From positions 1 to 64,000 of IMG/VR virus record IMGVR_UViG_3300010883_000019: a stretch of 64,000 nt of DNA. One strand, written 5' to 3'. The DNA is from a virus. Within the stretch, counting starts at the first letter, position 1, and the number at the start of each line of letters is the position of its first letter. Shown piece by piece: positions 1-64,000 of the stretch. Under the pieces are notes generated by a model. That model saw nothing but the letters and a program-made list of their open reading frames with translations. It did no database searches and was not told the origin of the DNA. A program made the translations under genes and the position numbers.

Positions 1-168
1 CTCACCGCCATATAAATCAACATGAGTTATAGGATCTGTTATTTGACCCATAGAATGTTGTAACCACATTGGGTTTATCTTGTGTCTATCATTTAACTGT
101 TGCTTTGTCAAGTAACAAAAGTCGCAAGAGAAGTTACAATAGTAAGTTGGGTTAATTGATAGATTCAT
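1..168 (-). CDS. Radical SAM protein, C-terminus beyond window edge (partial)
   Basis: The reverse strand reads an open frame from the ATG at 168 out of the left edge. About residues 11-18 are CNFSCDFC, the CX3CX2C motif that binds the [4Fe-4S] cluster of radical SAM enzymes, and the last visible residues are YGGE, the GGE SAM-binding motif. It overlaps the end of the next radical SAM gene by 17 bp, so it is the third tandem copy in one operon. Only 56 codons are visible, so the C-terminal domain and substrate are unknown. Confidence 0.8.
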   Translation of the reverse strand, partial: MNLSINPTYYCNFSCDFCYLTKQQLNDRHKINPMWLQHSMGQITDPITHVDLYGGE

Positions 169-1189
169 CGACATAGGGCGTCACTCCATCAGGACTCATA
201 TTATTGGTAGCAAGGATACGAGGTGCTAATGCTTTCATCTGCCTACAATGACCTTCAACAGTACCTTCACGTTTCATATCACGCACAGTTTTCTTACAAC
301 CATTGCAGATTTCAAACATAGGGCATGTGTAACAAGCCATCTTCATTGTCTGAATGTTGGGGTCGTGTTGCAGTGGTGTTTGCAACTTTCCTGCCATCTC
401 AGTTTCGAAGTCGATAGGATAATCCATATCATCTGCAAATGAACCACAAGAGTAGTAATCACCTCCTGGGTTAAATGCACGGATACCTTCATCACACGCT
501 CTATTCTGTGGGCATGATGTAGAAGATCCCCCAAGACGTTTCATCATTTGCTTAGTGTTGAACTCATGATCGGCTAGACCACGGTCATAAATCTCAAGAT
601 ATGTTTCGTAGATCTTGCTTAATTGATACGTAGATCCCTGTACACCAGAAGCCATAGCATAGTTCAACTTACACTCGACGCCCATCTCTTTTGCTAGTTC
701 TACATTCTTAATGGCGAGATGCTCATTCTCTTCTGTAATAACTGCGATAAAATCTGGACGTTCACCTGTATGCTTCAACATGGCATTAGACACCATCCAA
801 AAGTCTGCCTCTGTGAACTCTGAATAATCGCCTTTTAGTCTACCGCCACCATACTGAAATGATGTGGCACAACCAAATCGTTCGTTCTGAAAGATGGGTA
901 ACCACTTCTTAGGTTTCATTAGGAAAGGCCAAAGGTTGGACGTAAAGCTAATGCTTGCTGGGTAATCATGCTCATTAAGGTGGTCAATTAGATCTTGATA
1001 ATACTGTGGCTTGACCATAAGAGGGTCACCACCATTAACAATAATTGTGTTAGTCTCTGGAAACCTTTCTAAGAACCTATAGATATAGCTCAAGTCTAAC
1101 AGACCAACCTCATTGGGATCGATATCTGTTGACGAGCAAAATGTACACTTGAAGTTACACGCTTCGGTTGGCTTTACGATTAAATCCAT
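152..1189 (-). CDS. Radical SAM/SPASM-domain protein
   Basis: 345 aa. The N-terminus carries CNFKCTFC (CX3CX2C) at about residues 11-18 and NGGDP as the SAM-binding GGE-like motif. The C-terminal third is rich in cysteine, including CYTCPMFEICNGC and a later GHC, the layout of a SPASM domain that holds auxiliary Fe-S clusters. Enzymes of this class usually modify peptides or proteins (anaerobic sulfatase-maturase and RiPP-maturase relatives). An AGAGAAG Shine-Dalgarno precedes the ATG, and the gene overlaps its upstream neighbour by 10 bp. No precursor peptide is evident, so the substrate is unknown. Confidence 0.85.
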   Translation of the reverse strand: MDLIVKPTEACNFKCTFCSSTDIDPNEVGLLDLSYIYRFLERFPETNTIIVNGGDPLMVKPQYYQDLIDHLNEHDYPASISFTSNLWPFLMKPKKWLPIFQNERFGCATSFQYGGGRLKGDYSEFTEADFWMVSNAMLKHTGERPDFIAVITEENEHLAIKNVELAKEMGVECKLNYAMASGVQGSTYQLSKIYETYLEIYDRGLADHEFNTKQMMKRLGGSSTSCPQNRACDEGIRAFNPGGDYYSCGSFADDMDYPIDFETEMAGKLQTPLQHDPNIQTMKMACYTCPMFEICNGCKKTVRDMKREGTVEGHCRQMKALAPRILATNNMSPDGVTPYVDESIN

Positions 1190-2211
1190 TTCTTCTCTTT
1201 CGCTAACTTCATCATCAATGTTTTAGGCGCAGGGCACACATCATCCATCCATTGTAACTGATGACAGTCAGAATGGCAATACATAAAGACTGGACATTTG
1301 TAACACCGTTCATCACGTTCATGCTGTTCACAAGATATGATCTCCATACGCTTAGGACTTAATCTTACTTCCTTTGCTGGTGTATCTATATGACCATAAT
1401 GCATGGTTGGTGCGGTGTTAGGACAGCCTGCGACAGTACCGTCTGCATTAATAGTGTGGATCTTTTGTTCGCAATCACGACAGAATGTGCCGATCTGGAA
1501 CTGCCCTTTGTTGAACTTGTCGTAGATGGATCCCATAAAGCCGTTTTCTACAGGGTGATCTTGAGTTTGTTCATGCATCAGCATCCACCAAGCATCTAGT
1601 TCAGAGTTATGAGGAAAGATGTCCGTATTGATTGTGGCATTACCATCATGGGTAAGTCGTTCATAAGAGATCTCAGCAACACCAAGAGACTCCATATAAT
1701 CAGCAATCTCCAACGGTTGTAGTTTAATAACATCCTTAGATACAGAGATAAAGCACTTGACACTATGCCCAAGTCCTGTCAACTGCTTAACATTATTTTC
1801 CCACATCTTCCTTTGATGTTCGTTAGTAAAACGAATATTAGGATCCCATGAGGTGCCGATGTTACCACCTGTAATGATTTCACTAAAGAATGCAAGTTTC
1901 TCTTCGGTAAGCTTAAACACAAGATTTGTTGTGATACCATGAGTTGCACGATCACCCCATTGAGCTTTAGTGATGTCATGGAATTCTCGTAGGTGTGCCA
2001 TGGGCGCAAGCATAGGCTCACCACCATGGTACTCTAAATGGATCTGGTTAGAGCCAGTGTCGAGTTCGTTACACCAATTTGCGGTCTTCACGTGATCAAA
2101 ATAGATCTTACGCCCATTCATACCAGAAGTAAAACAGTGACTGCAATTAAGATTACAAGTTTCAGTAGTCTTTACGTAGATTACCGAATGTGTTTGTGTC
2201 GTTAATGCCAT
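1180..2211 (-). CDS. Radical SAM/SPASM-domain protein (second)
   Basis: 343 aa. It has CNLNCSHC (CX3CX2C) at about residues 19-26, YHGGEPM as the SAM-binding motif, and a cysteine-rich C-terminus with CRDCE, AGCPN and CYKCPVFMYCHSDC, a textbook SPASM pattern. It is related to but clearly different from the neighbouring copy, which suggests separate substrates or steps. Its first 50 nt overlap the end of the cupin gene, so translation is probably coupled. The family normally makes thioether, C-C or formylglycine-type changes in peptides; which one applies here is not visible. Confidence 0.85.
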   Translation of the reverse strand: MALTTQTHSVIYVKTTETCNLNCSHCFTSGMNGRKIYFDHVKTANWCNELDTGSNQIHLEYHGGEPMLAPMAHLREFHDITKAQWGDRATHGITTNLVFKLTEEKLAFFSEIITGGNIGTSWDPNIRFTNEHQRKMWENNVKQLTGLGHSVKCFISVSKDVIKLQPLEIADYMESLGVAEISYERLTHDGNATINTDIFPHNSELDAWWMLMHEQTQDHPVENGFMGSIYDKFNKGQFQIGTFCRDCEQKIHTINADGTVAGCPNTAPTMHYGHIDTPAKEVRLSPKRMEIISCEQHERDERCYKCPVFMYCHSDCHQLQWMDDVCPAPKTLMMKLAKEKKWI

Positions 2212-2626
2212 AGCTTAATGTCAATGCTTTCTCTGAGTTGAGCGCAACGTGTGGTGTGTCTGCGGGAATAAAGATCTTCGTTCCCTTTTCTATCATCACG
2301 TATTGGTCGTCAATTTCCATTATCTTACGCCCATCAAGGCATTCGATATAGATATCTATAGGATCTGTATGTACAGGAAATGAAGGAGCATTTGTAGGAG
2401 CATAGAATATATGGATAGTCCCATCATAAGGTTGGATACGTTCATATCCCTCTACCTTAATCGTATCATCTCCACTAAACCAAAGATCAACCACCTTGCC
2501 CCTATATGCAAATAAATCGTCATGCTCTATGTACTGTTGTTCTCCTCTATTGTTAATAAAGGAGACCGAACAGTCATTAAAACATTCTTCACTCATCAAG
2601 AAGTCGAAGAATTCGTCAAATGTCAT
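2162..2626 (-). CDS. Cupin/JmjC-like protein
   Basis: 154 aa from the ATG at 2626, chosen because it overlaps the preceding stop as TAATG; an in-frame ATG at 2674 would lie inside the upstream gene. The second half reads as a double-stranded beta-helix: an HTD triad near the middle and TPHVALN about 45 residues later give the two histidines and acid expected for a metal site, and FIPADTPH is a typical cupin turn. It may be a 2OG-dependent oxygenase or a small-molecule-binding cupin. It sits inside the radical SAM operon. Confidence 0.65.
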   Translation of the reverse strand: MTFDEFFDFLMSEECFNDCSVSFINNRGEQQYIEHDDLFAYRGKVVDLWFSGDDTIKVEGYERIQPYDGTIHIFYAPTNAPSFPVHTDPIDIYIECLDGRKIMEIDDQYVMIEKGTKIFIPADTPHVALNSEKALTLSYGINDTNTFGNLRKDY

Positions 2627-2910
2627 TATCCACCTATAGACAGTGGAGTAAGCATGCTTGAAGATACTTTCCAAACATTGGGGTTATTACGTTCATTTAC
2701 TATAACTGTTTTCTGATTAACTTTCTTAACAGATCCTGTTACAGTGCTTCCATCACGGCGCATCCAAGAGACAATATCGCCAACACGCAAGGTAGCGTTT
2801 GTGGCATAAGACAGTGAGTTGCGGCGAGATTTGATCGCTTCAACTACACGGTTGATTTCTGAAGCGTCCATACGATTGATTTGGTCAAGTACTGTGTTCA
2901 TCATAGTCAT
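2626..2910 (-). CDS. Small KOW-like protein
   Basis: 94 aa. The C-terminal half (about 40-85) has the short beta-strand pattern of a KOW/SH3-like barrel: LRVGDIVSWMRRDGS, then GSVKKVNQKTVIV. The start at 2910 is preferred over the ATG at 2928 because GAGAG sits 6 nt upstream and because the promoter at 2941-2969 would start RNA only a few bases before 2928. It is the first gene of the minus-strand radical SAM operon. Function unknown; RNA or ribosome binding is only a guess from the fold. Confidence 0.6.
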   Translation of the reverse strand: MTMMNTVLDQINRMDASEINRVVEAIKSRRNSLSYATNATLRVGDIVSWMRRDGSTVTGSVKKVNQKTVIVNERNNPNVWKVSSSMLTPLSIGG

Positions 2911-2940
2911 GTGATTCTCTCTTTTCATTTGTTATACCTA

Positions 2941-2969
2941 TTTCTAGCATACCCGAAACATAGAGTCAA
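2941..2969 (-). promoter_or_regulatory. Sigma70-like promoter for the radical SAM operon
   Basis: On the reverse strand, TTGACT (2964-2969) and TAGAAA (2941-2946) are separated by exactly 17 bp. It reads toward the KOW-cupin-radical SAM genes. Confidence 0.55.
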
Positions 2970-3020
2970 GTGTTATTACTAGTATATATAGATGTATATT
3001 AACATGATGAAAGAAGTGAG

Positions 3021-3581
3021 ATGGATATCCATAATCTATGGCCTACACAGATGGGTCAAGGAAAGTTCGACACCACTGGTTTAGTGGAACATATATTTAG
3101 CACATACAATCTAAACGAACCACCTAGCGATTTGGGTGGATATAACATATTGGATGATAAGAGTGCTGTTATGAGTGCCTTTAATAGTACTGTTAAGAGT
3201 GCTTTTAATGACTACCTAAAGAGTACTATTGATTGCTCTATTGAGGATTGGGACAACTACAAGCTAAAGGGTTGGATCACTGGTCACGGTAAAGACTATT
3301 CAATGACTATTCACAATCATTCGGGAGCACACTTATCTGGCGTGTTCTATATACTAGCAGAAGATCAAAATTCGGGCGGCGACTTGGTGCTACACGATCC
3401 TAGATCTAATGCCAATCGGGGGTATGACGAATATTTCAATCCAATGTTTAACAGACATCATCATCAACCTGAGACAGGAGACTTCTTGATCTTCCCAAGT
3501 TTCGCTTATCACCACGTCAACCCTTACTACTCCGAACTACGGATCTGCGTCCCTGTTGATTTGTATCTCTACAGAGACTAA
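3021..3581 (+). CDS. 2OG-Fe(II) oxygenase (2OG-FeII_Oxy_5 type)
   Basis: 186 aa. It begins with the LWPTQM segment typical of this phage and bacterial family. The core has HNHSGAHLSGVFYI (residues 98-111), GGDLVLHDPR (119-128), and GDFLIFPSFAYHHVNPYYSELR (153-174), giving candidate iron ligands H104, D126 and H164/H165 and the 2-oxoglutarate-binding Arg 174. Such proteins are frequent in marine T4-like phages; substrates are mostly unknown. It faces away from the radical SAM operon and lies 25 bp before the glycosyltransferase/hydroxylase gene, suggesting a shared modification role. Confidence 0.82.
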   Translation: MDIHNLWPTQMGQGKFDTTGLVEHIFSTYNLNEPPSDLGGYNILDDKSAVMSAFNSTVKSAFNDYLKSTIDCSIEDWDNYKLKGWITGHGKDYSMTIHNHSGAHLSGVFYILAEDQNSGGDLVLHDPRSNANRGYDEYFNPMFNRHHHQPETGDFLIFPSFAYHHVNPYYSELRICVPVDLYLYRD

Positions 3582-3606
3582 TATATAACACTGAAAAGGA
3601 ATCATT

Positions 3607-5535
3607 ATGCACAAGCTAGTTATTAATCTAAATCGAAGAACTGACAGAAAAAGATCCTTTATGGGTGAATGTGGTTGGTTGGAAGATTATCAATTCGTAT
3701 TTGCTATTGATGGTCATGACATTGATCACCAACGTATGGTAGACAATGAATTTGGTGTTAATCACAAATGGCGTGATCCATTCAAGAACCGTAGAATTAC
3801 AAAGGGTGAGGTTGGTTGCTTCCTATCACACTATCAGGCGTGGCAGAAAGTAGTTGAACTAAACGAGACTACAATCATCTTCGAAGATGATGTTAAGATC
3901 GACAGATTTAAGTGGAAAGAGAACGAATACCACGAGTGGATGGATGAGCATAATATCGATCTACTATATTTGGGTCACAACGAGAATAACGAAACTGGTG
4001 TCACAGAAGGTGGCAATCAACACCTAGTTAAGCCTTGCTATCCATACAATGGTCATGCATATATGCTAACTGTTAAAATGGCGCATGATCTTATTAATAG
4101 TGGTTTCCACAGAAAGATCATCCCTGTAGATGAGGTCTTGGCTCAGAAGGTAAAGACACATAACGTACAAGCACTCAAAGTAGAGATTGCGACACAGATT
4201 AGTAGAGAAGCTCTTGGATCTGACATTGAGCCACAAAGCCATGACGATTGGTTCCAAAACTTCAATGTTCATGCGGTTACGGTTGGTACGGATAGATCTA
4301 AGTGTGTAGCATTGAATGACAGTGCGGCACTAATGGGATTTGATGTTAAGAACTTGGGCACTAATGTCGATTGGGCTGGTACAGACATGCAAGGCCCTGG
4401 TGGTGGACATAAAGTTAACTTGGTGCGAGACTATCTCGACACCTTGCCCGAAAACGATATTCTTCTATTCACAGATGCATATGACGTATTCTTTACAAAT
4501 AATCTACAAGAAATCGTTAAACGGTATATGGACGCTTCTGTAGAGATCCTATTCGGGGCAGAAGCAAGCTGTTGGCCTGACGAGAGCATGCAAAGCCTAC
4601 ATCCAGAACCCAACCTCTTTCATTACAAATACCTCAACAGTGGACAATACATTGGTAGGGTTGGTGCATTAAAAGACTTCTTTGGAGAACGACTTAACGA
4701 TGATGATGACGATCAGCTATACATGCAACGTGTCTGGCTAAACGATACTACTAAATTCTCTGTAGGGTTGGACTATGAACAATATATCTTCCAAACGCAC
4801 GAGCCAGAAGTAGACGTAGGTAATGAGCTATGGAACCCAATCACGAATACTGTTCCTTGTCTATATCATGGTAACGGTGGGTTTGAGGCTAAAGTAAAGT
4901 TTGATAACCTATGGAGCCAAGTGCACACCAAATACACAAAGGCATTGCCTAAACCTAAAACCGCTTTAGGAACAACTCCACAGTCTCCGATGTTCATCCC
5001 CCATCACGGTAAGGTTGACATGCTTGAAAAGGACATGATGGTTGTGGACTTCATGACACAAAGCCAGTGTGATCGTTTGATTGAAATGGGTGATAACCAC
5101 GGCAAGTGGGCACCTATGCCAGAAGATAAGTTTCCAGCATATGAGATCCGTGTCAAAGAACTAGGATTGTGGAATGAGCTAGAAACCCATTGGAAAGAAC
5201 ATATCGTACCAATCGTAGAGAAGCTTTGGCACCCTATTGAAATGTATGGTATGCGTGATGCATTCGTTATGCGATATTCGGTGGACACTCAAAAGAGTTT
5301 GCCTTTGCACAATGATGCCTCTCTTGTTACAGGATCCGTTAAGCTCAATGATGACTATAAAGGTGCGTCTTTGATCTACCCAAGACAGGGTGTTAACAAC
5401 GATGATGTGCCTTGTGGTAAGATGATTCTGTTTCCGGGCATGGTCACACACGGTCATGAGTGTACAGAACTTGTTTCGGGAACGAAATATAGCTTTACAA
5501 TGTGGACACAACGCTACCCTGGGGATATAAATTAG
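3607..5535 (+). CDS. GT25 - PLOD-type glycosyltransferase - lysyl-hydroxylase-like fusion
   Basis: 642 aa with three regions. Residues ~1-200 resemble glycosyltransferase family 25 (INLNRRTDR start, GEVGCFLSHYQAW, IFEDDV). Residues ~215-445 resemble the glycosyltransferase part of procollagen lysyl hydroxylases (ILLFTDAYDVFF, LNSGQYIG, LYHGNG). Residues ~455-642 are a prolyl/lysyl-hydroxylase-like 2OG-Fe(II) domain with H568, D570 and H615. The usual 2OG-binding Arg is Lys 627 (GTKYS). Known relatives hydroxylate and glycosylate lysines in collagen-like proteins; mimivirus L230 is a viral example. A good Shine-Dalgarno (AAGGA) precedes the ATG. The target may be a virion fibre, but this is inference. 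Confidence 0.8.
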   Translation: MHKLVINLNRRTDRKRSFMGECGWLEDYQFVFAIDGHDIDHQRMVDNEFGVNHKWRDPFKNRRITKGEVGCFLSHYQAWQKVVELNETTIIFEDDVKIDRFKWKENEYHEWMDEHNIDLLYLGHNENNETGVTEGGNQHLVKPCYPYNGHAYMLTVKMAHDLINSGFHRKIIPVDEVLAQKVKTHNVQALKVEIATQISREALGSDIEPQSHDDWFQNFNVHAVTVGTDRSKCVALNDSAALMGFDVKNLGTNVDWAGTDMQGPGGGHKVNLVRDYLDTLPENDILLFTDAYDVFFTNNLQEIVKRYMDASVEILFGAEASCWPDESMQSLHPEPNLFHYKYLNSGQYIGRVGALKDFFGERLNDDDDDQLYMQRVWLNDTTKFSVGLDYEQYIFQTHEPEVDVGNELWNPITNTVPCLYHGNGGFEAKVKFDNLWSQVHTKYTKALPKPKTALGTTPQSPMFIPHHGKVDMLEKDMMVVDFMTQSQCDRLIEMGDNHGKWAPMPEDKFPAYEIRVKELGLWNELETHWKEHIVPIVEKLWHPIEMYGMRDAFVMRYSVDTQKSLPLHNDASLVTGSVKLNDDYKGASLIYPRQGVNNDDVPCGKMILFPGMVTHGHECTELVSGTKYSFTMWTQRYPGDIN

Positions 5536-5543
5536 TATAAATA
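5536..5543 (+). promoter_or_regulatory. T4-type late promoter TATAAATA before gp13
   Basis: Exact TATAAATA begins at the base after the previous stop codon and 32 bp before the gp13 start. It reads into the neck-sheath block. Confidence 0.75.
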
Positions 5544-5574
5544 GAAGTAACGGATTACACATGGGACGAGTTAG

Positions 5575-6327
5575 ATGGCAAAACCGAATTCAAGATCGAC
5601 ATTAATTGACTATGCAAAGCGAAGATTGGGTGAGCCTGTTCTCGAAATTAATGTTGATGAGGATCAAGTAGAAGACAGATTGGACGAAGCTCTTGAATAC
5701 TTTCAAGAGTACCATTCTGATGCGACTAAGACAGTCTATCTAAAGTATCTTATTACGGCAGATGATGTCACTAACAAATATATCCCTATCCCATCCGACT
5801 ATCTATTTGTGAAAAGAGTCCTTCCAATCAATGGTGGGGCTTCTTCTAGCGGAATGTTCTCTTTGGGCTATCAGCTTAGGTTGAACGATCTTGCAGTCAT
5901 GGGTAAGTTCATGGGAGACATGGCATATTATACAATGATGCAACAGCACATTGCTATGATTGACCAAACACTAAACGGAATGCCACAGGTTAATTACTCT
6001 CAATACGAAAGTAAGCTATACATTCATGGCGAGTTTGAAACACAAGATATTAAAGAAGGCCAATACATTATTGTAGAAGGCACTCAACTTGTAGATCCTG
6101 TAGCAAACACATCAGTGTATAACGACAGGTTTGTTAAGGCATACTTTACTGCATTGGTCAAGCAACAATGGGGGCAAAACCTTAGTAAGTTTGAAGGTAT
6201 GCAATTGCCTGGTGGTGTGACGATGAATGGCTTGGCTATACTAGAGGCCGCAAACGCAGAAGTATTGAAACTCGAAGAGGATATGAGACTAGAGCATGAA
6301 CTCCCTGTAGAATTCTTTGTAGGTTAA
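5575..6327 (+). CDS. 13: Neck protein gp13
   Basis: 250 aa. The N-terminal region (LIDYAKRRLGEPVLEINVD, then QVEDRLDEALEYFQEYH) matches the start of T4 gp13, which has LIDYVLRKLGAPVI and an FFQEYH segment. In T4, gp13 and gp14 form the neck that closes the filled head and receives the tail. The protein is shorter than T4 gp13 (about 309 aa). gp14 follows after one base, and a late promoter lies just upstream. Confidence 0.85.
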   Translation: MAKPNSRSTLIDYAKRRLGEPVLEINVDEDQVEDRLDEALEYFQEYHSDATKTVYLKYLITADDVTNKYIPIPSDYLFVKRVLPINGGASSSGMFSLGYQLRLNDLAVMGKFMGDMAYYTMMQQHIAMIDQTLNGMPQVNYSQYESKLYIHGEFETQDIKEGQYIIVEGTQLVDPVANTSVYNDRFVKAYFTALVKQQWGQNLSKFEGMQLPGGVTMNGLAILEAANAEVLKLEEDMRLEHELPVEFFVG

Positions 6328-6328
6328 T

Positions 6329-6922
6329 ATGCGCAATTTATACTTTTCAGATGGTCATAAGTCAGAACAACTTCTTTACGAAGATCTAACAATCGAAGCA
6401 TTGCGGATCTATGGTCAGGACATGTATTACATGCCACGTGATCTAGTGAACGTAGATGATGTGTTTAAAGAAGATCCAGTATCCTCATTCAACTCTAGTT
6501 ACAGACTTGAGATGTATGTGGAGAACAATGATGGGTTTGACGGTGAAGGCGACTTATTCAGTAAGTTTGGTGTAGAGATCAGAGACAGTGTAACACTTGT
6601 CGTAGCCAAAAGGCGTTGGAACCAAACAGTACGTAAGTTTGATAACGAGATTAAGACAGATAGGCCAGCAGAAGGCGATCTTATTTACACCCCATTTGCA
6701 GGCAAACTGTTTCAGATCGTGCACGTTGAGCACGAACAGCCTTTCTATCAGCTAAACAACCTACCAACATATAAGATCCGTTGTGAATTGTTTGAATACA
6801 ATGACGAAGATATTGATACAGGTAATGCGAATATCGATCAAATTGAGATTGATAATGCCTATAGATATGACATTAAAGTTAATCGTGGTAAGACCGCAAC
6901 AGCAACAGCGAGTATTTCATAA
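6329..6922 (+). CDS. 14: Neck protein gp14
   Basis: 197 aa. LYEDLTIEALRIYGQDMYYMPRDLVNVDDVFKED followed by MYVENNDGFDGEGDLFSKFG is the characteristic N-terminal block of T4 gp14 (IAGEDTFYLPRRLANND, ANVDTFEGDGDLFS). It partners gp13 in the head-tail neck. It is shorter than T4 gp14 (about 256 aa), ending in an Ala/Thr-rich tail. The last base is shared with the next start codon (TAATG). Confidence 0.85.
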   Translation: MRNLYFSDGHKSEQLLYEDLTIEALRIYGQDMYYMPRDLVNVDDVFKEDPVSSFNSSYRLEMYVENNDGFDGEGDLFSKFGVEIRDSVTLVVAKRRWNQTVRKFDNEIKTDRPAEGDLIYTPFAGKLFQIVHVEHEQPFYQLNNLPTYKIRCELFEYNDEDIDTGNANIDQIEIDNAYRYDIKVNRGKTATATASIS

Positions 6923-7734
6923 TGTCATTACAAGGTATCACAAGCATTACTCTTACTGACAGTGGTGATCTATACACAACAGTTCCTTCCATAACCTTTT
7001 CGGCACCCACAACAGCCAAGAAACCAGCAAGACTAATCGCTATTTTGAATAGTGGCAGTCTTAACCAAATTAACATCGATAGTGGCGGAAGCTACTATGA
7101 GGATGGATCTACTCCTACTATTACAATTGCATCTAGTGTTGGCACTACGGCAACTGCAACTGCAACAGTTCTAAACGGAAGAGTTAACTCGGTTACTCTA
7201 ACGGATAGTGGTCAAGGATATCAATCTGTACCTGCTGTTACGATTTTAGGTCCAAGTAAGAATGCGACTGACTTTATTGCAGTTGGATACCCAAATCTAG
7301 ACAGTGCTACTAGTAAACTTACTTCAATAACAATTGTGGACAGTGGAGATTTCTATACTTCCCCACCATCTATTCTAATATCAGATCCACAGCTATTCCA
7401 ACCGTTTCTTGTTGGCGAATATGTTAACCAAGACAGCGCATCAGACGGTGGTGTTTTGACAGCCGAAGTTGCGGCATACAATGATAGTAGCGAAATCTTA
7501 TCGCTTATTCATGTTGGTTCGGCAAACAACTTGGGATCATTCGCACTACCATCGACTGGCAAGTATCTCACTGGGCAAAACTCAGGTGCTACTGCTAAGA
7601 TTGTTAGCTCTACGCAGAAAGATACTGTAGATCAACAGAACTTCGAATTTGCTACTGAGATAGAGGACTTCCTAGACTTTAGTGAAGGCAATCCATTTGG
7701 CGAAATCAGTAAAAGCACAGGACTTTCAAGCTAA
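6922..7734 (+). CDS. Beta-repeat structural protein between gp14 and gp15
   Basis: 270 aa, not a T4 neck gene. It has at least four imperfect repeats of the form ITLTDSGxxYxxxPxxxxxxP (about residues 5-27, 52-70, 87-110, 130-155), a pattern seen in phage beta-strand virion proteins. No enzyme motif is visible. TAATG overlaps join it to gp14 and gp15, so it is translated with the neck genes and is probably a neck or collar decoration, or a separated extension of gp14. Function is inferred from position only. Confidence 0.6.
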   Translation: MSLQGITSITLTDSGDLYTTVPSITFSAPTTAKKPARLIAILNSGSLNQINIDSGGSYYEDGSTPTITIASSVGTTATATATVLNGRVNSVTLTDSGQGYQSVPAVTILGPSKNATDFIAVGYPNLDSATSKLTSITIVDSGDFYTSPPSILISDPQLFQPFLVGEYVNQDSASDGGVLTAEVAAYNDSSEILSLIHVGSANNLGSFALPSTGKYLTGQNSGATAKIVSSTQKDTVDQQNFEFATEIEDFLDFSEGNPFGEISKSTGLSS

Positions 7735-8510
7735 TGTTTAATGATTACTTTTATCACGAGAGACTACGTAAAACAGTAGCTATATTCGGTTCGCTCTTTA
7801 CAAAGATCCATGTAATGAGAACGGACAAGAACGGCAAAGTGTTAAGCACAATTCGTGTTCCTTTGGCATACTCTCCTAGATCTAAGTTTCTTCTTAGGTT
7901 ACAACAGGTGGGCGAATTTGGTGTTGACGATTCAGTTGCTATAAAGTTGCCACGCATGACCTTTGAGATGACTTCAATGGCATATGATGCGACACGACAG
8001 TTGTCTAAGACTAACGCTAGACTTCAACAAGCGACAGTAAACGACAACAGTAAACGTGCCAAAGTAAAACAATCAGTTCCCTACATTGTAACATTTTCTC
8101 TTGGGATCTATGCAAATAATCAGGATGATGCTCTACAAATTGTAGAACAGATCATACCAACCTTTGCACCACAATACACTGTGACTATGAGACCGTACAA
8201 AGACTATCCAGATATCAAAGAAGATGTTCCAATTACACTACAATCAGTGGCGTTTGTCAATGAGGGTGAGGGTCAACAAGAACAAAGACAGTCAGTACAA
8301 TATGTAATGGACTTTGAAGTTAAGACTAGCTTCACAGGTGCAATCGATGATGGCGAAGTCATTACTAAGTCTATCATGGAATACGAACTCGAAAAGGGTA
8401 CTAAGGTACTTACGACAACAACAACCCCCACAATAATACCAATGTATGATTCTGACTACGGATTTACTAAGACTTATAATTATGAGGAAATAACGAGCGA
8501 TGACGGATGA
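7734..8510 (+). CDS. 15: Tail sheath stabiliser / tail completion protein gp15
   Basis: 258 aa. The start MFNDYFYHERLRKTVAIFGSLF matches T4 gp15 (MFGYFYNSSFRRYATLMGDLF), and IRVPLAYSPRSKFLLRL corresponds to the following IRVPITYASKEHF block. gp15 forms the hexameric ring at the head-proximal end of the tail and binds gp3, gp18 and the neck. Length is close to T4 (272 aa). Confidence 0.85.
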   Translation: MFNDYFYHERLRKTVAIFGSLFTKIHVMRTDKNGKVLSTIRVPLAYSPRSKFLLRLQQVGEFGVDDSVAIKLPRMTFEMTSMAYDATRQLSKTNARLQQATVNDNSKRAKVKQSVPYIVTFSLGIYANNQDDALQIVEQIIPTFAPQYTVTMRPYKDYPDIKEDVPITLQSVAFVNEGEGQQEQRQSVQYVMDFEVKTSFTGAIDDGEVITKSIMEYELEKGTKVLTTTTTPTIIPMYDSDYGFTKTYNYEEITSDDG

Positions 8511-8862
8511 GACTAATATCAAGAGTGATTATGATAAGTCACGAGAGACATATTACGATCTGATCGAAAAGGGACAAGATGCCTTAAGCATGATGATGGA
8601 AGTTGCACGAGAAAGTGAACATCCACGTGCCTATGAGGTGTTGTCTGGTATGATCAAGAACGTTGCTGATGTTAACGACAAGCTTATGGATCTTAATAAG
8701 AAGAATAAAGATATTCAGAAGAGTGATGCTCCAGCTATTGAAAGTGCTGGAACAACCAATAACAATGTCTTTATCGGATCTAGTACAGATCTTCAACGTA
8801 TGTTACAGGATGTCAAAGAATTACCCACAGAAGTGATTGACATTACGCCTGATGGTGAATAA
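8500..8862 (+). CDS. 16: Terminase small subunit gp16
   Basis: 120 aa, overlapping gp15 by 11 nt. Its position directly before the large terminase and the helical segment SEHPRAYEVLSGMIKNVADVNDKLMDLNKK match the gp16 family (T4 gp16 is 164 aa). gp16 recognises DNA and stimulates the gp17 packaging motor. The C-terminus is low in complexity around residues 75-95. Confidence 0.8.
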   Translation: MTDETNIKSDYDKSRETYYDLIEKGQDALSMMMEVARESEHPRAYEVLSGMIKNVADVNDKLMDLNKKNKDIQKSDAPAIESAGTTNNNVFIGSSTDLQRMLQDVKELPTEVIDITPDGE

Positions 8863-10453
8863 AGAACAAGGCTACCTTGGCAATAATAACGTCAAGAAGG
8901 ATGGGGTAATAGCTCCATGGTCTCAGGAAACGATCCTTGAGTACAAAAAGTGTATGGAAGATCCTAAGTATTTTGCTAAGAACTACTGTAAGGTTATTCA
9001 CCTTGACAGAGGCTTAGTTAACTTCGATCTGTATCCATATCAAGAGACGATGTTTGACCACTTCAACAATAATCGTTTCTCTATTGTGTTGGCCTGTCGG
9101 CAATCTGGTAAATCTATCTCATCCGTTGCGTACATTCTATGGTATGCTATCTTCCACACAGAGAAGAACGTTGCTATCCTAGCAAACAAAGGTGCTACTG
9201 CTAGGGAGATGTTGGCACGTGTTACTCTTATGTTAGAGAACCTACCATACTTCCTACAACCAGGAACTAAAGCACTTAACAAAGGTTCAATAGAATTCAG
9301 TAACAACTCTAAGATCCTTGCGTCTGCTACAAGCGGATCTTCTATTCGTGGTCTATCTATCAACCTACTGTTCCTTGACGAGTTTGCATTCGTTGAGAAC
9401 GATGCTCAATTCTACACATCAACATATCCTGTTGTGTCATCTGGTAAGGATACCAAGGTTATTATTACATCCACTGCTAACGGCATTGGTAATGTATTCC
9501 ATAAGATTTGGGAAGGTGCTCAACAACAAACCAATACATTCATACCGTTCAGAGTTGATTGGTGGGATGTTCCGGGTCGTGATGATGCGTGGAAACAAGA
9601 GACGATCAACAACACAAGCCAATTACAGTTTGACCAAGAGTACGGTAATACGTTCTTTGGTACAGGTGATACATTAATCGATGCTGAAACACTGATGAAG
9701 TTGAGAGCCAAGAACCCCATTAGAGTTAATGGGGATTGTCTAATCTATGAAGAAACAGTAAAGAACCACGAATACATTTGTTGTGTTGACGTGGCTAAAG
9801 GCAGAGGTCAAGACTACTCGACATTCAATATGATCGATATTAGTACAGTACCATTCAGACAAGTGGCTGTCTATAGAAATAATAGGATCTCACCTATTCT
9901 GTTTCCAGACATTATCTTTAAGTTCGCCACAGCATATAACAACGCATACGTGATAGTAGAGAGTAATGATCAGGGGTCTTTGGTGTGTCAAGGGTTATAC
10001 CAAGATCTAGAGTATGAGAATATGCACGTCGAAAGTGCTACAAAGAGTAGTGGTATCGGCATTGAGATGAACAGAAAGATTAAACGTATTGGTTGTTCTG
10101 GTTTTAAAGACATCCTTGAGAACCACAAACTCGATATTGTGGACGAACAGACCATCATTGAGATCTCCACATTTGAGGCTAGAGGCAACTCTTTTGAAGC
10201 ATCTAACGGCAACCATGACGATCTTGTGATGAACTTTGTTATGTTTGGATATTTTGCTTCTAGTGCATTCTTTGGTGATATGACGGATATCAATCTCAAA
10301 GACATGTTGTTTCAACAACGAATGGCTGATATTGAAGCGGACGTTTTACCATTTGGGTTTGTGGATGATGGTGTGGGGGATCAACCACCACCAGTAGATC
10401 ACGAAAGATTCGGTTGGGGGATAACGGTAAGTGATAAGTGGGACTTAAGCTAG
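8852..10453 (+). CDS. 17: Terminase large subunit gp17
   Basis: 533 aa from ATG 8852; an in-frame TTG at 8837 would add five residues. Walker A ACRQSGKS lies near residue 82, Walker B LLFLDEF near 172, and the coupling motif TSTANG near 206. The nuclease domain starts near 310 with CCVDVAKGRGQDYS, the first acid of the RNase H-like site. gp17 is the DNA-packaging ATPase and headful nuclease. It is somewhat shorter than T4 gp17 (610 aa). Confidence 0.95.
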   Translation: MVNKEQGYLGNNNVKKDGVIAPWSQETILEYKKCMEDPKYFAKNYCKVIHLDRGLVNFDLYPYQETMFDHFNNNRFSIVLACRQSGKSISSVAYILWYAIFHTEKNVAILANKGATAREMLARVTLMLENLPYFLQPGTKALNKGSIEFSNNSKILASATSGSSIRGLSINLLFLDEFAFVENDAQFYTSTYPVVSSGKDTKVIITSTANGIGNVFHKIWEGAQQQTNTFIPFRVDWWDVPGRDDAWKQETINNTSQLQFDQEYGNTFFGTGDTLIDAETLMKLRAKNPIRVNGDCLIYEETVKNHEYICCVDVAKGRGQDYSTFNMIDISTVPFRQVAVYRNNRISPILFPDIIFKFATAYNNAYVIVESNDQGSLVCQGLYQDLEYENMHVESATKSSGIGIEMNRKIKRIGCSGFKDILENHKLDIVDEQTIIEISTFEARGNSFEASNGNHDDLVMNFVMFGYFASSAFFGDMTDINLKDMLFQQRMADIEADVLPFGFVDDGVGDQPPPVDHERFGWGITVSDKWDLS

Positions 10454-10465
10454 GAATAGTTTTCT

Positions 10466-10473
10466 TATAAATA
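10466..10473 (+). promoter_or_regulatory. T4-type late promoter TATAAATA before gp18
   Basis: Exact TATAAATA lies in the 83-bp gap between gp17 and gp18, 63 bp before the gp18 start. Confidence 0.75.
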
Positions 10474-10536
10474 ACAGCGTAACCTTGAAATCCCACCGCA
10501 TTATGTATTACTTATCATTTCAAAAGGAAAATAACC

Positions 10537-12264
10537 ATGGCAATTGGAACACCATCCCAAAGTCCAGCGATTGTTATCAAAGAAGTAGATCTGTCAGGCA
10601 CAGTGCCTAACGTACAATCTACAACTGGTGCAATAGTTGGCGGCTTCCGTTGGGGTCCAGTAGAAACAAGACAGCGTATCTCTAACGAGACCGAACTTGC
10701 GGCTACATTTGGCACACCTAACGATGCTTTCAGTTCAGACTTTCACACTGCGGCATACTACTTACGTTATAGCTCAGACTTGTTTGTAACACGTTCTATC
10801 ACATCAAATGCAAGAAATGCACACGATAATGTTAACGCCACTACAGACAACCCAGTAATCAAAAACGCAGACGATTGGGACACCCAAATCGCAAGCCGTG
10901 ACTCAGACGGTCACACATTCATTGCAAAATACCCAGGTGAGCTTGGGGATGCATTAGAAATTCAAGTATGTCCTGCACACACAGCATCATTCACAAATTG
11001 GGCTTATAAACCTAGCTTTGATGGTCAACCCGGAACATCCGCACATGCGGCAGACAAAAACGCTTTGAACGATGAGGTTCACATTGCGGTTATCGATAAA
11101 GATGGTAACTTTGGATCAAAGGGTGCAGTTCTTGAAACTTACCCATTCGTATCTTTGGCACTTGGTGCTAAGAACGCAGATGGCTCAACCAACTACGTTA
11201 AAGACATCGTCAACACAGGTTCAAACTATGTTTGGATGGCTGGATTTGAAACAGCATTTACAGATGTAGGTGCAGGCACACTAGCAGATAGTGGAGAAGA
11301 TTTCATCCTATCAGCACCTGCTGTTAAGACATATAACCTATCAGGTGGCGTAACATCAAGTGGCTTCACTGCTGGAGATATCACATCAAGCTTCGATCTA
11401 TACGAAGACGTTGATACGGTTACAGTAGACTTCTTGATTGCTCCGGGTATGACAAGTCGTGCAGACCAAACAACAGTCGTTAACGATCTTGTTGCAACAG
11501 CAAAATTACGTAAAGATTGCGTAGTGGTTGCAGGTCCTGCTAGTAGTGACATCATTGGCGTAAACAACTCAACTACAATCACAACAAATGTTACTGCTAC
11601 AGCCGACACATTTACATACGACAGCACATTGTTTGTCGATTGTAACTGGCTGAAAGTGTATGACAAGTACAACGATAAGTATGTTAGCATCCCTGCCGCT
11701 TCATCTACAGCGGGCATTATGTCTGCATCTGATGCAAACGGTGCACCATGGATCTCACCAGCTGGTGGAAGACGTGGTCAATACTTAGGTGTTACATCTA
11801 CTGTTTACAATCCAACTAAAACGCAACGTGATACATTGTATAAAGCAGGCATTAACCCTGTTGGCAATATTCCAGGTCAAGGTGTTTTACTCTTTGGTGA
11901 TAAGACACACATGAGTAGACCATCCGCATTTGATCGTATCAATGTTCGCAGATTGTTCCTCGTAGTTGAGAGAGCCATTGGCGAAGCGGCTAAAAACGTA
12001 ATGTTTGAACTTAATGATGAGTTCACTCGTGCAGAATTTGTTAACATCGTAGAGCCAGTCCTAAGAGAAATCAAAGGTCGCCGTGGCATTACAGACTTTA
12101 AGGTAGTTTGTGACGAAACAAATAACACATCGTCTGTTATTGATCGTAACGAATTTATCGCTAACATTTTCATCAAACCAGCACGTTCCATCAACTTCAT
12201 CACCCTTAACTTCGTTGCAGTACGTAGCGGCGTAGAGTTTGAAGAAGTTGTAGGCACGGTATAA
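10537..12264 (+). CDS. 18: Contractile tail sheath protein gp18
   Basis: 575 aa. The N-terminus (SPAIVIKEVDLSGTVPNVQSTTGAIVGGFRWGP) and the C-terminal domain (VVERAIGEAAKNVMFELND, RSGVEFEEVVGTV) are typical of T4-like sheath proteins. T4 gp18 is 659 aa; the difference lies in the variable surface domains. It forms the contractile tube around gp19. An AAAGGAAAATAACC Shine-Dalgarno region and its own late promoter suggest high expression. Confidence 0.93.
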   Translation: MAIGTPSQSPAIVIKEVDLSGTVPNVQSTTGAIVGGFRWGPVETRQRISNETELAATFGTPNDAFSSDFHTAAYYLRYSSDLFVTRSITSNARNAHDNVNATTDNPVIKNADDWDTQIASRDSDGHTFIAKYPGELGDALEIQVCPAHTASFTNWAYKPSFDGQPGTSAHAADKNALNDEVHIAVIDKDGNFGSKGAVLETYPFVSLALGAKNADGSTNYVKDIVNTGSNYVWMAGFETAFTDVGAGTLADSGEDFILSAPAVKTYNLSGGVTSSGFTAGDITSSFDLYEDVDTVTVDFLIAPGMTSRADQTTVVNDLVATAKLRKDCVVVAGPASSDIIGVNNSTTITTNVTATADTFTYDSTLFVDCNWLKVYDKYNDKYVSIPAASSTAGIMSASDANGAPWISPAGGRRGQYLGVTSTVYNPTKTQRDTLYKAGINPVGNIPGQGVLLFGDKTHMSRPSAFDRINVRRLFLVVERAIGEAAKNVMFELNDEFTRAEFVNIVEPVLREIKGRRGITDFKVVCDETNNTSSVIDRNEFIANIFIKPARSINFITLNFVAVRSGVEFEEVVGTV

Positions 12265-12287
12265 GTAGAGTAGAAAGGAACATTTAA

Positions 12288-12815
12288 ATGGCTATTCTTG
12301 GAGTAGACGATTTTAAAGCCAAACTCGCTGGTGGTGGAGCTAGACCTAACCTATTTAAGGTAACAGTCAACTTCCCTGCTTATGCTGGTGGCAACGTCGA
12401 ACAAACATCATTCATGTGTAAGGGTGCTCAGTTACCTGCATCTGTGATTGCACCTATCCCTGTATCATTCAGAGGTAGACAATTGCAAATTGCTGGCGAC
12501 AGAACATTTGAACCATGGACTGTAACAATCATTAACGATACGGACTTCGGTGTTCGTGACAGTATGGAACGTTGGATGAACGGTATTAACGGTCACACAA
12601 CTAACACTGGTATTGTTAACCCTGCTGACTATCAGTCTGATCTTATTGTTGAGCAATTGGATCGTGACGAAACAGTACTCAAATCATACACTTTCCGTGG
12701 TTGTTTCCCAACCAATGTAGGTGCTATTGATCTGAATTATGATACAACTGGTGCGATTGAGGAGTTCCCTGTTGAATTCCAAATCCAATACTGGGAATCA
12801 AATACCACTACTTAA
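12288..12815 (+). CDS. 19: Tail tube protein gp19
   Basis: 175 aa. The order FKAKLAGGGARPNLFKVTVNFP, CKGAQLPASVIAPIPVSFRGRQLQIAGDRTFEPWTVTI and RDSMERWMN is diagnostic of T4 gp19-type tube proteins (T4: 163 aa). It forms the inner tube through which DNA passes. It follows gp18 by 23 bp with an AGAAAGGAAC Shine-Dalgarno, and is followed by a terminator. Confidence 0.93.
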   Translation: MAILGVDDFKAKLAGGGARPNLFKVTVNFPAYAGGNVEQTSFMCKGAQLPASVIAPIPVSFRGRQLQIAGDRTFEPWTVTIINDTDFGVRDSMERWMNGINGHTTNTGIVNPADYQSDLIVEQLDRDETVLKSYTFRGCFPTNVGAIDLNYDTTGAIEEFPVEFQIQYWESNTTT

Positions 12816-12821
12816 TAGTAG

Positions 12822-12829
12822 TATAAATA
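12822..12829 (+). promoter_or_regulatory. T4-type late promoter TATAAATA before gp20
   Basis: Exact TATAAATA lies just upstream of the hairpin at 12832-12859. By T4 spacing, RNA would start near 12835, inside the 5' arm of that hairpin. Confidence 0.75.
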
Positions 12830-12831
12830 AC

Positions 12832-12865
12832 AAGGTAGAGGGGGAAACTCCTCTACCTTACTTTT
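12832..12865 (+). terminator. Rho-independent-like terminator after gp19
   Basis: A ten-base perfect stem (12832-12841 with 12850-12859) encloses a loop that can form a further G-C pair and a GAAA tetraloop, followed by ACTTTT. It would stop RNA coming from gp18-gp19. Confidence 0.75.
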
Positions 12866-12880
12866 AAATGGAAAGAAACT

Positions 12881-14539
12881 ATGGCAGACAACAGTAATCA
12901 AGGCATTAAATTATTCGGCTTCGAGATTCGTAGAGCTGGCGCACGTAAAGCGGCGGCTAAGAATCAACTTGATTCCATTGTACCACCAACGGATGATGAT
13001 GGAGCAGGATACGTTACTGCATCTGGTTCTCACTTCGGTCAATATGTAAACCTAGACGGTGATGAATCCAAAGACAACGTAGAACTAATTAGGCAGTATC
13101 GTGGGGTTGCTATGCATCCCGAAGTCGATGCGGCTATCGAAGATATTGTAAACGAAGCAGTTACCATTGAGGATAAGGGACTATCAGTCAAGCTTGTTCT
13201 TGATGATGTCGAAGCTTCAGATAAAATTAAGAAAGAGATCCAACTAGAGTTTGATAACGTATTGGTTATGCTTAAGTTCAACGATCTTGGACATGACATC
13301 TTCAGACGCTTTTATATCGATGGGCGGATGTATCACCACCTAGTTGTAAATGAATCAAATCTAAAAGCAGGTATTCAAGAAGTACGTGCTATCGATGCTA
13401 CCAAGATCCGTAAGGTTAAGGAAGTAAGGACTAAGAAAGATCCACTAACAGGTGCAAAGATCGTCGAGAAAGTTGACGAACACTTCATCTATCAGGATAA
13501 ACCTGGAGAAACAGTCAACGGTATTAAGTTAACACCAGACAGTGTGAGTTATGTGACATCTGGTCTATTAGATGAGAGCCGTAAGAAGGTTGTTTCATAT
13601 CTACATAAAGCTCTAAAACCAATTAACCAATTGCGTATGATGGAAGACAGTTTGGTCATCTATCGTTTAGCACGTGCACCAGAACGTAGGATCTTCTACA
13701 TTGACGTAGGCAACATGCCACGTGGTAAGTCAGAAGAGTACATGAAGGGCATTATGACTAAGTACCGCAATAAGTTGGTATACGATGCTAATACAGGTAA
13801 GCTTAAAGATGACCGCAAGCACATGTCTATGTTGGAAGACTTTTGGCTACCAAGACGTGAAGGTGGTCGTGGTACAGAAATCTCTACACTTCCGGGTGGA
13901 GAGAACCTTGGACAGATTGACGATATTATCTACTTCCAGAAACGTCTATATAGATCATTGAATGTCCCTGCCTCAAGACTAGAGGGAGAGCAACAGAGTG
14001 GGCTATTAGGTAGATCCACAGAGATCAACCGTGACGAACTTAAATTTCAGAAGTTCGTCGATAGACTTCGTCGCCGCTTCTCTGGACTATTCCTAGAGAT
14101 CCTTAGAAAGCAACTTGTTCTGAAAGGAACTATTACTAATGAAGATTGGGAAGCATGGCGTAACGAGATGGTTGTTGACTATGTGTCTGATAACCATTTT
14201 GCAGAACTTCGCAATGCAGAATTGGTCAGAGAAAGACTACAGACCCTAGATATGACACAACAGTACGTTGGCGAGTTCTATTCTAAGGAATGGGTATTTA
14301 AGAACGTCTTGAACCTATCTGATGAAGAGATGGAAGAGATGAAGAAACAAATGAAGCAGGAAGAAGCTGATGGCGAGACTATGCCAGATGAAGGTGGGGA
14401 TGAAGAGTATAACGAACCCAAACCTGCACCAGTTGAAGTCAAGGTAGTGCCAGACGAACCCGAAGAGAAACCAAGGGTAGACACTGACAAGCCTAAGAAA
14501 GATCCCAAGGATCCTAAACAAAAGAAAGATGATAAATAA
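12881..14539 (+). CDS. 20: Portal protein gp20
   Basis: 552 aa (T4 gp20: 524 aa). YRGVAMHPEVDAAIEDIVNEA, APERRIFYIDVGNMPRGKSEEYM, MLEDFWLPRREGGRGTEISTLPGG and LYRSLNVPASRL are hallmark portal segments. The dodecameric portal seeds prohead assembly and is the DNA channel. The last ~70 residues are very acidic then lysine-rich (ending DPKQKKDDK), an extension not needed for the core. Its stop overlaps the next start. Confidence 0.94.
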   Translation: MADNSNQGIKLFGFEIRRAGARKAAAKNQLDSIVPPTDDDGAGYVTASGSHFGQYVNLDGDESKDNVELIRQYRGVAMHPEVDAAIEDIVNEAVTIEDKGLSVKLVLDDVEASDKIKKEIQLEFDNVLVMLKFNDLGHDIFRRFYIDGRMYHHLVVNESNLKAGIQEVRAIDATKIRKVKEVRTKKDPLTGAKIVEKVDEHFIYQDKPGETVNGIKLTPDSVSYVTSGLLDESRKKVVSYLHKALKPINQLRMMEDSLVIYRLARAPERRIFYIDVGNMPRGKSEEYMKGIMTKYRNKLVYDANTGKLKDDRKHMSMLEDFWLPRREGGRGTEISTLPGGENLGQIDDIIYFQKRLYRSLNVPASRLEGEQQSGLLGRSTEINRDELKFQKFVDRLRRRFSGLFLEILRKQLVLKGTITNEDWEAWRNEMVVDYVSDNHFAELRNAELVRERLQTLDMTQQYVGEFYSKEWVFKNVLNLSDEEMEEMKKQMKQEEADGETMPDEGGDEEYNEPKPAPVEVKVVPDEPEEKPRVDTDKPKKDPKDPKQKKDDK

Positions 14540-14772
14540 TGGAAATGAACGATACACTAACAAACTTCATTGATCAAGTAGCAGTCAAAGACTTTGCGAA
14601 AGCGGAACCAACGTTCCAAGATATGATGACCGCAAAGATTGGTGACGCATTAGATGCTGAGAAGATTGCGGTTGCTAATATCATCCACAATGGTGGTGAA
14701 GATGCTGTAGTTGATAATGACGCTACTGAGGTCGAAATTGATGTACCAGAAGTAGAAGAAACTGCCGCATAA
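14539..14772 (+). CDS. 67: Prohead core protein, gp67-like
   Basis: 77 aa, immediately after the portal gene as in T4. A helical N-terminus (FIDQVAVKDFAKAEPTFQDMM), a central ALDAEKIAVANIIHNGGED and a strongly acidic tail parallel T4 gp67 (80 aa), a small core protein cleaved to internal peptides during head maturation. The assignment rests on position, size and charge as well as the EEKIAIA-like segment. Confidence 0.7.
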   Translation: MEMNDTLTNFIDQVAVKDFAKAEPTFQDMMTAKIGDALDAEKIAVANIIHNGGEDAVVDNDATEVEIDVPEVEETAA

Positions 14773-14788
14773 TAGCAAGGCTAATTGT

Positions 14789-14796
14789 TATAAATA
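14789..14796 (+). promoter_or_regulatory. T4-type late promoter TATAAATA
   Basis: Exact TATAAATA, 26 bp upstream of the gp68-like gene. Confidence 0.72.
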
Positions 14797-14821
14797 ATAG
14801 CTGAAACAAAAGGTAACATCA

Positions 14822-15034
14822 ATGAAGAAGTTCTCAGAGATACGTGAAGCTAAAAAGAAGATGCCTCCGGGCGAACATGTCTTCGATACCAAAATTTCTG
14901 GTATTAGTGTAATGGTTCACAAGATAAAAAACAAGTTTGTTACCTACGTTGACAACGACAAGTTGGACACATTCCGTGACTTAAACACAGCAAAAAAGGC
15001 TGGGGCGGAATTCGTCAAGCAATATAAGGCTTAA
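14822..15034 (+). CDS. Small prohead-core-type protein (gp68 position)
   Basis: 70 aa. It starts MKKFSEIREA, almost the same as the leader of the protein at 61027 (MKTFKAIREA) and like the capsid-targeting leaders of T4 internal proteins (MKTYQEFIAEA). IRE|A fits the T4 gp21 cleavage rule (hydrophobic-x-Glu). The rest (GEHVFDTKISGISVMVHKIKNKFVTYVDNDKLDTFRD) is a small beta domain of unknown role. Position between gp67 and gp21 matches gp68 of T4, although T4 gp68 is about twice as long. Confidence 0.6.
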   Translation: MKKFSEIREAKKKMPPGEHVFDTKISGISVMVHKIKNKFVTYVDNDKLDTFRDLNTAKKAGAEFVKQYKA

Positions 15035-15036
15035 CA

Positions 15037-17556
15037 ATGGCATTTAGGCATATACCAGGAAACTCTCAGTATCAGTACGACCAATCCCCTCCTGATCCAG
15101 GTGTCGGGCACCCCCTACGTGCGCTATGGCAGAAATCAGAAAATGGTATAAGAACTGAGCACGGTCAATCAACCTATGTGCGCTGTCACAGAGTAGGAAG
15201 TAATGAAGCTGATCCTAATGATCCCCATGTTCATGGCGAGATCAGTAAATCCTATTGGGATTTGAGATCGTCGGTGTCTTCGTATGGAGTACTTGCTCTT
15301 GAACCAAAGCTCATTCTCGACTTCAAGGAGAGTGTCTTTGACACGAATGGCACTGCTAGTACCTTTGATGCATCTATAACTCACTCAGCTTCCTCTAATG
15401 CGACCATGACAGACAGTGATGGCTTGCTGAAGTGGCGTCCGCATAACTTGATGACCTATAGTCAAGACTTCACTAATTCAAATTGGGTAACGAACTTAAC
15501 ATCTGTTGCAAACGCTACTACTGCACCAGATGGTACATTAACTGCCGATAAGATAATCGAAGGTTCTGGAGATACAAGGGGTAGGTCTCAACAGAGTGTG
15601 GCAGTAGCGGGAAGAACAATAGCTGTTTATGCTAAAGCCGCAGAATGGGACCATGTTGCATTAGCTGTTACAAATGGTTCAGGTTACTGGTCAGTTGCTA
15701 CTTTCAACTTAACATCAGGAACACTCGCTGGTGGGGTACAATACGGTACTGTTGGTTATGTTGGTAATCCCACTATTACTTCTGTTGGAGACGGATGGTA
15801 TTTGTGCGCTGTTGATATTACAACACAGACAGGCTCATCTCCTTGGGCGGCTATCATGCCTTTTAACCAGTCTGGTAATCCTGTTAACCCAAGCCCTGCA
15901 CTTGTAGGAGATGGAACTTCGGGCATCTATGTCTGGGGCGCACACACATTCCGCAGTGACCTCGGTGGCATGGTAAACAACCCTGACCGTGGTGACAGCT
16001 ACGTTCCAACGACAACTACTCCTGCCTACCTTTCTCGTCGTGGTCATCACATCTACAATGGTGATGCTTGGGTTAACGAAGGCATCCTCCACGAGAGTGA
16101 AGCTCGGACTAACATATGCACATACTCTAACGACTTTGGTAATGTGGCATATCTTAAATGGCTTCCATCAAACATCACTGTTACCCCAAACTCTGCAATT
16201 TCCCCTGATGGCACAACAAATGCTACAAAGTTTGACATGGCTTCTAATGGCTACACTAGAAAGATATCTGGTCATGTTCCTAGTGTTGGTCAGACCTATA
16301 CGTTCTCTGTCTGGATAAAGGCAGGGACTGCTAGTGAAGTAAGCACTGTTCTGCTATTTAGTGGTGGTGGACTTGGTTACACCGCAGTAACTCATACCCT
16401 TACTAATGAATGGCAACGGTTTACCGTTACGTCGACTCTCGCTTCGGGAACACCTGACCAAGTTAGAGCTAGAATTTTAGCAACACAGGCTGGTACTATC
16501 TTTGTTTATGGCGCACAAATGGAAGAAGGCGCAACCCCATCAAGCTACATCTCGGCAGATAATGTCGCCGTTACTAGGGCGGCTGAGACACTAACAGTCC
16601 CTGCCGCTAACCTGACTTATCCTACTCCTGTTGAGACTACAGGCACTGAGTTGGTTACTAATGGTACATTTGATACGGATGTATCTGGTTGGGTGGCTGG
16701 TAGCTCCTCCGCAACCTCTGCCGCTGTTAGTGGTGAAATGCATCTCACTGCTGGGCCAGCCAATGGTAGAGTTGTAACAGGTGTTCCCACTATCGTTGGA
16801 AGGTTTTATCAGGTCAGTGGCGTTGGTCGAGCCATATCTGGTAATGGTGGACCAGGGGCGACACTTTACCTTACAAATAGTGGTGGCGGTACGATTAAGG
16901 GTGGTATCATAAACTATACTGCCACTGATGCGCCGTTAGGTCTTACTTTTAAGGCAACAGCAACAACGTCTTATATTTCCGCAATCGTAATGGGTAATGG
17001 AGGTAACGTATCAGCTTTCGACAACATCTCAGTAAAAGAAATCAACCCTCTCTCTGTGTCAATACAGATGGACGGTAAGATAACTTATGCTGATCAGGAT
17101 GAGTTTAGTGCTCACCAATTTATGCGTTGGAGAGCAAATGGTAGTGACAATATCTCAATAGTAGGTGGGACTAATACAGGCGATGGTCTTAGAGTTTTGT
17201 TTCAACAGGTTGCGGGTGGTGTTAATGACACTATTGCTACTGGAGTTGTATACAATGAAGGCATTCTTGTTCCGTTTAACCTGAGTTCTCGCCAAGGCTC
17301 TACGTTTATCAACGGAGCTACCGATGGTACAGCACTAACAGCCAACACAACACCTGTAGCTTTACCTGATCTGTCAACCACAGACCTAAACTTAGGCTAT
17401 GACTTCATGGGTACAATAGCTCAATTCAGAGTGTGGAATGAAGACTTAACAGACGCAGGTATAGTTGAAGCAACTCTACCATCAACTGAACCATCTCTGA
17501 GCCTGACCTTCGACGGCAGTGAAACCAGCTTTACCGTACTAGATTGGAGTGAATGA
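15037..17556 (+). CDS. Tail-fibre-like protein with repeated carbohydrate-binding-type domains
   Basis: 839 aa. After a unique N-terminus (~1-90) come repeated jelly-roll-like units: NLMTYSQDFTNSNW...APDGTLTADK...VWGAH and then a second set with ICTYSNDFGN...SPDGTTNATK...VYGAQMEEGATPSSYI; a third unit starts ELVTNGTFDTDVSGW. The C-terminal ~150 residues look like a LamG/concanavalin-type domain. Such units occur in phage tail fibres and structural surface proteins. It sits unexpectedly in the head gene cluster, together with the next two genes. Host-surface binding is inferred. Confidence 0.65.
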   Translation: MAFRHIPGNSQYQYDQSPPDPGVGHPLRALWQKSENGIRTEHGQSTYVRCHRVGSNEADPNDPHVHGEISKSYWDLRSSVSSYGVLALEPKLILDFKESVFDTNGTASTFDASITHSASSNATMTDSDGLLKWRPHNLMTYSQDFTNSNWVTNLTSVANATTAPDGTLTADKIIEGSGDTRGRSQQSVAVAGRTIAVYAKAAEWDHVALAVTNGSGYWSVATFNLTSGTLAGGVQYGTVGYVGNPTITSVGDGWYLCAVDITTQTGSSPWAAIMPFNQSGNPVNPSPALVGDGTSGIYVWGAHTFRSDLGGMVNNPDRGDSYVPTTTTPAYLSRRGHHIYNGDAWVNEGILHESEARTNICTYSNDFGNVAYLKWLPSNITVTPNSAISPDGTTNATKFDMASNGYTRKISGHVPSVGQTYTFSVWIKAGTASEVSTVLLFSGGGLGYTAVTHTLTNEWQRFTVTSTLASGTPDQVRARILATQAGTIFVYGAQMEEGATPSSYISADNVAVTRAAETLTVPAANLTYPTPVETTGTELVTNGTFDTDVSGWVAGSSSATSAAVSGEMHLTAGPANGRVVTGVPTIVGRFYQVSGVGRAISGNGGPGATLYLTNSGGGTIKGGIINYTATDAPLGLTFKATATTSYISAIVMGNGGNVSAFDNISVKEINPLSVSIQMDGKITYADQDEFSAHQFMRWRANGSDNISIVGGTNTGDGLRVLFQQVAGGVNDTIATGVVYNEGILVPFNLSSRQGSTFINGATDGTALTANTTPVALPDLSTTDLNLGYDFMGTIAQFRVWNEDLTDAGIVEATLPSTEPSLSLTFDGSETSFTVLDWSE

Positions 17557-19163
17557 TCATGGGTACTAAACAATACGACAGTGCAACTGATATACTTACA
17601 TTCTCCCGTGCAAGTGGGGGTACAGCACTACGCAAGATTAGCTATGGCAACAATTTGGTTACGAATGGCACGTTTGATACTGATTTATCTGGTTGGAACG
17701 CTGAGAGTAGTTGGACTTACAGCAATGGCAAAGCGGCACTTCTGGCTAATAGTGAACCTAACCAAAGCCTTTCATCTACTAAAGCTTATGTAAAGGTAGG
17801 AAAAACATATAGAGTTAGATTTGATGCTTCAACATCTGTTGGTACTCCAGTGAACACAAGCATGAAACTTCGGATTTGGGGTAATGATAACGGAACAGGT
17901 ACATTTATCTACAATGGAAGCTATATAAACACTGGCTCAAACGAGCTTCTTATATCTCCAACAGCAAACGGCTATATGGCCTTTGATAACGTAATCTCTA
18001 ATAGCTTTGACAAGTTTATTGACAACGTATCCATTGAAGAAGTCCTCTTCGATCAAGCTGATGGCACACTTCAACTTTGGAACCATGCAAATAACATCCC
18101 TCGCATTGAGTACGATGCTACTGGTGCAGTCAAAGGTTTACTGATTGAGGAAGCTCGGACTAACATTGCGAGGTATTCTGAGGATTTCACGAATTCGTAC
18201 TGGAAGGCATATAATGCAGTAACAACAACAGGTAATGTAGCAGTTGCACCTGATGGCAATTTAACAGCCGACAGAATTGCCGCTAAGAATGCGTCCGCAA
18301 ACAATGGAGCTTTTACAAATGAAGATGTGCCTACTGGTGGTTGCGTTAGTGTCTTCGCTAAAGCTGACACAGTTGATTGGCTTGGTTTCGGACAAGCTGG
18401 GGATTGCTGGGCGTACTTTGACCTTGCAAATGGCGTTACAGGGAACAAGTCCACTACTATTGGTCACACCAAAATAACCGCTTACCCTAATGGTTGGTAT
18501 CTTTGCCAAGCATGGGGCATAACTACTGGCTGGAATCGTGTGTTGTTCTCTCCAAAGCCAACAGAGGGCAATGGCGACCCTTGGAGTAATGTCACTAATG
18601 CGATTGGAGATAGTGTGTTCTTATGGGGCGCACAATTCGAAGCTGGCGCTTTCCCTTCGTCCTACATCCCAACAGGATTTAGTGTCACCGTTACTAGGGC
18701 GGCAGATGATGCTATCATCCCAAGGTCAAGTTTTGGACATAACAACGAGGCTTCTACTTGGGTAGTTGAGTTTACCCCAACATTTCCATCTGTTGATACT
18801 AATCAGGTGCTACTAACTAGATATGGGGCTGGTTATGATTTCAGCATTTGGTCAACATATTCGGGTACCATGACTGCTCAGTTTATGAATAGTGCCTCTA
18901 GTCCCAATTTCCCTATAACAGCTAACCAAACATCTAAAATTGCGGTTGTGGTTAAAAATGGCGAGTATATATCTGTTTGTGTAGATGGTGGTTCGATTGG
19001 TCAAAACTCGGTTCTTTCTAATACCACCATACATACTGCCACAGTAGCCGGCTATACTGACGTAGACTATCAACTTGCTGGCGATCAACTAGGACACATC
19101 AAGTCAGTCAAATACTACCCACGTAGATTATCAGACACACAGCTACAGGAGCTAACAACATGA
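17553..19163 (+). CDS. Second tail-fibre-like / carbohydrate-binding-type protein
   Basis: 536 aa, overlapping the previous gene by ATGA. An alternative ATG lies 6 bp downstream. It shares motifs with the 15037 protein: LVTNGTFDTDLSGW, EARTNIARYSEDFTNSYW, APDGNLTADR, FLWGAQFEAGAFPSSYI and VTVTRAAD. The C-terminus (~400-536) resembles a concanavalin-like domain with KYYPRRLSDTQLQ near the end. The two genes probably arose by duplication of modules. It may form part of the same fibre. Confidence 0.62.
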   Translation: MIMGTKQYDSATDILTFSRASGGTALRKISYGNNLVTNGTFDTDLSGWNAESSWTYSNGKAALLANSEPNQSLSSTKAYVKVGKTYRVRFDASTSVGTPVNTSMKLRIWGNDNGTGTFIYNGSYINTGSNELLISPTANGYMAFDNVISNSFDKFIDNVSIEEVLFDQADGTLQLWNHANNIPRIEYDATGAVKGLLIEEARTNIARYSEDFTNSYWKAYNAVTTTGNVAVAPDGNLTADRIAAKNASANNGAFTNEDVPTGGCVSVFAKADTVDWLGFGQAGDCWAYFDLANGVTGNKSTTIGHTKITAYPNGWYLCQAWGITTGWNRVLFSPKPTEGNGDPWSNVTNAIGDSVFLWGAQFEAGAFPSSYIPTGFSVTVTRAADDAIIPRSSFGHNNEASTWVVEFTPTFPSVDTNQVLLTRYGAGYDFSIWSTYSGTMTAQFMNSASSPNFPITANQTSKIAVVVKNGEYISVCVDGGSIGQNSVLSNTTIHTATVAGYTDVDYQLAGDQLGHIKSVKYYPRRLSDTQLQELTT

Positions 19164-19552
19164 GCATTGAAGAATTAGAAACAATAAAGATTGACTTTTA
19201 TTTAAAGTTAGCTAACGAAGCCGCAATGACTACAGTATTATCAGACTTCTATACACAAGACACTGAAACTACAGTAAATGAGGATACAGGCGAGGAGACC
19301 ACTACAAACGTAGGCGATCCTTACCTAGTGTCAAACACATCTAACTATGCTATTGATGTTGTGGGAACACTAAGCGAACCTACAGGCAATACACTGACAG
19401 ATGATAATGACATGGAGTATCCTGAGATACAAGCCTTAGATGGTTGGCACGTGAATATCCGTTTAGTGGGTGATGAAGTTAGAGAAGCAGTGGAAGCATT
19501 GGACACGTCACATGGCGTGACACCTTCTGCCCCACAAAGAATTTGGTTATAA
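19160..19552 (+). CDS. Small protein following the fibre-like genes
   Basis: 130 aa, joined to the previous gene by an ATGA overlap. No known domain is recognised. The N-terminal half is acidic and Thr-rich; the C-terminal half has GWHVNIRLVGDEVREAVEALD and ends with WL. A gene of this size directly after a fibre could be a fibre tip, fibre chaperone or attachment protein, but nothing in the sequence decides this. Confidence 0.5.
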   Translation: MSIEELETIKIDFYLKLANEAAMTTVLSDFYTQDTETTVNEDTGEETTTNVGDPYLVSNTSNYAIDVVGTLSEPTGNTLTDDNDMEYPEIQALDGWHVNIRLVGDEVREAVEALDTSHGVTPSAPQRIWL

Positions 19553-19555
19553 ATA
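19548..19555 (+). promoter_or_regulatory. T4-type late promoter TATAAATA (first of three before gp21)
   Basis: Exact TATAAATA overlapping the stop codon of the previous gene, 67 bp before the gp21 start. Confidence 0.6.
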
Positions 19556-19585
19556 AAGTTATATATAACTACAAGTTCTAAAATG

Positions 19586-19602
19586 TATAAATAGTATAAA
19601 TA
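19586..19602 (+). promoter_or_regulatory. Paired late promoters TATAAATA-G-TATAAATA before gp21
   Basis: Two exact TATAAATA copies (19586-19593 and 19595-19602) separated by one base, ending 20 bp before gp21. With the copy at 19548 this makes three late motifs ahead of gp21-gp22-gp23, which includes the major capsid gene. Confidence 0.75.
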
Positions 19603-19622
19603 GAACATTAGGACACAAGAAC

Positions 19623-20285
19623 ATGAAGCTAATTACAGAGTATACTGAGACCGATGTGCAATGCATAGTCGAGGCTAACGATAAAGGCGAGAAATCGTAT
19701 GTTATCGAAGGTATCTTTGCAATGGCTGAATCAAAAAACCGTAATGGGCGTATCTACCCTAAAGCCATAATGGAGAAGGCAGTAGATAAATACGTTACGG
19801 ATCAAGTAATGACTAAGAGAGCAGTTGGTGAGTTAAATCACCCCGAAGGTCCAACTGTTAACTTAGACAAGGTATCCCATCTAATCACCAAGCTCGAATG
19901 GGCTGGTGATAATGTGATGGGTAAGGCGCAAATATTGGATACACCTATGGGTAAGATTGTAAAAGGTCTGCTGGATGGTGGTGTTCAACTAGGTGTGTCA
20001 ACTCGTGGTATGGGTAGTCTCGAACAGAGAAACGGCGTAACAATGGTCAAAGACGATTTCATTCTAAATACAGTTGATATTGTACAAGATCCATCCGCCC
20101 CGCAAGCTTTCGTAAATGGAATAATGGAAGGTGTGGACTGGGTTTGGAATAACGGCGTAATCGAAGCAAGAGAAATTGAAAGAATGGAGACTGAGATTAA
20201 GAAGGCTCCACGTGCTGACCTCTATGAGGCTCAAACACGTGAGTTTAAGAATTTCCTCTCGTTACTCAAAACAAAAAGCATGTAA
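19623..20285 (+). CDS. 21: Prohead maturation protease gp21
   Basis: 220 aa, matching T4 gp21 (212 aa). ESKNRNGRIYPKAIMEKAV, ELNHPEG with the catalytic-type His 73, and GVSTRGMG with the nucleophile-type Ser 126 are diagnostic of this serine protease. It cleaves scaffold, capsid and core proteins after hydrophobic-x-Glu. Several proteins encoded in this window carry such sites. gp22 follows after 11 bp. Confidence 0.93.
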   Translation: MKLITEYTETDVQCIVEANDKGEKSYVIEGIFAMAESKNRNGRIYPKAIMEKAVDKYVTDQVMTKRAVGELNHPEGPTVNLDKVSHLITKLEWAGDNVMGKAQILDTPMGKIVKGLLDGGVQLGVSTRGMGSLEQRNGVTMVKDDFILNTVDIVQDPSAPQAFVNGIMEGVDWVWNNGVIEAREIERMETEIKKAPRADLYEAQTREFKNFLSLLKTKSM

Positions 20286-20296
20286 AGGAGTACAGC

Positions 20297-21310
20297 ATGT
20301 CTGAAGAAACTCAGATCATCGATGCAGAACTCCATGACGAGAACGTTGTGGAAGAAGCTCATGATCCAAAAAACGCTGAAGCGAACTCTGTCGACTCTGT
20401 CGATAAAGCCGCAAAAGCAACAACACAGGCGGCGGCACCAAAGACCAAAGCTGGAATGATTAATGCAATGTACGGTAAGATTTCGAAGATGAAGAAAACA
20501 GATCTTCAAGCGTCTTACAGTAAAATGATGGGCGAAGAAGTAGACGCTGAAGGAACCGCAGTAGCAGAAGCTAGTGCAGTAGAATTCAACTATACTAACG
20601 AGCTTGATGCATTAGTTGAGTCTGAAGCAACTCTTTCCGAAGAGTTCAAGACTAAAACCAGCATTATCTTTGAATCTGCTATTAAAGCCAAGCTTACAGA
20701 GGAAATTGATCGTCTGGAAGAAACTTATGCAACTGAATTAGCTGAAGAACTTTCTACACAGAAAGCTGAATTGGCTGAACAAGTTGATAGCTACCTAAAC
20801 TATGTAGTTGAGTCATGGGTTGAGGACAACAAAGTTGCCATTCAATCAGGACTTCGCACAGAAATCGCAGAAGGATTCATGGAGAAGTTGAAAGACGTAT
20901 TCACCGAATCTTACATTGCAGTACCAGATGAGAAACTCGACCTAGTTGACGATCTATCTGAGCAAGTTAAAGAACTGGAAACAGCAATTAACGAGCGCAC
21001 TGAAGAAGCAATGTCATTGTCTGTAGAGCTAGACACATTTAGACGTGAAGCAGTTATTGCTGAAGCATCTAAAGGTTTGGCAGATACCCAAGTTGAAAAA
21101 CTAACCAAATTAGTTGAAGGTTTTGAATTCCATGATGCTGAATCGTTTGCAGAAAAAGTTGCAATCGTGAAGGAAGCAAATTTCAAACCAGAAGCAATTG
21201 AATCCACTATCGCAGAAGAAACTGTAGACGATGCATCTGATGCAATCTCCGAAGCAACTTCAGACGTGATGCAAACCTACCTTTCTGCAATCAGAAAATC
21301 TCAAAAGTAA
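20297..21310 (+). CDS. 22: Prohead scaffold protein gp22
   Basis: 337 aa, strongly acidic and almost wholly alpha-helical (ELAEELSTQKAELAEQVDSYLNYVVESWVEDN, EQVKELETAINERTEEAMSLS). It lies between gp21 and gp23 like the T4 scaffold core protein gp22 (269 aa). It contains several hydrophobic-x-Glu sites for gp21, for example ISE|A near the C-terminus. It is expected to form the prohead core and be degraded during maturation. Confidence 0.9.
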   Translation: MSEETQIIDAELHDENVVEEAHDPKNAEANSVDSVDKAAKATTQAAAPKTKAGMINAMYGKISKMKKTDLQASYSKMMGEEVDAEGTAVAEASAVEFNYTNELDALVESEATLSEEFKTKTSIIFESAIKAKLTEEIDRLEETYATELAEELSTQKAELAEQVDSYLNYVVESWVEDNKVAIQSGLRTEIAEGFMEKLKDVFTESYIAVPDEKLDLVDDLSEQVKELETAINERTEEAMSLSVELDTFRREAVIAEASKGLADTQVEKLTKLVEGFEFHDAESFAEKVAIVKEANFKPEAIESTIAEETVDDASDAISEATSDVMQTYLSAIRKSQK

Positions 21311-21325
21311 AAGGGAATTATTCCA

Positions 21326-22642
21326 ATGAATACATACGACAACCTAGTCGAAAAATGGTCACCAGTTCTTAACGAAGAAACTGCTGGTTCCATTACAGAC
21401 TCACACAAACGCTCGGTAACTGCCGCTCTTTTGGAAAACACTGAAAAGGCTCTTCTTGAAGAGCGTCAGTTGACTGAAGCCGCACCGACTAACGCAACAG
21501 GCTCAAACGTAGCAAACTGGGATCCAATCTTGATCTCACTAGTTCGTCGTGCCGCTCCAAACATGTTGGCATATGACCTTGCTGGTGTTCAGCCAATGTC
21601 AGGTCCAACAGGCTTGATCTTCGCAATGAAGTCAAAGTACACATCACAAGGTGGTACAGAAGCTTTGTTCAACGAAGCAGATACACGCTTCTCAGGTACA
21701 CAGAACTCTGCCGCACAACCAGCAAGCCCATCAGGTCTTGACGTTGCAAACGCAAACGATGTGAAAACAATTGACTCAGACCGTTTGACTGCACTTGCAG
21801 GTGGCGGAATGGATACAGACTCTGCTGAAGCACTTGGCGATGCCGCTGGTAACGCTTTTGCTGAAATGGGCTTCTCAATCGAAAAAGCAACAGTGACTGC
21901 AAAATCACGTGCTTTGAAAGCTGAGTACTCACTAGAACTAGCACAAGACTTGAAAGCAATCCATGGTTTGGATGCTGAAACAGAATTGGCAAACATCTTG
22001 TCAACTGAAATCTTGAGCGAAATGAACCGTGAAGTAATCCGTACAATCAACTCACAAGCTAAATCAGGTGCACAACAGTCTAACGTTGCAGTACGTGGTA
22101 TCTTCAACATGAGCACAGATGCTGATGGTCGTTGGTCTGCTGAGAAGTTTAAAGGTTTGATGGTACAAATCGAACGTGAAGCAAACGCAATTGCTAAAGA
22201 AACACGTAGAGGAAAAGGTAACGTAGTTATGTGTTCTTCTGATGTTGCTTCTGCACTAGCGGCGGCTGGCATGTTGGATTACGCTCCAGCTATTGCGGCT
22301 AACTTGAACGTAGATGACACAGGTAACTTGTTTGCTGGTGTTCTTAACGGACGTACAAAAGTGTACATCGATCCATATGCAACAGTAGACTACGTAACTG
22401 TAGGCTATAAAGGCACAAACCCATACGATGCTGGTGTATTCTATTGCCCATACGTACCGCTTACAATGATGCGGGCTGTTGGTGAAGATAACTTCCAACC
22501 AAAAATCGGTTTCAAAACACGCTACGGCATGGTTTCTAACCCATTCGTTGGTGCGGCTTCTGGACGTGATGGCTTGGCAACTGCTAAGACTAACCAATAC
22601 TACAGAATCTTCCGTGTAGACAACATCATGGTTTCTGCATAA
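21326..22642 (+). CDS. 23: Major capsid protein gp23
   Basis: 438 aa (T4 gp23: 521 aa). NWDPILISLVRRAAPNMLAYDLAGVQPMSGPTGLIFAMKSKY is the classic gp23 block, and the C-terminus YYRIFRVDNI is conserved. QLTE|AAP at residues 48-54 is a likely gp21 cleavage site (after Glu 51), which would remove the N-terminal delta domain. Codon choice is more uniform than in neighbouring genes, as expected for the most abundant protein. Oppositely directed terminators follow. Confidence 0.95.
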   Translation: MNTYDNLVEKWSPVLNEETAGSITDSHKRSVTAALLENTEKALLEERQLTEAAPTNATGSNVANWDPILISLVRRAAPNMLAYDLAGVQPMSGPTGLIFAMKSKYTSQGGTEALFNEADTRFSGTQNSAAQPASPSGLDVANANDVKTIDSDRLTALAGGGMDTDSAEALGDAAGNAFAEMGFSIEKATVTAKSRALKAEYSLELAQDLKAIHGLDAETELANILSTEILSEMNREVIRTINSQAKSGAQQSNVAVRGIFNMSTDADGRWSAEKFKGLMVQIEREANAIAKETRRGKGNVVMCSSDVASALAAAGMLDYAPAIAANLNVDDTGNLFAGVLNGRTKVYIDPYATVDYVTVGYKGTNPYDAGVFYCPYVPLTMMRAVGEDNFQPKIGFKTRYGMVSNPFVGAASGRDGLATAKTNQYYRIFRVDNIMVSA

Positions 22643-22649
22643 ACATAAC

Positions 22650-22676
22650 AAAAAGGGTGGGGATCAAACCCCACCC
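22650..22676 (-). terminator. Terminator for the minus-strand gene
   Basis: An eight-base stem (22655-22662 with 22669-22676, loop of 6) is followed on the minus strand by five T (AAAAA at 22650-22654 on +). It would end RNA from the gene at 22737-22934. Confidence 0.65.
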
Positions 22677-22687
22677 ACATCATTACT

Positions 22688-22731
22688 GGCTATCGCTTCT
22701 AGGTATCAACTAAGGCGATAGCCTTTTTTTT
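22688..22731 (+). terminator. Rho-independent terminator after gp23
   Basis: A nine-base stem (22688-22696 with 22715-22723, 18-base loop) is followed by eight T. It ends the capsid transcript. Confidence 0.85.
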
Positions 22732-22736
22732 GCAAT

Positions 22737-22934
22737 TTACTTATAGATTTCAACTTCGACAGCAAACCCGACTTGACGTTTTGGGTCTCCAACTTGGTGA
22801 CCGCTATCATGATCGAAAGGTCCTGTTACATATGTGTCACGATCAGGGCGTCCAGTATTTGGCATATTAAACCCTTCCATATACTTTTGCGCTTCTTCTT
22901 TTGACTCAAAGAAATAACTGTTTTTCTTGTGCAT
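22737..22934 (-). CDS. Small protein of unknown function, convergent with gp23
   Basis: 65 aa from the ATG at 22934. The longer frame starting at 22997 is rejected because that ATG lies upstream of the predicted RNA start of the promoter at 22965-22993, and because AAAGAG sits 6 nt before the ATG at 22934. The sequence (FFESKEEAQKYMEGFNMPNTGRPDR...DPKRQVGFAVEVEIYK) suggests a small alpha-beta protein. No family recognised. It has its own promoter and terminator, which makes it a separate minus-strand unit. Confidence 0.65.
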   Translation of the reverse strand: MHKKNSYFFESKEEAQKYMEGFNMPNTGRPDRDTYVTGPFDHDSGHQVGDPKRQVGFAVEVEIYK

Positions 22935-22964
22935 GTCGATCTCTTTCTCTGTTGCTATACCATC

Positions 22965-22993
22965 TTTATATATGATTCGAAATGCACAGTCAA
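22965..22993 (-). promoter_or_regulatory. Sigma70-like promoter of the small minus-strand gene
   Basis: On the reverse strand, TTGACT (22988-22993), a 17-bp spacer, then TATAAA (22965-22970). The Shine-Dalgarno and ATG of the 22934 start lie downstream. Confidence 0.65.
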
Positions 22994-23007
22994 GCATTAT
23001 TTTTGAG

Positions 23008-23015
23008 TATAAATA
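23008..23015 (+). promoter_or_regulatory. T4-type late promoter TATAAATA before the IscA-like gene
   Basis: Exact TATAAATA; the expected RNA start near 23021 leaves AGGAGA and the ATG at 23037 in the leader. Confidence 0.72.
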
Positions 23016-23036
23016 GACATGAAGAGGAGAACCTAT

Positions 23037-23396
23037 ATGACTATATGCACAGTCACCCCCAAAGCAGATGCACAGATTAGTAGGCTTTGTATTGAGAACG
23101 ATTGTTATGCGATTAGCCTAAACCTTAAAGGTGGTGGTTGCGCAGGATTTGAGTATGATTGGGGTACAATGCAATCGGATGAAGTAAACCCTCAAGATGA
23201 AGTCATTGAATGTGAGTCTGGTAACTTCGTAATTAGCACAGCTAGTGTTATGTTTCTAATTGGCACTGAAGTTGACTATGTGCAAAGTCTCACAGGAAGC
23301 AACTTTGAAGTCAATAACCCCAACGCTAAGAGTAGTTGTGGATGTGGAGTTAGCGTAAACTTCGACATCGATGCTCTAGCTGTCCCACAATTCTAA
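23037..23396 (+). CDS. A-type Fe-S carrier, IscA/HesB-like
   Basis: 119 aa from ATG 23037, which has AGGAGA 6 nt upstream; the ATG at 23019 has no such site. GGGCAGFEYDW gives Cys 35 and SSCGCGVSVNF gives Cys 101 and Cys 103, the three ligands of A-type Fe-S cluster carriers. Such proteins accept or deliver clusters. The radical SAM proteins encoded in this phage are possible clients, but a late promoter and a location next to structural genes also allow a virion role (T4-like phages often carry such a gene here). Confidence 0.85.
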   Translation: MTICTVTPKADAQISRLCIENDCYAISLNLKGGGCAGFEYDWGTMQSDEVNPQDEVIECESGNFVISTASVMFLIGTEVDYVQSLTGSNFEVNNPNAKSSCGCGVSVNFDIDALAVPQF

Positions 23397-23405
23397 GGAA
23401 AGACC

Positions 23406-23894
23406 ATGGCAACTTTAACCAAGAACGAGAACTTCTTACAACCAACTGGATACAAGATATCAATCAATAGGAAAAACTATCCTAACCTTGAGTTCTTTGT
23501 TCAATCGGTAGTACACCCATCAGTATCTGTAGCACAGACTGAGGTACAGTATAGTCGTGTCGCAATTCATACTGCTGGTGATAAGATCCTGTATGACGAA
23601 TTGACTATGGAGATCCTATTAGATGAGGACATGAGTGGTTATAAAGAAATGTACACATGGTTAGAACGCTTGGTTGAGACTAAAGATGTTCGTGCGAGTG
23701 ATGCAGGAGTTTCTTCAGTAGCCGACATTACACTGTCCATACTGTCTAGCCACAACAACACAACGAACAAATTCATCTACAGAGACTGCGTCCCAACTTT
23801 GCTTGGGAGTGTAAACTTAACTGCTAATGCGGCGGATGTGCAATACATCACTGCGCCGATATCGTTCAGTTTTACCTACTTTGATATCGTATAG
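23406..23894 (+). CDS. Tail-tube-fold protein after capsid genes (gp3 position)
   Basis: 162 aa. FLQPTGYKISINRKNYPNLEFFVQSVVHPSVSVAQTEVQYSRVAIHTAGDKILYDELTMEILLDED resembles the tube-protein layout of gp19: loop, AGD, then a beta-strand pair and an EMYTWL helix. In marine T4-like phages the gene between gp23 and uvsY is usually labelled gp3 (tail completion). The sequence itself looks more like a gp19 relative, possibly a tube initiator or terminator. The exact T4 equivalent is unsure. Confidence 0.6.
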   Translation: MATLTKNENFLQPTGYKISINRKNYPNLEFFVQSVVHPSVSVAQTEVQYSRVAIHTAGDKILYDELTMEILLDEDMSGYKEMYTWLERLVETKDVRASDAGVSSVADITLSILSSHNNTTNKFIYRDCVPTLLGSVNLTANAADVQYITAPISFSFTYFDIV

Positions 23895-23927
23895 ATAAGG
23901 TATATAAAATGATTATGGAGTTTGATA

Positions 23928-24371
23928 ATGAACCTAGAAACTGTTCTGGAAATGTGGAAAACCGATAGTGTTATTGAGCAATTCAACCTAGATGAGACTA
24001 GTAGAAATTCACCAACACTACACGCAAAGTATCTAGAACTTCTATCAATTGCCAAGTTGCAGTTGAAGAAGGCAGAACTTTCACAAAAATCACTGTTAAA
24101 GAAAAAGTGGCTCTACTATAATGGTAAGCTAACTCAAGACCAAATTGAAGATTTGGGTTGGGAATACGATCCGTTCAATGGTCTTAAAGTTCTTAAGGGG
24201 GAGATGGACTACTACTATGATGCTGACACTGATATCCAAAAGACTGTGGAACTAATCACACTGCGACAGACTAACGTAGAAGCACTTAAGGAAATCGTTA
24301 CTAATATCAATTGGAGACATCAAACAATTGGTAACATGATTAAATGGAGGCAGTTCGAAGCTGGTGGATAA
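23928..24371 (+). CDS. uvsY: Recombination mediator UvsY
   Basis: 147 aa. The ATG at 23928 has GGAG 7 nt upstream; an in-frame TTG two codons earlier is less likely. The protein is helical, with the KKKWLYYNGK segment and the ending IKWRQFEAGG that matches T4 UvsY (...MRAFEAGK; 137 aa). UvsY loads UvsX recombinase onto gp32-coated single strands. It overlaps uvsW by 8 nt and uvsX is encoded at 43999. Confidence 0.88.
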   Translation: MNLETVLEMWKTDSVIEQFNLDETSRNSPTLHAKYLELLSIAKLQLKKAELSQKSLLKKKWLYYNGKLTQDQIEDLGWEYDPFNGLKVLKGEMDYYYDADTDIQKTVELITLRQTNVEALKEIVTNINWRHQTIGNMIKWRQFEAGG

Positions 24372-25878
24372 ATTAGTAATAACCCAAAAGAATCAATCTG
24401 TATGTCTTGTACACACAATACCCGGAATAGCAAATGAATTAGTTGACTTCTTCTCATTCTATGTGCCAGGATACAAGTTCGTACCATCGTATAGGAATAA
24501 GATGTGGGATGGAAAGATCCGACTCTTTAATTCTCAGTCATGCGAGTTGCCCATTGGCCTGTTCTCATACGTAGAAGAGTTCGCCAAAGCACGTGGCTAT
24601 GTGATTGAAATTGAGCACGATTCGTACTATGGTAGACCTGACTCGGTTAATGATATCGACTTTGATGATCTAATCAACTTCGTAAAAGGACTAAAGTTAA
24701 CAAGTCGGGGTAATAAGATTGCTCCTAGAGAATACCAATTAGAGGCAATGGTAGAGGCTGTTCATCGTAAAAGAGCCATTCTACTATCACCAACAGGATC
24801 TGGTAAGTCATTGATCATCTATATGCTGATGCGGTGGATGCTACAGAACTCCACTAAGAAGGTGTTGGTTGTTGTTCCCACAACATCCTTGGTGCAACAG
24901 ATGTATGCAGATTTCGAAGACTACTCAACCTATGACGAGAGCTTTGATGTAGAGAAGGAAGTGCACAGGATCTATTCTGGTAAACCTAAGATGAACATGA
25001 GCCAACGTGTATTCGTATCGACATGGCAGTCTATCTACAAATTACCTGGAGTATGGTTTGAACAGTTTGGCACCATCTTTGGAGATGAGGTACACAACTT
25101 TAAATCCAAGTCGCTTACTGGCATCATGAATAAGAGTAGAGAAGCTGAGTATAGATTTGGTACAACAGGTACACTTGATGGAACTAAAACACACAAGTTG
25201 GTGTTAGAAGGACTATTTGGACGTATATATAATGTTACAACCACAAAGAAGCTTCAAGACGATAATACACTAGCACCGTTAGATATTAAGGTTCTATTAC
25301 TTAAATATCCAGAAGATGTTAGAAAGGCTTGGGGTAAGAAAGACTACCATGCGGAACTAGACTTTATCGTAAAAAATGAAGCAAGAAACCGCTTAATCAC
25401 TAACCTAGCTTTAGATCAGAGTGGGAACACGTTAGTTCTCTTTCAATATGTTGAAAAGCATGGTAAAGTACTATATGAGTTAATTAAGAACAAAGCACAC
25501 AGTAAGCGTAAGATCTTCTTTGTGTCTGGTGAGGTAGATACTAATGATAGGGAAGCAATCAGGCAAATCGTTGAAACACAAAAGAATGCAATCATTGTAG
25601 CAAGTTTAGGTACGTTCTCTACAGGGATCAATATTCGTAACCTACATAACATTGTGTTTGCATCACCGTCTAAGTCACAGGTTAAAGTCCTACAGTCTAT
25701 CGGACGTGGACTGCGTAACTCAGATGATGGATCGACTACACAGTTATATGATATTGCAGATGATTTACACTGGAAGAGCCGAAAGAATTACACCCTTTTA
25801 CATTCGGCAGAACGTGTTAAGATATACGCAAGGGAATCATTTAAGCACAAAATATATGAAGTGGAACTAAAACAATGA
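24364..25878 (+). CDS. uvsW: UvsW DNA/RNA helicase
   Basis: 504 aa from a GTG start that overlaps uvsY. Superfamily 2 motifs are present: LLSPTGSGKS (I), VVVPTTSLVQQM (Ia), GDEVH (II, DEVH box), TGTLDGT (III) and QSIGRGLRN (VI). The N-terminal domain (YVPGYKFVPSYRNKMWDGKIRLFN) is specific to UvsW. It unwinds R-loops and branched DNA and drives the switch from origin to recombination-dependent replication. Length equals T4 UvsW. Confidence 0.94.
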   Translation: MDKLVITQKNQSVCLVHTIPGIANELVDFFSFYVPGYKFVPSYRNKMWDGKIRLFNSQSCELPIGLFSYVEEFAKARGYVIEIEHDSYYGRPDSVNDIDFDDLINFVKGLKLTSRGNKIAPREYQLEAMVEAVHRKRAILLSPTGSGKSLIIYMLMRWMLQNSTKKVLVVVPTTSLVQQMYADFEDYSTYDESFDVEKEVHRIYSGKPKMNMSQRVFVSTWQSIYKLPGVWFEQFGTIFGDEVHNFKSKSLTGIMNKSREAEYRFGTTGTLDGTKTHKLVLEGLFGRIYNVTTTKKLQDDNTLAPLDIKVLLLKYPEDVRKAWGKKDYHAELDFIVKNEARNRLITNLALDQSGNTLVLFQYVEKHGKVLYELIKNKAHSKRKIFFVSGEVDTNDREAIRQIVETQKNAIIVASLGTFSTGINIRNLHNIVFASPSKSQVKVLQSIGRGLRNSDDGSTTQLYDIADDLHWKSRKNYTLLHSAERVKIYARESFKHKIYEVELKQ

Positions 25879-26279
25879 GTGATATAAGACAGTTTAAGCT
25901 AGTAGATGGGTCTGAGATTGTCTGTGACGTAATAGATTGGAACAGTGATGAATCTGATGAGGTTGTCATTAAGAATGCCCTAGTCATACACTATGTGATG
26001 AAGGATGAGCATCGTATGTGCTCTATGCGTCCGTGGATGCTACAACAAGTACAACATGATATGATTATGGTTTTGAATGCTGGACACATCACTCTTGATG
26101 CACAGCCCGCACCAGAGACTATAGATAACTACACAGAAACAGTTAAGTTTCTTCAAATAGATATGAATCTAGAAGAGGCTGTTGAGGAATCTATAGAGGA
26201 AAGCCTGTCTGTAGTGACAGAAGAAGAGAAAGATAACATCATTTCCTTTTTAAGGAATCGCAAAGATAAGATGCATTAA
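25875..26279 (+). CDS. Sm/Lsm-like small phage protein
   Basis: 134 aa, joined to uvsW by an ATGA overlap. QFKLVDGSEIVCDVIDW...VVIKNALVIHYV has the strand-turn pattern of an Sm/Lsm-like barrel; the C-terminal ~50 residues are acidic and helical (EEAVEESIEESLSVVTEEEK). This would suggest RNA binding or a small adaptor, but the resemblance is weak and no homologue of known function is recalled. Confidence 0.55.
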   Translation: MSDIRQFKLVDGSEIVCDVIDWNSDESDEVVIKNALVIHYVMKDEHRMCSMRPWMLQQVQHDMIMVLNAGHITLDAQPAPETIDNYTETVKFLQIDMNLEEAVEESIEESLSVVTEEEKDNIISFLRNRKDKMH

Positions 26280-26350
26280 TACTCTCTCCCCTGTTTCCCA
26301 AAGTGTTACTTTATTATACTATAGAATAGCGATTCTGTCAACCCCTAAAA

Positions 26351-26432
26351 TACAACATGCAGGCATTAGTTATACTTTGTAGGCATCAAAGTACAACATG
26401 CAGGCATTAGTTATACTTTGTAGGCATCAAAG
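26351..26432 (+). repeat. Two perfect 41-bp tandem repeats upstream of gp55
   Basis: Copies at 26351-26391 and 26392-26432 are identical. Each contains ATGC-AG-GCAT and CTTTG-N7-CAAAG inverted repeats and a TATACT box. They fill most of the 224-bp gap between the Lsm-like gene and gp55, upstream of the gp55 promoter. Confidence 0.9.
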
Positions 26433-26450
26433 TACAACTCTATTTTATGC

Positions 26451-26479
26451 TTTACAACCTGTGTCATATGTGGTACAAT
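26451..26479 (+). promoter_or_regulatory. Sigma70-like promoter for gp55
   Basis: TTTACA (26451-26456), 17-bp spacer, TACAAT (26474-26479), 24 bp before the gp55 start. Confidence 0.7.
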
Positions 26480-26503
26480 AATTGTAATTGAAAGGAGCCA
26501 CTA

Positions 26504-27109
26504 ATGGCACGAACCAAAAGAGCTAGTATTCACTACGTTAACAATGCAGAGTTTTCTGCGTCTGTTGTTGAGTATGTGAAGACTGTTATGATTGCTAAGG
26601 ACAATGAGGTTGCACTACCTATTGTTCCTAATTACATTGCTCAATGCTTTCTAAAGATTGCTGAAGGACTGTCTCACAAATCTAACTTCATTCGGTACAC
26701 TTACCGTGAAGAGATGGTTATGGATGCAGTTGAGAATTGTTTACGTGCAGTTGAAAATTACAACATTGAGGCGGCTACACGTACAGGTAAACCCAATGCG
26801 TTTGCGTACTTCACTCAGATCTCTTGGTATGCATTCCTTCGACGGATCGCTAAAGAGAAGAAACAACAAGACATTAAGTACAAATTTATGACAACTCAAG
26901 GCGTTGAAGCGTTTATGAGCCTAGACATGTCTGAAGAGTTCAGTAGGTTGGTTGGTACTAACTATGTTGATATCTTGAAAGATCGTATCGAAAAGGTCAA
27001 AGAGAACGATAGTGTTGTTAAAGAGTTTGTTAAAGCGGAGAAGAAACGTAAGAAGCGAGAAGTTAAAGCCGATTCTGATCTTAGTGAGTTCCTAAACGAT
27101 AAGGACTAA
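26504..27109 (+). CDS. 55: Late-transcription sigma factor gp55
   Basis: 201 aa (T4 gp55: 185 aa). NYIAQCFLKIAEGLSHKSNF, YREEMVMDAVENCLRAVENYN and NAFAYFTQISWYAFLRRIAKEKKQQD form the region-2-like core that recognises the late -10 motif. The exact T4 late sequence TATAAATA occurs ahead of many genes here, so the promoter system appears intact. The C-terminus is basic and should contain the clamp-binding tail. Its own promoter is of the host sigma70 type. Confidence 0.93.
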   Translation: MARTKRASIHYVNNAEFSASVVEYVKTVMIAKDNEVALPIVPNYIAQCFLKIAEGLSHKSNFIRYTYREEMVMDAVENCLRAVENYNIEAATRTGKPNAFAYFTQISWYAFLRRIAKEKKQQDIKYKFMTTQGVEAFMSLDMSEEFSRLVGTNYVDILKDRIEKVKENDSVVKEFVKAEKKRKKREVKADSDLSEFLNDKD

Positions 27110-27115
27110 TTTATA

Positions 27116-28183
27116 ATGAAAATTGCAATTCTAAATGATACCCATCTTGGGGTGCGCAATAGTGATGATATCTTTCTCAATAATGCTGAGAAGTTCTATA
27201 CTGATGTATTCTTTCCTCACCTTTTGGCGCATGATATTAAGCATATCGTGCATCTTGGTGATTACTTTGATAACAGAAAGTTCATTAACTTCAATGCTCT
27301 TAATCGTAACCGCCAGTTCTTTCTTGCGAAACTGAGAGACTATGGCATTACCATGGACATCATCTGTGGTAACCATGACACATTCTTCAAGAATACTAAT
27401 GAACTGAATAGCTTGAAAGAGCTACTTGGTCACTATATGAATGAGATCCACATTGTACACAAACCTACAGTGATGGACTACGATGGTATGAAGATGGCAT
27501 TGTTGCCTTGGATTTGTGATGAGAACGAAGCTGAAAGCCTAGACTTCATTGCAAACTGTAAGGCTGATATCTTGGGTGGTCACCTAGAGCTACAGGGTTT
27601 TGATATGATGAAGGGTGTAGTAAACCCTAAAGGTATGGATCCTGCATTGTTCTCTAGGTTTGAGTTAGTTATGTCTGGACACTTCCACACTAAATCGAAT
27701 CAAGACAACATTCATTACCTTGGATCTCAGTTAGAGTTCACTTGGTCTGATGCTCATGACAACAAATACTTCCATACATTAGATACCGAAACACGTGAGA
27801 TTACCGAAGTGCGTAATCCACATACTCTGTTTCATCGTATATATTATGACGATTCTCATAAGTCTGATAAGTATGACGCATACGACTTCAGTCAAGTAGA
27901 TGGCAAGTTTGTAAAGATAATCGTATTAACTAAGATTGACCTCTTTACATTTGATCGATTTGTTGATAGAATACAAAACAGAGACATTCATGATCTTAAG
28001 ATTGCCGAGACCTTTCAAGAGTTTCTTGGTGACAAAGTATCTGATGAAGGTATATCGGCTGAAGAGACTTCTGTTTTACTAGACGCCTATATCGAAAATG
28101 TCGTAACGGAACTTGACAAGGATCGATTAAAGATGAGCATGCGAGACCTATTTACTGAGGCTCAGTCGTTGGAAATAGTATGA
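27116..28183 (+). CDS. 47: Recombination nuclease subunit gp47 (SbcD/Mre11-like)
   Basis: 355 aa (T4 gp47: 339 aa). Metallophosphoesterase motifs are in order: LNDTHLGVR, HLGDYFDNR, ICGNHDTFF, and MSGHFHTKS. It forms the Mre11/Rad50-type complex with gp46 that resects ends for recombination-dependent replication and host DNA degradation. It overlaps the next small gene by ATGA. Confidence 0.94.
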   Translation: MKIAILNDTHLGVRNSDDIFLNNAEKFYTDVFFPHLLAHDIKHIVHLGDYFDNRKFINFNALNRNRQFFLAKLRDYGITMDIICGNHDTFFKNTNELNSLKELLGHYMNEIHIVHKPTVMDYDGMKMALLPWICDENEAESLDFIANCKADILGGHLELQGFDMMKGVVNPKGMDPALFSRFELVMSGHFHTKSNQDNIHYLGSQLEFTWSDAHDNKYFHTLDTETREITEVRNPHTLFHRIYYDDSHKSDKYDAYDFSQVDGKFVKIIVLTKIDLFTFDRFVDRIQNRDIHDLKIAETFQEFLGDKVSDEGISAEETSVLLDAYIENVVTELDKDRLKMSMRDLFTEAQSLEIV

Positions 28184-28407
28184 CAACTATTATACACATT
28201 AACAGGAACATCATTCAGCGTAATAACAAACGTGATGAGAGTAAGCCTGTGGTTCGAGTAGAACAGGGTCGTGATATCACATACTGCATGGAAGTTGATA
28301 TCAAGGGATCTTCAAAGATGGTTTACCGTCCCGACTCCCCTAGACCGTGTGGTGCTAAACTGTGGATTGAAACCGAAGCAGACGTTGAGATGATAGGTGT
28401 AGCATGA
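28180..28407 (+). CDS. Small conserved-type protein between gp47 and gp46
   Basis: 75 aa, with ATGA overlaps on both sides, so it is translated with the gp46/gp47 complex. VDIKGSSKMVYRPDSPRPCGAKLWIETEADV looks like a small beta protein. No T4 equivalent of known function is recognised. Its fixed place inside the recombination operon suggests a partner or regulator of the nuclease, but this is inference. Confidence 0.6.
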   Translation: MTTIIHINRNIIQRNNKRDESKPVVRVEQGRDITYCMEVDIKGSSKMVYRPDSPRPCGAKLWIETEADVEMIGVA

Positions 28408-30119
28408 TTGTATTCAAAACTCTTAAGTATAAGAACTTACTATCGTCTGGGAACACTTGGACTACGATAGACTTTACTGATACTAAGTCCACACTTGTCC
28501 TTGGTCATAATGGCGCAGGTAAGTCTACTATGTTAGACGGTATCTCACTTGCTCTATTCGGAAAACCACATCGTAGCATTTCAAAGGGACAGTTAGTCAA
28601 CTCAATAAACAAGAAGGATTGTATCGTTGAGGTAGAGTTCTCTATTGGGCAGACCGACTTTAGGGTTGTGCGTGGTATTAAGCCTACTAAATTTGAAATC
28701 TACAAAGATGGTGGTATGATCAACCAGTCATCACATGCACGTGATTACCAACGGATCTTAGAACAGAACATCTTAAAGCTTAATCACAAATCATTCCATC
28801 AAATCGTTGTGCTTGGTTCGTCATCATTCGTACCATTCATGCAGTTGTCTTCGGCACATCGTCGTGAGGTGATTGAGGATCTCTTGGACATTGGTGTATT
28901 CTCTAAGATGAACGGATTGGTTAAAGAGAAGAACTCTGAACTCAAAGAGAACATTCGTGAGACTACATACCAAATTGATCTATACCAAGAGAAGATTGAC
29001 CTACAGAAGAAGTATATTCGAGAGGTTGAGAACCTAAGCGGTGAACAAATTAGCGATAGTGAAGAGCAAGTTGATATGTCTCGTGAAACTATTCGTCAAT
29101 TGCAAGAAGAGAATGAATCTATTGGTCTTGAGATAGAATCCCTATCTGATGGCCTATCTGATGGTCTATCCACTACTAACAACAATAAGACATCACTGTT
29201 ACATTTCCAAGCGACTATTACTCAACAGATTAGTACGGTGGTCGCTGAAGCGCAGTTCTTTGATACTAATGATAACTGCCCTACATGTGAACAGGGCATC
29301 ACCGAAGATCTTAAGGGGCAGAAGCTTAAAAAGGCTAAGAGCCGTGCGGTTGAACTTAAAAAGGGATTGACCAAGGCTAATAGTGAAGCACGTACCATTG
29401 AGGATAGGCTGAATGTATTAAATGAAAAGGTACAGATAATTGCTTCGAAAACAAATGACACTAATGCTAACAATAGGGAGATAGCTAGACTACAGTCTCA
29501 CATCAAAGATCTCCAAGATAAAATGGAAGCTATTCGTGGTAAAGATGGCGACATCTCTAAGGAGCGCAACAACCTTGTAGATCTACAAGAAGAGCGTGAA
29601 ACCGCATTCGAAACTCGTCTTACAGATAATGAGACATTGGCATACAACATTGCTATGAGTGAGATGCTTAAAGACACAGGCATCAAGACTAAGATCATTA
29701 AACAGTATTTGCCTATCATCAATAACTTGGTGAATAAGTACCTACAAATTCTAGACTTCTTTGTGCACTTTAATCTGGATGAGAACTTCAGTGAGACTAT
29801 CAGATCACGTCATCGTGACACATTCTCATACGATTCATTCTCAGAAGGCGAGAAGCAACGCATCGATCTAGCACTACTATTCACTTGGCGCATGATTGCT
29901 AAGATGAAGAATTCAATATCCACTAACCTATTAATCCTTGACGAAACATTTGACTCGTCATTGGATCATGATGGGGTTGACAATCTAATGAAGATCATAT
30001 ATAGTTTGGGAGATGAAACAAACGTATTTGTAATCTCACATAAAGGAGAGATCTTAGACGGAAAGTTCGATAAGAAGCTAACCTTCTTTAAGGACAAAAA
30101 CTTCAGTAAGATGAAGTAA
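28404..30119 (+). CDS. 46: Recombination ATPase subunit gp46 (SbcC/Rad50-like)
   Basis: 571 aa (T4 gp46: 560 aa). Walker A LGHNGAGKST is near residue 35, a coiled coil is broken by the zinc hook CPTC (Cys 292 and Cys 295), the ABC signature reads FSEGEKQRIDLAL, and Walker B is LLILDETFDSSLD. It pairs with gp47. The final segment (HKGEILDGKFDKKLTF) is typical. Confidence 0.95.
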   Translation: MIVFKTLKYKNLLSSGNTWTTIDFTDTKSTLVLGHNGAGKSTMLDGISLALFGKPHRSISKGQLVNSINKKDCIVEVEFSIGQTDFRVVRGIKPTKFEIYKDGGMINQSSHARDYQRILEQNILKLNHKSFHQIVVLGSSSFVPFMQLSSAHRREVIEDLLDIGVFSKMNGLVKEKNSELKENIRETTYQIDLYQEKIDLQKKYIREVENLSGEQISDSEEQVDMSRETIRQLQEENESIGLEIESLSDGLSDGLSTTNNNKTSLLHFQATITQQISTVVAEAQFFDTNDNCPTCEQGITEDLKGQKLKKAKSRAVELKKGLTKANSEARTIEDRLNVLNEKVQIIASKTNDTNANNREIARLQSHIKDLQDKMEAIRGKDGDISKERNNLVDLQEERETAFETRLTDNETLAYNIAMSEMLKDTGIKTKIIKQYLPIINNLVNKYLQILDFFVHFNLDENFSETIRSRHRDTFSYDSFSEGEKQRIDLALLFTWRMIAKMKNSISTNLLILDETFDSSLDHDGVDNLMKIIYSLGDETNVFVISHKGEILDGKFDKKLTFFKDKNFSKMK

Positions 30120-30123
30120 CTAC

Positions 30124-30152
30124 TTGACATATAGTTCTAACTGAGCTATACT
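30124..30152 (+). promoter_or_regulatory. Sigma70-like promoter for the sliding clamp
   Basis: TTGACA (30124-30129), 17-bp spacer, TATACT (30147-30152), just after the gp46 stop. Confidence 0.8.
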
Positions 30153-30181
30153 AATTTACATTATAACTATGGAGCCATATG

Positions 30182-30859
30182 ATGGAACTATCTGAAAACA
30201 CGCTATCAATCCTTAAGAACTATGCTGGTATCAATTCCAACATGGTCATTGAGAAGGGTAATACTGTCCGAACAATTTCGGAAGCCACTAATATCTTGTC
30301 ATCAGCACAAATTGTTGAAGACTTTCCGACTACATTCGGTGTATATGACTTGAACTCATTCCTTGGGGTGTTGTCCTTAGTTGATACTCCCAATCTAGAT
30401 TTCTCTGACGACTATCTTACCGTTAGTGATTCTTCTGGTAGAAGTAAGATCAAGTATTTCTATTCAGATCCTGAGATGTTGACTAAACCACGTAAGAATG
30501 TGGTAATGCCAACAAGTGACGTAAACTTCACATTAGATGCTGACACTCTAGGTCGTGTTAAACGAGCCGCATCCGCACTAGGACATACAGAGTTATCCAT
30601 TACAGGCAGTGATGGTGTGCTTACGTTGTCTGTTGTTGATAGTAAGAATGCCACTTCTAATGTATACTCTATCGACGTAGTTGGTGACTTTGACACTACT
30701 GCGACATTTAACTTCATTGTAACAATTGCTAATCTTAAACTGATTCCAGGTAATTATGAAGTTTCTATCTCATCAAAGAACATCTCACTATTCAGTTGTG
30801 CCGAACTTGGCATCTCTTACTGGATTGCATTCGAAAAATCATCAACATACGGAGCTTAA
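30182..30859 (+). CDS. 45: Sliding clamp gp45
   Basis: 225 aa (T4: 228 aa). MELSENTLSILKNYAGINSNM and VYDLNSFLGVLSLVD match T4 gp45. ATG codons at 30179 and 30182 are both possible; the second has better spacing (7 nt) from GGAG. The trimeric ring tethers polymerase and also activates late transcription through gp55. It has its own strong promoter. Confidence 0.93.
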   Translation: MELSENTLSILKNYAGINSNMVIEKGNTVRTISEATNILSSAQIVEDFPTTFGVYDLNSFLGVLSLVDTPNLDFSDDYLTVSDSSGRSKIKYFYSDPEMLTKPRKNVVMPTSDVNFTLDADTLGRVKRAASALGHTELSITGSDGVLTLSVVDSKNATSNVYSIDVVGDFDTTATFNFIVTIANLKLIPGNYEVSISSKNISLFSCAELGISYWIAFEKSSTYGA

Positions 30860-30862
30860 ATT

Positions 30863-31087
30863 ATGAGCAAGAATACACCTACCCCAACCCCTACGACAGA
30901 CGAGCATGCTCAGGCATATAGCCTGATGGCTCAAATCGGACGAAGTACAGTCGCAGTTATTGACGCTATTGTACAACGTGGTGGATTTCGTGGAGAAGAG
31001 CTTTCTACAATTGGCACATTGCGTGACCAATCCATTCAAGCTATCTCTTTGTCTGAAGCATATGAAGCGAAGGGAAGCAAGTCGTAA
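30863..31087 (+). CDS. Small protein after the clamp gene
   Basis: 74 aa, three bases after gp45. A Thr/Pro-rich N-terminus precedes two likely helices (AYSLMAQIGRSTVAVIDAIVQRGGFRGEELSTIGTLRDQSIQAISLSEAYE). No family recognised. Position in the clamp/clamp-loader block suggests a replication accessory, but nothing in the sequence shows it. Confidence 0.6.
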   Translation: MSKNTPTPTPTTDEHAQAYSLMAQIGRSTVAVIDAIVQRGGFRGEELSTIGTLRDQSIQAISLSEAYEAKGSKS

Positions 31088-31095
31088 ACTAGAGG

Positions 31096-31124
31096 TTTAC
31101 AACCACTCCAATATACTATATAAT
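31096..31124 (+). promoter_or_regulatory. Sigma70-like promoter for the clamp loader operon
   Basis: TTTACA (31096-31101), 17-bp spacer, perfect TATAAT (31119-31124), 27 bp before gp44. Confidence 0.8.
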
Positions 31125-31151
31125 GAATTAACTTGATCATGGAGAACGTGA

Positions 31152-32090
31152 ATGTCTAAAGACTTTTTATGGGTAGAGAAGTATCGCCCAAAGACTATTA
31201 AAGATACTATCTTGCCTAAAGATTTGAAAGATACTTTCCAAGGTATCGTTGACTCTGGTGAAGTGCCTAATATGCTATTCACTGGTACAGCGGGACTTGG
31301 AAAGACAACCGTAGCCAAAGCACTATGTAATGAACTAGACTTGGATTACATTTTAGTTAATGGATCCGAAGAAGGTAACATTGACACCTTGCGTGGTAAG
31401 ATTAAGCAGTTTGCTTCGTCTGTATCATTGCAAGGTGGCTACAAGGTGGTTATCCTTGATGAGGCTGACTATCTAAATCCACAGTCTACGCAACCAGCAT
31501 TGCGTGGCTTTATTGAAGAGTTCTCGAACAATTGTCGGTTTATCCTGACATGTAACTTCAAGAACCGTATTATCGAACCACTCCACTCACGGTGTGGCGT
31601 CTATGAATTCAACACGTCTAAGAAGCAGATGGCTACTCTAGCTGAAGGTTTCTTAGGTCGTCTTGGCACAATTCTTAATTCAGAAGGTGTAACCTATGAA
31701 ACAAAAGATGCGGCAGAGATCATCCTTAAACACGCCCCCGACTGGCGAAGGATTCTTAACGAAGCACAACGTTCTGGAACGAGTGGGCACTTGGTTATTA
31801 GTAATCGGATGGTGGGCACTAGTAGTCAGTATAATGATCTCTTAGGACATCTTAAAGATAAGAACTTTAAGAAGATGCGTACATGGGTTGTCAACAACAT
31901 TGATGTTGATGCTTCTGCTATCTTTCGTGGTATCTACGATGCTATGGGTGAAAAGGTTTCCCCACAGTCAATTCCTCAACTAGTTCTAATCCTAGCAGAT
32001 TATCAATATAAGAATGCATTTGTCGCAGATCATGAGCTAAACGTTGTGGCTTGTATGACTGAGATCATGGCTAACGTGGAGTTTGTCTAA
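31152..32090 (+). CDS. 44: Clamp loader large subunit gp44
   Basis: 312 aa (T4: 319 aa). The AAA+ motifs are FTGTAGLGKTTVAKAL (Walker A), VVILDEADYL (Walker B), and EPLHSRCGVYEF, an SRC motif. WVEKYRPKTIKDTILP is the family N-terminus. It opens and loads gp45 with gp62. It shares its stop with the next start (TAATG). Confidence 0.95.
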   Translation: MSKDFLWVEKYRPKTIKDTILPKDLKDTFQGIVDSGEVPNMLFTGTAGLGKTTVAKALCNELDLDYILVNGSEEGNIDTLRGKIKQFASSVSLQGGYKVVILDEADYLNPQSTQPALRGFIEEFSNNCRFILTCNFKNRIIEPLHSRCGVYEFNTSKKQMATLAEGFLGRLGTILNSEGVTYETKDAAEIILKHAPDWRRILNEAQRSGTSGHLVISNRMVGTSSQYNDLLGHLKDKNFKKMRTWVVNNIDVDASAIFRGIYDAMGEKVSPQSIPQLVLILADYQYKNAFVADHELNVVACMTEIMANVEFV

Positions 32091-32338
32091 TGCTAGTATT
32101 ATACACCAAAGATAAATGCGTTTATTGTCATTTTCTCAAAGAGAAGCTTGATGATTGGGAGTTAGAATATGAAACGGTTAATAATGAGCCATTACCAAAA
32201 GGCCATTCCACCTATCCACAATTGTATTACAAGGGCAGAGACGTACAGCTAGGATCTTCTACGGATCTTGATAGAAGCAATCTCGAAAGTCGTATTGAGC
32301 GTATTGAGTGGCCTAACATTGATGGTGGTATCGAATGA
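32090..32338 (+). CDS. Glutaredoxin-like protein
   Basis: 82 aa. VLYTKDKCVYCHFLKEKL gives the CxxC active site (Cys 10, Cys 13) and TYPQLYY contains the cis-proline. T4 has a comparable phage glutaredoxin/thioredoxin (NrdC) that reduces ribonucleotide reductase. Here it is wedged between the two clamp loader subunits and is translationally coupled to both, which is unusual. No ribonucleotide reductase is present in this window. Confidence 0.85.
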   Translation: MLVLYTKDKCVYCHFLKEKLDDWELEYETVNNEPLPKGHSTYPQLYYKGRDVQLGSSTDLDRSNLESRIERIEWPNIDGGIE

Positions 32339-32730
32339 GTAAAGGATTAAGTCCATTCGATTGGCTCAACGCAATCAACTCAAGTAAGAAGGACATCATG
32401 ATAGATGATATGACCGAGAAGTCATATTCCGCTTTTATGATCAACAGATCATTAAGTTACTTTCCAGACACAGTAGCGGTGGCTAATGAAATGAACATTA
32501 ACCACCACCTCGACAGCAAACTACAGTTCCAATTTCTTATAAATATAGTAAGGAAAAGAAAACGCTTTTCTAAGTGGACTAAGGCGTCTACTGAAAGTGA
32601 TATTGAAGCTGTCAAGGAATATTATGGGTATAGTAACAGAATCGCCCTACAAACTTTGGCTCTATTGTCACCTGAGCAATTAACGATAATTAAGAATAAG
32701 GTGAATAAGGGTGGAAAAAGAAGAAACTAA
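32335..32730 (+). CDS. 62: Clamp loader small subunit gp62
   Basis: 131 aa (T4 gp62: 187 aa). SPFDWLNAINSSKKDIM and FMINRSLSYFPDTVAVANEMN, with HLDSKLQFQFL, are the conserved N-terminal block of gp62. The C-terminal part is shorter than in T4. It forms a 4:1 complex with gp44. It overlaps the glutaredoxin and RegA genes. Confidence 0.88.
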   Translation: MSKGLSPFDWLNAINSSKKDIMIDDMTEKSYSAFMINRSLSYFPDTVAVANEMNINHHLDSKLQFQFLINIVRKRKRFSKWTKASTESDIEAVKEYYGYSNRIALQTLALLSPEQLTIIKNKVNKGGKRRN

Positions 32731-33127
32731 GATTGTGGAGTGGACTCCCAAGCATATGCTTGAGATTACTCTAAATGAACCAGATGATTTCCTTAAGATT
32801 AGGGAGACATTGACTCGTATCGGTGTGGCAAGTAGGAAAGATAACAAGCTGTTTCAGTCCTGTCATATCCTACACAAACAGGGTAGATACTTTATCGTAC
32901 ACTTCAAAGAACTCTTCTTACTGGATGGTAAGAAATCAAACTTGGAAGAGAACGATCTCGCTAGACGAAATACCATTACAACACTGATGTCCGATTGGGG
33001 ATTAGTATCAATCGTGTCTGGTCAGAATATAGAGCCTCTAGCCCCATTAAGACAGATTAAAATCATTCCCTTCAAAGAGAAGGTGAAGTGGGAACTATGT
33101 CCCAAGTACAACATAGGTAACAAGTAG
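32711..33127 (+). CDS. regA: Translational repressor RegA
   Basis: 138 aa from a GTG start. HMLEITLNEPDDFLKIRETLTRIGVASRKDNKLFQSCHILHKQG...YFIVHFKELF and the ending WELCPKYNIGNK match T4 RegA (122 aa; MIEITLKKPEDFLKVKETLTRMG...WKLVPKYTIGN). T4 RegA starts at the residue equivalent to the ATG at 32756, so the 15-residue extension is uncertain. RegA binds start regions of early mRNAs such as gp44, gp45 and gp62. Confidence 0.92.
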   Translation: MEKEETKIVEWTPKHMLEITLNEPDDFLKIRETLTRIGVASRKDNKLFQSCHILHKQGRYFIVHFKELFLLDGKKSNLEENDLARRNTITTLMSDWGLVSIVSGQNIEPLAPLRQIKIIPFKEKVKWELCPKYNIGNK

Positions 33128-33209
33128 AAGACATTAAATGACTAAATAAGGGCGTAGTGCAGAATTACTCTGGCTATTAACCTATTCTTGCTTTACAGGA
33201 GAAACCATT

Positions 33210-33671
33210 ATGATAAGCAAACACACTACAGCCACAGGGCTATTTCCATCCGCCGCATTCGTGGGCTTTGATCACCTTTTTAAAGAATTGGATCATGTTA
33301 CTAAACATGCCCATGATCATTATCCACCTCACAATATCCTCAAGACATCTGAGAGTGACTATCTAATTGAGTTAGCAGTCGCAGGTTTCAGTAAAGAGGG
33401 TATCGACATTGAGTTGCATGAACGGACATTAACTGTTACTGGAGAACACAAAAGTAAGGGTCGTGAATACGTTCATCGTGGTATTTCCACGAAGAAGTTC
33501 AAACGCACCTTTAGGCTATCAGAACACGTGCAAGTGCACGGAGCAGATATTCAAGACGGTATTCTAGCAATTAAATTGAACTTTATCGTTCCAGAAGATC
33601 AGCGTCCTCGAAAAATCAATATTGGTTCAGAGGATAAACCTAACAATGCAACACATACTAACAGCCCATAG
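33210..33671 (+). CDS. Hsp20-family small heat-shock protein
   Basis: 153 aa. The alpha-crystallin core runs from about residue 48 to 135: YLIELAVAGFSKEGIDIELHERTLTVTGEH, then FKRTFRLSEHVQVHGADIQDGILAIKL. The His-rich N-terminal arm (HVTKHAHDHYPPH) is variable. Such chaperones are common in marine T4-like phages and hold unfolded proteins; a scaffolding or assembly role has been suggested. It overlaps the next gene. Confidence 0.92.
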   Translation: MISKHTTATGLFPSAAFVGFDHLFKELDHVTKHAHDHYPPHNILKTSESDYLIELAVAGFSKEGIDIELHERTLTVTGEHKSKGREYVHRGISTKKFKRTFRLSEHVQVHGADIQDGILAIKLNFIVPEDQRPRKINIGSEDKPNNATHTNSP

Positions 33672-33927
33672 CTTTTCGGTTCGGGCAATCGAAACAATCT
33701 TTGAAGCGTTCAGATCGCTTTATGCACACCACAGACATGCATCATTAGTTCGTGAAACTATTAAAGAGTTGAACAAACTATCTACAAAAGACCTAAATGA
33801 TATCGGTCTATGTAGAGGTGACATTTACAGCATTGCCAATGGCAGTGTAGGACATTTAAGTGAACGAATTAACTTTAGCGATGAATTCATCAAAGAAGTA
33901 AATCCTAACTTGAAAGGTTCAGTGTAA
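33646..33927 (+). CDS. DUF1127-domain protein
   Basis: 93 aa from ATG 33646 (a TTG at 33622 would add eight residues). ETIKELNKLSTKDLNDIGLCRGDIYSIA is a DUF1127 motif (rELxxLsdxxLxDIGLxRxDI). The domain is a short basic helix pair typical of Alphaproteobacteria, where some members bind RNA. The gene lies between hsp20 and a second DUF1127-like gene and probably came from a host. Confidence 0.78.
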   Translation: MQHILTAHSFSVRAIETIFEAFRSLYAHHRHASLVRETIKELNKLSTKDLNDIGLCRGDIYSIANGSVGHLSERINFSDEFIKEVNPNLKGSV

Positions 33928-34097
33928 TGGCTACTGCAATCTTGAACTACGTTAACGCACCACTTAGTGGGTTGTTTAGCGGATTTAACAGCTTCTTTCT
34001 ATCCGTAGGTAAGGCTCGTGCCGCATCCGAATTGGCTAGAATGGGCTACCATGAAGAAGCTAAGTATCTAATGATGACAGATACCAAAGATCTTTAA
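33927..34097 (+). CDS. Short DUF1127-like protein
   Basis: 56 aa, starting at the TAATG overlap with the previous gene. The C-terminal half (GKARAASELARMGYHEEAKYLMM) resembles the first helix of DUF1127 (ARaxxELaRlxdxxL). The N-terminal half (LSGLFSGFNSFFLSVG) is hydrophobic. A strong terminator follows 4 bp later. Confidence 0.65.
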   Translation: MATAILNYVNAPLSGLFSGFNSFFLSVGKARAASELARMGYHEEAKYLMMTDTKDL

Positions 34098-34101
34098 ATA
34101 T

Positions 34102-34128
34102 AAGGGGGGGCATTAATTGCCCCCCTTT
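34102..34128 (+). terminator. Terminator before the DNA polymerase gene
   Basis: A G-rich arm (34102-34111) pairs with a C-rich arm (34119-34128) around an ATTAATT loop. The T run after the stem is short (TTT), but stem strength and position before a new promoter support termination. Confidence 0.7.
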
Positions 34129-34140
34129 ACCATTTGGGGT

Positions 34141-34169
34141 TTGACATTATCCCATATTTGTATTATAAT
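34141..34169 (+). promoter_or_regulatory. Consensus sigma70-like promoter for gp43
   Basis: TTGACA (34141-34146), 17-bp spacer, TATAAT (34164-34169): both boxes perfect. The gp43 start follows at 34196 after GAAGGAG. Confidence 0.9.
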
Positions 34170-34195
34170 GAGCTAACAAACTTGAAGGAGTAAAT

Positions 34196-36709
34196 ATGTC
34201 GTTCTATACGTCTATCAACAAATACGGCAACACGCTCTTATATCGTGGCTATAACGATAATGGATCTGCGATTACCAAGCGGATCAAGTTCCAACCAACC
34301 CTATACATTACATCTCAAGATCGTGATAACCCACCTTGTCGTGGTTTAGATGGTTGGCCTCTAGCTCCTATGAACTTTGGATCTATGAAAGAGGCTATGG
34401 ACTTTCGTGACAAGTACAAGGATCTTGAGTCTTTCAAGATCTATGGTAACACCAACTTCATTGCACAGTTCGTTACTGAACGTTTCCCTAATGATATCAA
34501 GTTCAAGAAAGAGCATGTAAACGTAGTAAACTTTGATATTGAGGTTGCTTCTGATGAAGGATTCCCTAAACCAGAAGATGCGCTATTCCCTGTTATCTCA
34601 ATTGCTTTGAAATCAAGTAAGTCTCAAGTCTACCATGTGTGGGGTCTTGGTGACTATGACTATGAGAAGACAGAATTGAACATGGGCAGTGACCTCATAC
34701 AATACACCAAGTGTGCTAGTGAAGAGGAACTACTTACTAAGTTCTTAACCTATTGGGAGAAGAACCCACCTGACATTATTACAGGTTGGAACATCAAGTT
34801 CTTTGACGTGCCTTACTTGATTAATCGTTTGGCTCGTATCGGATCTCCTACGGCAGTTAAGCGGATGTCTCCTTGGAATATGGTTAATGACCGTAACAAG
34901 ACCATCATGGGGCGTGAGCACCAATACTATGATTTGGTTGGTATCCAACAAGCCGACTACATGGAGTTGTTCAAGAAGTTTGGTTACTCATACGGCACAC
35001 AAGAGTCCTATGCCCTAGACCATATTGCACACACAGTTTTAGGTGAGCGCAAGTTGTCCTATGAAGAGCATGGATCATTGCACGAGTTGTACAAGAATGA
35101 CTATCAAAAGTTCATCGACTATAACATCCGTGATGTTCAAGTTGTGGAGCGTATTGATGAGAAGATGGGCTTGATTGCTCTAGTTCTGACTATGACATAT
35201 CGTGGTGGTGTGAACGTATCTGACACATTCGGCACTACAGCCATTTGGGATAGCATCATTTATCGTAAGTTGGCTCAAGACAATATCATTGTTCCGCCTG
35301 TTCAAGATCACCCTAAGATGTCATATCCGGGTGGGTATGTTAAAGATCCTATGGTTGGTGCTCATGATTGGGTTGTATCATTTGACCTTGCGTCACTCTA
35401 TCCTAACCTGATTGTCCAATACAACATGTCACCTGAGACACTAATGCCTGGTATGGTAGAAGGTGGTGTGGAACGTTACTTGAATGGATCCCCAGCTAAT
35501 AGCGAGTATTCAGTTGCGGCTAACGGTTCGCAATATCGTAAAGACAAGCAAGGCATCCTACCAAAGATCATTGTAGATTACTATGCGGAACGTAAAGCCG
35601 TTAAGGGTAAGATGATCGAAGCCAAGAAGCGTTTCGAGAAGACAGGCTCTATCGAAGATGAGAAGTTGATCAATAACCTTGAGAACCAACAGATGGCTAT
35701 TAAGATCCTATTGAACTCTTTGTATGGTGCGTTAGGCAACCGCTACTTCCGTTACTACGATTTGCGTTTGGCAGAAGGCATTACGTTGTCTGGTCAGTTG
35801 TCCATTCTATGGGCAGAGAAAGCCGTAAACAAAGAGATGAATTCTATTCTCAAAACAAAAGATAAAGACTATGTGATTGCGATTGATACTGACTCTTTGT
35901 ATGTCTCGTTTGCTGATCTCGTCAATAGGCTAGATCTCAAAGATCCTGTCAAAGGATTGGATAAGATCTGTGAAGAGCATTTTGTTAAGAAGCTAGAGAT
36001 TTCATACGCCGAGTTGTTTACTCACATGAATGCCCTTACAAACCGTATGGACATGGAGCGTGAAGCGATTGCAGACCGTGGTATTTGGACTGCCAAGAAG
36101 CGGTACATCTTGAATGTTCATAACAACGAAGGTGTGCAGTACACAGAACCTAAGCTTAAGATCATGGGTATTGAAGCTATCAAATCTTCTACGCCTATGG
36201 TAGTTCGAACCAAACTTAAAGAGATCTTTCATGTAATCATCAACGGTACTGAGCAAACAACTCAACAGTACATTTCGGAATTCCGTAAAGAGTTTAACAC
36301 TCTAGGACCCGAAGCGGTATCATTCCCTCGTGGGGTGAGCGATGTCGATAAGTGGGTAGCAGTTCCAAGCACTCAGAACAAGAATAAGCCTTATGCAAAA
36401 GGTTGTCCTATTCATGTTCGTGGTGCGTTGGTTTATAACAACGAGATCAAACGTCTTTCGCTGAACAAGCGTTATGGGTTAATCCAGAATGGCGAGAAGA
36501 TCAAGTTTGCATACATGCGTCTACCCAACCCACTCAAAGAGAACGTTTTGGCGTTTCCACAATATCTACCTCAAGAGATGGCTCTACATAAGTACATCGA
36601 TTATGAAAAGCAGTTTGAGAAGACGTTCCTAGATCCCCTAGAGCCTATCTTATCTGCGATTGGTTGGAGACACGAAGACACAATGACATTAGAGGACTTT
36701 TTTGTATGA
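34196..36709 (+). CDS. 43: DNA polymerase gp43 (family B)
   Basis: 837 aa (T4: 898 aa). The exonuclease domain has NFDIEVASDEGFP, NIKFFDVPYL and FIDYNIRDVQVVERI; the polymerase domain has SFDLASLYPNLI (motif A), KILLNSLYGALGN (motif B) and AIDTDSLYVS (motif C). All catalytic acids are present. It replicates the genome together with the clamp and clamp loader genes. Its stop overlaps the next start as ATGA. Confidence 0.97.
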   Translation: MSFYTSINKYGNTLLYRGYNDNGSAITKRIKFQPTLYITSQDRDNPPCRGLDGWPLAPMNFGSMKEAMDFRDKYKDLESFKIYGNTNFIAQFVTERFPNDIKFKKEHVNVVNFDIEVASDEGFPKPEDALFPVISIALKSSKSQVYHVWGLGDYDYEKTELNMGSDLIQYTKCASEEELLTKFLTYWEKNPPDIITGWNIKFFDVPYLINRLARIGSPTAVKRMSPWNMVNDRNKTIMGREHQYYDLVGIQQADYMELFKKFGYSYGTQESYALDHIAHTVLGERKLSYEEHGSLHELYKNDYQKFIDYNIRDVQVVERIDEKMGLIALVLTMTYRGGVNVSDTFGTTAIWDSIIYRKLAQDNIIVPPVQDHPKMSYPGGYVKDPMVGAHDWVVSFDLASLYPNLIVQYNMSPETLMPGMVEGGVERYLNGSPANSEYSVAANGSQYRKDKQGILPKIIVDYYAERKAVKGKMIEAKKRFEKTGSIEDEKLINNLENQQMAIKILLNSLYGALGNRYFRYYDLRLAEGITLSGQLSILWAEKAVNKEMNSILKTKDKDYVIAIDTDSLYVSFADLVNRLDLKDPVKGLDKICEEHFVKKLEISYAELFTHMNALTNRMDMEREAIADRGIWTAKKRYILNVHNNEGVQYTEPKLKIMGIEAIKSSTPMVVRTKLKEIFHVIINGTEQTTQQYISEFRKEFNTLGPEAVSFPRGVSDVDKWVAVPSTQNKNKPYAKGCPIHVRGALVYNNEIKRLSLNKRYGLIQNGEKIKFAYMRLPNPLKENVLAFPQYLPQEMALHKYIDYEKQFEKTFLDPLEPILSAIGWRHEDTMTLEDFFV

Positions 36710-37401
36710 ATTACATATTTGACGTAGACGGAACGCTTACACCTAGTAGATCTAAGATGGATAAGGAGTTCCTAGAATTCTTTACTAATTGGATTGCTAC
36801 CCATAATACAACATTGGTCACAGGATCTCCAAAGGAAATGACCATAGATCAGATTGGCTTTGACCTATGGGAGAAACTAAAAGTCTATCAGTGTTCTGGT
36901 AATGATGTCTATAATAAGGGAGTTGGTATCAAAACAAATGATTGGAAACTGACTAACGAAGCCAACCTGTTCTTGCTTGACAGATTGCATGGATCGTTGT
37001 ATAGTGTTAGGACAGGTAAGCATTTTGATCACCGTCCTGGGTTGTGTAACTTCAGTGTGGTTGGTCGTGGTGCAGGACCTTATCAACGCCAAGACTATGT
37101 TTGGTATGATGAGATGACTAATGAACGTAAAGCAATTGCTGACGAGTTCAACTATAGATTCAAGGGTCACATTCAAGCTACAGTAGCTGGTGACACTGGA
37201 TTGGATATCACCCCTGTAGGATGTGGTAAGGCTCAGATCCTACCAGATTTTGAAGGAGAGATAGTCTTCTTTGGAGACAAGACTGCGCTAGGTGGTAATG
37301 ACCATGATATTGCGGTAGCGGTAAGTAGTAGGCCACAGAGTGTGGTACATGCAGTAAAGTCGTGGGAAAATACCTACGAAGTATTAAAAGGAATTGTTTA
37401 A
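36706..37401 (+). CDS. HAD-superfamily phosphatase/phosphomutase-like protein
   Basis: 231 aa from the ATG that overlaps the gp43 stop; the longer frame from 36664 lies inside gp43. YIFDVDGTLTPSR is HAD motif I, LVTGSPKEMT motif II, and FGDKTALGGNDHDIA motif IV. The cap region between resembles phosphomannomutase-type (HAD-IIB) enzymes. Substrate unknown; sugar phosphates are plausible given the sugar genes downstream. It shares its stop with mazG. Confidence 0.75.
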   Translation: MNYIFDVDGTLTPSRSKMDKEFLEFFTNWIATHNTTLVTGSPKEMTIDQIGFDLWEKLKVYQCSGNDVYNKGVGIKTNDWKLTNEANLFLLDRLHGSLYSVRTGKHFDHRPGLCNFSVVGRGAGPYQRQDYVWYDEMTNERKAIADEFNYRFKGHIQATVAGDTGLDITPVGCGKAQILPDFEGEIVFFGDKTALGGNDHDIAVAVSSRPQSVVHAVKSWENTYEVLKGIV

Positions 37402-37766
37402 TGTCTATTTGGAAATCATCTACAAACAATCTAGTCGATAAGATTGCGCAATGGCACCATGATCGCAACTTGATTGAGGGTAGTACCGATAAAGATCAAT
37501 ATATGAAATTGATCCAAGAAGCAGGGGAGTTGTCTGATAACATCTGCAAGGGTCAAGACATTCGTGATGACATTGGTGATATGATGGTTGTTCTTATCAA
37601 CATCATGACACGTAATGAGTTGACTATGGAAGAGTGTCTACAGGTTGCTTATGATGATATCAAAGATCGTAAAGGCAAGATGATTGATGGTGTCTTTGTT
37701 AAAGAGGGTGATATGCAACCACTGCCCCATGAGATGTCTTATGAAAAGTCTTTACAAACAGAATAG
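37401..37766 (+). CDS. mazG: MazG-like nucleotide pyrophosphohydrolase
   Basis: 121 aa from the TAATG overlap. MKLIQEAGELSDNI and IRDDIGDMMVVLINIM give the ExxE...DxxGD metal-binding helices of the MazG/all-alpha NTP pyrophosphatase fold. Phage MazG proteins hydrolyse dNTPs or alarmone-type nucleotides and are common in marine T4-like phages. An own promoter follows for the next gene. Confidence 0.83.
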   Translation: MSIWKSSTNNLVDKIAQWHHDRNLIEGSTDKDQYMKLIQEAGELSDNICKGQDIRDDIGDMMVVLINIMTRNELTMEECLQVAYDDIKDRKGKMIDGVFVKEGDMQPLPHEMSYEKSLQTE

Positions 37767-37779
37767 GATGTGTTATACT
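37751..37779 (+). promoter_or_regulatory. Sigma70-like promoter before the candidate primase gene
   Basis: TTTACA (37751-37756), 17-bp spacer, TATACT (37774-37779); lies partly inside the end of mazG. Confidence 0.75.
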
Positions 37780-37801
37780 AACGTATAGATAAGGATATAA
37801 T

Positions 37802-38734
37802 ATGTACTCGTTGACAGTATTCAAGAATCAGTATGATAACAAAACAGACAAGCGGATTGACTTCCAAACTTGGCCTGAGTTTGTTGAACTATTGCGGAAG
37901 CTGTCAACGACACCATCCGAAGGGAAAAAGCATGCAGAACTTATATCACCAGCTGTTTATACATCTGGTACAACTAGAGCGAACAAAAATGTCCTGTCTT
38001 GGGGATGTTGGGGTGCTGTTGATGTTGATGATCATGTCTTCGAAGGGAACCTAGAACATGAGCTTGCTTCTAAGTACGGTGATTATAATTACGTTGTTTA
38101 TAGCACTGCTAGTAGCACGGACGTACATCCTAAGTTTCGCATTGTATTCGATCTTGAAACAGAGGTTGAGCAATCTAGAATTCATCACTTCTGGTATGCC
38201 CTCAACAAGTGGCTTGGTTCAATTGGAGATGCACAGACTAAGGACATGTCTCGTATGTATTACATACCAGCTGACTACCCTAACGCTAACAGCTTCTTTT
38301 ATGTTAATACTGGTCGGCCTATTGATGTCGATGCTCTTCTAGCATCACACCCATATGACAAAAGTCGTGATAGTAAGAACTTTATAGACCGTCTCTCACC
38401 AGAGATGCAAGTCGCCGTGCTAGAGCACCGCAAATCAAAACTAAACAATACTCAGTATACTTGGACAGGTTATCGTGACTGCCCATTCTGGCCTAAGAAC
38501 CTAGCAATCGAATACGCTTCGATCAGTGAGACTGGTTGGTATTCTAAGATGTATGCTATAATGGTTAAGACGGCAGGGAATGCAAGCTATCGTGGTTATC
38601 CTATAACGTCTGATCAGATTGCAGAGATGTGTTCTCAGTTTGATGCAGAGAATGGAAACTGGTATAACAACCGTCCACTGCAAGTTGAAGCAGATCGGGC
38701 ATTGGAATATATATACAAAAATGGAGTTATATAA
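37802..38734 (+). CDS. Candidate archaeo-eukaryotic-type primase (AEP-like)
   Basis: 310 aa. GCWGAVDVDDHVFEG followed by VVYSTASSTDVHPKFRIVFDLE, then DMSRMYYIPADYPNANSFFYVNTGRPIDVDALL is the pattern of AEP/RepB-like primases: a DxD-type acid pair, then a conserved strand with His and Arg (HPKFRIVF), and a downstream RxxYxP element. The C-terminal ~100 residues (GYRDCPFWPKNLAIEYA...) may be a helical accessory domain. No T4 gp61 primase is seen in this window, so it may supply primers for gp41/gp43. Assignment is by motif reading only. Confidence 0.6.
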   Translation: MYSLTVFKNQYDNKTDKRIDFQTWPEFVELLRKLSTTPSEGKKHAELISPAVYTSGTTRANKNVLSWGCWGAVDVDDHVFEGNLEHELASKYGDYNYVVYSTASSTDVHPKFRIVFDLETEVEQSRIHHFWYALNKWLGSIGDAQTKDMSRMYYIPADYPNANSFFYVNTGRPIDVDALLASHPYDKSRDSKNFIDRLSPEMQVAVLEHRKSKLNNTQYTWTGYRDCPFWPKNLAIEYASISETGWYSKMYAIMVKTAGNASYRGYPITSDQIAEMCSQFDAENGNWYNNRPLQVEADRALEYIYKNGVI

Positions 38735-38862
38735 TGAAGGCACAACGTATTGCAAAGGATCGTACCGCTCGTGTACGCCGTTCCGTGATTAAGGGGATTA
38801 TTGAGGGTAAGACTAAAAGTCTTTATGCCAAACTTCGTCGTATGAGAAAGAAGGGTAAATGA
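38734..38862 (+). CDS. Very basic 42-aa protein
   Basis: 42 aa, starting in the TAATG overlap with the primase-like gene and ending in an ATGA overlap with kdsA, both signs of real translation. Sixteen of 42 residues are Lys or Arg (ends YAKLRRMRKKGK). Such peptides may bind nucleic acid; no family recognised. Confidence 0.6.
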   Translation: MKAQRIAKDRTARVRRSVIKGIIEGKTKSLYAKLRRMRKKGK

Positions 38863-39626
38863 CACGGATCATTGCAGGTCCTTGTCAACACGAAAGCTTT
38901 GAACAGTCCATGGAAATTGCGGCTGAGTGTGAAAGTGTGTGTCGAAGCTTTGGGTTCGATTACATATTCAAAGCGAGTTATGATAAGGCTAACCGAAGTC
39001 ATGAGAGTGGAGTTCGTGGTCTTGGTATAGATAAGACACTTAAAGCCTTTAGGGAGATGCGGAAAGAACTTCCTAATCTTCAGATCCTTACTGATGTTCA
39101 CACAACAGGGGAGATTAATAGAGTAAAGGGTACTGTTGATGTATTGCAAATTCCAGCATTCCTAGCAAGACAAACAGATCTTATTAAGGTCGCATGTGAA
39201 ACAGACTGTATCGTGAATATCAAGAAAAGTCAATTTATGGCACCTTGGGATATATCTGGTGTGCTATCCAAAACAGAAGGAGCTAAAGAAGTATGGATTA
39301 CAGAGAGAGGTGTTTGTTTTGGTTATAACAATCTTGTGGTCGATTTTAATGGTATTCAGTACATGCTTGATAACTACGATGTACCGTTGGTATTTGATGC
39401 AACGCACTCAGTACAAAAGCCTAGTGCACTCGGTAAATCGTCTGGTGGTAATCGTGATTACGTTGCAGGTCTTACTCGTTCTGCCTCTGCTTTGGGCGTT
39501 AACAACTTCTTTTTAGAGGTACATAAGGATCCGCCAAGCGCACCAAGTGATGGTGCTAATATGGTGTATCTAAAAAACTTTAAGGATATAGTCTATGATA
39601 TCTACCGCTATTCTTATTCCCGCTAG
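38859..39626 (+). CDS. kdsA: KDO-8-phosphate synthase
   Basis: 255 aa. IIAGPCQHES, FGFDYIFKASYDKANRS, GLGIDKTLKAF, LTDVHT, DVLQIPAFLARQTDLI, FDATHSVQKP and FFLEVHKDP follow the KdsA/DAHP-synthase family in order. The enzyme joins phosphoenolpyruvate and arabinose 5-phosphate to KDO-8-phosphate, a core sugar of lipopolysaccharide. It overlaps kdsB by 32 nt. A phage copy suggests sugar supply for altered host lipopolysaccharide or for glycans. Confidence 0.93.
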   Translation: MTRIIAGPCQHESFEQSMEIAAECESVCRSFGFDYIFKASYDKANRSHESGVRGLGIDKTLKAFREMRKELPNLQILTDVHTTGEINRVKGTVDVLQIPAFLARQTDLIKVACETDCIVNIKKSQFMAPWDISGVLSKTEGAKEVWITERGVCFGYNNLVVDFNGIQYMLDNYDVPLVFDATHSVQKPSALGKSSGGNRDYVAGLTRSASALGVNNFFLEVHKDPPSAPSDGANMVYLKNFKDIVYDIYRYSYSR

Positions 39627-40266
39627 ATGGGGATCTACTAGATACGAAGGTAAGCCATTAGTAGATCTTGATGGAAAGCCTATGATCAAACGTGTGTTTG
39701 ATGAGTGCACAAAGTCTGGACTAGACACGTTTGTGCTCACAGATGATATGCGGATCTTTGAACTGTTTGGATCTAGGTATTGTTGGATAGATGAAACCCC
39801 TTATAATAATGGCACAGAAAGATGTGCAGGGGCTATTGACAATGGGTTCTTTCATAAGTATAATCGCTTTATTAATGTTCAAGGAGATATGCCAGACGTT
39901 ACTGTGGATGTGATCGATATGATCCTCAAAGGATTGAATACATATGACGTGACCACAGTGTGTGCTAAGAATCCAAGTCGAGATCCTAATTGTGTTAAGG
40001 TTGACAGAGATGTTAAAACCAATACAGCCAAATCGTTTACTCGTACTTTACTATTAGATGAGCACCACTTAGGTGTATACGGATATAGTAGAGAAGCATT
40101 GCAATTCTATGGTACGACACCTTGTGCCATGGAGATTGAACACGGTTTGGAGCAACTTAGATGGATGCATATGGGCACAACAATTGGTTGTCATCCTGTT
40201 GACTGGAATGGTATAGAAATAAATACACCAAAGGATGCTAACAAGTGGAGAAGAAAGAGGATATAA
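39595..40266 (+). CDS. kdsB: CMP-KDO synthetase
   Basis: 223 aa. ILIPARWGSTRYEGKPLVDLDGKPMIKRVFD is the diagnostic N-terminus, followed by NGTERCAGAI, FINVQGDMPDV and a C-terminal GIEINTPKDAN. The enzyme activates KDO with CTP. It is slightly shorter than bacterial KdsB (about 245-255 aa). With kdsA it gives the two committed steps to activated KDO apart from the phosphatase. Confidence 0.93.
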   Translation: MISTAILIPARWGSTRYEGKPLVDLDGKPMIKRVFDECTKSGLDTFVLTDDMRIFELFGSRYCWIDETPYNNGTERCAGAIDNGFFHKYNRFINVQGDMPDVTVDVIDMILKGLNTYDVTTVCAKNPSRDPNCVKVDRDVKTNTAKSFTRTLLLDEHHLGVYGYSREALQFYGTTPCAMEIEHGLEQLRWMHMGTTIGCHPVDWNGIEINTPKDANKWRRKRI

Positions 40267-40267
40267 A

Positions 40268-41227
40268 ATGGATGCATTGACGATATGGATGGTGGTAGGA
40301 TTTATATTCGCCGCTTACTCAGTAATAGCAAACGATTCGGTACAGACTTTGGGTACATGGATTGCAAGTAATAACGAAAGATTTAGTTGGAAGACTATGT
40401 GGTTAGCCGCTTCTGGTGTACTACTCTATACTCTTTGGTATGGTTGGTATACGAATGGTGGTGATATTAGTTATGGAAGACTTAATAAGATTCCGTTTCA
40501 AGAAGTACAGTGGTATCATGCAATGGCACCAGCAGTACTTTTACTATTGACCAGAGTGGGGGTTCCAGTATCCACATCATTCTTGGTTCTATCGGCATTT
40601 GCTTCTACATTCGTGTTAGAGAAAATGCTAATGAAATCTATGATGGGTTATGCTGTTGCCGCAGTTGCCGCTTATGCAATCTGGATGATCGTAAGTCGGC
40701 TTCTGGATGAAGCTAAACCAGTCAAAGAAGAGCACAAAGCGTATTGGCGAGTTGGTCAATGGGTTACAACAGGTTTCCTATGGTTTACTTGGTTGTCTCA
40801 TGATGTAGCTAATATCGCAGTGTTCCTTCCAAGACAACTTGACGTTCCATTGATGATTATGATTAGTGTAGTCTTTGTTGGTGGTTTGGCATTCATGCTA
40901 CGTGAAGGTGGTGGTAAGATCCAACAGATTGTTATTGAGAAGCACAACACACGTTATGTACGTTCTGCTACTATTATCGATGCAGTCTATTGGGCAATTC
41001 TATTCTTCTTTAAAGAGTTGAATGATATTCCTATGTCAACAACATGGGTGTTTGTAGGTCTCTTATGTGGACGTGAGTTAGCAATGGCTACATATACAGG
41101 TAAGGGAAAACTCAAGACAGTGTTTCCATTAATAGGTAAAGACTTCTTGAAGATGATGGTTGGGCTTGGTGCTTCGTTGGGAATTGTCCTTATGATACAT
41201 TACGTCCTAGTACCGAATGGATATTAA
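40268..41227 (+). CDS. Integral membrane protein, PiT-family phosphate-transporter-like
   Basis: 319 aa from the ATG at 40268, preceded by AGAGGA; the longer frame from 40235 lies within kdsB. About eight to nine membrane segments are visible. ANDSVQTLGTWIAS near residue 20 and SHDVANIAVFLPRQ near 180 look like the two inverted GxNDxxN signatures of PiT transporters, and VPVSTSFLVLSAF resembles their PxSTTH segment. This suggests inorganic phosphate uptake during infection. The key asparagines are partly changed, so the substrate is uncertain. Confidence 0.6.
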   Translation: MDALTIWMVVGFIFAAYSVIANDSVQTLGTWIASNNERFSWKTMWLAASGVLLYTLWYGWYTNGGDISYGRLNKIPFQEVQWYHAMAPAVLLLLTRVGVPVSTSFLVLSAFASTFVLEKMLMKSMMGYAVAAVAAYAIWMIVSRLLDEAKPVKEEHKAYWRVGQWVTTGFLWFTWLSHDVANIAVFLPRQLDVPLMIMISVVFVGGLAFMLREGGGKIQQIVIEKHNTRYVRSATIIDAVYWAILFFFKELNDIPMSTTWVFVGLLCGRELAMATYTGKGKLKTVFPLIGKDFLKMMVGLGASLGIVLMIHYVLVPNGY

Positions 41228-41572
41228 ATGACAGTAGCTGGAAAAGTATGGGGAAATACGGAACTTGTAGAAGCAAATGGTGCTTTAGAGTTTCATCGTA
41301 TTGAAATGAATAAGGGTGGAGTATGCTCTAAGCATCTCCACGAATTCAAATGGAATGGTTTCTATGTCGAGAGTGGGCGTATGCTCATTCGTGTTTGGCA
41401 GAATGATTATGATCTTGTTGACGAGACTATTCTAGATCCTGGGATGTACACTAAGGTAAAGCCTGGGGTGTATCATCAGTTTGAATGTCTTGAAGAAGGT
41501 GTTGCCTTTGAATTGTATTGGGCAGAATTCAATCATCAAGATATTAAAAGAGAAACTGTAGGGCATGGCTAA
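41228..41572 (+). CDS. Cupin-domain protein
   Basis: 114 aa. GGVCSKHLHEFKWNGFYVESGRMLIRVW and YHQFECLEEGVAFELYW give the two cupin motifs, with metal-ligand candidates His 37, His 39, Glu 40 and a later His. It is in the sugar block, so it may act on a sugar nucleotide or protect a sugar product, but small cupins have very varied roles. Confidence 0.8.
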   Translation: MTVAGKVWGNTELVEANGALEFHRIEMNKGGVCSKHLHEFKWNGFYVESGRMLIRVWQNDYDLVDETILDPGMYTKVKPGVYHQFECLEEGVAFELYWAEFNHQDIKRETVGHG

Positions 41573-41759
41573 ACCCAATACTAAATTTGAATTAAGCGTG
41601 AATGATATTGCGCTAATTGATGAGGCTCTAGCTCTACTGCAACACCATAGAATGGGTGCAGTGGGCTTTGAGACAAGTGAAATTGAGGAATTAAAGGCCA
41701 AGATCTTCCATCAGAAAGTGTGGTATAGAGTAAAGGTTGGTTTTCAAGGTGGTGGGTAA
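41565..41759 (+). CDS. Small protein in the sugar block
   Basis: 64 aa, overlapping the cupin by 8 nt. MAKPNTKFELSVNDIALIDEALALLQHHR is a likely helix pair; the C-terminus ends YRVKVGFQGGG. No known domain. Good coupling to neighbours supports that it is expressed. Confidence 0.6.
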   Translation: MAKPNTKFELSVNDIALIDEALALLQHHRMGAVGFETSEIEELKAKIFHQKVWYRVKVGFQGGG

Positions 41760-41760
41760 T

Positions 41761-42582
41761 ATGCGTATTGCAGTGGTTGGTTATGGATTTGTGGGTAAAG
41801 CTGTTGAACATGGCTTTACCTACAAGGATAACAAATTGCAGTTAATAGATCCTAATTTAGGTACAGATGTTGATGATGTGGATCCTGATACGGATGCATC
41901 ATTTGTTTGCGTACCAACACCATTTGGTGAAGACGGATCTATTGACGCCTCAACAGTTATAAGTGTGGTTACTAAACTTGCTTTGATAACAAACGGACTT
42001 ATCATTATTAAGTCTACAGTCATTCCAAGTATAGTTAAACAGTTGTCTGGTATGTTTGACAGGGTGGTCTACAATCCTGAGTTCCTCACAGAACGAAACG
42101 CACTACACGACTTTGTTAATCCGCCTATGCACATCTTTGGTGGATCTGATCAGTCAACCGATGATCTACACAAGTTATATAAAGAATCGAGTAAATGTAA
42201 ACCGTGTCCAGTACACAAGATGACTGCACAAGATGCATCGTTTGTTAAGTATGGGGTTAATTCGTTTCTTGCCACAAAGGTTATGTGGTTCAACCAATTT
42301 AAGGAGTTGATTGATGGAAATGGTTCTGATTACGATACTGTTATTAGTGCTATTGGTGCTGATGAGAGGATTAATTCTTCCCATACTGTGGTTCCTGGTG
42401 AAGATGGTCGTTTTGGTTTTGGTGGTGCTTGCTTCCCTAAAGATACTAATGCATTCAGTGCATTTGGTAGCGGAACAATGTCAATACTTGATCTAGTGAT
42501 TAAAGAGAATAACAAGATCCGTTCACAATACGAACTGGATGATAGAGAAAAAGAGCAGAAAGTGGTTTACAACGTTTCCTAG
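41761..42582 (+). CDS. UDP-glucose/GDP-mannose dehydrogenase-family protein, lacking the C-terminal domain
   Basis: 273 aa from ATG 41761. MRIAVVGYGFVGKAVEHGF is the NAD-binding motif, CVPTPFGEDGSID and STVIPSIVKQL follow, VYNPEFLTERNALHDF is present, and FGGACFPKD supplies the catalytic Cys. Full-length UDP-sugar dehydrogenases have about 390-440 residues with a C-terminal sugar-nucleotide domain; here the frame stops soon after the central helix (KIRSQYELDDRE). It may be a minimal enzyme or use a partner for substrate binding. Confidence 0.85.
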   Translation: MRIAVVGYGFVGKAVEHGFTYKDNKLQLIDPNLGTDVDDVDPDTDASFVCVPTPFGEDGSIDASTVISVVTKLALITNGLIIIKSTVIPSIVKQLSGMFDRVVYNPEFLTERNALHDFVNPPMHIFGGSDQSTDDLHKLYKESSKCKPCPVHKMTAQDASFVKYGVNSFLATKVMWFNQFKELIDGNGSDYDTVISAIGADERINSSHTVVPGEDGRFGFGGACFPKDTNAFSAFGSGTMSILDLVIKENNKIRSQYELDDREKEQKVVYNVS

Positions 42583-42594
42583 ATATGCTATAAT
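42566..42594 (+). promoter_or_regulatory. Sigma70-like promoter for the epimerase
   Basis: TTTACA (42566-42571), 17-bp spacer, perfect TATAAT (42589-42594), overlapping the end of the dehydrogenase gene. Confidence 0.75.
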
Positions 42595-42612
42595 GCATTA
42601 AAGGAGATGGAT

Positions 42613-43584
42613 ATGAAAGTAATGATCACAGGAATGGCAGGGTTTATAGGATATCACCTTGCCAACTCGCTACTAGACGATGGACATGAAGTTGTAGGAT
42701 TTGATAACTTCAACCACTATTATGATGTTTCTCTAAAGAATGCTAGAGCAAACAATCTAAGAATGCGTGGTGTAGAGACATCCTATATGGATCTCAAAGA
42801 TCTGGATAGTATCACTGATTTCATCATGGGAGAATACCCCGACATCGTAATGCACCTAGCGGCATATGCTGGGGTTAGACATTCTCTTAATAATCCACAG
42901 CAATACATTGATAATAACATGACAGGTTCGCAGAACTTGATCACAGCCTGTGAGGAAGCAGGTATTGAGAACATTGTGTACGCATCTTCGTCTTCGGTTA
43001 TGGCAGGTAATCCTATGCCACAAGATGAATACGAAAAGCTACCACGTGCACTCAATCCATACTCATTTACTAAAGCCGCTAATGAAGCGCAGTTTATGTC
43101 TAGTCCAATTCGCAATACAGTAGGACTTAGGTTCTTTACGGTTTACGGTCCTTGGGGTCGCCCCGATATGGCACTATTCGATTTCACCACCAAGATCATT
43201 GATGAGGATCGTATTGATTTGTATAACTACGGTGATATGTCAAGAGACTTCACTTACATTGATGATGTTGTACAAGGTATCATGATTACGTTGAAGCACA
43301 CACACGCTCAGGGATTACATCCTAATCATGAGGAACATTACAACGAAGTCTTTAACATTGCATATGGTAAACGTATCCCACTAACCGATTTTGTTGATGC
43401 TATTGAGTATAACTTGGGACGCAAGGCAATTCGTAATCCAGTCCCAATGCACAAAGCAGATGCAAAAGACACTTGGGCGTCTATTGACAAACTTAAGAAA
43501 TTGGGGTATAATCCGACTACACCTATGAAAGATGGGGTTGCTAAGTTTGTAGGGTGGTATAAGGAATACTATAATGTCAACTAA
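42613..43584 (+). CDS. NAD-dependent sugar-nucleotide epimerase (UDP-glucuronate 4-epimerase-like)
   Basis: 323 aa from ATG 42613, six bases after GGAG; ATG 42607 is too close to it. MKVMITGMAGFIGYHLANSLLDDGHEVVGFDNFN is the Rossmann start, AAYAGVRHSL and YASSSSVMAGN follow, and YSFTK (YxxxK) is the catalytic pair. VRHSL with the DNFNHYYDVSLK segment is typical of UDP-glucuronate epimerases. Together with the dehydrogenase it could make UDP-galacturonate, a charged surface sugar. Confidence 0.88.
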   Translation: MKVMITGMAGFIGYHLANSLLDDGHEVVGFDNFNHYYDVSLKNARANNLRMRGVETSYMDLKDLDSITDFIMGEYPDIVMHLAAYAGVRHSLNNPQQYIDNNMTGSQNLITACEEAGIENIVYASSSSVMAGNPMPQDEYEKLPRALNPYSFTKAANEAQFMSSPIRNTVGLRFFTVYGPWGRPDMALFDFTTKIIDEDRIDLYNYGDMSRDFTYIDDVVQGIMITLKHTHAQGLHPNHEEHYNEVFNIAYGKRIPLTDFVDAIEYNLGRKAIRNPVPMHKADAKDTWASIDKLKKLGYNPTTPMKDGVAKFVGWYKEYYNVN

Positions 43585-44002
43585 ACGTGTGGGGCTAACT
43601 GCCTCTACATTTGATTTATTGCATGCAGGTCATGTGATGATGTTGCGTGAGGCTAAGTCACAATGTGATTGGCTAATCTGTGCCTTGCAGATTGATCCCT
43701 CTGTTGATCGTAATGAGAAGAATAGTCCTATACAAAGCATTGTAGAAAGACAAGCACAACTTGAAGCTATTGAATATGTTGATGAGGTCATTATCTACTG
43801 TACAGAATCAGATTTAATTGATATAATTAACATGTATCCAATTAATGTTCGCATACTTGGTGACGAATATAAGAATAGAGACTTTACTGGTAAAGAGCTT
43901 GCTCGACAGTTGGGGATCGAAACATATTATAACAGTCGAACACATAGGTTCTCTACGAGTGATCTACGAGAACGTGTTTGCAATGAAAGGAAGACTAAAT
44001 GA
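43574..44002 (+). CDS. Cytidylyltransferase-family protein (TagD/HldE-like)
   Basis: 142 aa. VGLTASTFDLLHAGHVMMLREAK contains the HxGH (HAGH) nucleotide-binding motif, and RFSTSDLRERV is the second (ISTSxLRxR-like) motif. Relatives activate glycerol phosphate, heptose phosphate or ribitol with CTP or ATP. It overlaps the epimerase by 11 nt and uvsX by 4 nt. Exact substrate unknown. Confidence 0.85.
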   Translation: MSTKRVGLTASTFDLLHAGHVMMLREAKSQCDWLICALQIDPSVDRNEKNSPIQSIVERQAQLEAIEYVDEVIIYCTESDLIDIINMYPINVRILGDEYKNRDFTGKELARQLGIETYYNSRTHRFSTSDLRERVCNERKTK

Positions 44003-45048
44003 GTATAATGGATAAACTCAAGAAGAACACGAAGCTGAAGGCCACGGAAGTGCTTTCTGAATCGGACTTCTTCAACAACAAGGTCATGGTTCCAACATCG
44101 GTTCCTATGGTCAATGTTGCTTTGTCTGGATCTGTGGATGGGGGTCTATCTCCGGGATTGACAGTTCTGGCAGGACCATCTAAGCACTTTAAGACATCGT
44201 TTGCCTTGCTTATGGCAGGGGCATATCTTGATGCCAACAAAGATGCTGTTCTATTGTTTTATGACAGCGAGTTTGGATCCCCACAAAGTTACTTCGAACA
44301 GTTTGGTATCGACACATCTCGTGTACTACACACACCTATTACTGATATCGAAGAACTCAAGTTTGATTTGATCTCACAACTAGAGGGCATGGATAAGAAA
44401 GATAATGTTGTCGTTGTTATCGATTCTATCGGCAACCTTGCATCCAAGAAGGAAAAGGATGACGCAGTATCCGAAAAGTCTGTAGGTGATATGACACGTG
44501 CCAAACAACTTAAGAGTTTGTTCCGTATGTGTACACCATACTTGGCTATGAAGGATATCCCATTGTTGGCTGTTAACCACACATATCAAACTCAAGAGAT
44601 GTTCTCTAAAGCAGTTGTGTCTGGTGGTACAGGTATTTACTACTCTGCTAATGATATCTGGATCCTTGGTCGTAGACAAGTTAAGACTGGTGTAAATATT
44701 ACAGGGTATGACTTTGTTATCAATATTGAGAAGTCTCGTTCTGTTAAAGAGAAGTCTAAGATCCCTATCTCAGTATCATGGGAAGGTGGAGTTGAGAAGT
44801 ATAGTGGGTTGTTAGAGGTTGCTCTTGCAGGTGGATTTGTTCGTAAACCAACTATTGGTTGGTATGAGGGTATTAATCCAGAAACTGGTGAAGTTCTTAC
44901 ATCTAAGTCACGTGCGGCAGATGCGCTCAAAGAAGAGTTCTGGACACGTATCATGGCAGAGACAGACTTCAAAGACTTTATCAAACAGACCTTCACTATC
45001 GGTTACAAGAGTAATATCGACTTCGATAAGTTAATAGAGGAAGAGTAA
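43999..45048 (+). CDS. uvsX: RecA-like recombinase UvsX
   Basis: 349 aa (T4: 391 aa). FNNKVMVPTSVPMVNVALSGSVDGGLSPGLTVLAGPSKHFKTSFAL includes the T4-type Walker A GPSKHFKTS. DNVVVVIDSIGNLASKKE is Walker B, and PLLAVNHTYQTQEMF is the L2-like region. It promotes strand exchange and works with UvsY and gp41. It overlaps the next gene by one base. Confidence 0.95.
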   Translation: MSIMDKLKKNTKLKATEVLSESDFFNNKVMVPTSVPMVNVALSGSVDGGLSPGLTVLAGPSKHFKTSFALLMAGAYLDANKDAVLLFYDSEFGSPQSYFEQFGIDTSRVLHTPITDIEELKFDLISQLEGMDKKDNVVVVIDSIGNLASKKEKDDAVSEKSVGDMTRAKQLKSLFRMCTPYLAMKDIPLLAVNHTYQTQEMFSKAVVSGGTGIYYSANDIWILGRRQVKTGVNITGYDFVINIEKSRSVKEKSKIPISVSWEGGVEKYSGLLEVALAGGFVRKPTIGWYEGINPETGEVLTSKSRAADALKEEFWTRIMAETDFKDFIKQTFTIGYKSNIDFDKLIEEE

Positions 45049-45368
45049 TGAAATACGATGAACAGTTCGATAGGGAACTACCCGAAGAGAATGTAGATTA
45101 TGAGATGGTTCCTGGGGAAGAGGAAAACTGGTGTATTCGTATCATGACAGGCGATTTCGTAGAAACTGTATTTGCTTTCGGTGAGTTGAAGGTTAGTGGC
45201 GAAAATGAAGAGCCAATGATGTCGTTCAACTTTGATATCATATCTACACCAGATCCTGATCTAGAACCCGAAGATACTGCTTTACAATTAGTCGTAGGTG
45301 ATGTATTATCGGCAGTATTAGTAAACTCAATTAAAGATGAATCGGTAGAAACAAGGGAATCAAAATGA
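45048..45368 (+). CDS. Conserved-type protein between uvsX and gp41
   Basis: 106 aa, very acidic. NWCIRIMTGDFVETVFAFGELKVSGENEEPMMSFNFDII suggests a beta-sheet core, and a helix follows (TALQLVVGDVLSAVLVNSI). It is coupled to uvsX and gp41 by overlaps, so it probably serves replication or recombination. No function is known to me. Confidence 0.62.
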   Translation: MKYDEQFDRELPEENVDYEMVPGEEENWCIRIMTGDFVETVFAFGELKVSGENEEPMMSFNFDIISTPDPDLEPEDTALQLVVGDVLSAVLVNSIKDESVETRESK

Positions 45369-46732
45369 ATATAGATCAGGTAATACTTCGCAACATATTG
45401 GTTGACGAAAACTACATGCGCAAGGTACTACCTTTTATCAAGCCCGAATACTTCGGGAGTGTATATTCTAAGCTGTTTCTAGAAGTAGGGAAGTTTGTTG
45501 GCAAGTACAACAGGCTTCCCACCCTAGAGTCATTCAAGATCGAACTTGATGAAGCTTCTGGATTATCTGATGCCGTATACAATGAAGCGGTTCAGCTACT
45601 ACCAGAAATCTTCAAGATTGAAGAGATCGACATGGAATGGCTAGTTGATAAGACTGAGAAGTGGTGTCAAGATCGTGCGGTTCATAATGCAATCATGGAA
45701 GGTATTAGCATCATTGATGGTAAGCACCAATCCCTGACTAAGAATGCTTTGCCTGATCTGTTGTCTGATGCTTTAAGTGTTAGCTTTGATGCCAACATTG
45801 GTCACGACTATATTGAAGACTTCGATAAGCGTTTCGACTTCTATCACGCTGATGAAGAGAAAATGCCTTTCGATATTGAGATGCTAAATACAATCACTAA
45901 AGGTGGTATTCCTAACAAGTCTCTAAACGTTATCCTTGCAGGTACAGGCGTTGGTAAATCTCTTGCCATGTGTCACATTGCTGGTGCCGCTATGGAGCAA
46001 GGTAAGAACGTTCTCTATATCACAATGGAGATGAGCGAAGAACGTATTGCGGAACGTGTTGATGCAAATATTCTAAACGTTCCTATTAACGAACTAGACA
46101 CACTGTCTCGTGATGCATACTCTGAAAAGATTGCACGTCTTCGTAAAGGCAACTGTGGTAAGCTTATTGTTAAAGAGTATCCAACAGGTTCTGCACACGC
46201 AGGACACTTTAGAGCACTACTAAATGAATTAAAGCTAAAGAAGAAGTTCAAGCCAGATATCATCTTTATTGATTATCTGAACATCTGTTCTTCTTCACGT
46301 ATGAAAGCAATGGGGGGATCAATTAATTCTTATACTTACATTAAGGCGATTGCAGAAGAACTTCGTGGACTGGCGGTGGAATTCGATCTCCCGCTCTTCA
46401 CTGCAACGCAAACGACACGTTCTGGTTTTGGTAACTCGGATGTTGGGCTTGAAGACACGAGTGAGTCTTTTGGATTACCCGCTACGGCAGACCTGATGGT
46501 TGCTTTGATAGCAACTGAGGAATTAGATGCTGTTGGTCAAGTTATGGTTAAACAGCTTAAGAACCGATATAATGACGTTAGTACTAATAAGCGGTTTGTT
46601 GTGGGTATAGATAGATCACGAATGAGACTGATGGATGCCGAAGGGGATCCGACTGAAGGTCTGATGAAGGATATTCCTGTATTCGATAATACCACCGCAC
46701 AAGAGAAATTCAATAACTTCAAGATGGAATGA
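45365..46732 (+). CDS. 41: Replicative DNA helicase gp41
   Basis: 455 aa (T4: 475 aa). NVILAGTGVGKSLAMCHIAGAAMEQGKNVLYITMEMSEERIAERVDANIL holds Walker A and motif H1a of DnaB-family helicases. IIFIDYLNICSS is Walker B, TATQTTRSG is motif H3, and VGIDRSRMR is near the C-terminus with the arginine finger. It unwinds the fork and would work with a primase. Confidence 0.95.
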   Translation: MNIDQVILRNILVDENYMRKVLPFIKPEYFGSVYSKLFLEVGKFVGKYNRLPTLESFKIELDEASGLSDAVYNEAVQLLPEIFKIEEIDMEWLVDKTEKWCQDRAVHNAIMEGISIIDGKHQSLTKNALPDLLSDALSVSFDANIGHDYIEDFDKRFDFYHADEEKMPFDIEMLNTITKGGIPNKSLNVILAGTGVGKSLAMCHIAGAAMEQGKNVLYITMEMSEERIAERVDANILNVPINELDTLSRDAYSEKIARLRKGNCGKLIVKEYPTGSAHAGHFRALLNELKLKKKFKPDIIFIDYLNICSSSRMKAMGGSINSYTYIKAIAEELRGLAVEFDLPLFTATQTTRSGFGNSDVGLEDTSESFGLPATADLMVALIATEELDAVGQVMVKQLKNRYNDVSTNKRFVVGIDRSRMRLMDAEGDPTEGLMKDIPVFDNTTAQEKFNNFKME

Positions 46733-46736
46733 TACG

Positions 46737-47411
46737 ATGAAAGTATGGACAGTAGTAACACCTCAACCCTCAAAAGAACTGTTTGAGGGGGGTATCAAAG
46801 ATGCTCAAGATCTTATTAGTTATTGTGCTAGGGTATCAAACCCAGCCAATGAAATGAACACGGAAACTGCCGATAAGCTTATCCGATATTTGGTTAAGCA
46901 TAAACATTGGTCACCGTTGGAGATGGTGTCGTGTACACTTGGTGTGGAAACAACTCGTGATATCGCACGTCAACTGTTGCGCCACCGTTCAATGTCTTTT
47001 CAAGAGTTTTCGCAACGCTATGCAGATCCTCAAGATATGAAACAGGCATTTGTTGTTCGAGAAGCACGTATGCAAGATACTAAGAACCGACAGAACTCCG
47101 TGCCTAATACGGATAAAGAACTTGCTAGAGCATGGAGAATGAAACAAGATCAGATCATCCACGAAGCTAAGTTGGCATATAACTGGGCAATCTCAATGGG
47201 CATTGCAAAGGAACAAGCGAGATCTGTCCTACCCGAAGGAAATACTGTATCTCGTCTGTTTGCAAACGCAACCTTGCGTTCTTGGATACACTATATAGAA
47301 CTGAGAAGCGGCAACGGAACTCAACTAGAACATATGGAACTGGCACGTGCCATTGCCGTCGAGATCTCAAAGATATTTCCAATGACAAAGGAGTTCGTTC
47401 AAGATGGGTAG
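46737..47411 (+). CDS. thyX: FAD-dependent thymidylate synthase ThyX
   Basis: 224 aa. RHRSMSFQEFSQRY (from about residue 82) is the ThyX signature RHRxxSxxxxSxR; KHWSPLEMVSCTLGVET and the C-terminal TLRSWIHYIELRSGNGTQLEHMELA match too. It converts dUMP to dTMP using FADH2. Many Alphaproteobacteria use ThyX, so the phage enzyme fits such a host. Confidence 0.95.
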   Translation: MKVWTVVTPQPSKELFEGGIKDAQDLISYCARVSNPANEMNTETADKLIRYLVKHKHWSPLEMVSCTLGVETTRDIARQLLRHRSMSFQEFSQRYADPQDMKQAFVVREARMQDTKNRQNSVPNTDKELARAWRMKQDQIIHEAKLAYNWAISMGIAKEQARSVLPEGNTVSRLFANATLRSWIHYIELRSGNGTQLEHMELARAIAVEISKIFPMTKEFVQDG

Positions 47412-47622
47412 AAAACTCGAAACCTACAAAGCTGAAGATGGAAAGGGCAAATGTGAAGTTCATTTCGATTATAAAACCGAAAGAGGTTACATTAAGTACT
47501 TTGATAGTAACGACAAGATGTTTTACACAGAACACTTTCCAAACCATTCTATCCGATATATCCAAGATGCCGCAGAAAACTGGTCTTTGGGTATCAAGAA
47601 ACTTGAAAAAGAATACATTTAG
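47404..47622 (+). CDS. Small protein after thyX
   Basis: 72 aa, overlapping thyX by 8 nt. CEVHFDYKTERGYIKYFDSNDKMFYTEHFPNHSIRYIQDAAENW reads as a beta-hairpin region followed by a helix. No family recognised; tightly coupled to thyX. Confidence 0.62.
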   Translation: MGRKLETYKAEDGKGKCEVHFDYKTERGYIKYFDSNDKMFYTEHFPNHSIRYIQDAAENWSLGIKKLEKEYI

Positions 47623-47625
47623 TCA

Positions 47626-47654
47626 TTGACAAGTCGTAAAAACAGAAGTATATT
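47626..47654 (+). promoter_or_regulatory. Sigma70-like promoter of the endolysin gene
   Basis: TTGACA (47626-47631), 17-bp spacer, TATATT (47649-47654). RNA would start near 47661, downstream of the first of two AGGGG ribosome sites. Confidence 0.75.
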
Positions 47655-47692
47655 AGGGGTACTTATGAGGCGAATTACAGGGGTACTTATGA
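47655..47692 (+). repeat. Duplicated ribosome-binding/start segment
   Basis: AGGGGTACTTATGA occurs at 47655-47668 and 47679-47692. The copies are 24 bp apart, so both ATGs (47665 and 47689) are in the same frame of the endolysin gene. Confidence 0.85.
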
Positions 47693-48159
47693 TACGTATC
47701 AGAAACATTCTATCAGGTGGCCTGACGATGGCAATGATGCTTTCGTTGGGCGCATGTATAACCATCGTTACTAAAGAATACGCAGAAGCTAAGGAATGCT
47801 TGGCATTAAATGTGTATCACGAAGCACGTGGCGAATCTGAAGAGGGACAGTACGCAGTGGCTCATGTTACTATGAACCGTGTGGATTCCTCTAAACATGG
47901 CAACACCGTATGCGAAGTTGTATACGCTCGTAAACAATTCTCTTGGACATGGCAGATAGATGATCATAGTCCCAAGGATCTTTATGCATATCACAAGGCT
48001 AAACTCATTGCCGACGATGTGTTGAGAGAACGTGTTGAAGACAATACTGGTGGTGCAGACCACTACCACGCAGACTACGTAAGTCCTAATTGGGCTACTG
48101 AAGAATACATGAATAAAACAACAACAATCGGAACCCACATCTTTTACAAAGCGAAATAA
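47689..48159 (+). CDS. Cell-wall hydrolase (SleB/Hydrolase_2-like endolysin) with N-terminal export signal
   Basis: 156 aa from ATG 47689, the start whose AGGGG site lies in the RNA made from the promoter at 47626; ATG 47665 would add eight basic residues. LALNVYHEARGESEEGQYAVAHVTMNRV is the hallmark of SleB-type peptidoglycan hydrolases with the catalytic Glu in HEARGE, and QFSWTW follows. A basic start and hydrophobic stretch (ILSGGLTMAMMLSLGACITIV) form a signal anchor or, with LGAC, a possible lipobox. It is the best endolysin candidate here; export would be host-dependent rather than holin-dependent. Confidence 0.85.
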   Translation: MIRIRNILSGGLTMAMMLSLGACITIVTKEYAEAKECLALNVYHEARGESEEGQYAVAHVTMNRVDSSKHGNTVCEVVYARKQFSWTWQIDDHSPKDLYAYHKAKLIADDVLRERVEDNTGGADHYHADYVSPNWATEEYMNKTTTIGTHIFYKAK

Positions 48160-48164
48160 TCATT

Positions 48165-48806
48165 ATGGAAACAGCACCAGAACTACCTAAACTAAAACTA
48201 CTAATCATTGGGCATGGAAGGCATGGTAAAGATACCGTGTGTGAAATGCTCAGAGACAATATGGACTATACATTTGAAAGCAGTAGTCACTTTTGTTGTA
48301 AACACTTCATCTATGATATGTTAAAGCCAAAATATGGTTATAAAGATATTGAAGAGTGTTATGCAGATCGACACAATCATCGTGCTGAATGGTATGATGC
48401 AATCTGTGCATACAACAAGACGGATGCCGCACGATTAGGTCGCCAAATGTTTGCTGAGTATGATATCTACTGTGGACTACGTAACAAACGTGAGTTCTTT
48501 GCTATGCAGAATACAGGTGTTTATGACTTCTGTATTTGGATTGATCGCTCAGATCATTTGCCTAGTGAAGGCGATGACAGCATGAGCCTTAAACAGTGGA
48601 TGGCAGACTTTACTATCGACAACAATGGAGATCTTGAAGAGTTGCAGTTTAACACTCGTAACTTGATGGAACAGTTGCATGGTGGTGTGTCTCATCTAAT
48701 GAAGATGAATGCGCCACCGCCTAAGTTTGATAAGGGTGGGTTCGAAGTAGATTACAACGAACCACAACCTGTTGAACTAGAACAGACGTATGCCGCTCCT
48801 GTGTGA
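48165..48806 (+). CDS. P-loop nucleotide kinase-like protein (dNMP-kinase-like)
   Basis: 213 aa. LLIIGHGRHGKDTVCEML is a Walker A motif of the dNMP/adenylate kinase type, and later segments (DFCIWIDRSDHL) fit the phosphate and lid region. T4-like phages encode a dNMP kinase (gp1); this may be the counterpart in a nucleotide supply chain with ThyX. The C-terminus is Pro/Glu-rich. The stop codon lies within the palindrome at 48802-48817. Confidence 0.68.
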   Translation: METAPELPKLKLLIIGHGRHGKDTVCEMLRDNMDYTFESSSHFCCKHFIYDMLKPKYGYKDIEECYADRHNHRAEWYDAICAYNKTDAARLGRQMFAEYDIYCGLRNKREFFAMQNTGVYDFCIWIDRSDHLPSEGDDSMSLKQWMADFTIDNNGDLEELQFNTRNLMEQLHGGVSHLMKMNAPPPKFDKGGFEVDYNEPQPVELEQTYAAPV

Positions 48807-48817
48807 TATATATCACA
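48802..48817 (+). promoter_or_regulatory. Perfect CRP-type palindrome upstream of the tmRNA promoter
   Basis: TGTGATATATATCACA is TGTGA-N6-TCACA, the consensus of cAMP-CRP binding sites. Its centre is about 67 bp upstream of the expected tmRNA start, a class I activator position. Whether the host has a CRP that binds it is unknown. Confidence 0.5.
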
Positions 48818-48841
48818 ACATTAAATCAATGTCGCAGACTG

Positions 48842-48870
48842 TTGACACTTTAGGTGGTCTGTGATACTAT
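48842..48870 (+). promoter_or_regulatory. Sigma70-like promoter for tmRNA
   Basis: TTGACA (48842-48847), 17-bp spacer, TACTAT (48865-48870); GATACT at 48863 is an alternative -10. RNA would start near 48877, at the beginning of the acceptor piece. Confidence 0.72.
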
Positions 48871-48878
48871 ATAACTTG

Positions 48879-49190
48879 TAGACGTTGAAGCAACGTGGAC
48901 ACATTCTGGACTTGGGGGCAGTACCCAACGCCTCCACCACAAGCACATTACGCCTTACTGCAATAAGGTGTTTTTGCAGAGACACAGACCTCACGAGGGT
49001 TGAAGATGATGTGCTTTTGATGGGGGCGAACTAGGATCGACAGGTGTGAAAGTGAACGTGGAGTTTATCGGGTGACTGCGTAATTGGTCAAAACTACTAA
49101 ATGCAAACAATAACTTTGCTCCTTCTGAATTGCGCCTAGCGGCCTAATTTAAGGGGGTTGGCGACTTACCTAGCAACAGAAAAGTCGTAC
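48879..49190 (+). ncRNA. ssrA: Circularly permuted (two-piece) tmRNA gene
   Basis: The acceptor piece comes first. A hairpin (48882-48887 with 48891-48896) is followed by a T-arm-like stem TTGGG/CCCAA and CGCCTCC-A-CCA ending at 48939. The spacer 48940-49021 carries arms AAGCACAT (48941-48948) and ATGTGCTT (49009-49016), which would bring the pieces together for processing. The coding piece begins GGGGGCG at 49022-49028 and pairs over seven bases with CGCCTCC; AGGATCGACAGG is the conserved tmRNA 5' sequence. The tag frame 49103-49147 follows, then a hairpin (49162-49167 with 49182-49187). Permuted tmRNA is typical of Alphaproteobacteria. It rescues stalled ribosomes. The 3' end is approximate. 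Confidence 0.93.
49103..49147 (+). other. tmRNA tag reading frame
   Basis: The resume codon GCA starts the peptide ANNNFAPSELRLAA, ending in TAA. The AA(N/D)NFA start and LAA end are normal proteolysis-tag features recognised by ClpXP-type proteases. The SELR insert makes it a little longer than usual alphaproteobacterial tags. Confidence 0.88.
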
Positions 49191-49217
49191 TAACAATTAA
49201 CAAGGAATAACAAGAAC

Positions 49218-49985
49218 ATGAAACTATTAATCTCTTCTCTAGCAATGATTGCTATGTCAACAAGTGCATTTGGTGCGGATATCGCCGTAGATGCTGACAT
49301 TGACATCACAGAAAACACTGCGGGTAAGTATATCGCCACAAAGAAAATCGCTTTTGATGTGACTGCCGTAGGCGATGCCTTTGGTGGCGTCGAAGTAGTT
49401 GCTGGTGCAGACGACAAACTAGCAGTAGGCGACTGGAACGTAGGCCACGCAGTTGGTTCAGCTAGTCTGTCTTTTGGTAAACAAGGAAACCTTTTCGTAG
49501 AAGGTGAAGCTTCTGCCGCAAATAGCCCACTTGCAGATCCGTCTATGGGAACATCATTGCAAGCCGCTTGGTCTGGTGTAAGTGTAGGTCTCGCATTTAC
49601 TGATATCGGTACAGACGTAACAGACATTGCAAGTTTGCAAGGTGCTTACCAACTAGAACTTGGTGGTATTACAGCATCTACTTCTGCCGACTATAACATC
49701 AACACTAAAGATATTGCTGTTGGTGTGGGTTTTGGTCTTGAGATCAAGGACCAATCTGTTGATACCGTAATGACATACGCAAACGATGTATGGGCATACG
49801 AAGGCTCAACAACATTGCTTGGTATCACAGGTTACTTGAACGGTGACGAAAATGACCTGACACAGAACCTTGGTGGTTCTTATCTAATTGGTCTTAGTGA
49901 TGCCGCTTCTATCGAAAGCAAGCTTAACTACGACATGAATAGCGAACAATATTCACCTTCCTTGAATTTGTCCTTTTCATTCTAA
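49218..49985 (+). CDS. Outer-membrane beta-barrel (porin-like) protein
   Basis: 255 aa. A signal peptide (MKLLISSLAMIAMSTSAFG, cleavage before ADI) precedes alternating beta strands such as SLSFGKQGNLFVEGEA, GITASTSADYNI and AVGVGFGLEI. The last residue is Phe in LNLSFSF, the C-terminal signature for BAM-dependent insertion. About ten to twelve strands seem possible. It lies directly after the tmRNA gene and before a strong terminator, so it may share the tmRNA promoter. A phage porin could alter surface permeability or phage adsorption; role unknown. Confidence 0.78.
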   Translation: MKLLISSLAMIAMSTSAFGADIAVDADIDITENTAGKYIATKKIAFDVTAVGDAFGGVEVVAGADDKLAVGDWNVGHAVGSASLSFGKQGNLFVEGEASAANSPLADPSMGTSLQAAWSGVSVGLAFTDIGTDVTDIASLQGAYQLELGGITASTSADYNINTKDIAVGVGFGLEIKDQSVDTVMTYANDVWAYEGSTTLLGITGYLNGDENDLTQNLGGSYLIGLSDAASIESKLNYDMNSEQYSPSLNLSFSF

Positions 49986-50042
49986 TACGAATGGTGTGAT
50001 GGCCTAACACATCCGATGAACTCTACGGTTAGAGAACGATGT

Positions 50043-50074
50043 AAAGGGGAATCTTCGGGTTCCCCTTTCTTTTT
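50043..50074 (+). terminator. Rho-independent terminator with UUCG tetraloop
   Basis: An eleven-base stem (50043-50053 with 50058-50068) closed by C(UUCG)G is followed by CTTTTT. It ends the tmRNA/porin transcript. Confidence 0.92.
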
Positions 50075-50075
50075 G

Positions 50076-50083
50076 TATAAATA
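50076..50083 (+). promoter_or_regulatory. T4-type late promoter TATAAATA of the curli island
   Basis: Exact TATAAATA two bases after the terminator T-tract. By T4 spacing RNA would start near 50089, at the ATG of the next gene, so that gene may be read from a leaderless message. Confidence 0.72.
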
Positions 50084-50088
50084 GGTGT

Positions 50089-50367
50089 ATGGATATATTT
50101 GCAATAATAGATAAAGTGGGATTTCCGATAGCTGGGGCAATGGCCGCAGGGGTGTTCGTGTTTATCACATTGAGGTTTATCCTAGCGAGTGTTACAGAAT
50201 CTGTAACAACTCTTAGAAGTATAATCGGTTCCCTTGACAATAGGGTGCAGACAATGAACAACGATTTAGTGAAAATTGATGCCTTACTTAGTTATGCTCT
50301 AAATGTCAAACCTAATATTGACCGTATTGCGGCTAACGAAGGTAAGGAAGACGCAAGGAGAGATTAA
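50089..50367 (+). CDS. Small membrane/coiled-coil protein, holin-like (copy 1)
   Basis: 92 aa. KVGFPIAGAMAAGVFVFITLRFIL (residues ~8-31) is a single membrane helix with a GFPIA start, then SIIGSLDNRVQTMNNDLVKIDALLSYAL is a coiled coil and the end is charged. This layout (short N-terminus out, one helix, coiled coil) occurs in phage holin-like and lysis-accessory proteins. The copy at 50606 has the same plan, so they are probably paralogues. Lysis or secretion-gate function is inferred. Confidence 0.65.
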   Translation: MDIFAIIDKVGFPIAGAMAAGVFVFITLRFILASVTESVTTLRSIIGSLDNRVQTMNNDLVKIDALLSYALNVKPNIDRIAANEGKEDARRD

Positions 50368-50604
50368 ATGATTTGGAAAGACTTGGTACTATCTAAGTTT
50401 AGTAATGGGTTTCGGATTCTCAATGGAAAGAACACAGATGATAAGTTCTTCGTTATTGATGATGTGAAACTCGAAATTGGTGATATGTTCAGAGTAGGTC
50501 CTAACGGATACTTTGAGAATGTTGGCAGTATACACGGTAATATTCATAATGAAGCTATTGATGATCAATCATATGCTTCTATAATTTATGAGAATAAGGA
50601 CTAG
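50368..50604 (+). CDS. Small soluble protein between the holin-like genes
   Basis: 78 aa, starting right after the first holin-like gene. FSNGFRILNGKNTDDKFFVIDDVKLEIGDMFRVGPNGYFENVGSIHGN looks like a small beta protein. No known family and no signal peptide. Confidence 0.58.
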   Translation: MIWKDLVLSKFSNGFRILNGKNTDDKFFVIDDVKLEIGDMFRVGPNGYFENVGSIHGNIHNEAIDDQSYASIIYENKD

Positions 50605-50605
50605 G

Positions 50606-50956
50606 ATGGATAGTGTAACCCAAGCTATAAGTGAATACGGCTTTCCTGTCGTTGCCTCTGTTGGCATGGGTTACTTTATCTACTTTATATGGAAGTGGGT
50701 TACGGAAACTATTGACCCTGTTATTGGCGAAACTATGATGACTCTGATACGGTTGGTCGATAGAGTTCGTATGCTTGATAATGATATGATAAGATTAAAC
50801 AGTAAGCTTTCGATGGTGTTGGAACATCGTGGCATGGATAATGAAGTTGCTAAGTTCCAATCGACGAGCGAAACACACAACTCAACAGGTCAAGCCGATG
50901 AAAAAGAAGATGATCCTAAGCCTAATAGCTTTGGTGTTACTCCCAACACAAAGTAA
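50606..50956 (+). CDS. Small membrane/coiled-coil protein, holin-like (copy 2)
   Basis: 116 aa from ATG 50606 with AAGGA 5 nt upstream; the ATG at 50588 lies inside the previous gene. SEYGFPVVASVGMGYFIYFIWKWV is a membrane helix, IRLVDRVRMLDNDMIRLNSKLSMVLEHR a coiled coil, then a polar tail. It parallels copy 1 (GFPIA/GFPVV, DNRVQTMNNDLVKI/DRVRMLDNDMIRL). Its last 59 nt are also used in another frame for the CsgF signal peptide. Confidence 0.65.
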   Translation: MDSVTQAISEYGFPVVASVGMGYFIYFIWKWVTETIDPVIGETMMTLIRLVDRVRMLDNDMIRLNSKLSMVLEHRGMDNEVAKFQSTSETHNSTGQADEKEDDPKPNSFGVTPNTK

Positions 50957-51362
50957 TGCGGAGTTAACTTTTACTTTTAAGAACCCTTCCTTTAGTGGGC
51001 AAGGATATTCGTCCCATGCACTATCTACTGAGCAATTACTGTTCAATAGGAATAAAGACCGAAAAGACGAAATGAGAGCGGAAGCTAATCGCATTGAGCG
51101 TGAGCTAGAGAATACTACATTAAACAAATTTATTAAGAACCTTGAGAGTAGAATATATGCGACACTGAGTAAACAGATGGTTGACTCCATGTTTGCGGAG
51201 TGTACAGGAGATGATTGCGCTAGTAGCGGATCTACAGAGATTGAGGGAAGTACGATTGAGTGGTCTAAAGATTCTACTACAGGATCTATCACCTTAGTCA
51301 TAACAAATGACGATGGTACTACAACCATTACTATTCCAGGATCAGGGGAGTTTAACTTCTGA
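50898..51362 (+). CDS. csgF: CsgF-like curli assembly factor
   Basis: 154 aa from the ATG at 50898, chosen because MKKKMILSLIALVLLPTQSNA is a complete signal peptide. Mature ELTFTFKNPSFSGQG matches the CsgF N-terminus (GTMTFQFRNPNFGG in E. coli), the part that plugs into the CsgG pore. A middle helical stretch (FIKNLESRIYATLSKQM) and a C-terminal beta region (SITLVITNDDGTTTITIPGSGEF) also follow CsgF. In bacteria CsgF sits at the cell surface and couples export to fibre nucleation. It overlaps csgG by one base. Confidence 0.88.
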   Translation: MKKKMILSLIALVLLPTQSNAELTFTFKNPSFSGQGYSSHALSTEQLLFNRNKDRKDEMRAEANRIERELENTTLNKFIKNLESRIYATLSKQMVDSMFAECTGDDCASSGSTEIEGSTIEWSKDSTTGSITLVITNDDGTTTITIPGSGEFNF

Positions 51363-52162
51363 TGCGTTTTGCTTTGATAACGATAATAGCATTACTTGCA
51401 GGTTGTGTGGATCCTTCGCAGTATCCTATAGGACAAGAGCCTGTGGTACAGGTTTCTCCTAATGATATTTCCGACTATCCTCAGATGGATGGTAAGATTA
51501 TGACCATTGCTGTTTATCAGTTTAAGGATATGACAGGACAGAGAAAGCCTAGCGGTGGGGGTGCAAGTTTAAGTAGTGCCGTTACTCAAGGTGCGGAAGT
51601 ATGGGTGATCAAAGCATTACAAGATGTTGGTCACGGAACATGGTTTGAGGTTGTTGAACGAGTTGGTCTTGACAATTTAATCAGAGAGAGACAGCTTGTT
51701 AGAAACACAAGAGAAGTCTATGAGAAGAACCTCGCAGACGGACCTACGCCTCTAAAGCCAATGGTATTTGCTGGTCTCATTCTTGAGGGTGGCATTGTTG
51801 GTTATGACTCAAGTGTGGCTACAGGTGGATCAGGTGCAAAGTATCTTGGTCTTGGTGTTCAACAACAATATAGAGTTGATACCGTCACAATAGTCATGAG
51901 ATTAGTTAGTGTTAACACAGGTAAGGTATTACTGAGTGTTGCTACTGAAAAGAACATAGCAAGTCACCAAACAGGTGCAGATATGTTCAAGTTCTTTGAT
52001 ATGGGAACTAAGTTAGTTGAAGCGGAAACTGGTTATAGTTTGAATGAACCAGTTAATTATGCAGTCAGATCAGCAATAGAAGCTGGCGTTATTGAACTTA
52101 TTAACGAAGGGAAAAACAGACAATTCTGGAAGTTTTTGGTAGATCCAAAGACTGGCGGATGA
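51362..52162 (+). CDS. csgG: CsgG-like curli secretion pore lipoprotein
   Basis: 266 aa (E. coli CsgG: 277 aa). IIALLAGC gives a lipobox with Cys 15. IMTIAVYQFKDMTGQRKPSGGGASLSSAVTQGAEVWVIKALQD, WFEVVERVGLDNLIRERQLVR, LEGGIVGYDSSVATGGSGAKYLGLGVQQQYRVDTVTIVMRLVSVNTGKVLLSV and IEAGVIELINEG match CsgG region by region, including both transmembrane hairpins. CsgG forms the nonameric outer-membrane channel of type VIII secretion. With CsgF it would make a complete secretion complex. CsgE is not seen. Confidence 0.95.
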   Translation: MRFALITIIALLAGCVDPSQYPIGQEPVVQVSPNDISDYPQMDGKIMTIAVYQFKDMTGQRKPSGGGASLSSAVTQGAEVWVIKALQDVGHGTWFEVVERVGLDNLIRERQLVRNTREVYEKNLADGPTPLKPMVFAGLILEGGIVGYDSSVATGGSGAKYLGLGVQQQYRVDTVTIVMRLVSVNTGKVLLSVATEKNIASHQTGADMFKFFDMGTKLVEAETGYSLNEPVNYAVRSAIEAGVIELINEGKNRQFWKFLVDPKTGG

Positions 52163-52174
52163 TAGGAAAGAACA

Positions 52175-52894
52175 ATGAAGTATTCATCAAAGTTTATACT
52201 ATTGGTATGCGCACTTTGTATACCACTGACACCGATTAATGCAAACGACATATACATAACACAGGTTGGCGACACTTTAGATTTGGACATTGTCCAAGAC
52301 GGTCAGAACAACACCATAGGTACTAGTCTACAAGATGTAGTTTTAGGATCTGTTAGTGGTGCTTCCGACTCTATGACATTCAGCATAACACAGACAGGTA
52401 ACTCGAACAGCATTACGGCACAAATTCTTGGTAGTACCTATGTAGGTACTTGGGACATATTGGGTAGTAATAACGAGATCGATCTTATGTGTTCTAGTGC
52501 CGCTGGGGGTAACTGTGATACTGTGACACTCAACATTGATGCCGATGGCGACAACCAAGACTATACAATCAATATTGGCGAAACCGCAGATGCGAGTAAC
52601 TCTACAATCAACTTCACAGTTGACGATAGCGGAAACGTTATCACAACAGATGTTGATGGTACAAGTGCGTCTATAACAGTAGCAATTGATAAGAACGCAA
52701 GTCTTGAAACGAGTAACAGCACATTAGACATTGACGTTTCTGGTGATGGAGATCTTAACGGACACACAATCAGTCTTGACCTAAAGGGTCGTGGGCATGC
52801 TGTTGTTATAAACCAAAGTGGTATATACGACAACGTAATTGATCTTCACACAAATGGCGATACACAAGCTATAAACATCACACAATCTGACTGA
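52175..52894 (+). CDS. Curlin-repeat protein (CsgA/CsgB-like), first
   Basis: 239 aa. A signal peptide (MKYSSKFILLVCALCIPLTPINA) is followed by repeats of hydrophobic-x-Q-x-G-x-x-N: YITQVGDTL, DIVQDGQNN, SITQTGNSN and NINIG-type variants, ending NITQSD. The repeats give the beta-arch stack of curli amyloid, and it is rich in Asp, Asn and Thr. It is 12 bp after csgG, so it is probably a secreted substrate. It has more degenerate repeats than E. coli CsgA, and could be a nucleator. Confidence 0.82.
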   Translation: MKYSSKFILLVCALCIPLTPINANDIYITQVGDTLDLDIVQDGQNNTIGTSLQDVVLGSVSGASDSMTFSITQTGNSNSITAQILGSTYVGTWDILGSNNEIDLMCSSAAGGNCDTVTLNIDADGDNQDYTINIGETADASNSTINFTVDDSGNVITTDVDGTSASITVAIDKNASLETSNSTLDIDVSGDGDLNGHTISLDLKGRGHAVVINQSGIYDNVIDLHTNGDTQAINITQSD

Positions 52895-54027
52895 TGTTAA
52901 AGTACTTTTTATTATTAGTGTGTATGTCTACTTCGGCATATGCAAACATTGGCGAGATTGCCCAACTTAAAGGTAAAGAAGGTGGTGCGGCGATTGAGCG
53001 TGATAACTCCGAAATAAGTGCGGAGAAGGGTACTGGAATACAAATGGATGATACGGCAGTTACGGCTAACTCTGCCATGACTATCAACTTCATTGATGAG
53101 ACAAGAGTTGACATAACAGAACACTCACGTCTCATCATTGATGACTTTGTTTATGACCCATCTACTGGAAAGGGATCACTTGGTCTCAAAGCAAGTTTAG
53201 GAACAATCCGATACGCAAGTGGTCAGATTGCTAAAAATAGTAGACAGAGGGTAAGAATACGAACTCCATCTGCAACGATTGGTGTTCGTGGCACAGACTT
53301 CATTATGGTTGTAGATGAAACAGGTAGTAGTATGGTCACATTACTTCCAAGTTGTGATGCCGCAGGTATGTGCTACACAGGAGAGATAACAGTCGAGACA
53401 GATGCTGGATTTGTCGTACTTAATAAAGCATTTCAAGTTACGGTAGCATCAACTAGTAACAATAAACCAACACCACCACTTTTGTTGGACATTGATGAAA
53501 GCATGATCAACCAACTGTTGATCCTACGTAAGAAGAACCCATACTTTGAAGAGCAAAGTAGAATTCTAATTGAGAAACGACAGGCCGCAGACTTTCTTGG
53601 GTTAGACTTTTTACAGTATGAGGGATTGGACTATGACGCCTTAGTTGATTCAATAGAGGGAATTTGGCTTACTGAACTCGACTTGGACGTAGACTACCTT
53701 AAAGACTTACTGTATGATATGTTAGATCAATTGAATGAGGCATTAAAGAGATTGTTTAGTGATGAGCTTGCCGATCAGAATGCAATGCTACTAAGACAGG
53801 AAGCGAATATATACGGATTAGATCCATTGACAGGTATCTCCTTACTAAACCAAACACCTAATTGGGTGTTCTCTAGAAGAAATGATAGCGGAGAAAACTT
53901 CGTACAACTAAGATTAAATCAGGCATATGGTTATACCATAGATCTGCAACAGAACGATTGGGAGTTATATGACTACAGGTTGGGGGATAACACTGGCAAC
54001 TCTATTGACATTTATCAGCAACGCTAG
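52894..54027 (+). CDS. FecR-domain secreted protein
   Basis: 377 aa. Signal peptide (MLKYFLLLVCMSTSAYA) then a FecR domain at ~20-165: GIQMDDTAVTANSAMTINFIDETRVDITEHSRLIIDDFVYDP, GSLGLKASLGTIRYASG and IRTPSATIGVRGTDF. The middle region is helical and acidic, and the final ~50 residues (FVQLRLNQAYGYTIDLQQNDW, DNTGNSIDIYQQR) look like curlin-type strands. FecR proteins are usually periplasmic sensors or surface scaffold proteins. In bacteria FecR proteins occur next to CHASE2 cyclases. Its end overlaps the next curlin gene by 59 nt. Confidence 0.85.
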   Translation: MLKYFLLLVCMSTSAYANIGEIAQLKGKEGGAAIERDNSEISAEKGTGIQMDDTAVTANSAMTINFIDETRVDITEHSRLIIDDFVYDPSTGKGSLGLKASLGTIRYASGQIAKNSRQRVRIRTPSATIGVRGTDFIMVVDETGSSMVTLLPSCDAAGMCYTGEITVETDAGFVVLNKAFQVTVASTSNNKPTPPLLLDIDESMINQLLILRKKNPYFEEQSRILIEKRQAADFLGLDFLQYEGLDYDALVDSIEGIWLTELDLDVDYLKDLLYDMLDQLNEALKRLFSDELADQNAMLLRQEANIYGLDPLTGISLLNQTPNWVFSRRNDSGENFVQLRLNQAYGYTIDLQQNDWELYDYRLGDNTGNSIDIYQQR

Positions 54028-54742
54028 TTGGTCTAATGAGGTTTATGTGAGGCAAGTTGGTGATAATACAGACATGACCATCACTCAAGATGGTGCTAAC
54101 AATAAGATAACTGGTTCGGGCGGTAAGGCTCAAGTGAGTGGTAACAACACAAGCACTACATATGCGCAAACAGGTGACAATAATCAAGCGTGGGTATGGA
54201 TGAGTTCTGGTAATGGAATAAACAATCTGTCGCAAACAGGTGATAACAACTCAGCAAGTTTAGATTGCCATGGTAATAATTGTGTTATTGATATTGAACA
54301 AAATGGCAATTATAACCTTGCAAATGGCGAACTAGGTAATGGTGGTGATAATGATCAAACTATTGTTATTGATCAAGACGGTGATTACAATAGTGCGAAA
54401 ATAGAAGCAAACGGTGATGACAATACTATTACTGTAGACCAAGATGGTAATACCCATGAAGCAGATATCATGGTTAGTGGTGATGATAATGACGTGCTGT
54501 TGACACAGACAGGATCATCCAAATACGCATTTCTCGATATGTTAGGCTCACCCCATGATTTCGATATATCTCAGACAGGATCTGGCAACCATTCTGTGAG
54601 TATAGATATTGAAACAGGAAGTAATGCAATGGCAGATATTAACTCTACACAGTACGGATCTAACAGTATGACATATTCTGTTGTGGGAACTTGTTTTCTT
54701 GATACTGGTTGCGCACTTAACATAGACCAGAACGGTAACTAA
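53969..54742 (+). CDS. Curlin-repeat protein (CsgA-like), second
   Basis: 257 aa. The ATG has GGAG upstream; the signal peptide (MTTGWGITLATLLTFISNASWS) is encoded over the FecR C-terminus. About ten repeats follow: TITQDGANN, TYAQTGDNN, NLSQTGDNN, DIEQNGNYN, VIDQDGDYN, TVDQDGNTH, LLTQTGSSK, DISQTGSGN, and a final NIDQNGN. This is a clear curlin array and the best fibre-subunit candidate. It is acidic. The stop overlaps the cyclase start. Confidence 0.9.
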   Translation: MTTGWGITLATLLTFISNASWSNEVYVRQVGDNTDMTITQDGANNKITGSGGKAQVSGNNTSTTYAQTGDNNQAWVWMSSGNGINNLSQTGDNNSASLDCHGNNCVIDIEQNGNYNLANGELGNGGDNDQTIVIDQDGDYNSAKIEANGDDNTITVDQDGNTHEADIMVSGDDNDVLLTQTGSSKYAFLDMLGSPHDFDISQTGSGNHSVSIDIETGSNAMADINSTQYGSNSMTYSVVGTCFLDTGCALNIDQNGN

Positions 54743-56775
54743 TGAAGAAACTATTGAGTCCTTGGTGGGCAATATTAACCCTAGCAGTTTTAGTATATAC
54801 GTTTGTATATCCGTCTAACTTTGTACAAAGCATTAGACTGAACTATTTTGATCAACTGATCATTAACCAAGAGCCTGTAGATAATAACATCTATGTTGCA
54901 GAGATAGATGAAGAAGCTTTAAACAAATATGGTCAATACCCCTTTCCAAGAAACGTTTATGGTGATATAATAAAAGGTTTATATGATTCGGGTGCGGGTC
55001 TTGTGGTCTGGACAATCATGATGCCAGAAGAGGATCGTTTAGGTGGTGATGCATATATGGGTGATATTCTATACGATTATCCTGTAGTCCTAGCTTCACG
55101 CCCATCAGACAAAACTAAGAACGAACCTATCAATCCTGGTGCGGCTATTATCAATCCAGAGCATTTGCATGCAATTCTTCCATACGATGGCATAATTGCT
55201 AACGTCCCAATCATAGAACAAAACTCTGTTGGTGCAGGGATCATTAGCACAGAACCAGAGATAGATGGTGTGGTTAGACGTATGCCAACCGTAGCAATGG
55301 TTGATGGTACACTATACCCTAGCCTAGCACTTGAGACATTACGTGTTCTTGCAGGCGACATTAGCTTTCAAATCAAATTACAGCCCAACGGTATAGAGAA
55401 GATGAGGATCCCTCAGTTCGGTATTATCCCAACTGACAGTGAAGGTCGTGTCTGGATCGATTGGAGCCAAAAGAGTAAGAGAGTGTCCATAACGGATCTA
55501 CCAAACTTTGATGGTGCAGTTGTTATCGTTGACGTGACAGCCGCAGGTATAGCCAATCCTACCCCAACTGCTATGGGATCTGTATATGCAGGGGAAGTCC
55601 AAGCGGCAGTTCTAGGCACAATGTTTAATGGAACTAACATCCAACGTCCCGATTGGGCACCAATGGCGGAACTACTTGCTATTGTGATTGGTGGCTTGGC
55701 TCTAATTGCACTAAGCAAATGGATGATAGTAGGACTGATTGCGACAGGTGTTCTTATCGGTTCTGTCATACCATATTCAATGTACATGTATAATACAGAG
55801 AAGATGCTAATAGATGTGACAGCACCTACCATAGTCTTTGTGATCATAGCATTGCAAGTATATGGTATTAAGTTTGTTAGAGAGTTCCTAGAGAAACAAG
55901 CAATTAAGAAACAATTCGGTGGATATGCTTCACCAGAAGTTGTGGAGTTACTACAGAAGAACCCACAACTAATTAAAGAAGGTCGGAAGAAAAAAGTAAG
56001 CATTGTATTTTCTGATCTTAGAGGTTTCACCCCATTGGGTGAATCGTTCGGAGATGATGTTAAAGGTTTGACAACAGTGATGAACAGTTACATGGATGCA
56101 ATAACACAACCTGTGCTAGATGCCAACGGAATGATCATCAAATATATCGGTGACGCAACTATGCACATACACAACGCTCCAATCCCAGATCCCAGTCATC
56201 CAAAGACTGCGGTACAGGTTGGACTAAACATGCTAAAAGCAGTGGAGAAATTTAATGAAAAACTTATGGAACAAGGTAAACCGCAAGTCGGTATGGGTGC
56301 TGGCATTAATACTGGCCTTGGTTATATTGGAGAGATGGGTTCTACATCCAGACACTCCTATGATATCCTCGGAGACAGTGTCAGTACAGCCGCTCGACTA
56401 GAGAGCGCATGCAAAGGGTATGGGGTTCTATTAATTGTGGGACCCCATACCTACGAGCTAACGCAAAATGATTTCTTTTATTTACAACTTGACAATCTTG
56501 CCGTTAAGGGTAAGACTGTAGGGTTAACGATTTATACGGTATTAGACATTGACCTTAACAAACATGGTGTGGATATGCTCAATCACAACACTATGCACAA
56601 CTTCTATGCAACACAGCACTTTGACGAAGCTATCTACATCTGTAAAGATATGAAGGGTAAGTTCGAAGGCAAGATGGATGACTATTATGACATCTGGATT
56701 GAACGTTGTGAGTATATGAAGACACAAGATCTCCCAAAGGATTGGGATGGGATCTTTAGAGCAACCACAAAATAA
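54742..56775 (+). CDS. CHASE2-domain class III nucleotide cyclase
   Basis: 677 aa. An N-terminal membrane helix (WWAILTLAVLVYTFVY) is followed by an extracytoplasmic CHASE2 sensor (~30-310) and a cluster of membrane helices (~310-375). A class III catalytic domain spans ~415-600: VSIVFSDLRGFT with metal Asp 425, YIGDATM with Asp 471, INTG, and SYDILGDSVSTAARLE. A Lys before YIGD and Asp before ILGD favour ATP, so cAMP is the likely product. The last ~75 residues are an extra helical region. It is coupled to the curlin gene. Confidence 0.92.
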   Translation: MKKLLSPWWAILTLAVLVYTFVYPSNFVQSIRLNYFDQLIINQEPVDNNIYVAEIDEEALNKYGQYPFPRNVYGDIIKGLYDSGAGLVVWTIMMPEEDRLGGDAYMGDILYDYPVVLASRPSDKTKNEPINPGAAIINPEHLHAILPYDGIIANVPIIEQNSVGAGIISTEPEIDGVVRRMPTVAMVDGTLYPSLALETLRVLAGDISFQIKLQPNGIEKMRIPQFGIIPTDSEGRVWIDWSQKSKRVSITDLPNFDGAVVIVDVTAAGIANPTPTAMGSVYAGEVQAAVLGTMFNGTNIQRPDWAPMAELLAIVIGGLALIALSKWMIVGLIATGVLIGSVIPYSMYMYNTEKMLIDVTAPTIVFVIIALQVYGIKFVREFLEKQAIKKQFGGYASPEVVELLQKNPQLIKEGRKKKVSIVFSDLRGFTPLGESFGDDVKGLTTVMNSYMDAITQPVLDANGMIIKYIGDATMHIHNAPIPDPSHPKTAVQVGLNMLKAVEKFNEKLMEQGKPQVGMGAGINTGLGYIGEMGSTSRHSYDILGDSVSTAARLESACKGYGVLLIVGPHTYELTQNDFFYLQLDNLAVKGKTVGLTIYTVLDIDLNKHGVDMLNHNTMHNFYATQHFDEAIYICKDMKGKFEGKMDDYYDIWIERCEYMKTQDLPKDWDGIFRATTK

Positions 56776-56778
56776 GAC

Positions 56779-56807
56779 TTGACAGCTAAACTCCTTTGTG
56801 TCATATT
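56779..56807 (+). promoter_or_regulatory. Sigma70-like promoter for the 56835 gene
   Basis: TTGACA (56779-56784), 17-bp spacer, CATATT (56802-56807). Confidence 0.6.
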
Positions 56808-56834
56808 AGTTATGAAAGCAAATAGGAGAGAATC

Positions 56835-57218
56835 ATGTATGACGATAACGTATTTTCAGATCTTCACAAAGAAGTCTATGGCTTCCGCCCTCGTGGTGTA
56901 ATCATGGATAACTGGAACTCAATGGCACCTGCTGAAAAGCAAGTTCGTTGGGATCAGCTTTGCGAAGAGTTGGCATCTAATGCTGAGTTTGATCGTGTAC
57001 AAGAGTTGAAAGCTGTTGCACAGGTGGAGCAAGACATCAAAGCATACATGAAGCTTGGTGCCCCTAATCGTAAAAGTGCTCTACGTTGGATGACCCAAAC
57101 TGAGACATTCTATAATAGTCAGTGTGTAGAAGGTTGGGTTTGGAAGCAAGGGATCTTGTTCACCGCCTACGGTAAGCGTTTGGTAACAGAACTTCTACAA
57201 ATTGTCGAATATAATTAA
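56835..57218 (+). CDS. Early-type phage protein of unknown function
   Basis: 127 aa with AGGAGAG before the ATG and its own promoter. DNWNSMAPAEKQVRWDQLCEELASNAEFDRVQELKAVAQVEQDIKAYMKLG is helical; the C-terminal part contains RWMTQTETFYNSQCVEGWVWKQGILFTAYGKRL. No family recognised. Separate promoter and location suggest a host-modulation protein, by inference. Confidence 0.65.
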   Translation: MYDDNVFSDLHKEVYGFRPRGVIMDNWNSMAPAEKQVRWDQLCEELASNAEFDRVQELKAVAQVEQDIKAYMKLGAPNRKSALRWMTQTETFYNSQCVEGWVWKQGILFTAYGKRLVTELLQIVEYN

Positions 57219-57225
57219 ATAGGGC

Positions 57226-57254
57226 TTGACATCTGATATCGAATCAGGTACAAA
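57226..57254 (+). promoter_or_regulatory. Sigma70-like promoter for the 57287 gene
   Basis: TTGACA (57226-57231), 17-bp spacer, TACAAA (57249-57254). Confidence 0.55.
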
Positions 57255-57286
57255 GATGGTATAGAAACAAAGAAAGCGAGACTTAC

Positions 57287-57556
57287 ATGTTTAGAATTCC
57301 TAATTTTTACCAAGACGAAGTATCCTTCCAAGAAGGTTGGGACACTATGAAACGCCATGGTCGTGGTGATACTCTTGAGGGTATGGAAGCTATGGATCGT
57401 TGTTGGACAGAATACGTTGCAAGTCAAAATGATTTCTTCAACGGAAAAGTAGCTGTTGTAGCTTTTGAAGATGATGACGAATTCTTTGAGTACTATAGCA
57501 GTGAAGTAAATGCCTACAATGCTGTGTTCTCAAACATGCAACCAATGTTCGCTTAG
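57287..57556 (+). CDS. Small acidic protein
   Basis: 89 aa. EVSFQEGWDTMKRHGRGDTLEGMEAMDRCWTEYVASQND suggests helices; FEDDDEFFEYYSSEVNAYNAVFS is acidic. No family known. It has its own promoter and is followed after 10 bp by another small gene. Confidence 0.62.
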   Translation: MFRIPNFYQDEVSFQEGWDTMKRHGRGDTLEGMEAMDRCWTEYVASQNDFFNGKVAVVAFEDDDEFFEYYSSEVNAYNAVFSNMQPMFA

Positions 57557-57566
57557 GAGATATATT

Positions 57567-57752
57567 ATGGAAACTTATACATTCAACGCATATGGGGTAA
57601 CCTTTACTGAAGAGCACGGAACTTGTAGCCGTGCCATGGAAGCCGCCAACAAAGAACTCCTGTGGAAATTTGCAGGATCTAAAGATGGCGCATGGTTCCA
57701 AGTTGGGATCACTAATGCTTTTGATTGGGTTGAAGGAAACTTCTTCGATTAG
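57567..57752 (+). CDS. Small protein, 61 aa
   Basis: 61 aa from ATG 57567, preceded by AGGAGA; the longer frame from 57510 lies inside the previous gene. METYTFNAYGVTFTEEHGTCSRAMEAANKELLWKFAG starts as a beta-hairpin, then a helix. No family recognised. Confidence 0.6.
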   Translation: METYTFNAYGVTFTEEHGTCSRAMEAANKELLWKFAGSKDGAWFQVGITNAFDWVEGNFFD

Positions 57753-57755
57753 GGG

Positions 57756-57784
57756 TTGACAACTCCGAATCAATATGCTATATT
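57756..57784 (+). promoter_or_regulatory. Sigma70-like promoter for the DUF932 gene
   Basis: TTGACA (57756-57761), 17-bp spacer, TATATT (57779-57784). Confidence 0.72.
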
Positions 57785-57822
57785 GTTTATATTAGTTATG
57801 AAAACAAGTGAAGGGAAATACA

Positions 57823-58797
57823 ATGTCACATGAAGTAGAAATTATCGACGGTGTTGCTCAGATGGCTTATGCGGGTGATACGCCTTGGCATGGCTTGGGT
57901 ACTCAGGTATCTAACGAACTCACTCCTGTTCAGATGATGCAAAAAGCGGGTCTTGATTGGAACGTCGAGAAGCACGATTCATTCGTGAACGTTAACGGTC
58001 AACAGATCAAGACAGGACAACAGTCCCTGATCCGTACATCTGATAACTCAGTTCTGACCAATGTTGGAGAGAATTGGAACCCTGTGCAGAACGAGACTGC
58101 GTTTGAATTCTTTGCGGAATACATTGCCGCAGGAGATATGGAGATGCATACTGCGGGATCGCTTAAAGGTGGTCAACAGGTATGGGCTTTGGCTAAGGTC
58201 AAGGAAAGCTTCGATGTCTTTGGTGATGATACAGTAGAATCATTCTTGCTGTTCTCCAATCCACACATGTACGGTAAGTCAATCGATGTGCGCTTCACAC
58301 CTGTTCGTGTGGTATGCAACAACACATTGACTATGTCTCTTAACGCTAACGATAAGCGTGTTGAGAAGGTGTCACACCGTAAAGCTTTTGATCCACAACA
58401 GGCTAAAGAGCACTTGGGTATCGCACACGAGAAGTTTGAGAAGTATAAAGAGATGGCTCAGTTCATTGGATCACGCCGCTACGGTGCCGAAGAACTCATC
58501 AACTTCTACAACGATGTGTTCCCACACACTGACACTAAGCGTAAGGTTGCCTCAGTGAAGACAGTTGATGATCTGTCACGTCAAGCAAAGAACTGCTATG
58601 ATGTGTTAGAGAGCCAACCGGGAGCCAACTACGCCGAAGGATCTTGGTGGCAAGCATTCAACTCAGTAACTTATGTTACAGACCACGTTCAAGGTCGTAA
58701 TGCAGAAAATCGTCTCCACAGCCAGTGGTTCGGCGCAAACCAAAACCGCAAGATGAAAGCGGCAGAGAAGGCAGTGCAATACGCACTGGCTTCATAG
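57823..58797 (+). CDS. DUF932 (phage/plasmid-like) protein
   Basis: 324 aa from ATG 57823, preceded by GAAGGG; the frame also opens with a GTG at 57808. PWHGLGTQVSNELTPVQMMQKAGLDWNV, VGENWNPVQNETAFEFFAEYI, GGQQVWALAKV and RFTPVRVVCNNTLTMSL are the DUF932 blocks found in phages and plasmids. Function is not established; DNA or recombination roles have been proposed. Codon choice looks well adapted. Confidence 0.88.
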   Translation: MSHEVEIIDGVAQMAYAGDTPWHGLGTQVSNELTPVQMMQKAGLDWNVEKHDSFVNVNGQQIKTGQQSLIRTSDNSVLTNVGENWNPVQNETAFEFFAEYIAAGDMEMHTAGSLKGGQQVWALAKVKESFDVFGDDTVESFLLFSNPHMYGKSIDVRFTPVRVVCNNTLTMSLNANDKRVEKVSHRKAFDPQQAKEHLGIAHEKFEKYKEMAQFIGSRRYGAEELINFYNDVFPHTDTKRKVASVKTVDDLSRQAKNCYDVLESQPGANYAEGSWWQAFNSVTYVTDHVQGRNAENRLHSQWFGANQNRKMKAAEKAVQYALAS

Positions 58798-58807
58798 GGG
58801 ATAGGTT

Positions 58808-58990
58808 ATGAAACTGATTATGGACAAACGTGATCCAGATCTATATGCCGAAGATGTTAGCGAAGCAGAGATGGTATCTCTGCAAGCTACTATCAAAACT
58901 CTTAACGTAGATCTTATGGATGACAATTTCGAACAATACCAATTCTATGTAGAGAGTATCGGTAATAAGGTGTTTATTCGCCGCAAGTAG
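58808..58990 (+). CDS. Small protein, 60 aa
   Basis: 60 aa, 10 bp after DUF932, with ATAGG before the ATG. LYAEDVSEAEMVSLQATIKTLNVDL is helical and acidic; the end YVESIGNKVFIRRK is a strand. No family known. Confidence 0.6.
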   Translation: MKLIMDKRDPDLYAEDVSEAEMVSLQATIKTLNVDLMDDNFEQYQFYVESIGNKVFIRRK

Positions 58991-58994
58991 ATGG

Positions 58995-59002
58995 TATAAA
59001 TA
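58995..59002 (+). promoter_or_regulatory. T4-type late promoter TATAAATA
   Basis: Exact TATAAATA, 26 bp before the TTG start at 59029, with AAGGAG between. Confidence 0.72.
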
Positions 59003-59028
59003 GTATCAACTTATCAAGGAGAAGTGAG

Positions 59029-59904
59029 TTGATATATAAAGGCAGATCAACGAGGCATCATGATCTACATTGGCAGATCAATATGAACTATGAAGCAGAG
59101 GCGTTAGCAACGCCACTAGAAGAACCAACAGGATCAAGAGCCTTAGATTACGAAACAAAAGTTTTTGATATCATGAAATCCGCCAAGATTGATGGATTAG
59201 ATGTTGGTAGTGTTAATGGTGCAGGGTTCAGTAACCAAGGCGCAGGAGATATTGAAGCAACTTACAGAGGTGAGCAATTCAATATTGAGGTCAAACTTGA
59301 CATGTTTCCACAGATGGGTGGTACGTCTATACGAATAGACAGTAATGAAAAGACATGTACTCTTGTTCAGCCCGATGCGGTTGATGCTGACGCTATCCCA
59401 TTCTTTATGAAAGCCGCTAAAGTGCAAGATGCTCCACTCAAGGTTTGGGTGGATTTCATTCGTAAACAAGAACCCAAAGAACTTCATAGCAAAGTGCCAT
59501 ATACGATACCATTTGGTTCGGTGACTAAAGAAGCTTGGATTGCCGCTAAGAATGCGGGCTTGTTAAAAGAAATGAATGCCACACGATCATTTCCCGATAC
59601 TAAGAACATTGCCAAGGCATACAATCGTAAGAATGTTTATTACATTCAGATCGGTGGCGCAGGTCTGTTCTATCTTGGCAAAAATCCCCTGAGACTACCC
59701 ATACCTGAGCTAAAAGGAGCTATGGACGTAGAGTTTCGATTAGGTGCATCAGGCAGTAAAGTACGCACGGTTGGTGATAAGACCTATCGTGTTGTTGGTG
59801 CTGGTTATCGTTGTCAGGGTAGATTGAAATCGCACGTCAAATCTAGATACAGCCTTGATAACGTCAAAGATCTTCACGAACTGTTTGAGGTAAAGAGCGT
59901 ATGA
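59029..59904 (+). CDS. Protein with possible PD-(D/E)xK nuclease-like core
   Basis: 291 aa from a TTG start with AGGAG 7 nt upstream and a late promoter; an ATG at 59083 would shorten it by 18 residues. GAGDIEATYRGEQFNIEVKLDM gives a D...ExK pattern on adjacent strands, as in restriction-enzyme-like nucleases; the rest is unfamiliar. A late nuclease at the start of the packaged-protein block could process DNA at packaging or after ejection. The motif reading is tentative. Confidence 0.55.
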   Translation: MIYKGRSTRHHDLHWQINMNYEAEALATPLEEPTGSRALDYETKVFDIMKSAKIDGLDVGSVNGAGFSNQGAGDIEATYRGEQFNIEVKLDMFPQMGGTSIRIDSNEKTCTLVQPDAVDADAIPFFMKAAKVQDAPLKVWVDFIRKQEPKELHSKVPYTIPFGSVTKEAWIAAKNAGLLKEMNATRSFPDTKNIAKAYNRKNVYYIQIGGAGLFYLGKNPLRLPIPELKGAMDVEFRLGASGSKVRTVGDKTYRVVGAGYRCQGRLKSHVKSRYSLDNVKDLHELFEVKSV

Positions 59905-60095
59905 AAATAGGATCCGTTTATTCGATACCATCTCAAGAGCAACTCTATGGGGTAGTAAACAGGACGAAGGCCGCACACAACATAGTGAGTGGTGTAACCG
60001 TACACCTGTCCGAAGAGTACCGCAAACTTCGGAAAGCACGTAAGGTTTTGCCTGTCGAATCAGTAAAAAATAGCCAAATTAAATCTTATAAATAG
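59901..60095 (+). CDS. Small basic protein
   Basis: 64 aa, joined by an ATGA overlap to the previous gene. IGSVYSIPSQEQLYGVVNRTKAAHNIVSGVTVHLSEEYRKLRKARKVLP is basic at the C-terminus. No family known. A late promoter starts within its last bases. Confidence 0.58.
   Translation: MKIGSVYSIPSQEQLYGVVNRTKAAHNIVSGVTVHLSEEYRKLRKARKVLPVESVKNSQIKSYK
60087..60094 (+). promoter_or_regulatory. T4-type late promoter TATAAATA before the head-protein genes
   Basis: Exact TATAAATA overlapping the end of the previous gene, 37 bp before the next start. Confidence 0.72.
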
Positions 60096-60131
60096 TCTTA
60101 ACAACGTAAGATATGGGAACTTCTGGGAAAG

Positions 60132-61025
60132 ATGACTAAAATGACATTCAAAGATAAGCTATTAGAGAACCTTAAATTCAAGGCAACTAATGAGAATGAC
60201 GATCCTTGTTGGGATAGTCACAAACAAGTTGGTATGAAGAAAAAGGGTGGAAAAGAAGTTCCTAACTGTGTGCCTAAAGAAGAGGTAGAAGTAGTACAAG
60301 AACTCACTGCCGCCGAAAAGAAGCTTGTCAATACAATGTATGACAAGAAGGGCAATCTTACCCCTATTGGCAAAAAGGTCATGAACCATGGCAAGAAGCA
60401 GGGCGACAAAGGATTTGTTGAGTCTGTAGAACTTGATGAAATGACTTCTGCACAAAAGAAGAAGTTTGATAAGCTATACAAGCAAATGCTTAATGGTCCT
60501 GAGCACAGGAAGATTATGTCAAAGGCTGTTAATAAGGTTAAAGGGGATGATCAGTTTCACGCCTTGGTTAAGAAAACTGCAATGGAATCTGCTTTATCTG
60601 AAGCTATGTTGCGTCAAGTATCTGAAGCCAAAAAAGCTCCATACGAAATTTACCACAAAGACTTCTCTGGTGCTATGCAACACGCATATGCGTCTGCCAA
60701 AAAGAACTACGGAATTACCGTTAAGCCTAGTGAAATTGATGACAAGGTTGCTTCTGGCCCACGTAAACCAGGAAATGGTAAGACAAACAGCTATCGCCTA
60801 AAGGGTGACAAGGGTGCTATTCAAGTACAAGTCTATAACATGGGCAGTAAGTACGAATTGAATATGTACAAAGAATCTCTTGATGAGAACTTGAAGCTTA
60901 TCAATCGTATTAAGAACTCTGGTGTTGTTAAGACTGGATCCATGTCAAAGGATACTCCAGCAAAAAAGAAAGCCGAAGCAGAACGCCGTAAAGAGTACAA
61001 CGCTTACCAAAAAAGTAAACGTTAA
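60132..61025 (+). CDS. Head-associated protein with cleavable-type leader
   Basis: 297 aa; starting at ATG 60141 gives MTFKDKLLEN, a leader like those of the next genes. CWDSHKQVGMKKKGGKEVPNCVPKEE is a Cys-containing motif found in structural proteins of marine T4-like phages. Possible gp21 sites include LLE|N, LSE|A and VSE|A, the last releasing a C-terminal basic domain (AKKAPYEIYHKDFSGAMQHAYASAKKNYG...). Probably a core protein packaged and processed in the head. Confidence 0.6.
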   Translation: MTKMTFKDKLLENLKFKATNENDDPCWDSHKQVGMKKKGGKEVPNCVPKEEVEVVQELTAAEKKLVNTMYDKKGNLTPIGKKVMNHGKKQGDKGFVESVELDEMTSAQKKKFDKLYKQMLNGPEHRKIMSKAVNKVKGDDQFHALVKKTAMESALSEAMLRQVSEAKKAPYEIYHKDFSGAMQHAYASAKKNYGITVKPSEIDDKVASGPRKPGNGKTNSYRLKGDKGAIQVQVYNMGSKYELNMYKESLDENLKLINRIKNSGVVKTGSMSKDTPAKKKAEAERRKEYNAYQKSKR

Positions 61026-61026
61026 C

Positions 61027-61317
61027 ATGAAAACGTTTAAGGCAATACGAGAAGCTCGTGGGGAAGATTCCAAGGGACACAAGATAGCAACCAAAGATGG
61101 TGCTGGTATGACCCCTAAAGGTGTCGCCGCCTATAGACGTAAGAACCCAGGAAGTAAACTCAAAACAGCCGTTACAGGCAAAGTTAAAGCAGGCAGTAAA
61201 GATGCTGGACGCCGCAAATCATTCTGTGCTCGTATGAGTGGAATGAAGGGTCCTATGAAAGACGAGAAGGGTAGACCAACTCGTAAAGCAATGTCGCTTA
61301 GAAGGTGGAAGTGTTAA
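61027..61317 (+). CDS. Small basic head-type protein with MKTFKAIREA leader
   Basis: 96 aa from ATG 61027. MKTFKAIREA nearly equals the 14822 leader, with IRE|A as a gp21-type site. GAGMTPKGVAAYRRKNPGSKLKTAVTGKVKAGSKDAGRRKSFCARMSGMKGPM is very basic and is a family common in T4-like marine phages, often next to structural genes. A DNA-binding internal head protein is plausible. Confidence 0.75.
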   Translation: MKTFKAIREARGEDSKGHKIATKDGAGMTPKGVAAYRRKNPGSKLKTAVTGKVKAGSKDAGRRKSFCARMSGMKGPMKDEKGRPTRKAMSLRRWKC

Positions 61318-62166
61318 ATGAAAACGTTTAAGTTGTTCTTAGAACGAAACTATGCCAAAGAATACGAAAACTATCAGGGTAAACCTGAGCAAATCGAGAA
61401 GAGATCTTCTCGTAATAAAGCTCGACGTTTGATGGCTAAGAAGATGAACGTCAAGGGCAAAGACGTTGGGCACAAGGACAATGATCCTTTGAACAACGAT
61501 CCTAAGAACTTACGTCTCGAAGATCCGGGCGAGAACCGTAGAGAGCCACGCATGCGTGACAATCCTGTAGAAGAAGGTATTCGTCATAAGGGTCTGTTAC
61601 ACCGCAAAGGTGTGAAGGGTACTGCATTCGCAAGGTCTGTAAATAAGACACACGCTCAGAACCAAAAAGATCAGAAGGATGCTAGTGCTAGATCTAAAGC
61701 CGCCGCTAAAGATCATGCAGATTTCCGTAAAAAGTATCCAAATATCAAATTTGATGAGGATTATGATCCTAACGTACACCAAGAGGGTACACCAGAGGCT
61801 ACTGCACGTGCAACGGCTATGATGTTTCCTAATGAAGAACTGGATGAGGTTCTAAATATCAAGCAACGCCGTGATCGGGGTATTTCCGCTCGTAAGAACA
61901 AGACCAAGATGGCAATGGGCAGACGTAAAGCCGCTAATAAGATTGCTTCTACAGATAAGTTGAAGAAACGTGCCCAAAGACAGGCTCGTACTCAAATGGC
62001 TCTTAAGATTGCTAAGGATGGTCCTAAAAAGGACATGACTCCAGCACGTAAGGCTGAGATCGAAAAGCGTTTAGACAAGATGAGACCACGTATAAATAAT
62101 ATAGCAAAGCGTATGATGAAAGATGTGCGTAAAGCAGAGATAGCAAGAAAACGTGGAAAGAAGTAA
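61318..62166 (+). CDS. HNH-nuclease-like protein with head-targeting leader
   Basis: 282 aa, starting right after the previous stop. The leader MKTFKLFLER fits the same class. SSRNKARRLMAKK then DVGHKDNDPLNNDPKNLRLEDPGENRREPR (residues ~49-78) is an HNH_3-type core with His 52, Asn 59/60 and Asn 64. The rest is Lys/Arg/Ala-rich (RKAANKIASTDKLKKRAQRQART), with possible IRHKG and TPEA processing points. A nuclease carried in the head and injected with DNA is possible; activity needs proof, as GHK replaces the usual DHK. Confidence 0.72.
   Translation: MKTFKLFLERNYAKEYENYQGKPEQIEKRSSRNKARRLMAKKMNVKGKDVGHKDNDPLNNDPKNLRLEDPGENRREPRMRDNPVEEGIRHKGLLHRKGVKGTAFARSVNKTHAQNQKDQKDASARSKAAAKDHADFRKKYPNIKFDEDYDPNVHQEGTPEATARATAMMFPNEELDEVLNIKQRRDRGISARKNKTKMAMGRRKAANKIASTDKLKKRAQRQARTQMALKIAKDGPKKDMTPARKAEIEKRLDKMRPRINNIAKRMMKDVRKAEIARKRGKK
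62091..62098 (+). promoter_or_regulatory. T4-type late promoter TATAAATA inside the HNH-like gene
   Basis: Exact TATAAATA, 74 bp before the next start (62172) and inside the coding region. It may drive the nucleotidyltransferase-like gene, or be chance. Confidence 0.45.
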
Positions 62167-62171
62167 CCTTT

Positions 62172-63221
62172 ATGGCATTCGCATCATTTAGCCAGTTCTT
62201 AGTCGAAGAGGAGCAAGCTGTTTATTTCACTTTTGGTGAAATGAATCCTCCGACTATTGATCATGACAAACTATTGAATAAACTAGCGGCTAAAGCGGGT
62301 AGGAATCCGTATAGGGTTTACTTGTCACAAAGTCAAGACAAGAACAAGAACCCTTTGTTGTACAAAGAAAAGATTAAGTATGCTCGAAAGATGTTTCCCA
62401 AGCATGCTCGACAGATCATGGTCAACACTAAAGTTAAGAAACCTATAGATGTAGCAACTGTGCTATATGATGAGGGTTTTAAGACTGTTGTGATGACTGT
62501 TGGGTCTGAGAGGGTAAACGAATTCGAGATTCTACTACAAAAATATAACGGTGTCAAGGGTAGACATGGTTTCTATAACTTTAAGAAGATCACAGTCGTA
62601 TCGGCTGGCGAAAATCCAGATTTAGAAAGTTCTAGCAAACAACGTGGAAGTGCGAAGGCCAATGACTTCACCACATTTTCACAGGGTGTACCCAAACCAT
62701 TAAGTAATTCAGATGCGAAAAAGCTATTCAGCGATATTCGTAATGCTATGGGCATTAAGGAAGAAGCATCGTTTAGGCATCACGTAGAACTAGAGTCAGT
62801 CTCTGAAGAACGTGAAGCTTTTGTAAATGGAGATCTCTTTTCGCTCGGAGATTCCGTAATTATTAAAGAAAGCGATGAGGTAGGAACTATCTCAATGCTT
62901 GGTGCTAACTACCTAATTGTTGACACAGCCAAAGGACGAACACGTCAATGGTTGGAGTCAGTGGAGAAGGTTAGTGGTAAAGTGTGCGGACATGTTAAGG
63001 AAGATGTAGCCAAACCAGATACCAAATATTCATTTGCAAGTTTTATAACAGAAGCGGAATATCAAGGTAGAAAGGTTAAACTAAATGATCCGTTTAGAAC
63101 CCCGAAGGCCAATAAAGACTATGGTGTGTATGATCGCAATGATACTAGTGACATCACTCTTGTTCGGTCTAGTAATAACAATATGCAAGAAAGCAAATCC
63201 CTACCACCAAGAAATAAGTAA
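62172..63221 (+). CDS. Nucleotidyltransferase-like protein with head-type leader
   Basis: 349 aa. MAFASFSQFLVEEEQ is a leader with LVE|E as a gp21-type site. Then VYFTFGEMNPPTIDHDKLLNKLAAKAGRNPYRVYLSQSQDKNKNP, KYARKMFPKHARQIM and VVMTVGSERVNEF read as a HIGH-superfamily nucleotidyltransferase (PPT-x-DH in place of HxGH). The C-terminal ~120 residues include a small beta domain (FSLGDSVIIKESDEVGTISMLGANYLIV). Family members are widespread in T4-like marine phages; substrate unknown. Confidence 0.75.
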   Translation: MAFASFSQFLVEEEQAVYFTFGEMNPPTIDHDKLLNKLAAKAGRNPYRVYLSQSQDKNKNPLLYKEKIKYARKMFPKHARQIMVNTKVKKPIDVATVLYDEGFKTVVMTVGSERVNEFEILLQKYNGVKGRHGFYNFKKITVVSAGENPDLESSSKQRGSAKANDFTTFSQGVPKPLSNSDAKKLFSDIRNAMGIKEEASFRHHVELESVSEEREAFVNGDLFSLGDSVIIKESDEVGTISMLGANYLIVDTAKGRTRQWLESVEKVSGKVCGHVKEDVAKPDTKYSFASFITEAEYQGRKVKLNDPFRTPKANKDYGVYDRNDTSDITLVRSSNNNMQESKSLPPRNK

Positions 63222-63292
63222 TTGGTTCGTAAGACCAGAAGACCAAAGCAGTAGTAGTAACAATAACCTAAAAATGGGAAAAGTGGATTAAT

Positions 63293-63568
63293 ATGCCAGA
63301 TGACTTGCACAGATTGGATAGAATCGAAGCGAAGATAGATAAACTATCTGACGCACTGATAGCTATCGCACGAACCGAAGAGAAATTGATACAAATGGAG
63401 TTGAAGAACTCTGCAAATTATGATAGAATGAATAAGTTCAGTCAGAAACTGGATGATATAGAGAAGTCGGTTGCGGACAATGCCGCAACTGTAGGTCTCA
63501 TTAACAAACTATTCTGGGTAGCAGTTGTTGCTATCTCAGGATCAATTGCCGCCCAATTGTGGATGTAA
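63293..63568 (+). CDS. Small coiled-coil protein with C-terminal membrane helix
   Basis: 91 aa. Residues ~1-60 are a coiled coil (LDRIEAKIDKLSDALIAIARTEEKLIQ...FSQKLDDIEKSV) and residues ~70-91 form one membrane helix (FWVAVVAISGSIAAQLWM). This matches XhlA-like lysis-accessory proteins in plan. The 71 bp before it contain no gene. Confidence 0.7.
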   Translation: MPDDLHRLDRIEAKIDKLSDALIAIARTEEKLIQMELKNSANYDRMNKFSQKLDDIEKSVADNAATVGLINKLFWVAVVAISGSIAAQLWM

Positions 63569-63581
63569 AAGGAAAACACAC

Positions 63582-64000
63582 ATGGAAAAAGATGTAATGA
63601 ACAGATTGGGCGATGCATACGCAGAAGTCCAAGAAGCTACACTAAAGCAAAGAGCATTGGCTAAAGCCGCTAAAGATGCTCAACCAAAAGACAAGGTGTC
63701 TCTTAAGAAGGCACCGTGGGACAAGAAGGAAGAAGTTGAAGAAGATGCTTCTAACGACAAGTCCGATGATGGCGAAGGTCTAGATAAAGCAGATCCTAAA
63801 GCCGCTAAGAAGAAGTTCAAAGATCGTAAAGATAAAGATCTTGACAACGATGGTGATACTGACTCGTCTGATGAGTACCTTCATAAACGCCGTAAGGCTG
63901 TTGGCAAATCTATTGCCAAAGAAGAGGTCGATCTTGAAGAAGCCGCTCGTCGCAAAGGTGCTCCAAAGATGGGTGGAGATTCCATTAAAATTCAACGTGC
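63582..64000 (+). CDS. Head-type protein with EF-hand-like motif (partial)
   Basis: The frame from ATG 63582 (GGAAAAC upstream) is still open at the window end, 139 codons. It is rich in Lys, Asp and Ala. DKDLDNDGDTDSSDEYLHKRRKA (residues ~84-106) is an EF-hand/dockerin-type calcium loop (DxDxDGxxxxxxE). Possible gp21 sites are VQE|A near residue 17 and LEE|A near 123. Likely a virion core protein. Confidence 0.7.
   Translation, partial: MEKDVMNRLGDAYAEVQEATLKQRALAKAAKDAQPKDKVSLKKAPWDKKEEVEEDASNDKSDDGEGLDKADPKAAKKKFKDRKDKDLDNDGDTDSSDEYLHKRRKAVGKSIAKEEVDLEEAARRKGAPKMGGDSIKIQR

Follow-up and report, generated by a model that had tools for sequence, protein, structure and literature searches.

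Gene order and promoter of the island

The window, which here means the whole stretch of 64,000 nucleotides analysed from the virus record IMGVR_UViG_3300010883_000019, belongs to the genome of a T4-like marine phage infecting bacteria. It carries csgF, csgG, a gene for a curlin-type protein (curlin 1), fecR, a second curlin gene (curlin 2) and a gene for a CHASE2-class III cyclase as one tight block on the + strand. CsgF (50898–51362; 154 aa) has a signal-peptide-like start and probably begins at the ATG at 50898. It is followed by the outer-membrane pore protein CsgG (51362–52162), which has a lipoprotein-like start, and by curlin 1 (52175–52894), the FecR-fold protein (52894–54027), curlin 2 (53969–54742) and the cyclase (54742–56775). 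Stop and start codons overlap at 51360–51364, 52892–52896 and 54740–54744, and the start codon of curlin 2 falls inside the 3′ end of fecR. The first-pass annotation had described these six genes as consecutive or overlapping, with which the gene coordinates, the overlaps and the domain matches agree; for the relation of the curli genes to the FecR-CHASE2 cyclase pair, which it called 'fused', 'linked' is the right word.

Two paralogous small membrane proteins, which that description left out, are encoded ahead of csgF on the same strand, and the beginning of the gene block is accordingly corrected from 50829 to 50089. Small protein 1 (50089–50367; 92 aa) has one predicted membrane segment and a conserved C-terminal tail, and was assigned to phrog_18771 (unknown function). 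Small protein 2 (50606–50956; 116 aa) shows weak holin-family similarity. The two are separated by a 78-aa + strand ORF (50368–50604), to which, by eye, an ORF after the cyclase gene in Melnitz-3 is similar. The GC contents of the island (40.5%) and the window (41.2%) are alike.

The T4-type late promoter core TATAAATA occurs as an exact match at 50076–50083 (+ strand), 5 nt ahead of the first ATG, as had been annotated. In the window it was found 13 times, always on the + strand, compared with 4.2 expected copies (the largest number in 100 shuffles was 11). Among 104 loci, 43 had an exact TATAAATA no more than 120 nt upstream of the gene for small protein 1. We rejected a leaderless start of this gene as a rule, because the distance from TATAAATA to the ATG varied from −1 to 76 nt across these 43 loci. 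A terminator-like hairpin with a TTCG loop and a T-rich tail precedes the island (50043–50068, + strand). The same scan gave two + strand sites within the block (51341–51363 and 56299–56316), with six sites found in the region and 4.8 expected.

Curli-type components and the published module

Pfam searches, in which all matches cleared the curated cut-offs, identified CsgF (1.4e-14), CsgG (1.6e-49), curlin 2 (Curlin_rpt, 5.5e-25; seven repeat stretches), FecR (4.6e-10) and the cyclase (CHASE2, 4e-31; Guanylate_cyc, 1.4e-18). The domain assignments made beforehand were borne out in this way except for curlin 1, which had no Pfam curlin match of its own; its orthologue in phage HTVC008M had none either. 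The Melnitz orthologue does match Curlin_rpt (8.6e-6), and the window protein is 46–49% identical to these two orthologues. Curlin 1 also contains three Q-motifs, a number reached in 2 of 500 shuffles, and its predicted structure is a beta-solenoid (mean pLDDT 84). In a Foldseek comparison, other beta-helix proteins matched this model better than curli did, the CsgA fibril being found at rank 46 (E=2); against solved structures, neither the curlin 1 nor the FecR model matched anything at E≤0.001. The putative assignment of curlin 1 rests on the Melnitz orthologue, the sequence identity, the Q-motifs and the beta-solenoid model. Among relatives, the lengths of curlin 1 and FecR are steady and that of curlin 2 is strongly variable; the HTVC008M curlin 2 bears a PA14 domain.

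CsgG matched the E. coli CsgG chains at 1e-49, and a three-row CsgF profile gave no match to PDB chains at E 0.1. The island shares CsgG, CsgF and curlin repeats with E. coli curli. It differs in its added FecR protein, cyclase and small pair, in the lack of a detectable CsgE and in the residues aligned with the pore constriction of CsgG. CsgE was found in none of four phage records, two of them with the same island, while the E. coli control was positive. Since CsgE is reported to be non-essential for curli (PMC7029224), we call the island 'type VIII-like' and not 'E. coli-type'.

We collected 97 CsgG sequences, including a few bacterial ones, and left out nine without the motif. Where E. coli CsgG has the constriction residue Phe56, 81 of the 88 scored sequences have Leu. 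Together with the missing CsgE in all four phage records, this change would fit an ungated CsgGF pore through which the infected cell takes up nutrients, siderophores or cofactors, a possibility discussed by Zaragoza-Solas 2020 and Wittmers 2022 (PMC9599517). However, such a role leaves unexplained why CsgF, both curlins and the FecR protein are kept alongside CsgG, and we consider it very unlikely.

The set of curli, FecR and cyclase genes in ocean phages has already been published in kind. Wittmers et al. 2022 (PMC9599517) reported the order CsgF, CsgG, CsgA/B, FecR, CsgA/B, adenylate cyclase in podo- and myo-pelagiphages, and all six genes are present in this order in the window. The full set, which the first-pass annotation had singled out as the point to check, is therefore not new; the link to SAR11 myophages that it drew for CsgG and CsgF proved right, both for HTVC008M and in the literature (PMC7029224, PMC9599517). 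As in the window phage, no CsgE is reported in the available text on the module (PMC9599517). Wittmers et al. placed one or more 'histidine kinase' genes before csgF (PMC9599517); in the window this place is taken by the two membrane proteins of 92–116 aa, which correspond to them in position. The module is thus in print, yet its parts list is still unsettled.

Distribution in phages and bacteria

All eight genes of the island recur in unchanged order in the cultured phages HTVC008M and Melnitz, with 46–52% identity to the window for CsgF, CsgG, curlin 1 and FecR. The cyclases are less uniform: that of HTVC008M is 34% and that of Melnitz 50% identical to the window protein. According to Buchholz et al. 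(PMC9004378), Melnitz is without csgA and csgB; contrary to this statement, the Melnitz-3 record contains two annotated curlin-repeat proteins, both matched by Pfam. Two IMG/VR contigs repeat the eight-gene block with FecR proteins 99% identical to that of the window, and a contig of 159,934 bases does so with a cyclase of 100% identity. The first-pass annotation had suggested a survey of other phage genomes for the same order, which is thus found in HTVC008M, Melnitz-3 and further viral contigs. Since the block occurs on several viral contigs and in two cultured phages, we rejected a chimera or bacterial contamination; the similar GC contents of island and window also speak against a chimera.

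Among 80 viral loci anchored on FecR, we detected FecR in 80, curlin 1 in 80, CsgG in 79, CsgF in 76, curlin 2 in 72, the small pair in 64 and the cyclase in 60, counts that are lowered by the many cut contigs. Every one of the 64 loci uncut at the island had the small pair, and in 19 of the 80 it is inverted and lies after the cyclase. We could calculate dN/dS for 15 of the 24 gene-by-relative comparisons, the others having a saturated dS. It was 0.06–0.17 in 12 comparisons and 0.29–0.40 in three of curlin 2; curlin 1 gave 0.17 (one of three comparisons computable) and the cyclase 0.09–0.10 (two of three). Judged from these ratios, the block is maintained by selection in many phages.

Kinase and cyclase are described as lying outside bacterial curli operons, and so is FecR for canonical operons (PMC9599517). 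Contrary to this description, one bacterial lineage has FecR and a cyclase in its curli operon: two Caulobacteraceae MAGs (L089 and L090) carry csgF, csgG, two curlin-like genes, fecR and the cyclase gene between bacterial flanks. The L089 proteins are 45% (CsgG), 35% (CsgF), 35% (FecR) and 38% (cyclase, over 691 columns) identical to those of the window. Both curlin genes precede fecR in this operon, whereas fecR lies between them in the phage island. The small pair is missing from the bacterial operon, neither MAG giving a match to small protein 1. These data suggest a cellular relative whose curli system already includes FecR and cyclase. That these two are general parts of alphaproteobacterial curli loci was not supported: at E≤1e-30, CsgG was found in four of 240 genomes, and three of these four loci had no FecR or cyclase match within the 18–19 kb read. 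In the family of genome G001, CsgG was found in 19 of 249 genomes and a FecR match in two (E≤1e-30, a strict cut). In a cyclase tree that carried long-branch warnings, the two bacterial rows fell within the diversity of the viral ones, grouped with three of them, and a gain by the bacteria from phages is therefore possible. The Caulobacteraceae operon makes the question of which signal the cyclase senses testable in bacteria.

The FecR protein, the small pair, the cyclase and their possible function

The FecR protein has a short signal-like start, a FecR fold from about residue 16 (FecR/anchor fold), a helical linker and a C-terminal beta domain. In the FecI/FecR iron regulator, a cytoplasmic anti-sigma domain and a membrane helix precede the FecR domain. 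Neither was found in the phage protein, which had no hydrophobic 19-residue window above 1.6, so that the name alone speaks for a role as iron regulator and we rejected it. The protein is predicted to be an exported FecR fold without the cytoplasmic part of the regulator. Its model is weak overall (pLDDT 69, pTM 0.40) and matched the 'cell surface anchoring domain' 5ix9 with Z 7.6, which is under the safe level of the tool. With six targets in hhalign, its C-terminus matched curlin 2 best (probability 12%), a hint that this part may be curlin-like.

The small membrane proteins were not recognizable as histidine kinases. No histidine-kinase core was among the Pfam families listed for 53 members (all 8 families covered for protein 1, 25 of 27 for protein 2), and HATPase_c was found in none of four phage records (control: 14 of 14 genomes); small protein 2 gave one weak CovS-type HAMP match (E 0.15). 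Small protein 1 weakly matched YvrJ (11 of 28 members, best E 0.07), and PDB searches with the small proteins returned coiled-coil matches or none. Weak matches of small protein 2 to phrog_4898, a PHROG holin family, occurred in 16 of 25 members (best E 1.1e-4), and a predicted endolysin is encoded about 2 kb upstream of the island (47626–48159). Both observations, as well as the altered residues at the CsgG constriction, agree with the pinholin idea already published by Buchholz et al. (PMC9004378), in which CsgG, with or without CsgF, would be a gated pore for lysis timing; the small pair would then be its holin-like partners and the curlins passengers. But passengers would hardly be expected in all 80 FecR-anchored loci with a dN/dS such as that of curlin 1, for which one comparison of three was computable. 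Moreover, tblastn against 50,697 phage records found the pair in the island-bearing HTVC008M and Melnitz records and otherwise gave one 24% match (E 0.8). Kin lacking a CsgG match, C48C1 and Mosig for example, had no match to the pair either; it is therefore disfavoured as the general holin and lysis protein of this phage group. We regard lysis timing as an unlikely purpose of the island. If the pair is as obligate as it appears, no part of the module is less well understood, and it offers a clean starting point for experiments.

The cyclase has kept the metal-binding Asp pair, Lys and Arg (D425, K467, D471 and R552) in 83 of 83 viral rows. It falls into a phage group marked by two changes in the active site, 541 from S/T to D and 548 from N to S; Ser occupies the catalytic Asn position in 61 of the 83 viral cyclases, including the window protein (Ser548). 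In normally active class III cyclases, this position holds the transition-state Asn. The residues at 541 and 548 are S/N in HTVC008M, D/S in Melnitz and T/N in both Caulobacteraceae MAGs. The changed active site, which the first-pass annotation had overlooked, lowers the certainty of its proposal that the island makes a cyclic nucleotide.

The cyclase itself might be the purpose of the island, with the fibre genes as its input and cAMP or another product acting as an envelope alarm that alters host physiology or slows lysis. Of 80 loci anchored on the cyclase, 27 extended at least 8 kb ahead of it and at least 6 kb beyond it; the small pair was present in 27 and csgG in 25 of these, so that the pair accompanies the cyclase no less closely than csgG. 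CHASE2 cyclases are also clustered with a FecR-domain outer-membrane protein in Campylobacterota (PMC9239204), and the low dN/dS of the cyclase, computable in two comparisons of three, points in the same direction. Against this stand the change of the catalytic Asn position, the absence of a cyclic-nucleotide-binding domain from all four phage records, and a locus (L074) whose 7.2 kb beyond curlin 2 contain no cyclase, the other end of this contig being cut. A cyclase-centred island appears improbable to us.

The reading we favour as fairly probable is that the island encodes a fibre exporter of the curli type (type VIII), expressed late and combined with envelope sensing. Late in infection, the curlins would be carried across the inner membrane by the host Sec machinery and reach the cell surface through CsgGF, where they would form fibres; curlin 1 would be the constant part of these and curlin 2, which bears a PA14 domain in some phages, the variable and perhaps adhesive one. 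The FecR-fold protein may be periplasmic, anchoring the fibre or sensing export, and signal to the CHASE2 sensor domain, and the cyclase would report the state of envelope or fibre to the cytoplasm. The small membrane pair would be a phage addition forming an inner-membrane part of the assembly. Besides the domain matches and the shared gene order, the Campylobacterota cluster and the Caulobacteraceae operon speak for this reading; the missing CsgE, the missing cyclic-nucleotide-binding domain and the Ser at the catalytic Asn position speak against it.

The uses proposed in the first-pass annotation, i.e. superinfection exclusion, aggregation and permeability change, were already in print (PMC9004378, PMC7029224, PMC9599517). 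As a tentative suggestion, the benefit could be a coat on, or a clumping of, infected cells that blocks competitors or keeps new hosts near. Melnitz-infected cells showed no clumping in cytograms or TEM under the conditions of Buchholz et al. (PMC9004378). The host clades SAR11 and OM43 are reportedly without a surface-fibre exporter (PMC9004378, PMC7029224). If the export reading is true, a virus-supplied exporter would alter the encounters of abundant ocean bacteria with one another and with other phages.

Neither the small pair nor the site change was accounted for in the literature passages covered, which dealt with FecR-CHASE2, phage cyclases with curli, retention modules, YvrJ and the sites of class III cyclases; the site change is also absent from the examined text of Wittmers et al. 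2022 (PMC9599517). With considerable doubt, we propose that the small pair couples the cyclase to the fibre exporter and that, in the D541/S548 group, the cyclase has gained a new catalytic behaviour (rate, nucleotide or reaction), which would link a signal late in infection to the export of fibres. Marine phages would in this way have made a new kind of envelope machine out of a curli-FecR-cyclase operon. The paired active-site change is directly assayable with purified protein.

Layout of the island and published precedents

The virus record comprises 70,303 bases, of which the window covers 64 kb. By sequence, the phage is placed as T4-like, near the Kyanoviridae; its DNA polymerase is nearest to that of phage C48C1 (56%) and those of cyanophages, and its major capsid protein matches those of C48C1 (68%), the OM43 phage Melnitz (65%) and the Pelagibacter phage HTVC008M (63%). 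The island with its upstream signals occupies 50043-56775 (+ strand), where a terminator-like hairpin and an exact T4-type late promoter core, TATAAATA, are followed by small membrane protein 1, a 78-aa ORF, small membrane protein 2, csgF, csgG, curlin 1, the FecR gene, curlin 2 and the CHASE2 cyclase gene. Several of these genes are joined by stop/start overlaps, and GC content is equal in the island and the window. Only 5 nt separate the promoter core from the start codon of small protein 1 (50076-50091, + strand), as in the relative locus L006, so that transcripts initiated here might lack a leader.

HTVC008M and Melnitz-3 have islands of the same gene content and order. The available passages of Zaragoza-Solas et al. 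2020 (PMC7029224) report CsgF and CsgG with their neighbours and propose sibling capture; those of Buchholz et al. 2022 (PMC9004378) propose a pinholin-like pore and state that clumping was not found. The first-pass annotation had named the full phage set with curlins, FecR and cyclase as the point to check. This is answered by Wittmers et al. 2022 (PMC9599517), whose available passages already describe the complete set along with its distribution and how it is expressed in metatranscriptomes. The island is thus known in kind from publications, and the window adds one more member.

Distribution and gene order

The FecR alignment provided 80 viral loci among the matches listed; more than 520 relatives lie beyond that listing. 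Within these 80 loci, we found FecR in 80, curlin 1 in 80, CsgG in 79, CsgF in 76, curlin 2 in 72, the pair of small membrane proteins in 64 and the cyclase in 60. The pair was situated immediately 5' of csgF in 43 loci, inverted and immediately 3' of the cyclase in 19, and otherwise in two (L060 and L069); each of the 16 loci without it is cut at one end, at a distance of 0 to 368 nt from the last island gene detected on that side. With small protein 1 as anchor, 70 of 76 new loci contained another island gene, and with small protein 2 this was the case for 54 of 58. The ten pair-anchored loci with no such gene break off 0 to 1,062 nt past the pair. Anchoring on the cyclase was restricted to the 27 of 80 loci with wide flanks (the other 53 were unscored) and detected the pair in 27/27 and csgG in 25/27. 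The scans have many contigs in common and are biased towards close relatives, and the samples are therefore non-independent. A search of 50,697 phage records located the pair in those of HTVC008M and Melnitz only, bar one 24% match (E 0.8).

The cyclase gene is inverted relative to the csg genes in L060, L058, L063, L083, L222 and L224, so the island order is not absolute. Between curlin 2 and the cyclase, a radical SAM (weak SPASM) protein is encoded in L016 (10086-11219) and a NifU-like protein in L066 (10441-10920). A remote CsgG-like gene (L004:5872-6762; 28-29% identity) is present in Brevundimonas jumbo phages, other island genes being undetected there. The 1,499-base record OR851715.1 (Salmonella phage S.Kent 1-2-1) gave a 40% CsgG match and may be bacterial DNA instead of phage. 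On L091, a contig from a Rickettsiales metagenome-assembled genome (MAG), the small pair occurs with a CHASE2 cyclase and a match to FecR; a csgG match is absent from the 2.0 Mb genome of this MAG, and the contig is probably of phage origin.

Bacterial curli operons with FecR and cyclase are rare. On the Caulobacteraceae MAG contig L089, csgF, csgG, two curlins, FecR and a CHASE2 cyclase are consecutive and flanked by ordinary chromosomal genes, and the operon of L090 resembles it. Neither genome gave a match to small protein 1. Both operons are exceptions to the statement, in the available passages of PMC9599517, that such genes are not found within bacterial curli operons. Transfer of the curli-FecR-cyclase genes between phage and bacterium could have run in either direction.

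Predicted properties of the island proteins

Small protein 1 (92 aa in the window) has a single strong hydrophobic segment and a C-terminal half that is almost invariant among 111 distinct pairs. Its longer paralogue, small protein 2, resembles it in this segment, and the two have a coiled-coil-like core in common. Both belong to phrog_18771 (annotated 'function unknown'). Likeness to a PHROG holin family was weak for protein 2 (16/25 members) and likeness to the YvrJ family very weak for protein 1 (11/28 members). Wittmers et al. name a histidine kinase ('HK') before csgF. No histidine-kinase core domain was among the families listed for either small protein, nor was HATPase_c detected in four phage records.

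Curlin 1 was modelled as a beta-solenoid (pLDDT 84; Z about 17 against beta-helix proteins) and measures 225-265 residues from stop to stop in 90/92 copies, the outliers having 115 and 387. Curlin 2, measured likewise, ranges from 109 to 554 residues (n=102): 148 in two relatives with 99% identical FecR and 266 for the gene in L358, a 159,934-base viral contig which carries the window sequence. Its dN/dS was the highest of the island genes compared (0.29-0.40), and a PA14 domain was present on it in HTVC008M and in one of ten further copies scanned (L062). Curlin 1 as a constant fibre part and curlin 2 as a variable, exposed part would fit this pattern.

The FecR protein (368-404 residues stop to stop in the scored rows) has a signal-like N-terminal stretch and no membrane helix. 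Its model (pLDDT 69, pTM 0.40) matched the FecR folds of PupR (Z 10.3, 111 residues, 2.7 A) and BDI_1681 (Z 8.8), and residues 16-113 matched the 'cell surface anchoring domain' 5ix9 (Z 7.6, 73/76 residues). The C-terminal beta domain, which was modelled with good confidence (pLDDT 77-87), ends in a curlin-like motif, and a profile match hints faintly at a resemblance to curlin 2.

According to Pfam, CHASE2 and the catalytic domain of the window cyclase are intact. We compared 100 distinct cyclases, counting 83 as viral (including L086, L087 and L091, phage-like contigs binned in MAGs) and 17 as bacterial. The metal aspartates, lysine and arginine are kept in 83/83 viral sequences. Positions 541 and 548, which we take to be base recognition and the transition-state Asn, respectively, read D/S in 61 viral cyclases, S/N in 17, T/N in four and D/N in one; 16 of the 17 bacterial cyclases have S or T at 541 with N at 548. 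A quick maximum-likelihood tree, calculated with both columns left out, required two changes for the D/S rows, with the D/N row (L069) nested within the D/S group, the window and Melnitz inside that group and HTVC008M outside. A second, overlapping sample (n=65) had 56 D/S and nine T/N. Taken together, the counts in both samples and the tree indicate that the two changes go together. Judged by their dN/dS of 0.09-0.10, the D/S cyclases of the window, L006 and L013 are under constraint.

Because curlin 1 and FecR are stably present beside the pore, the gene content speaks for a putative role in fibre export and not for a bare pore. The FecR/CHASE2 pairing likewise speaks for envelope sensing as the predicted function of these two proteins. 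A receptor for a cyclic nucleotide was not found in the phage records examined.

DNA upstream of the island

A cell-wall-hydrolase-like endolysin (phrog_938, E 3.7e-28) is encoded ~2 kb 5' of the island (47626-48159, + strand). The 255-aa protein between the tmRNA gene and the terminator (49218-49985, + strand) has a signal-like start and no match in Pfam or PHROG; it looks like an exported beta protein. The phage tmRNA gene itself (48838-49238, + strand) was recognized by Rfam alpha_tmRNA (48838-49191, E 1.3e-30) and permuted tmRNA matches, and ARAGORN assigned it the tag ANNNFAPSELRLAA. A tmRNA is likewise located upstream of the curli genes in Melnitz-3.
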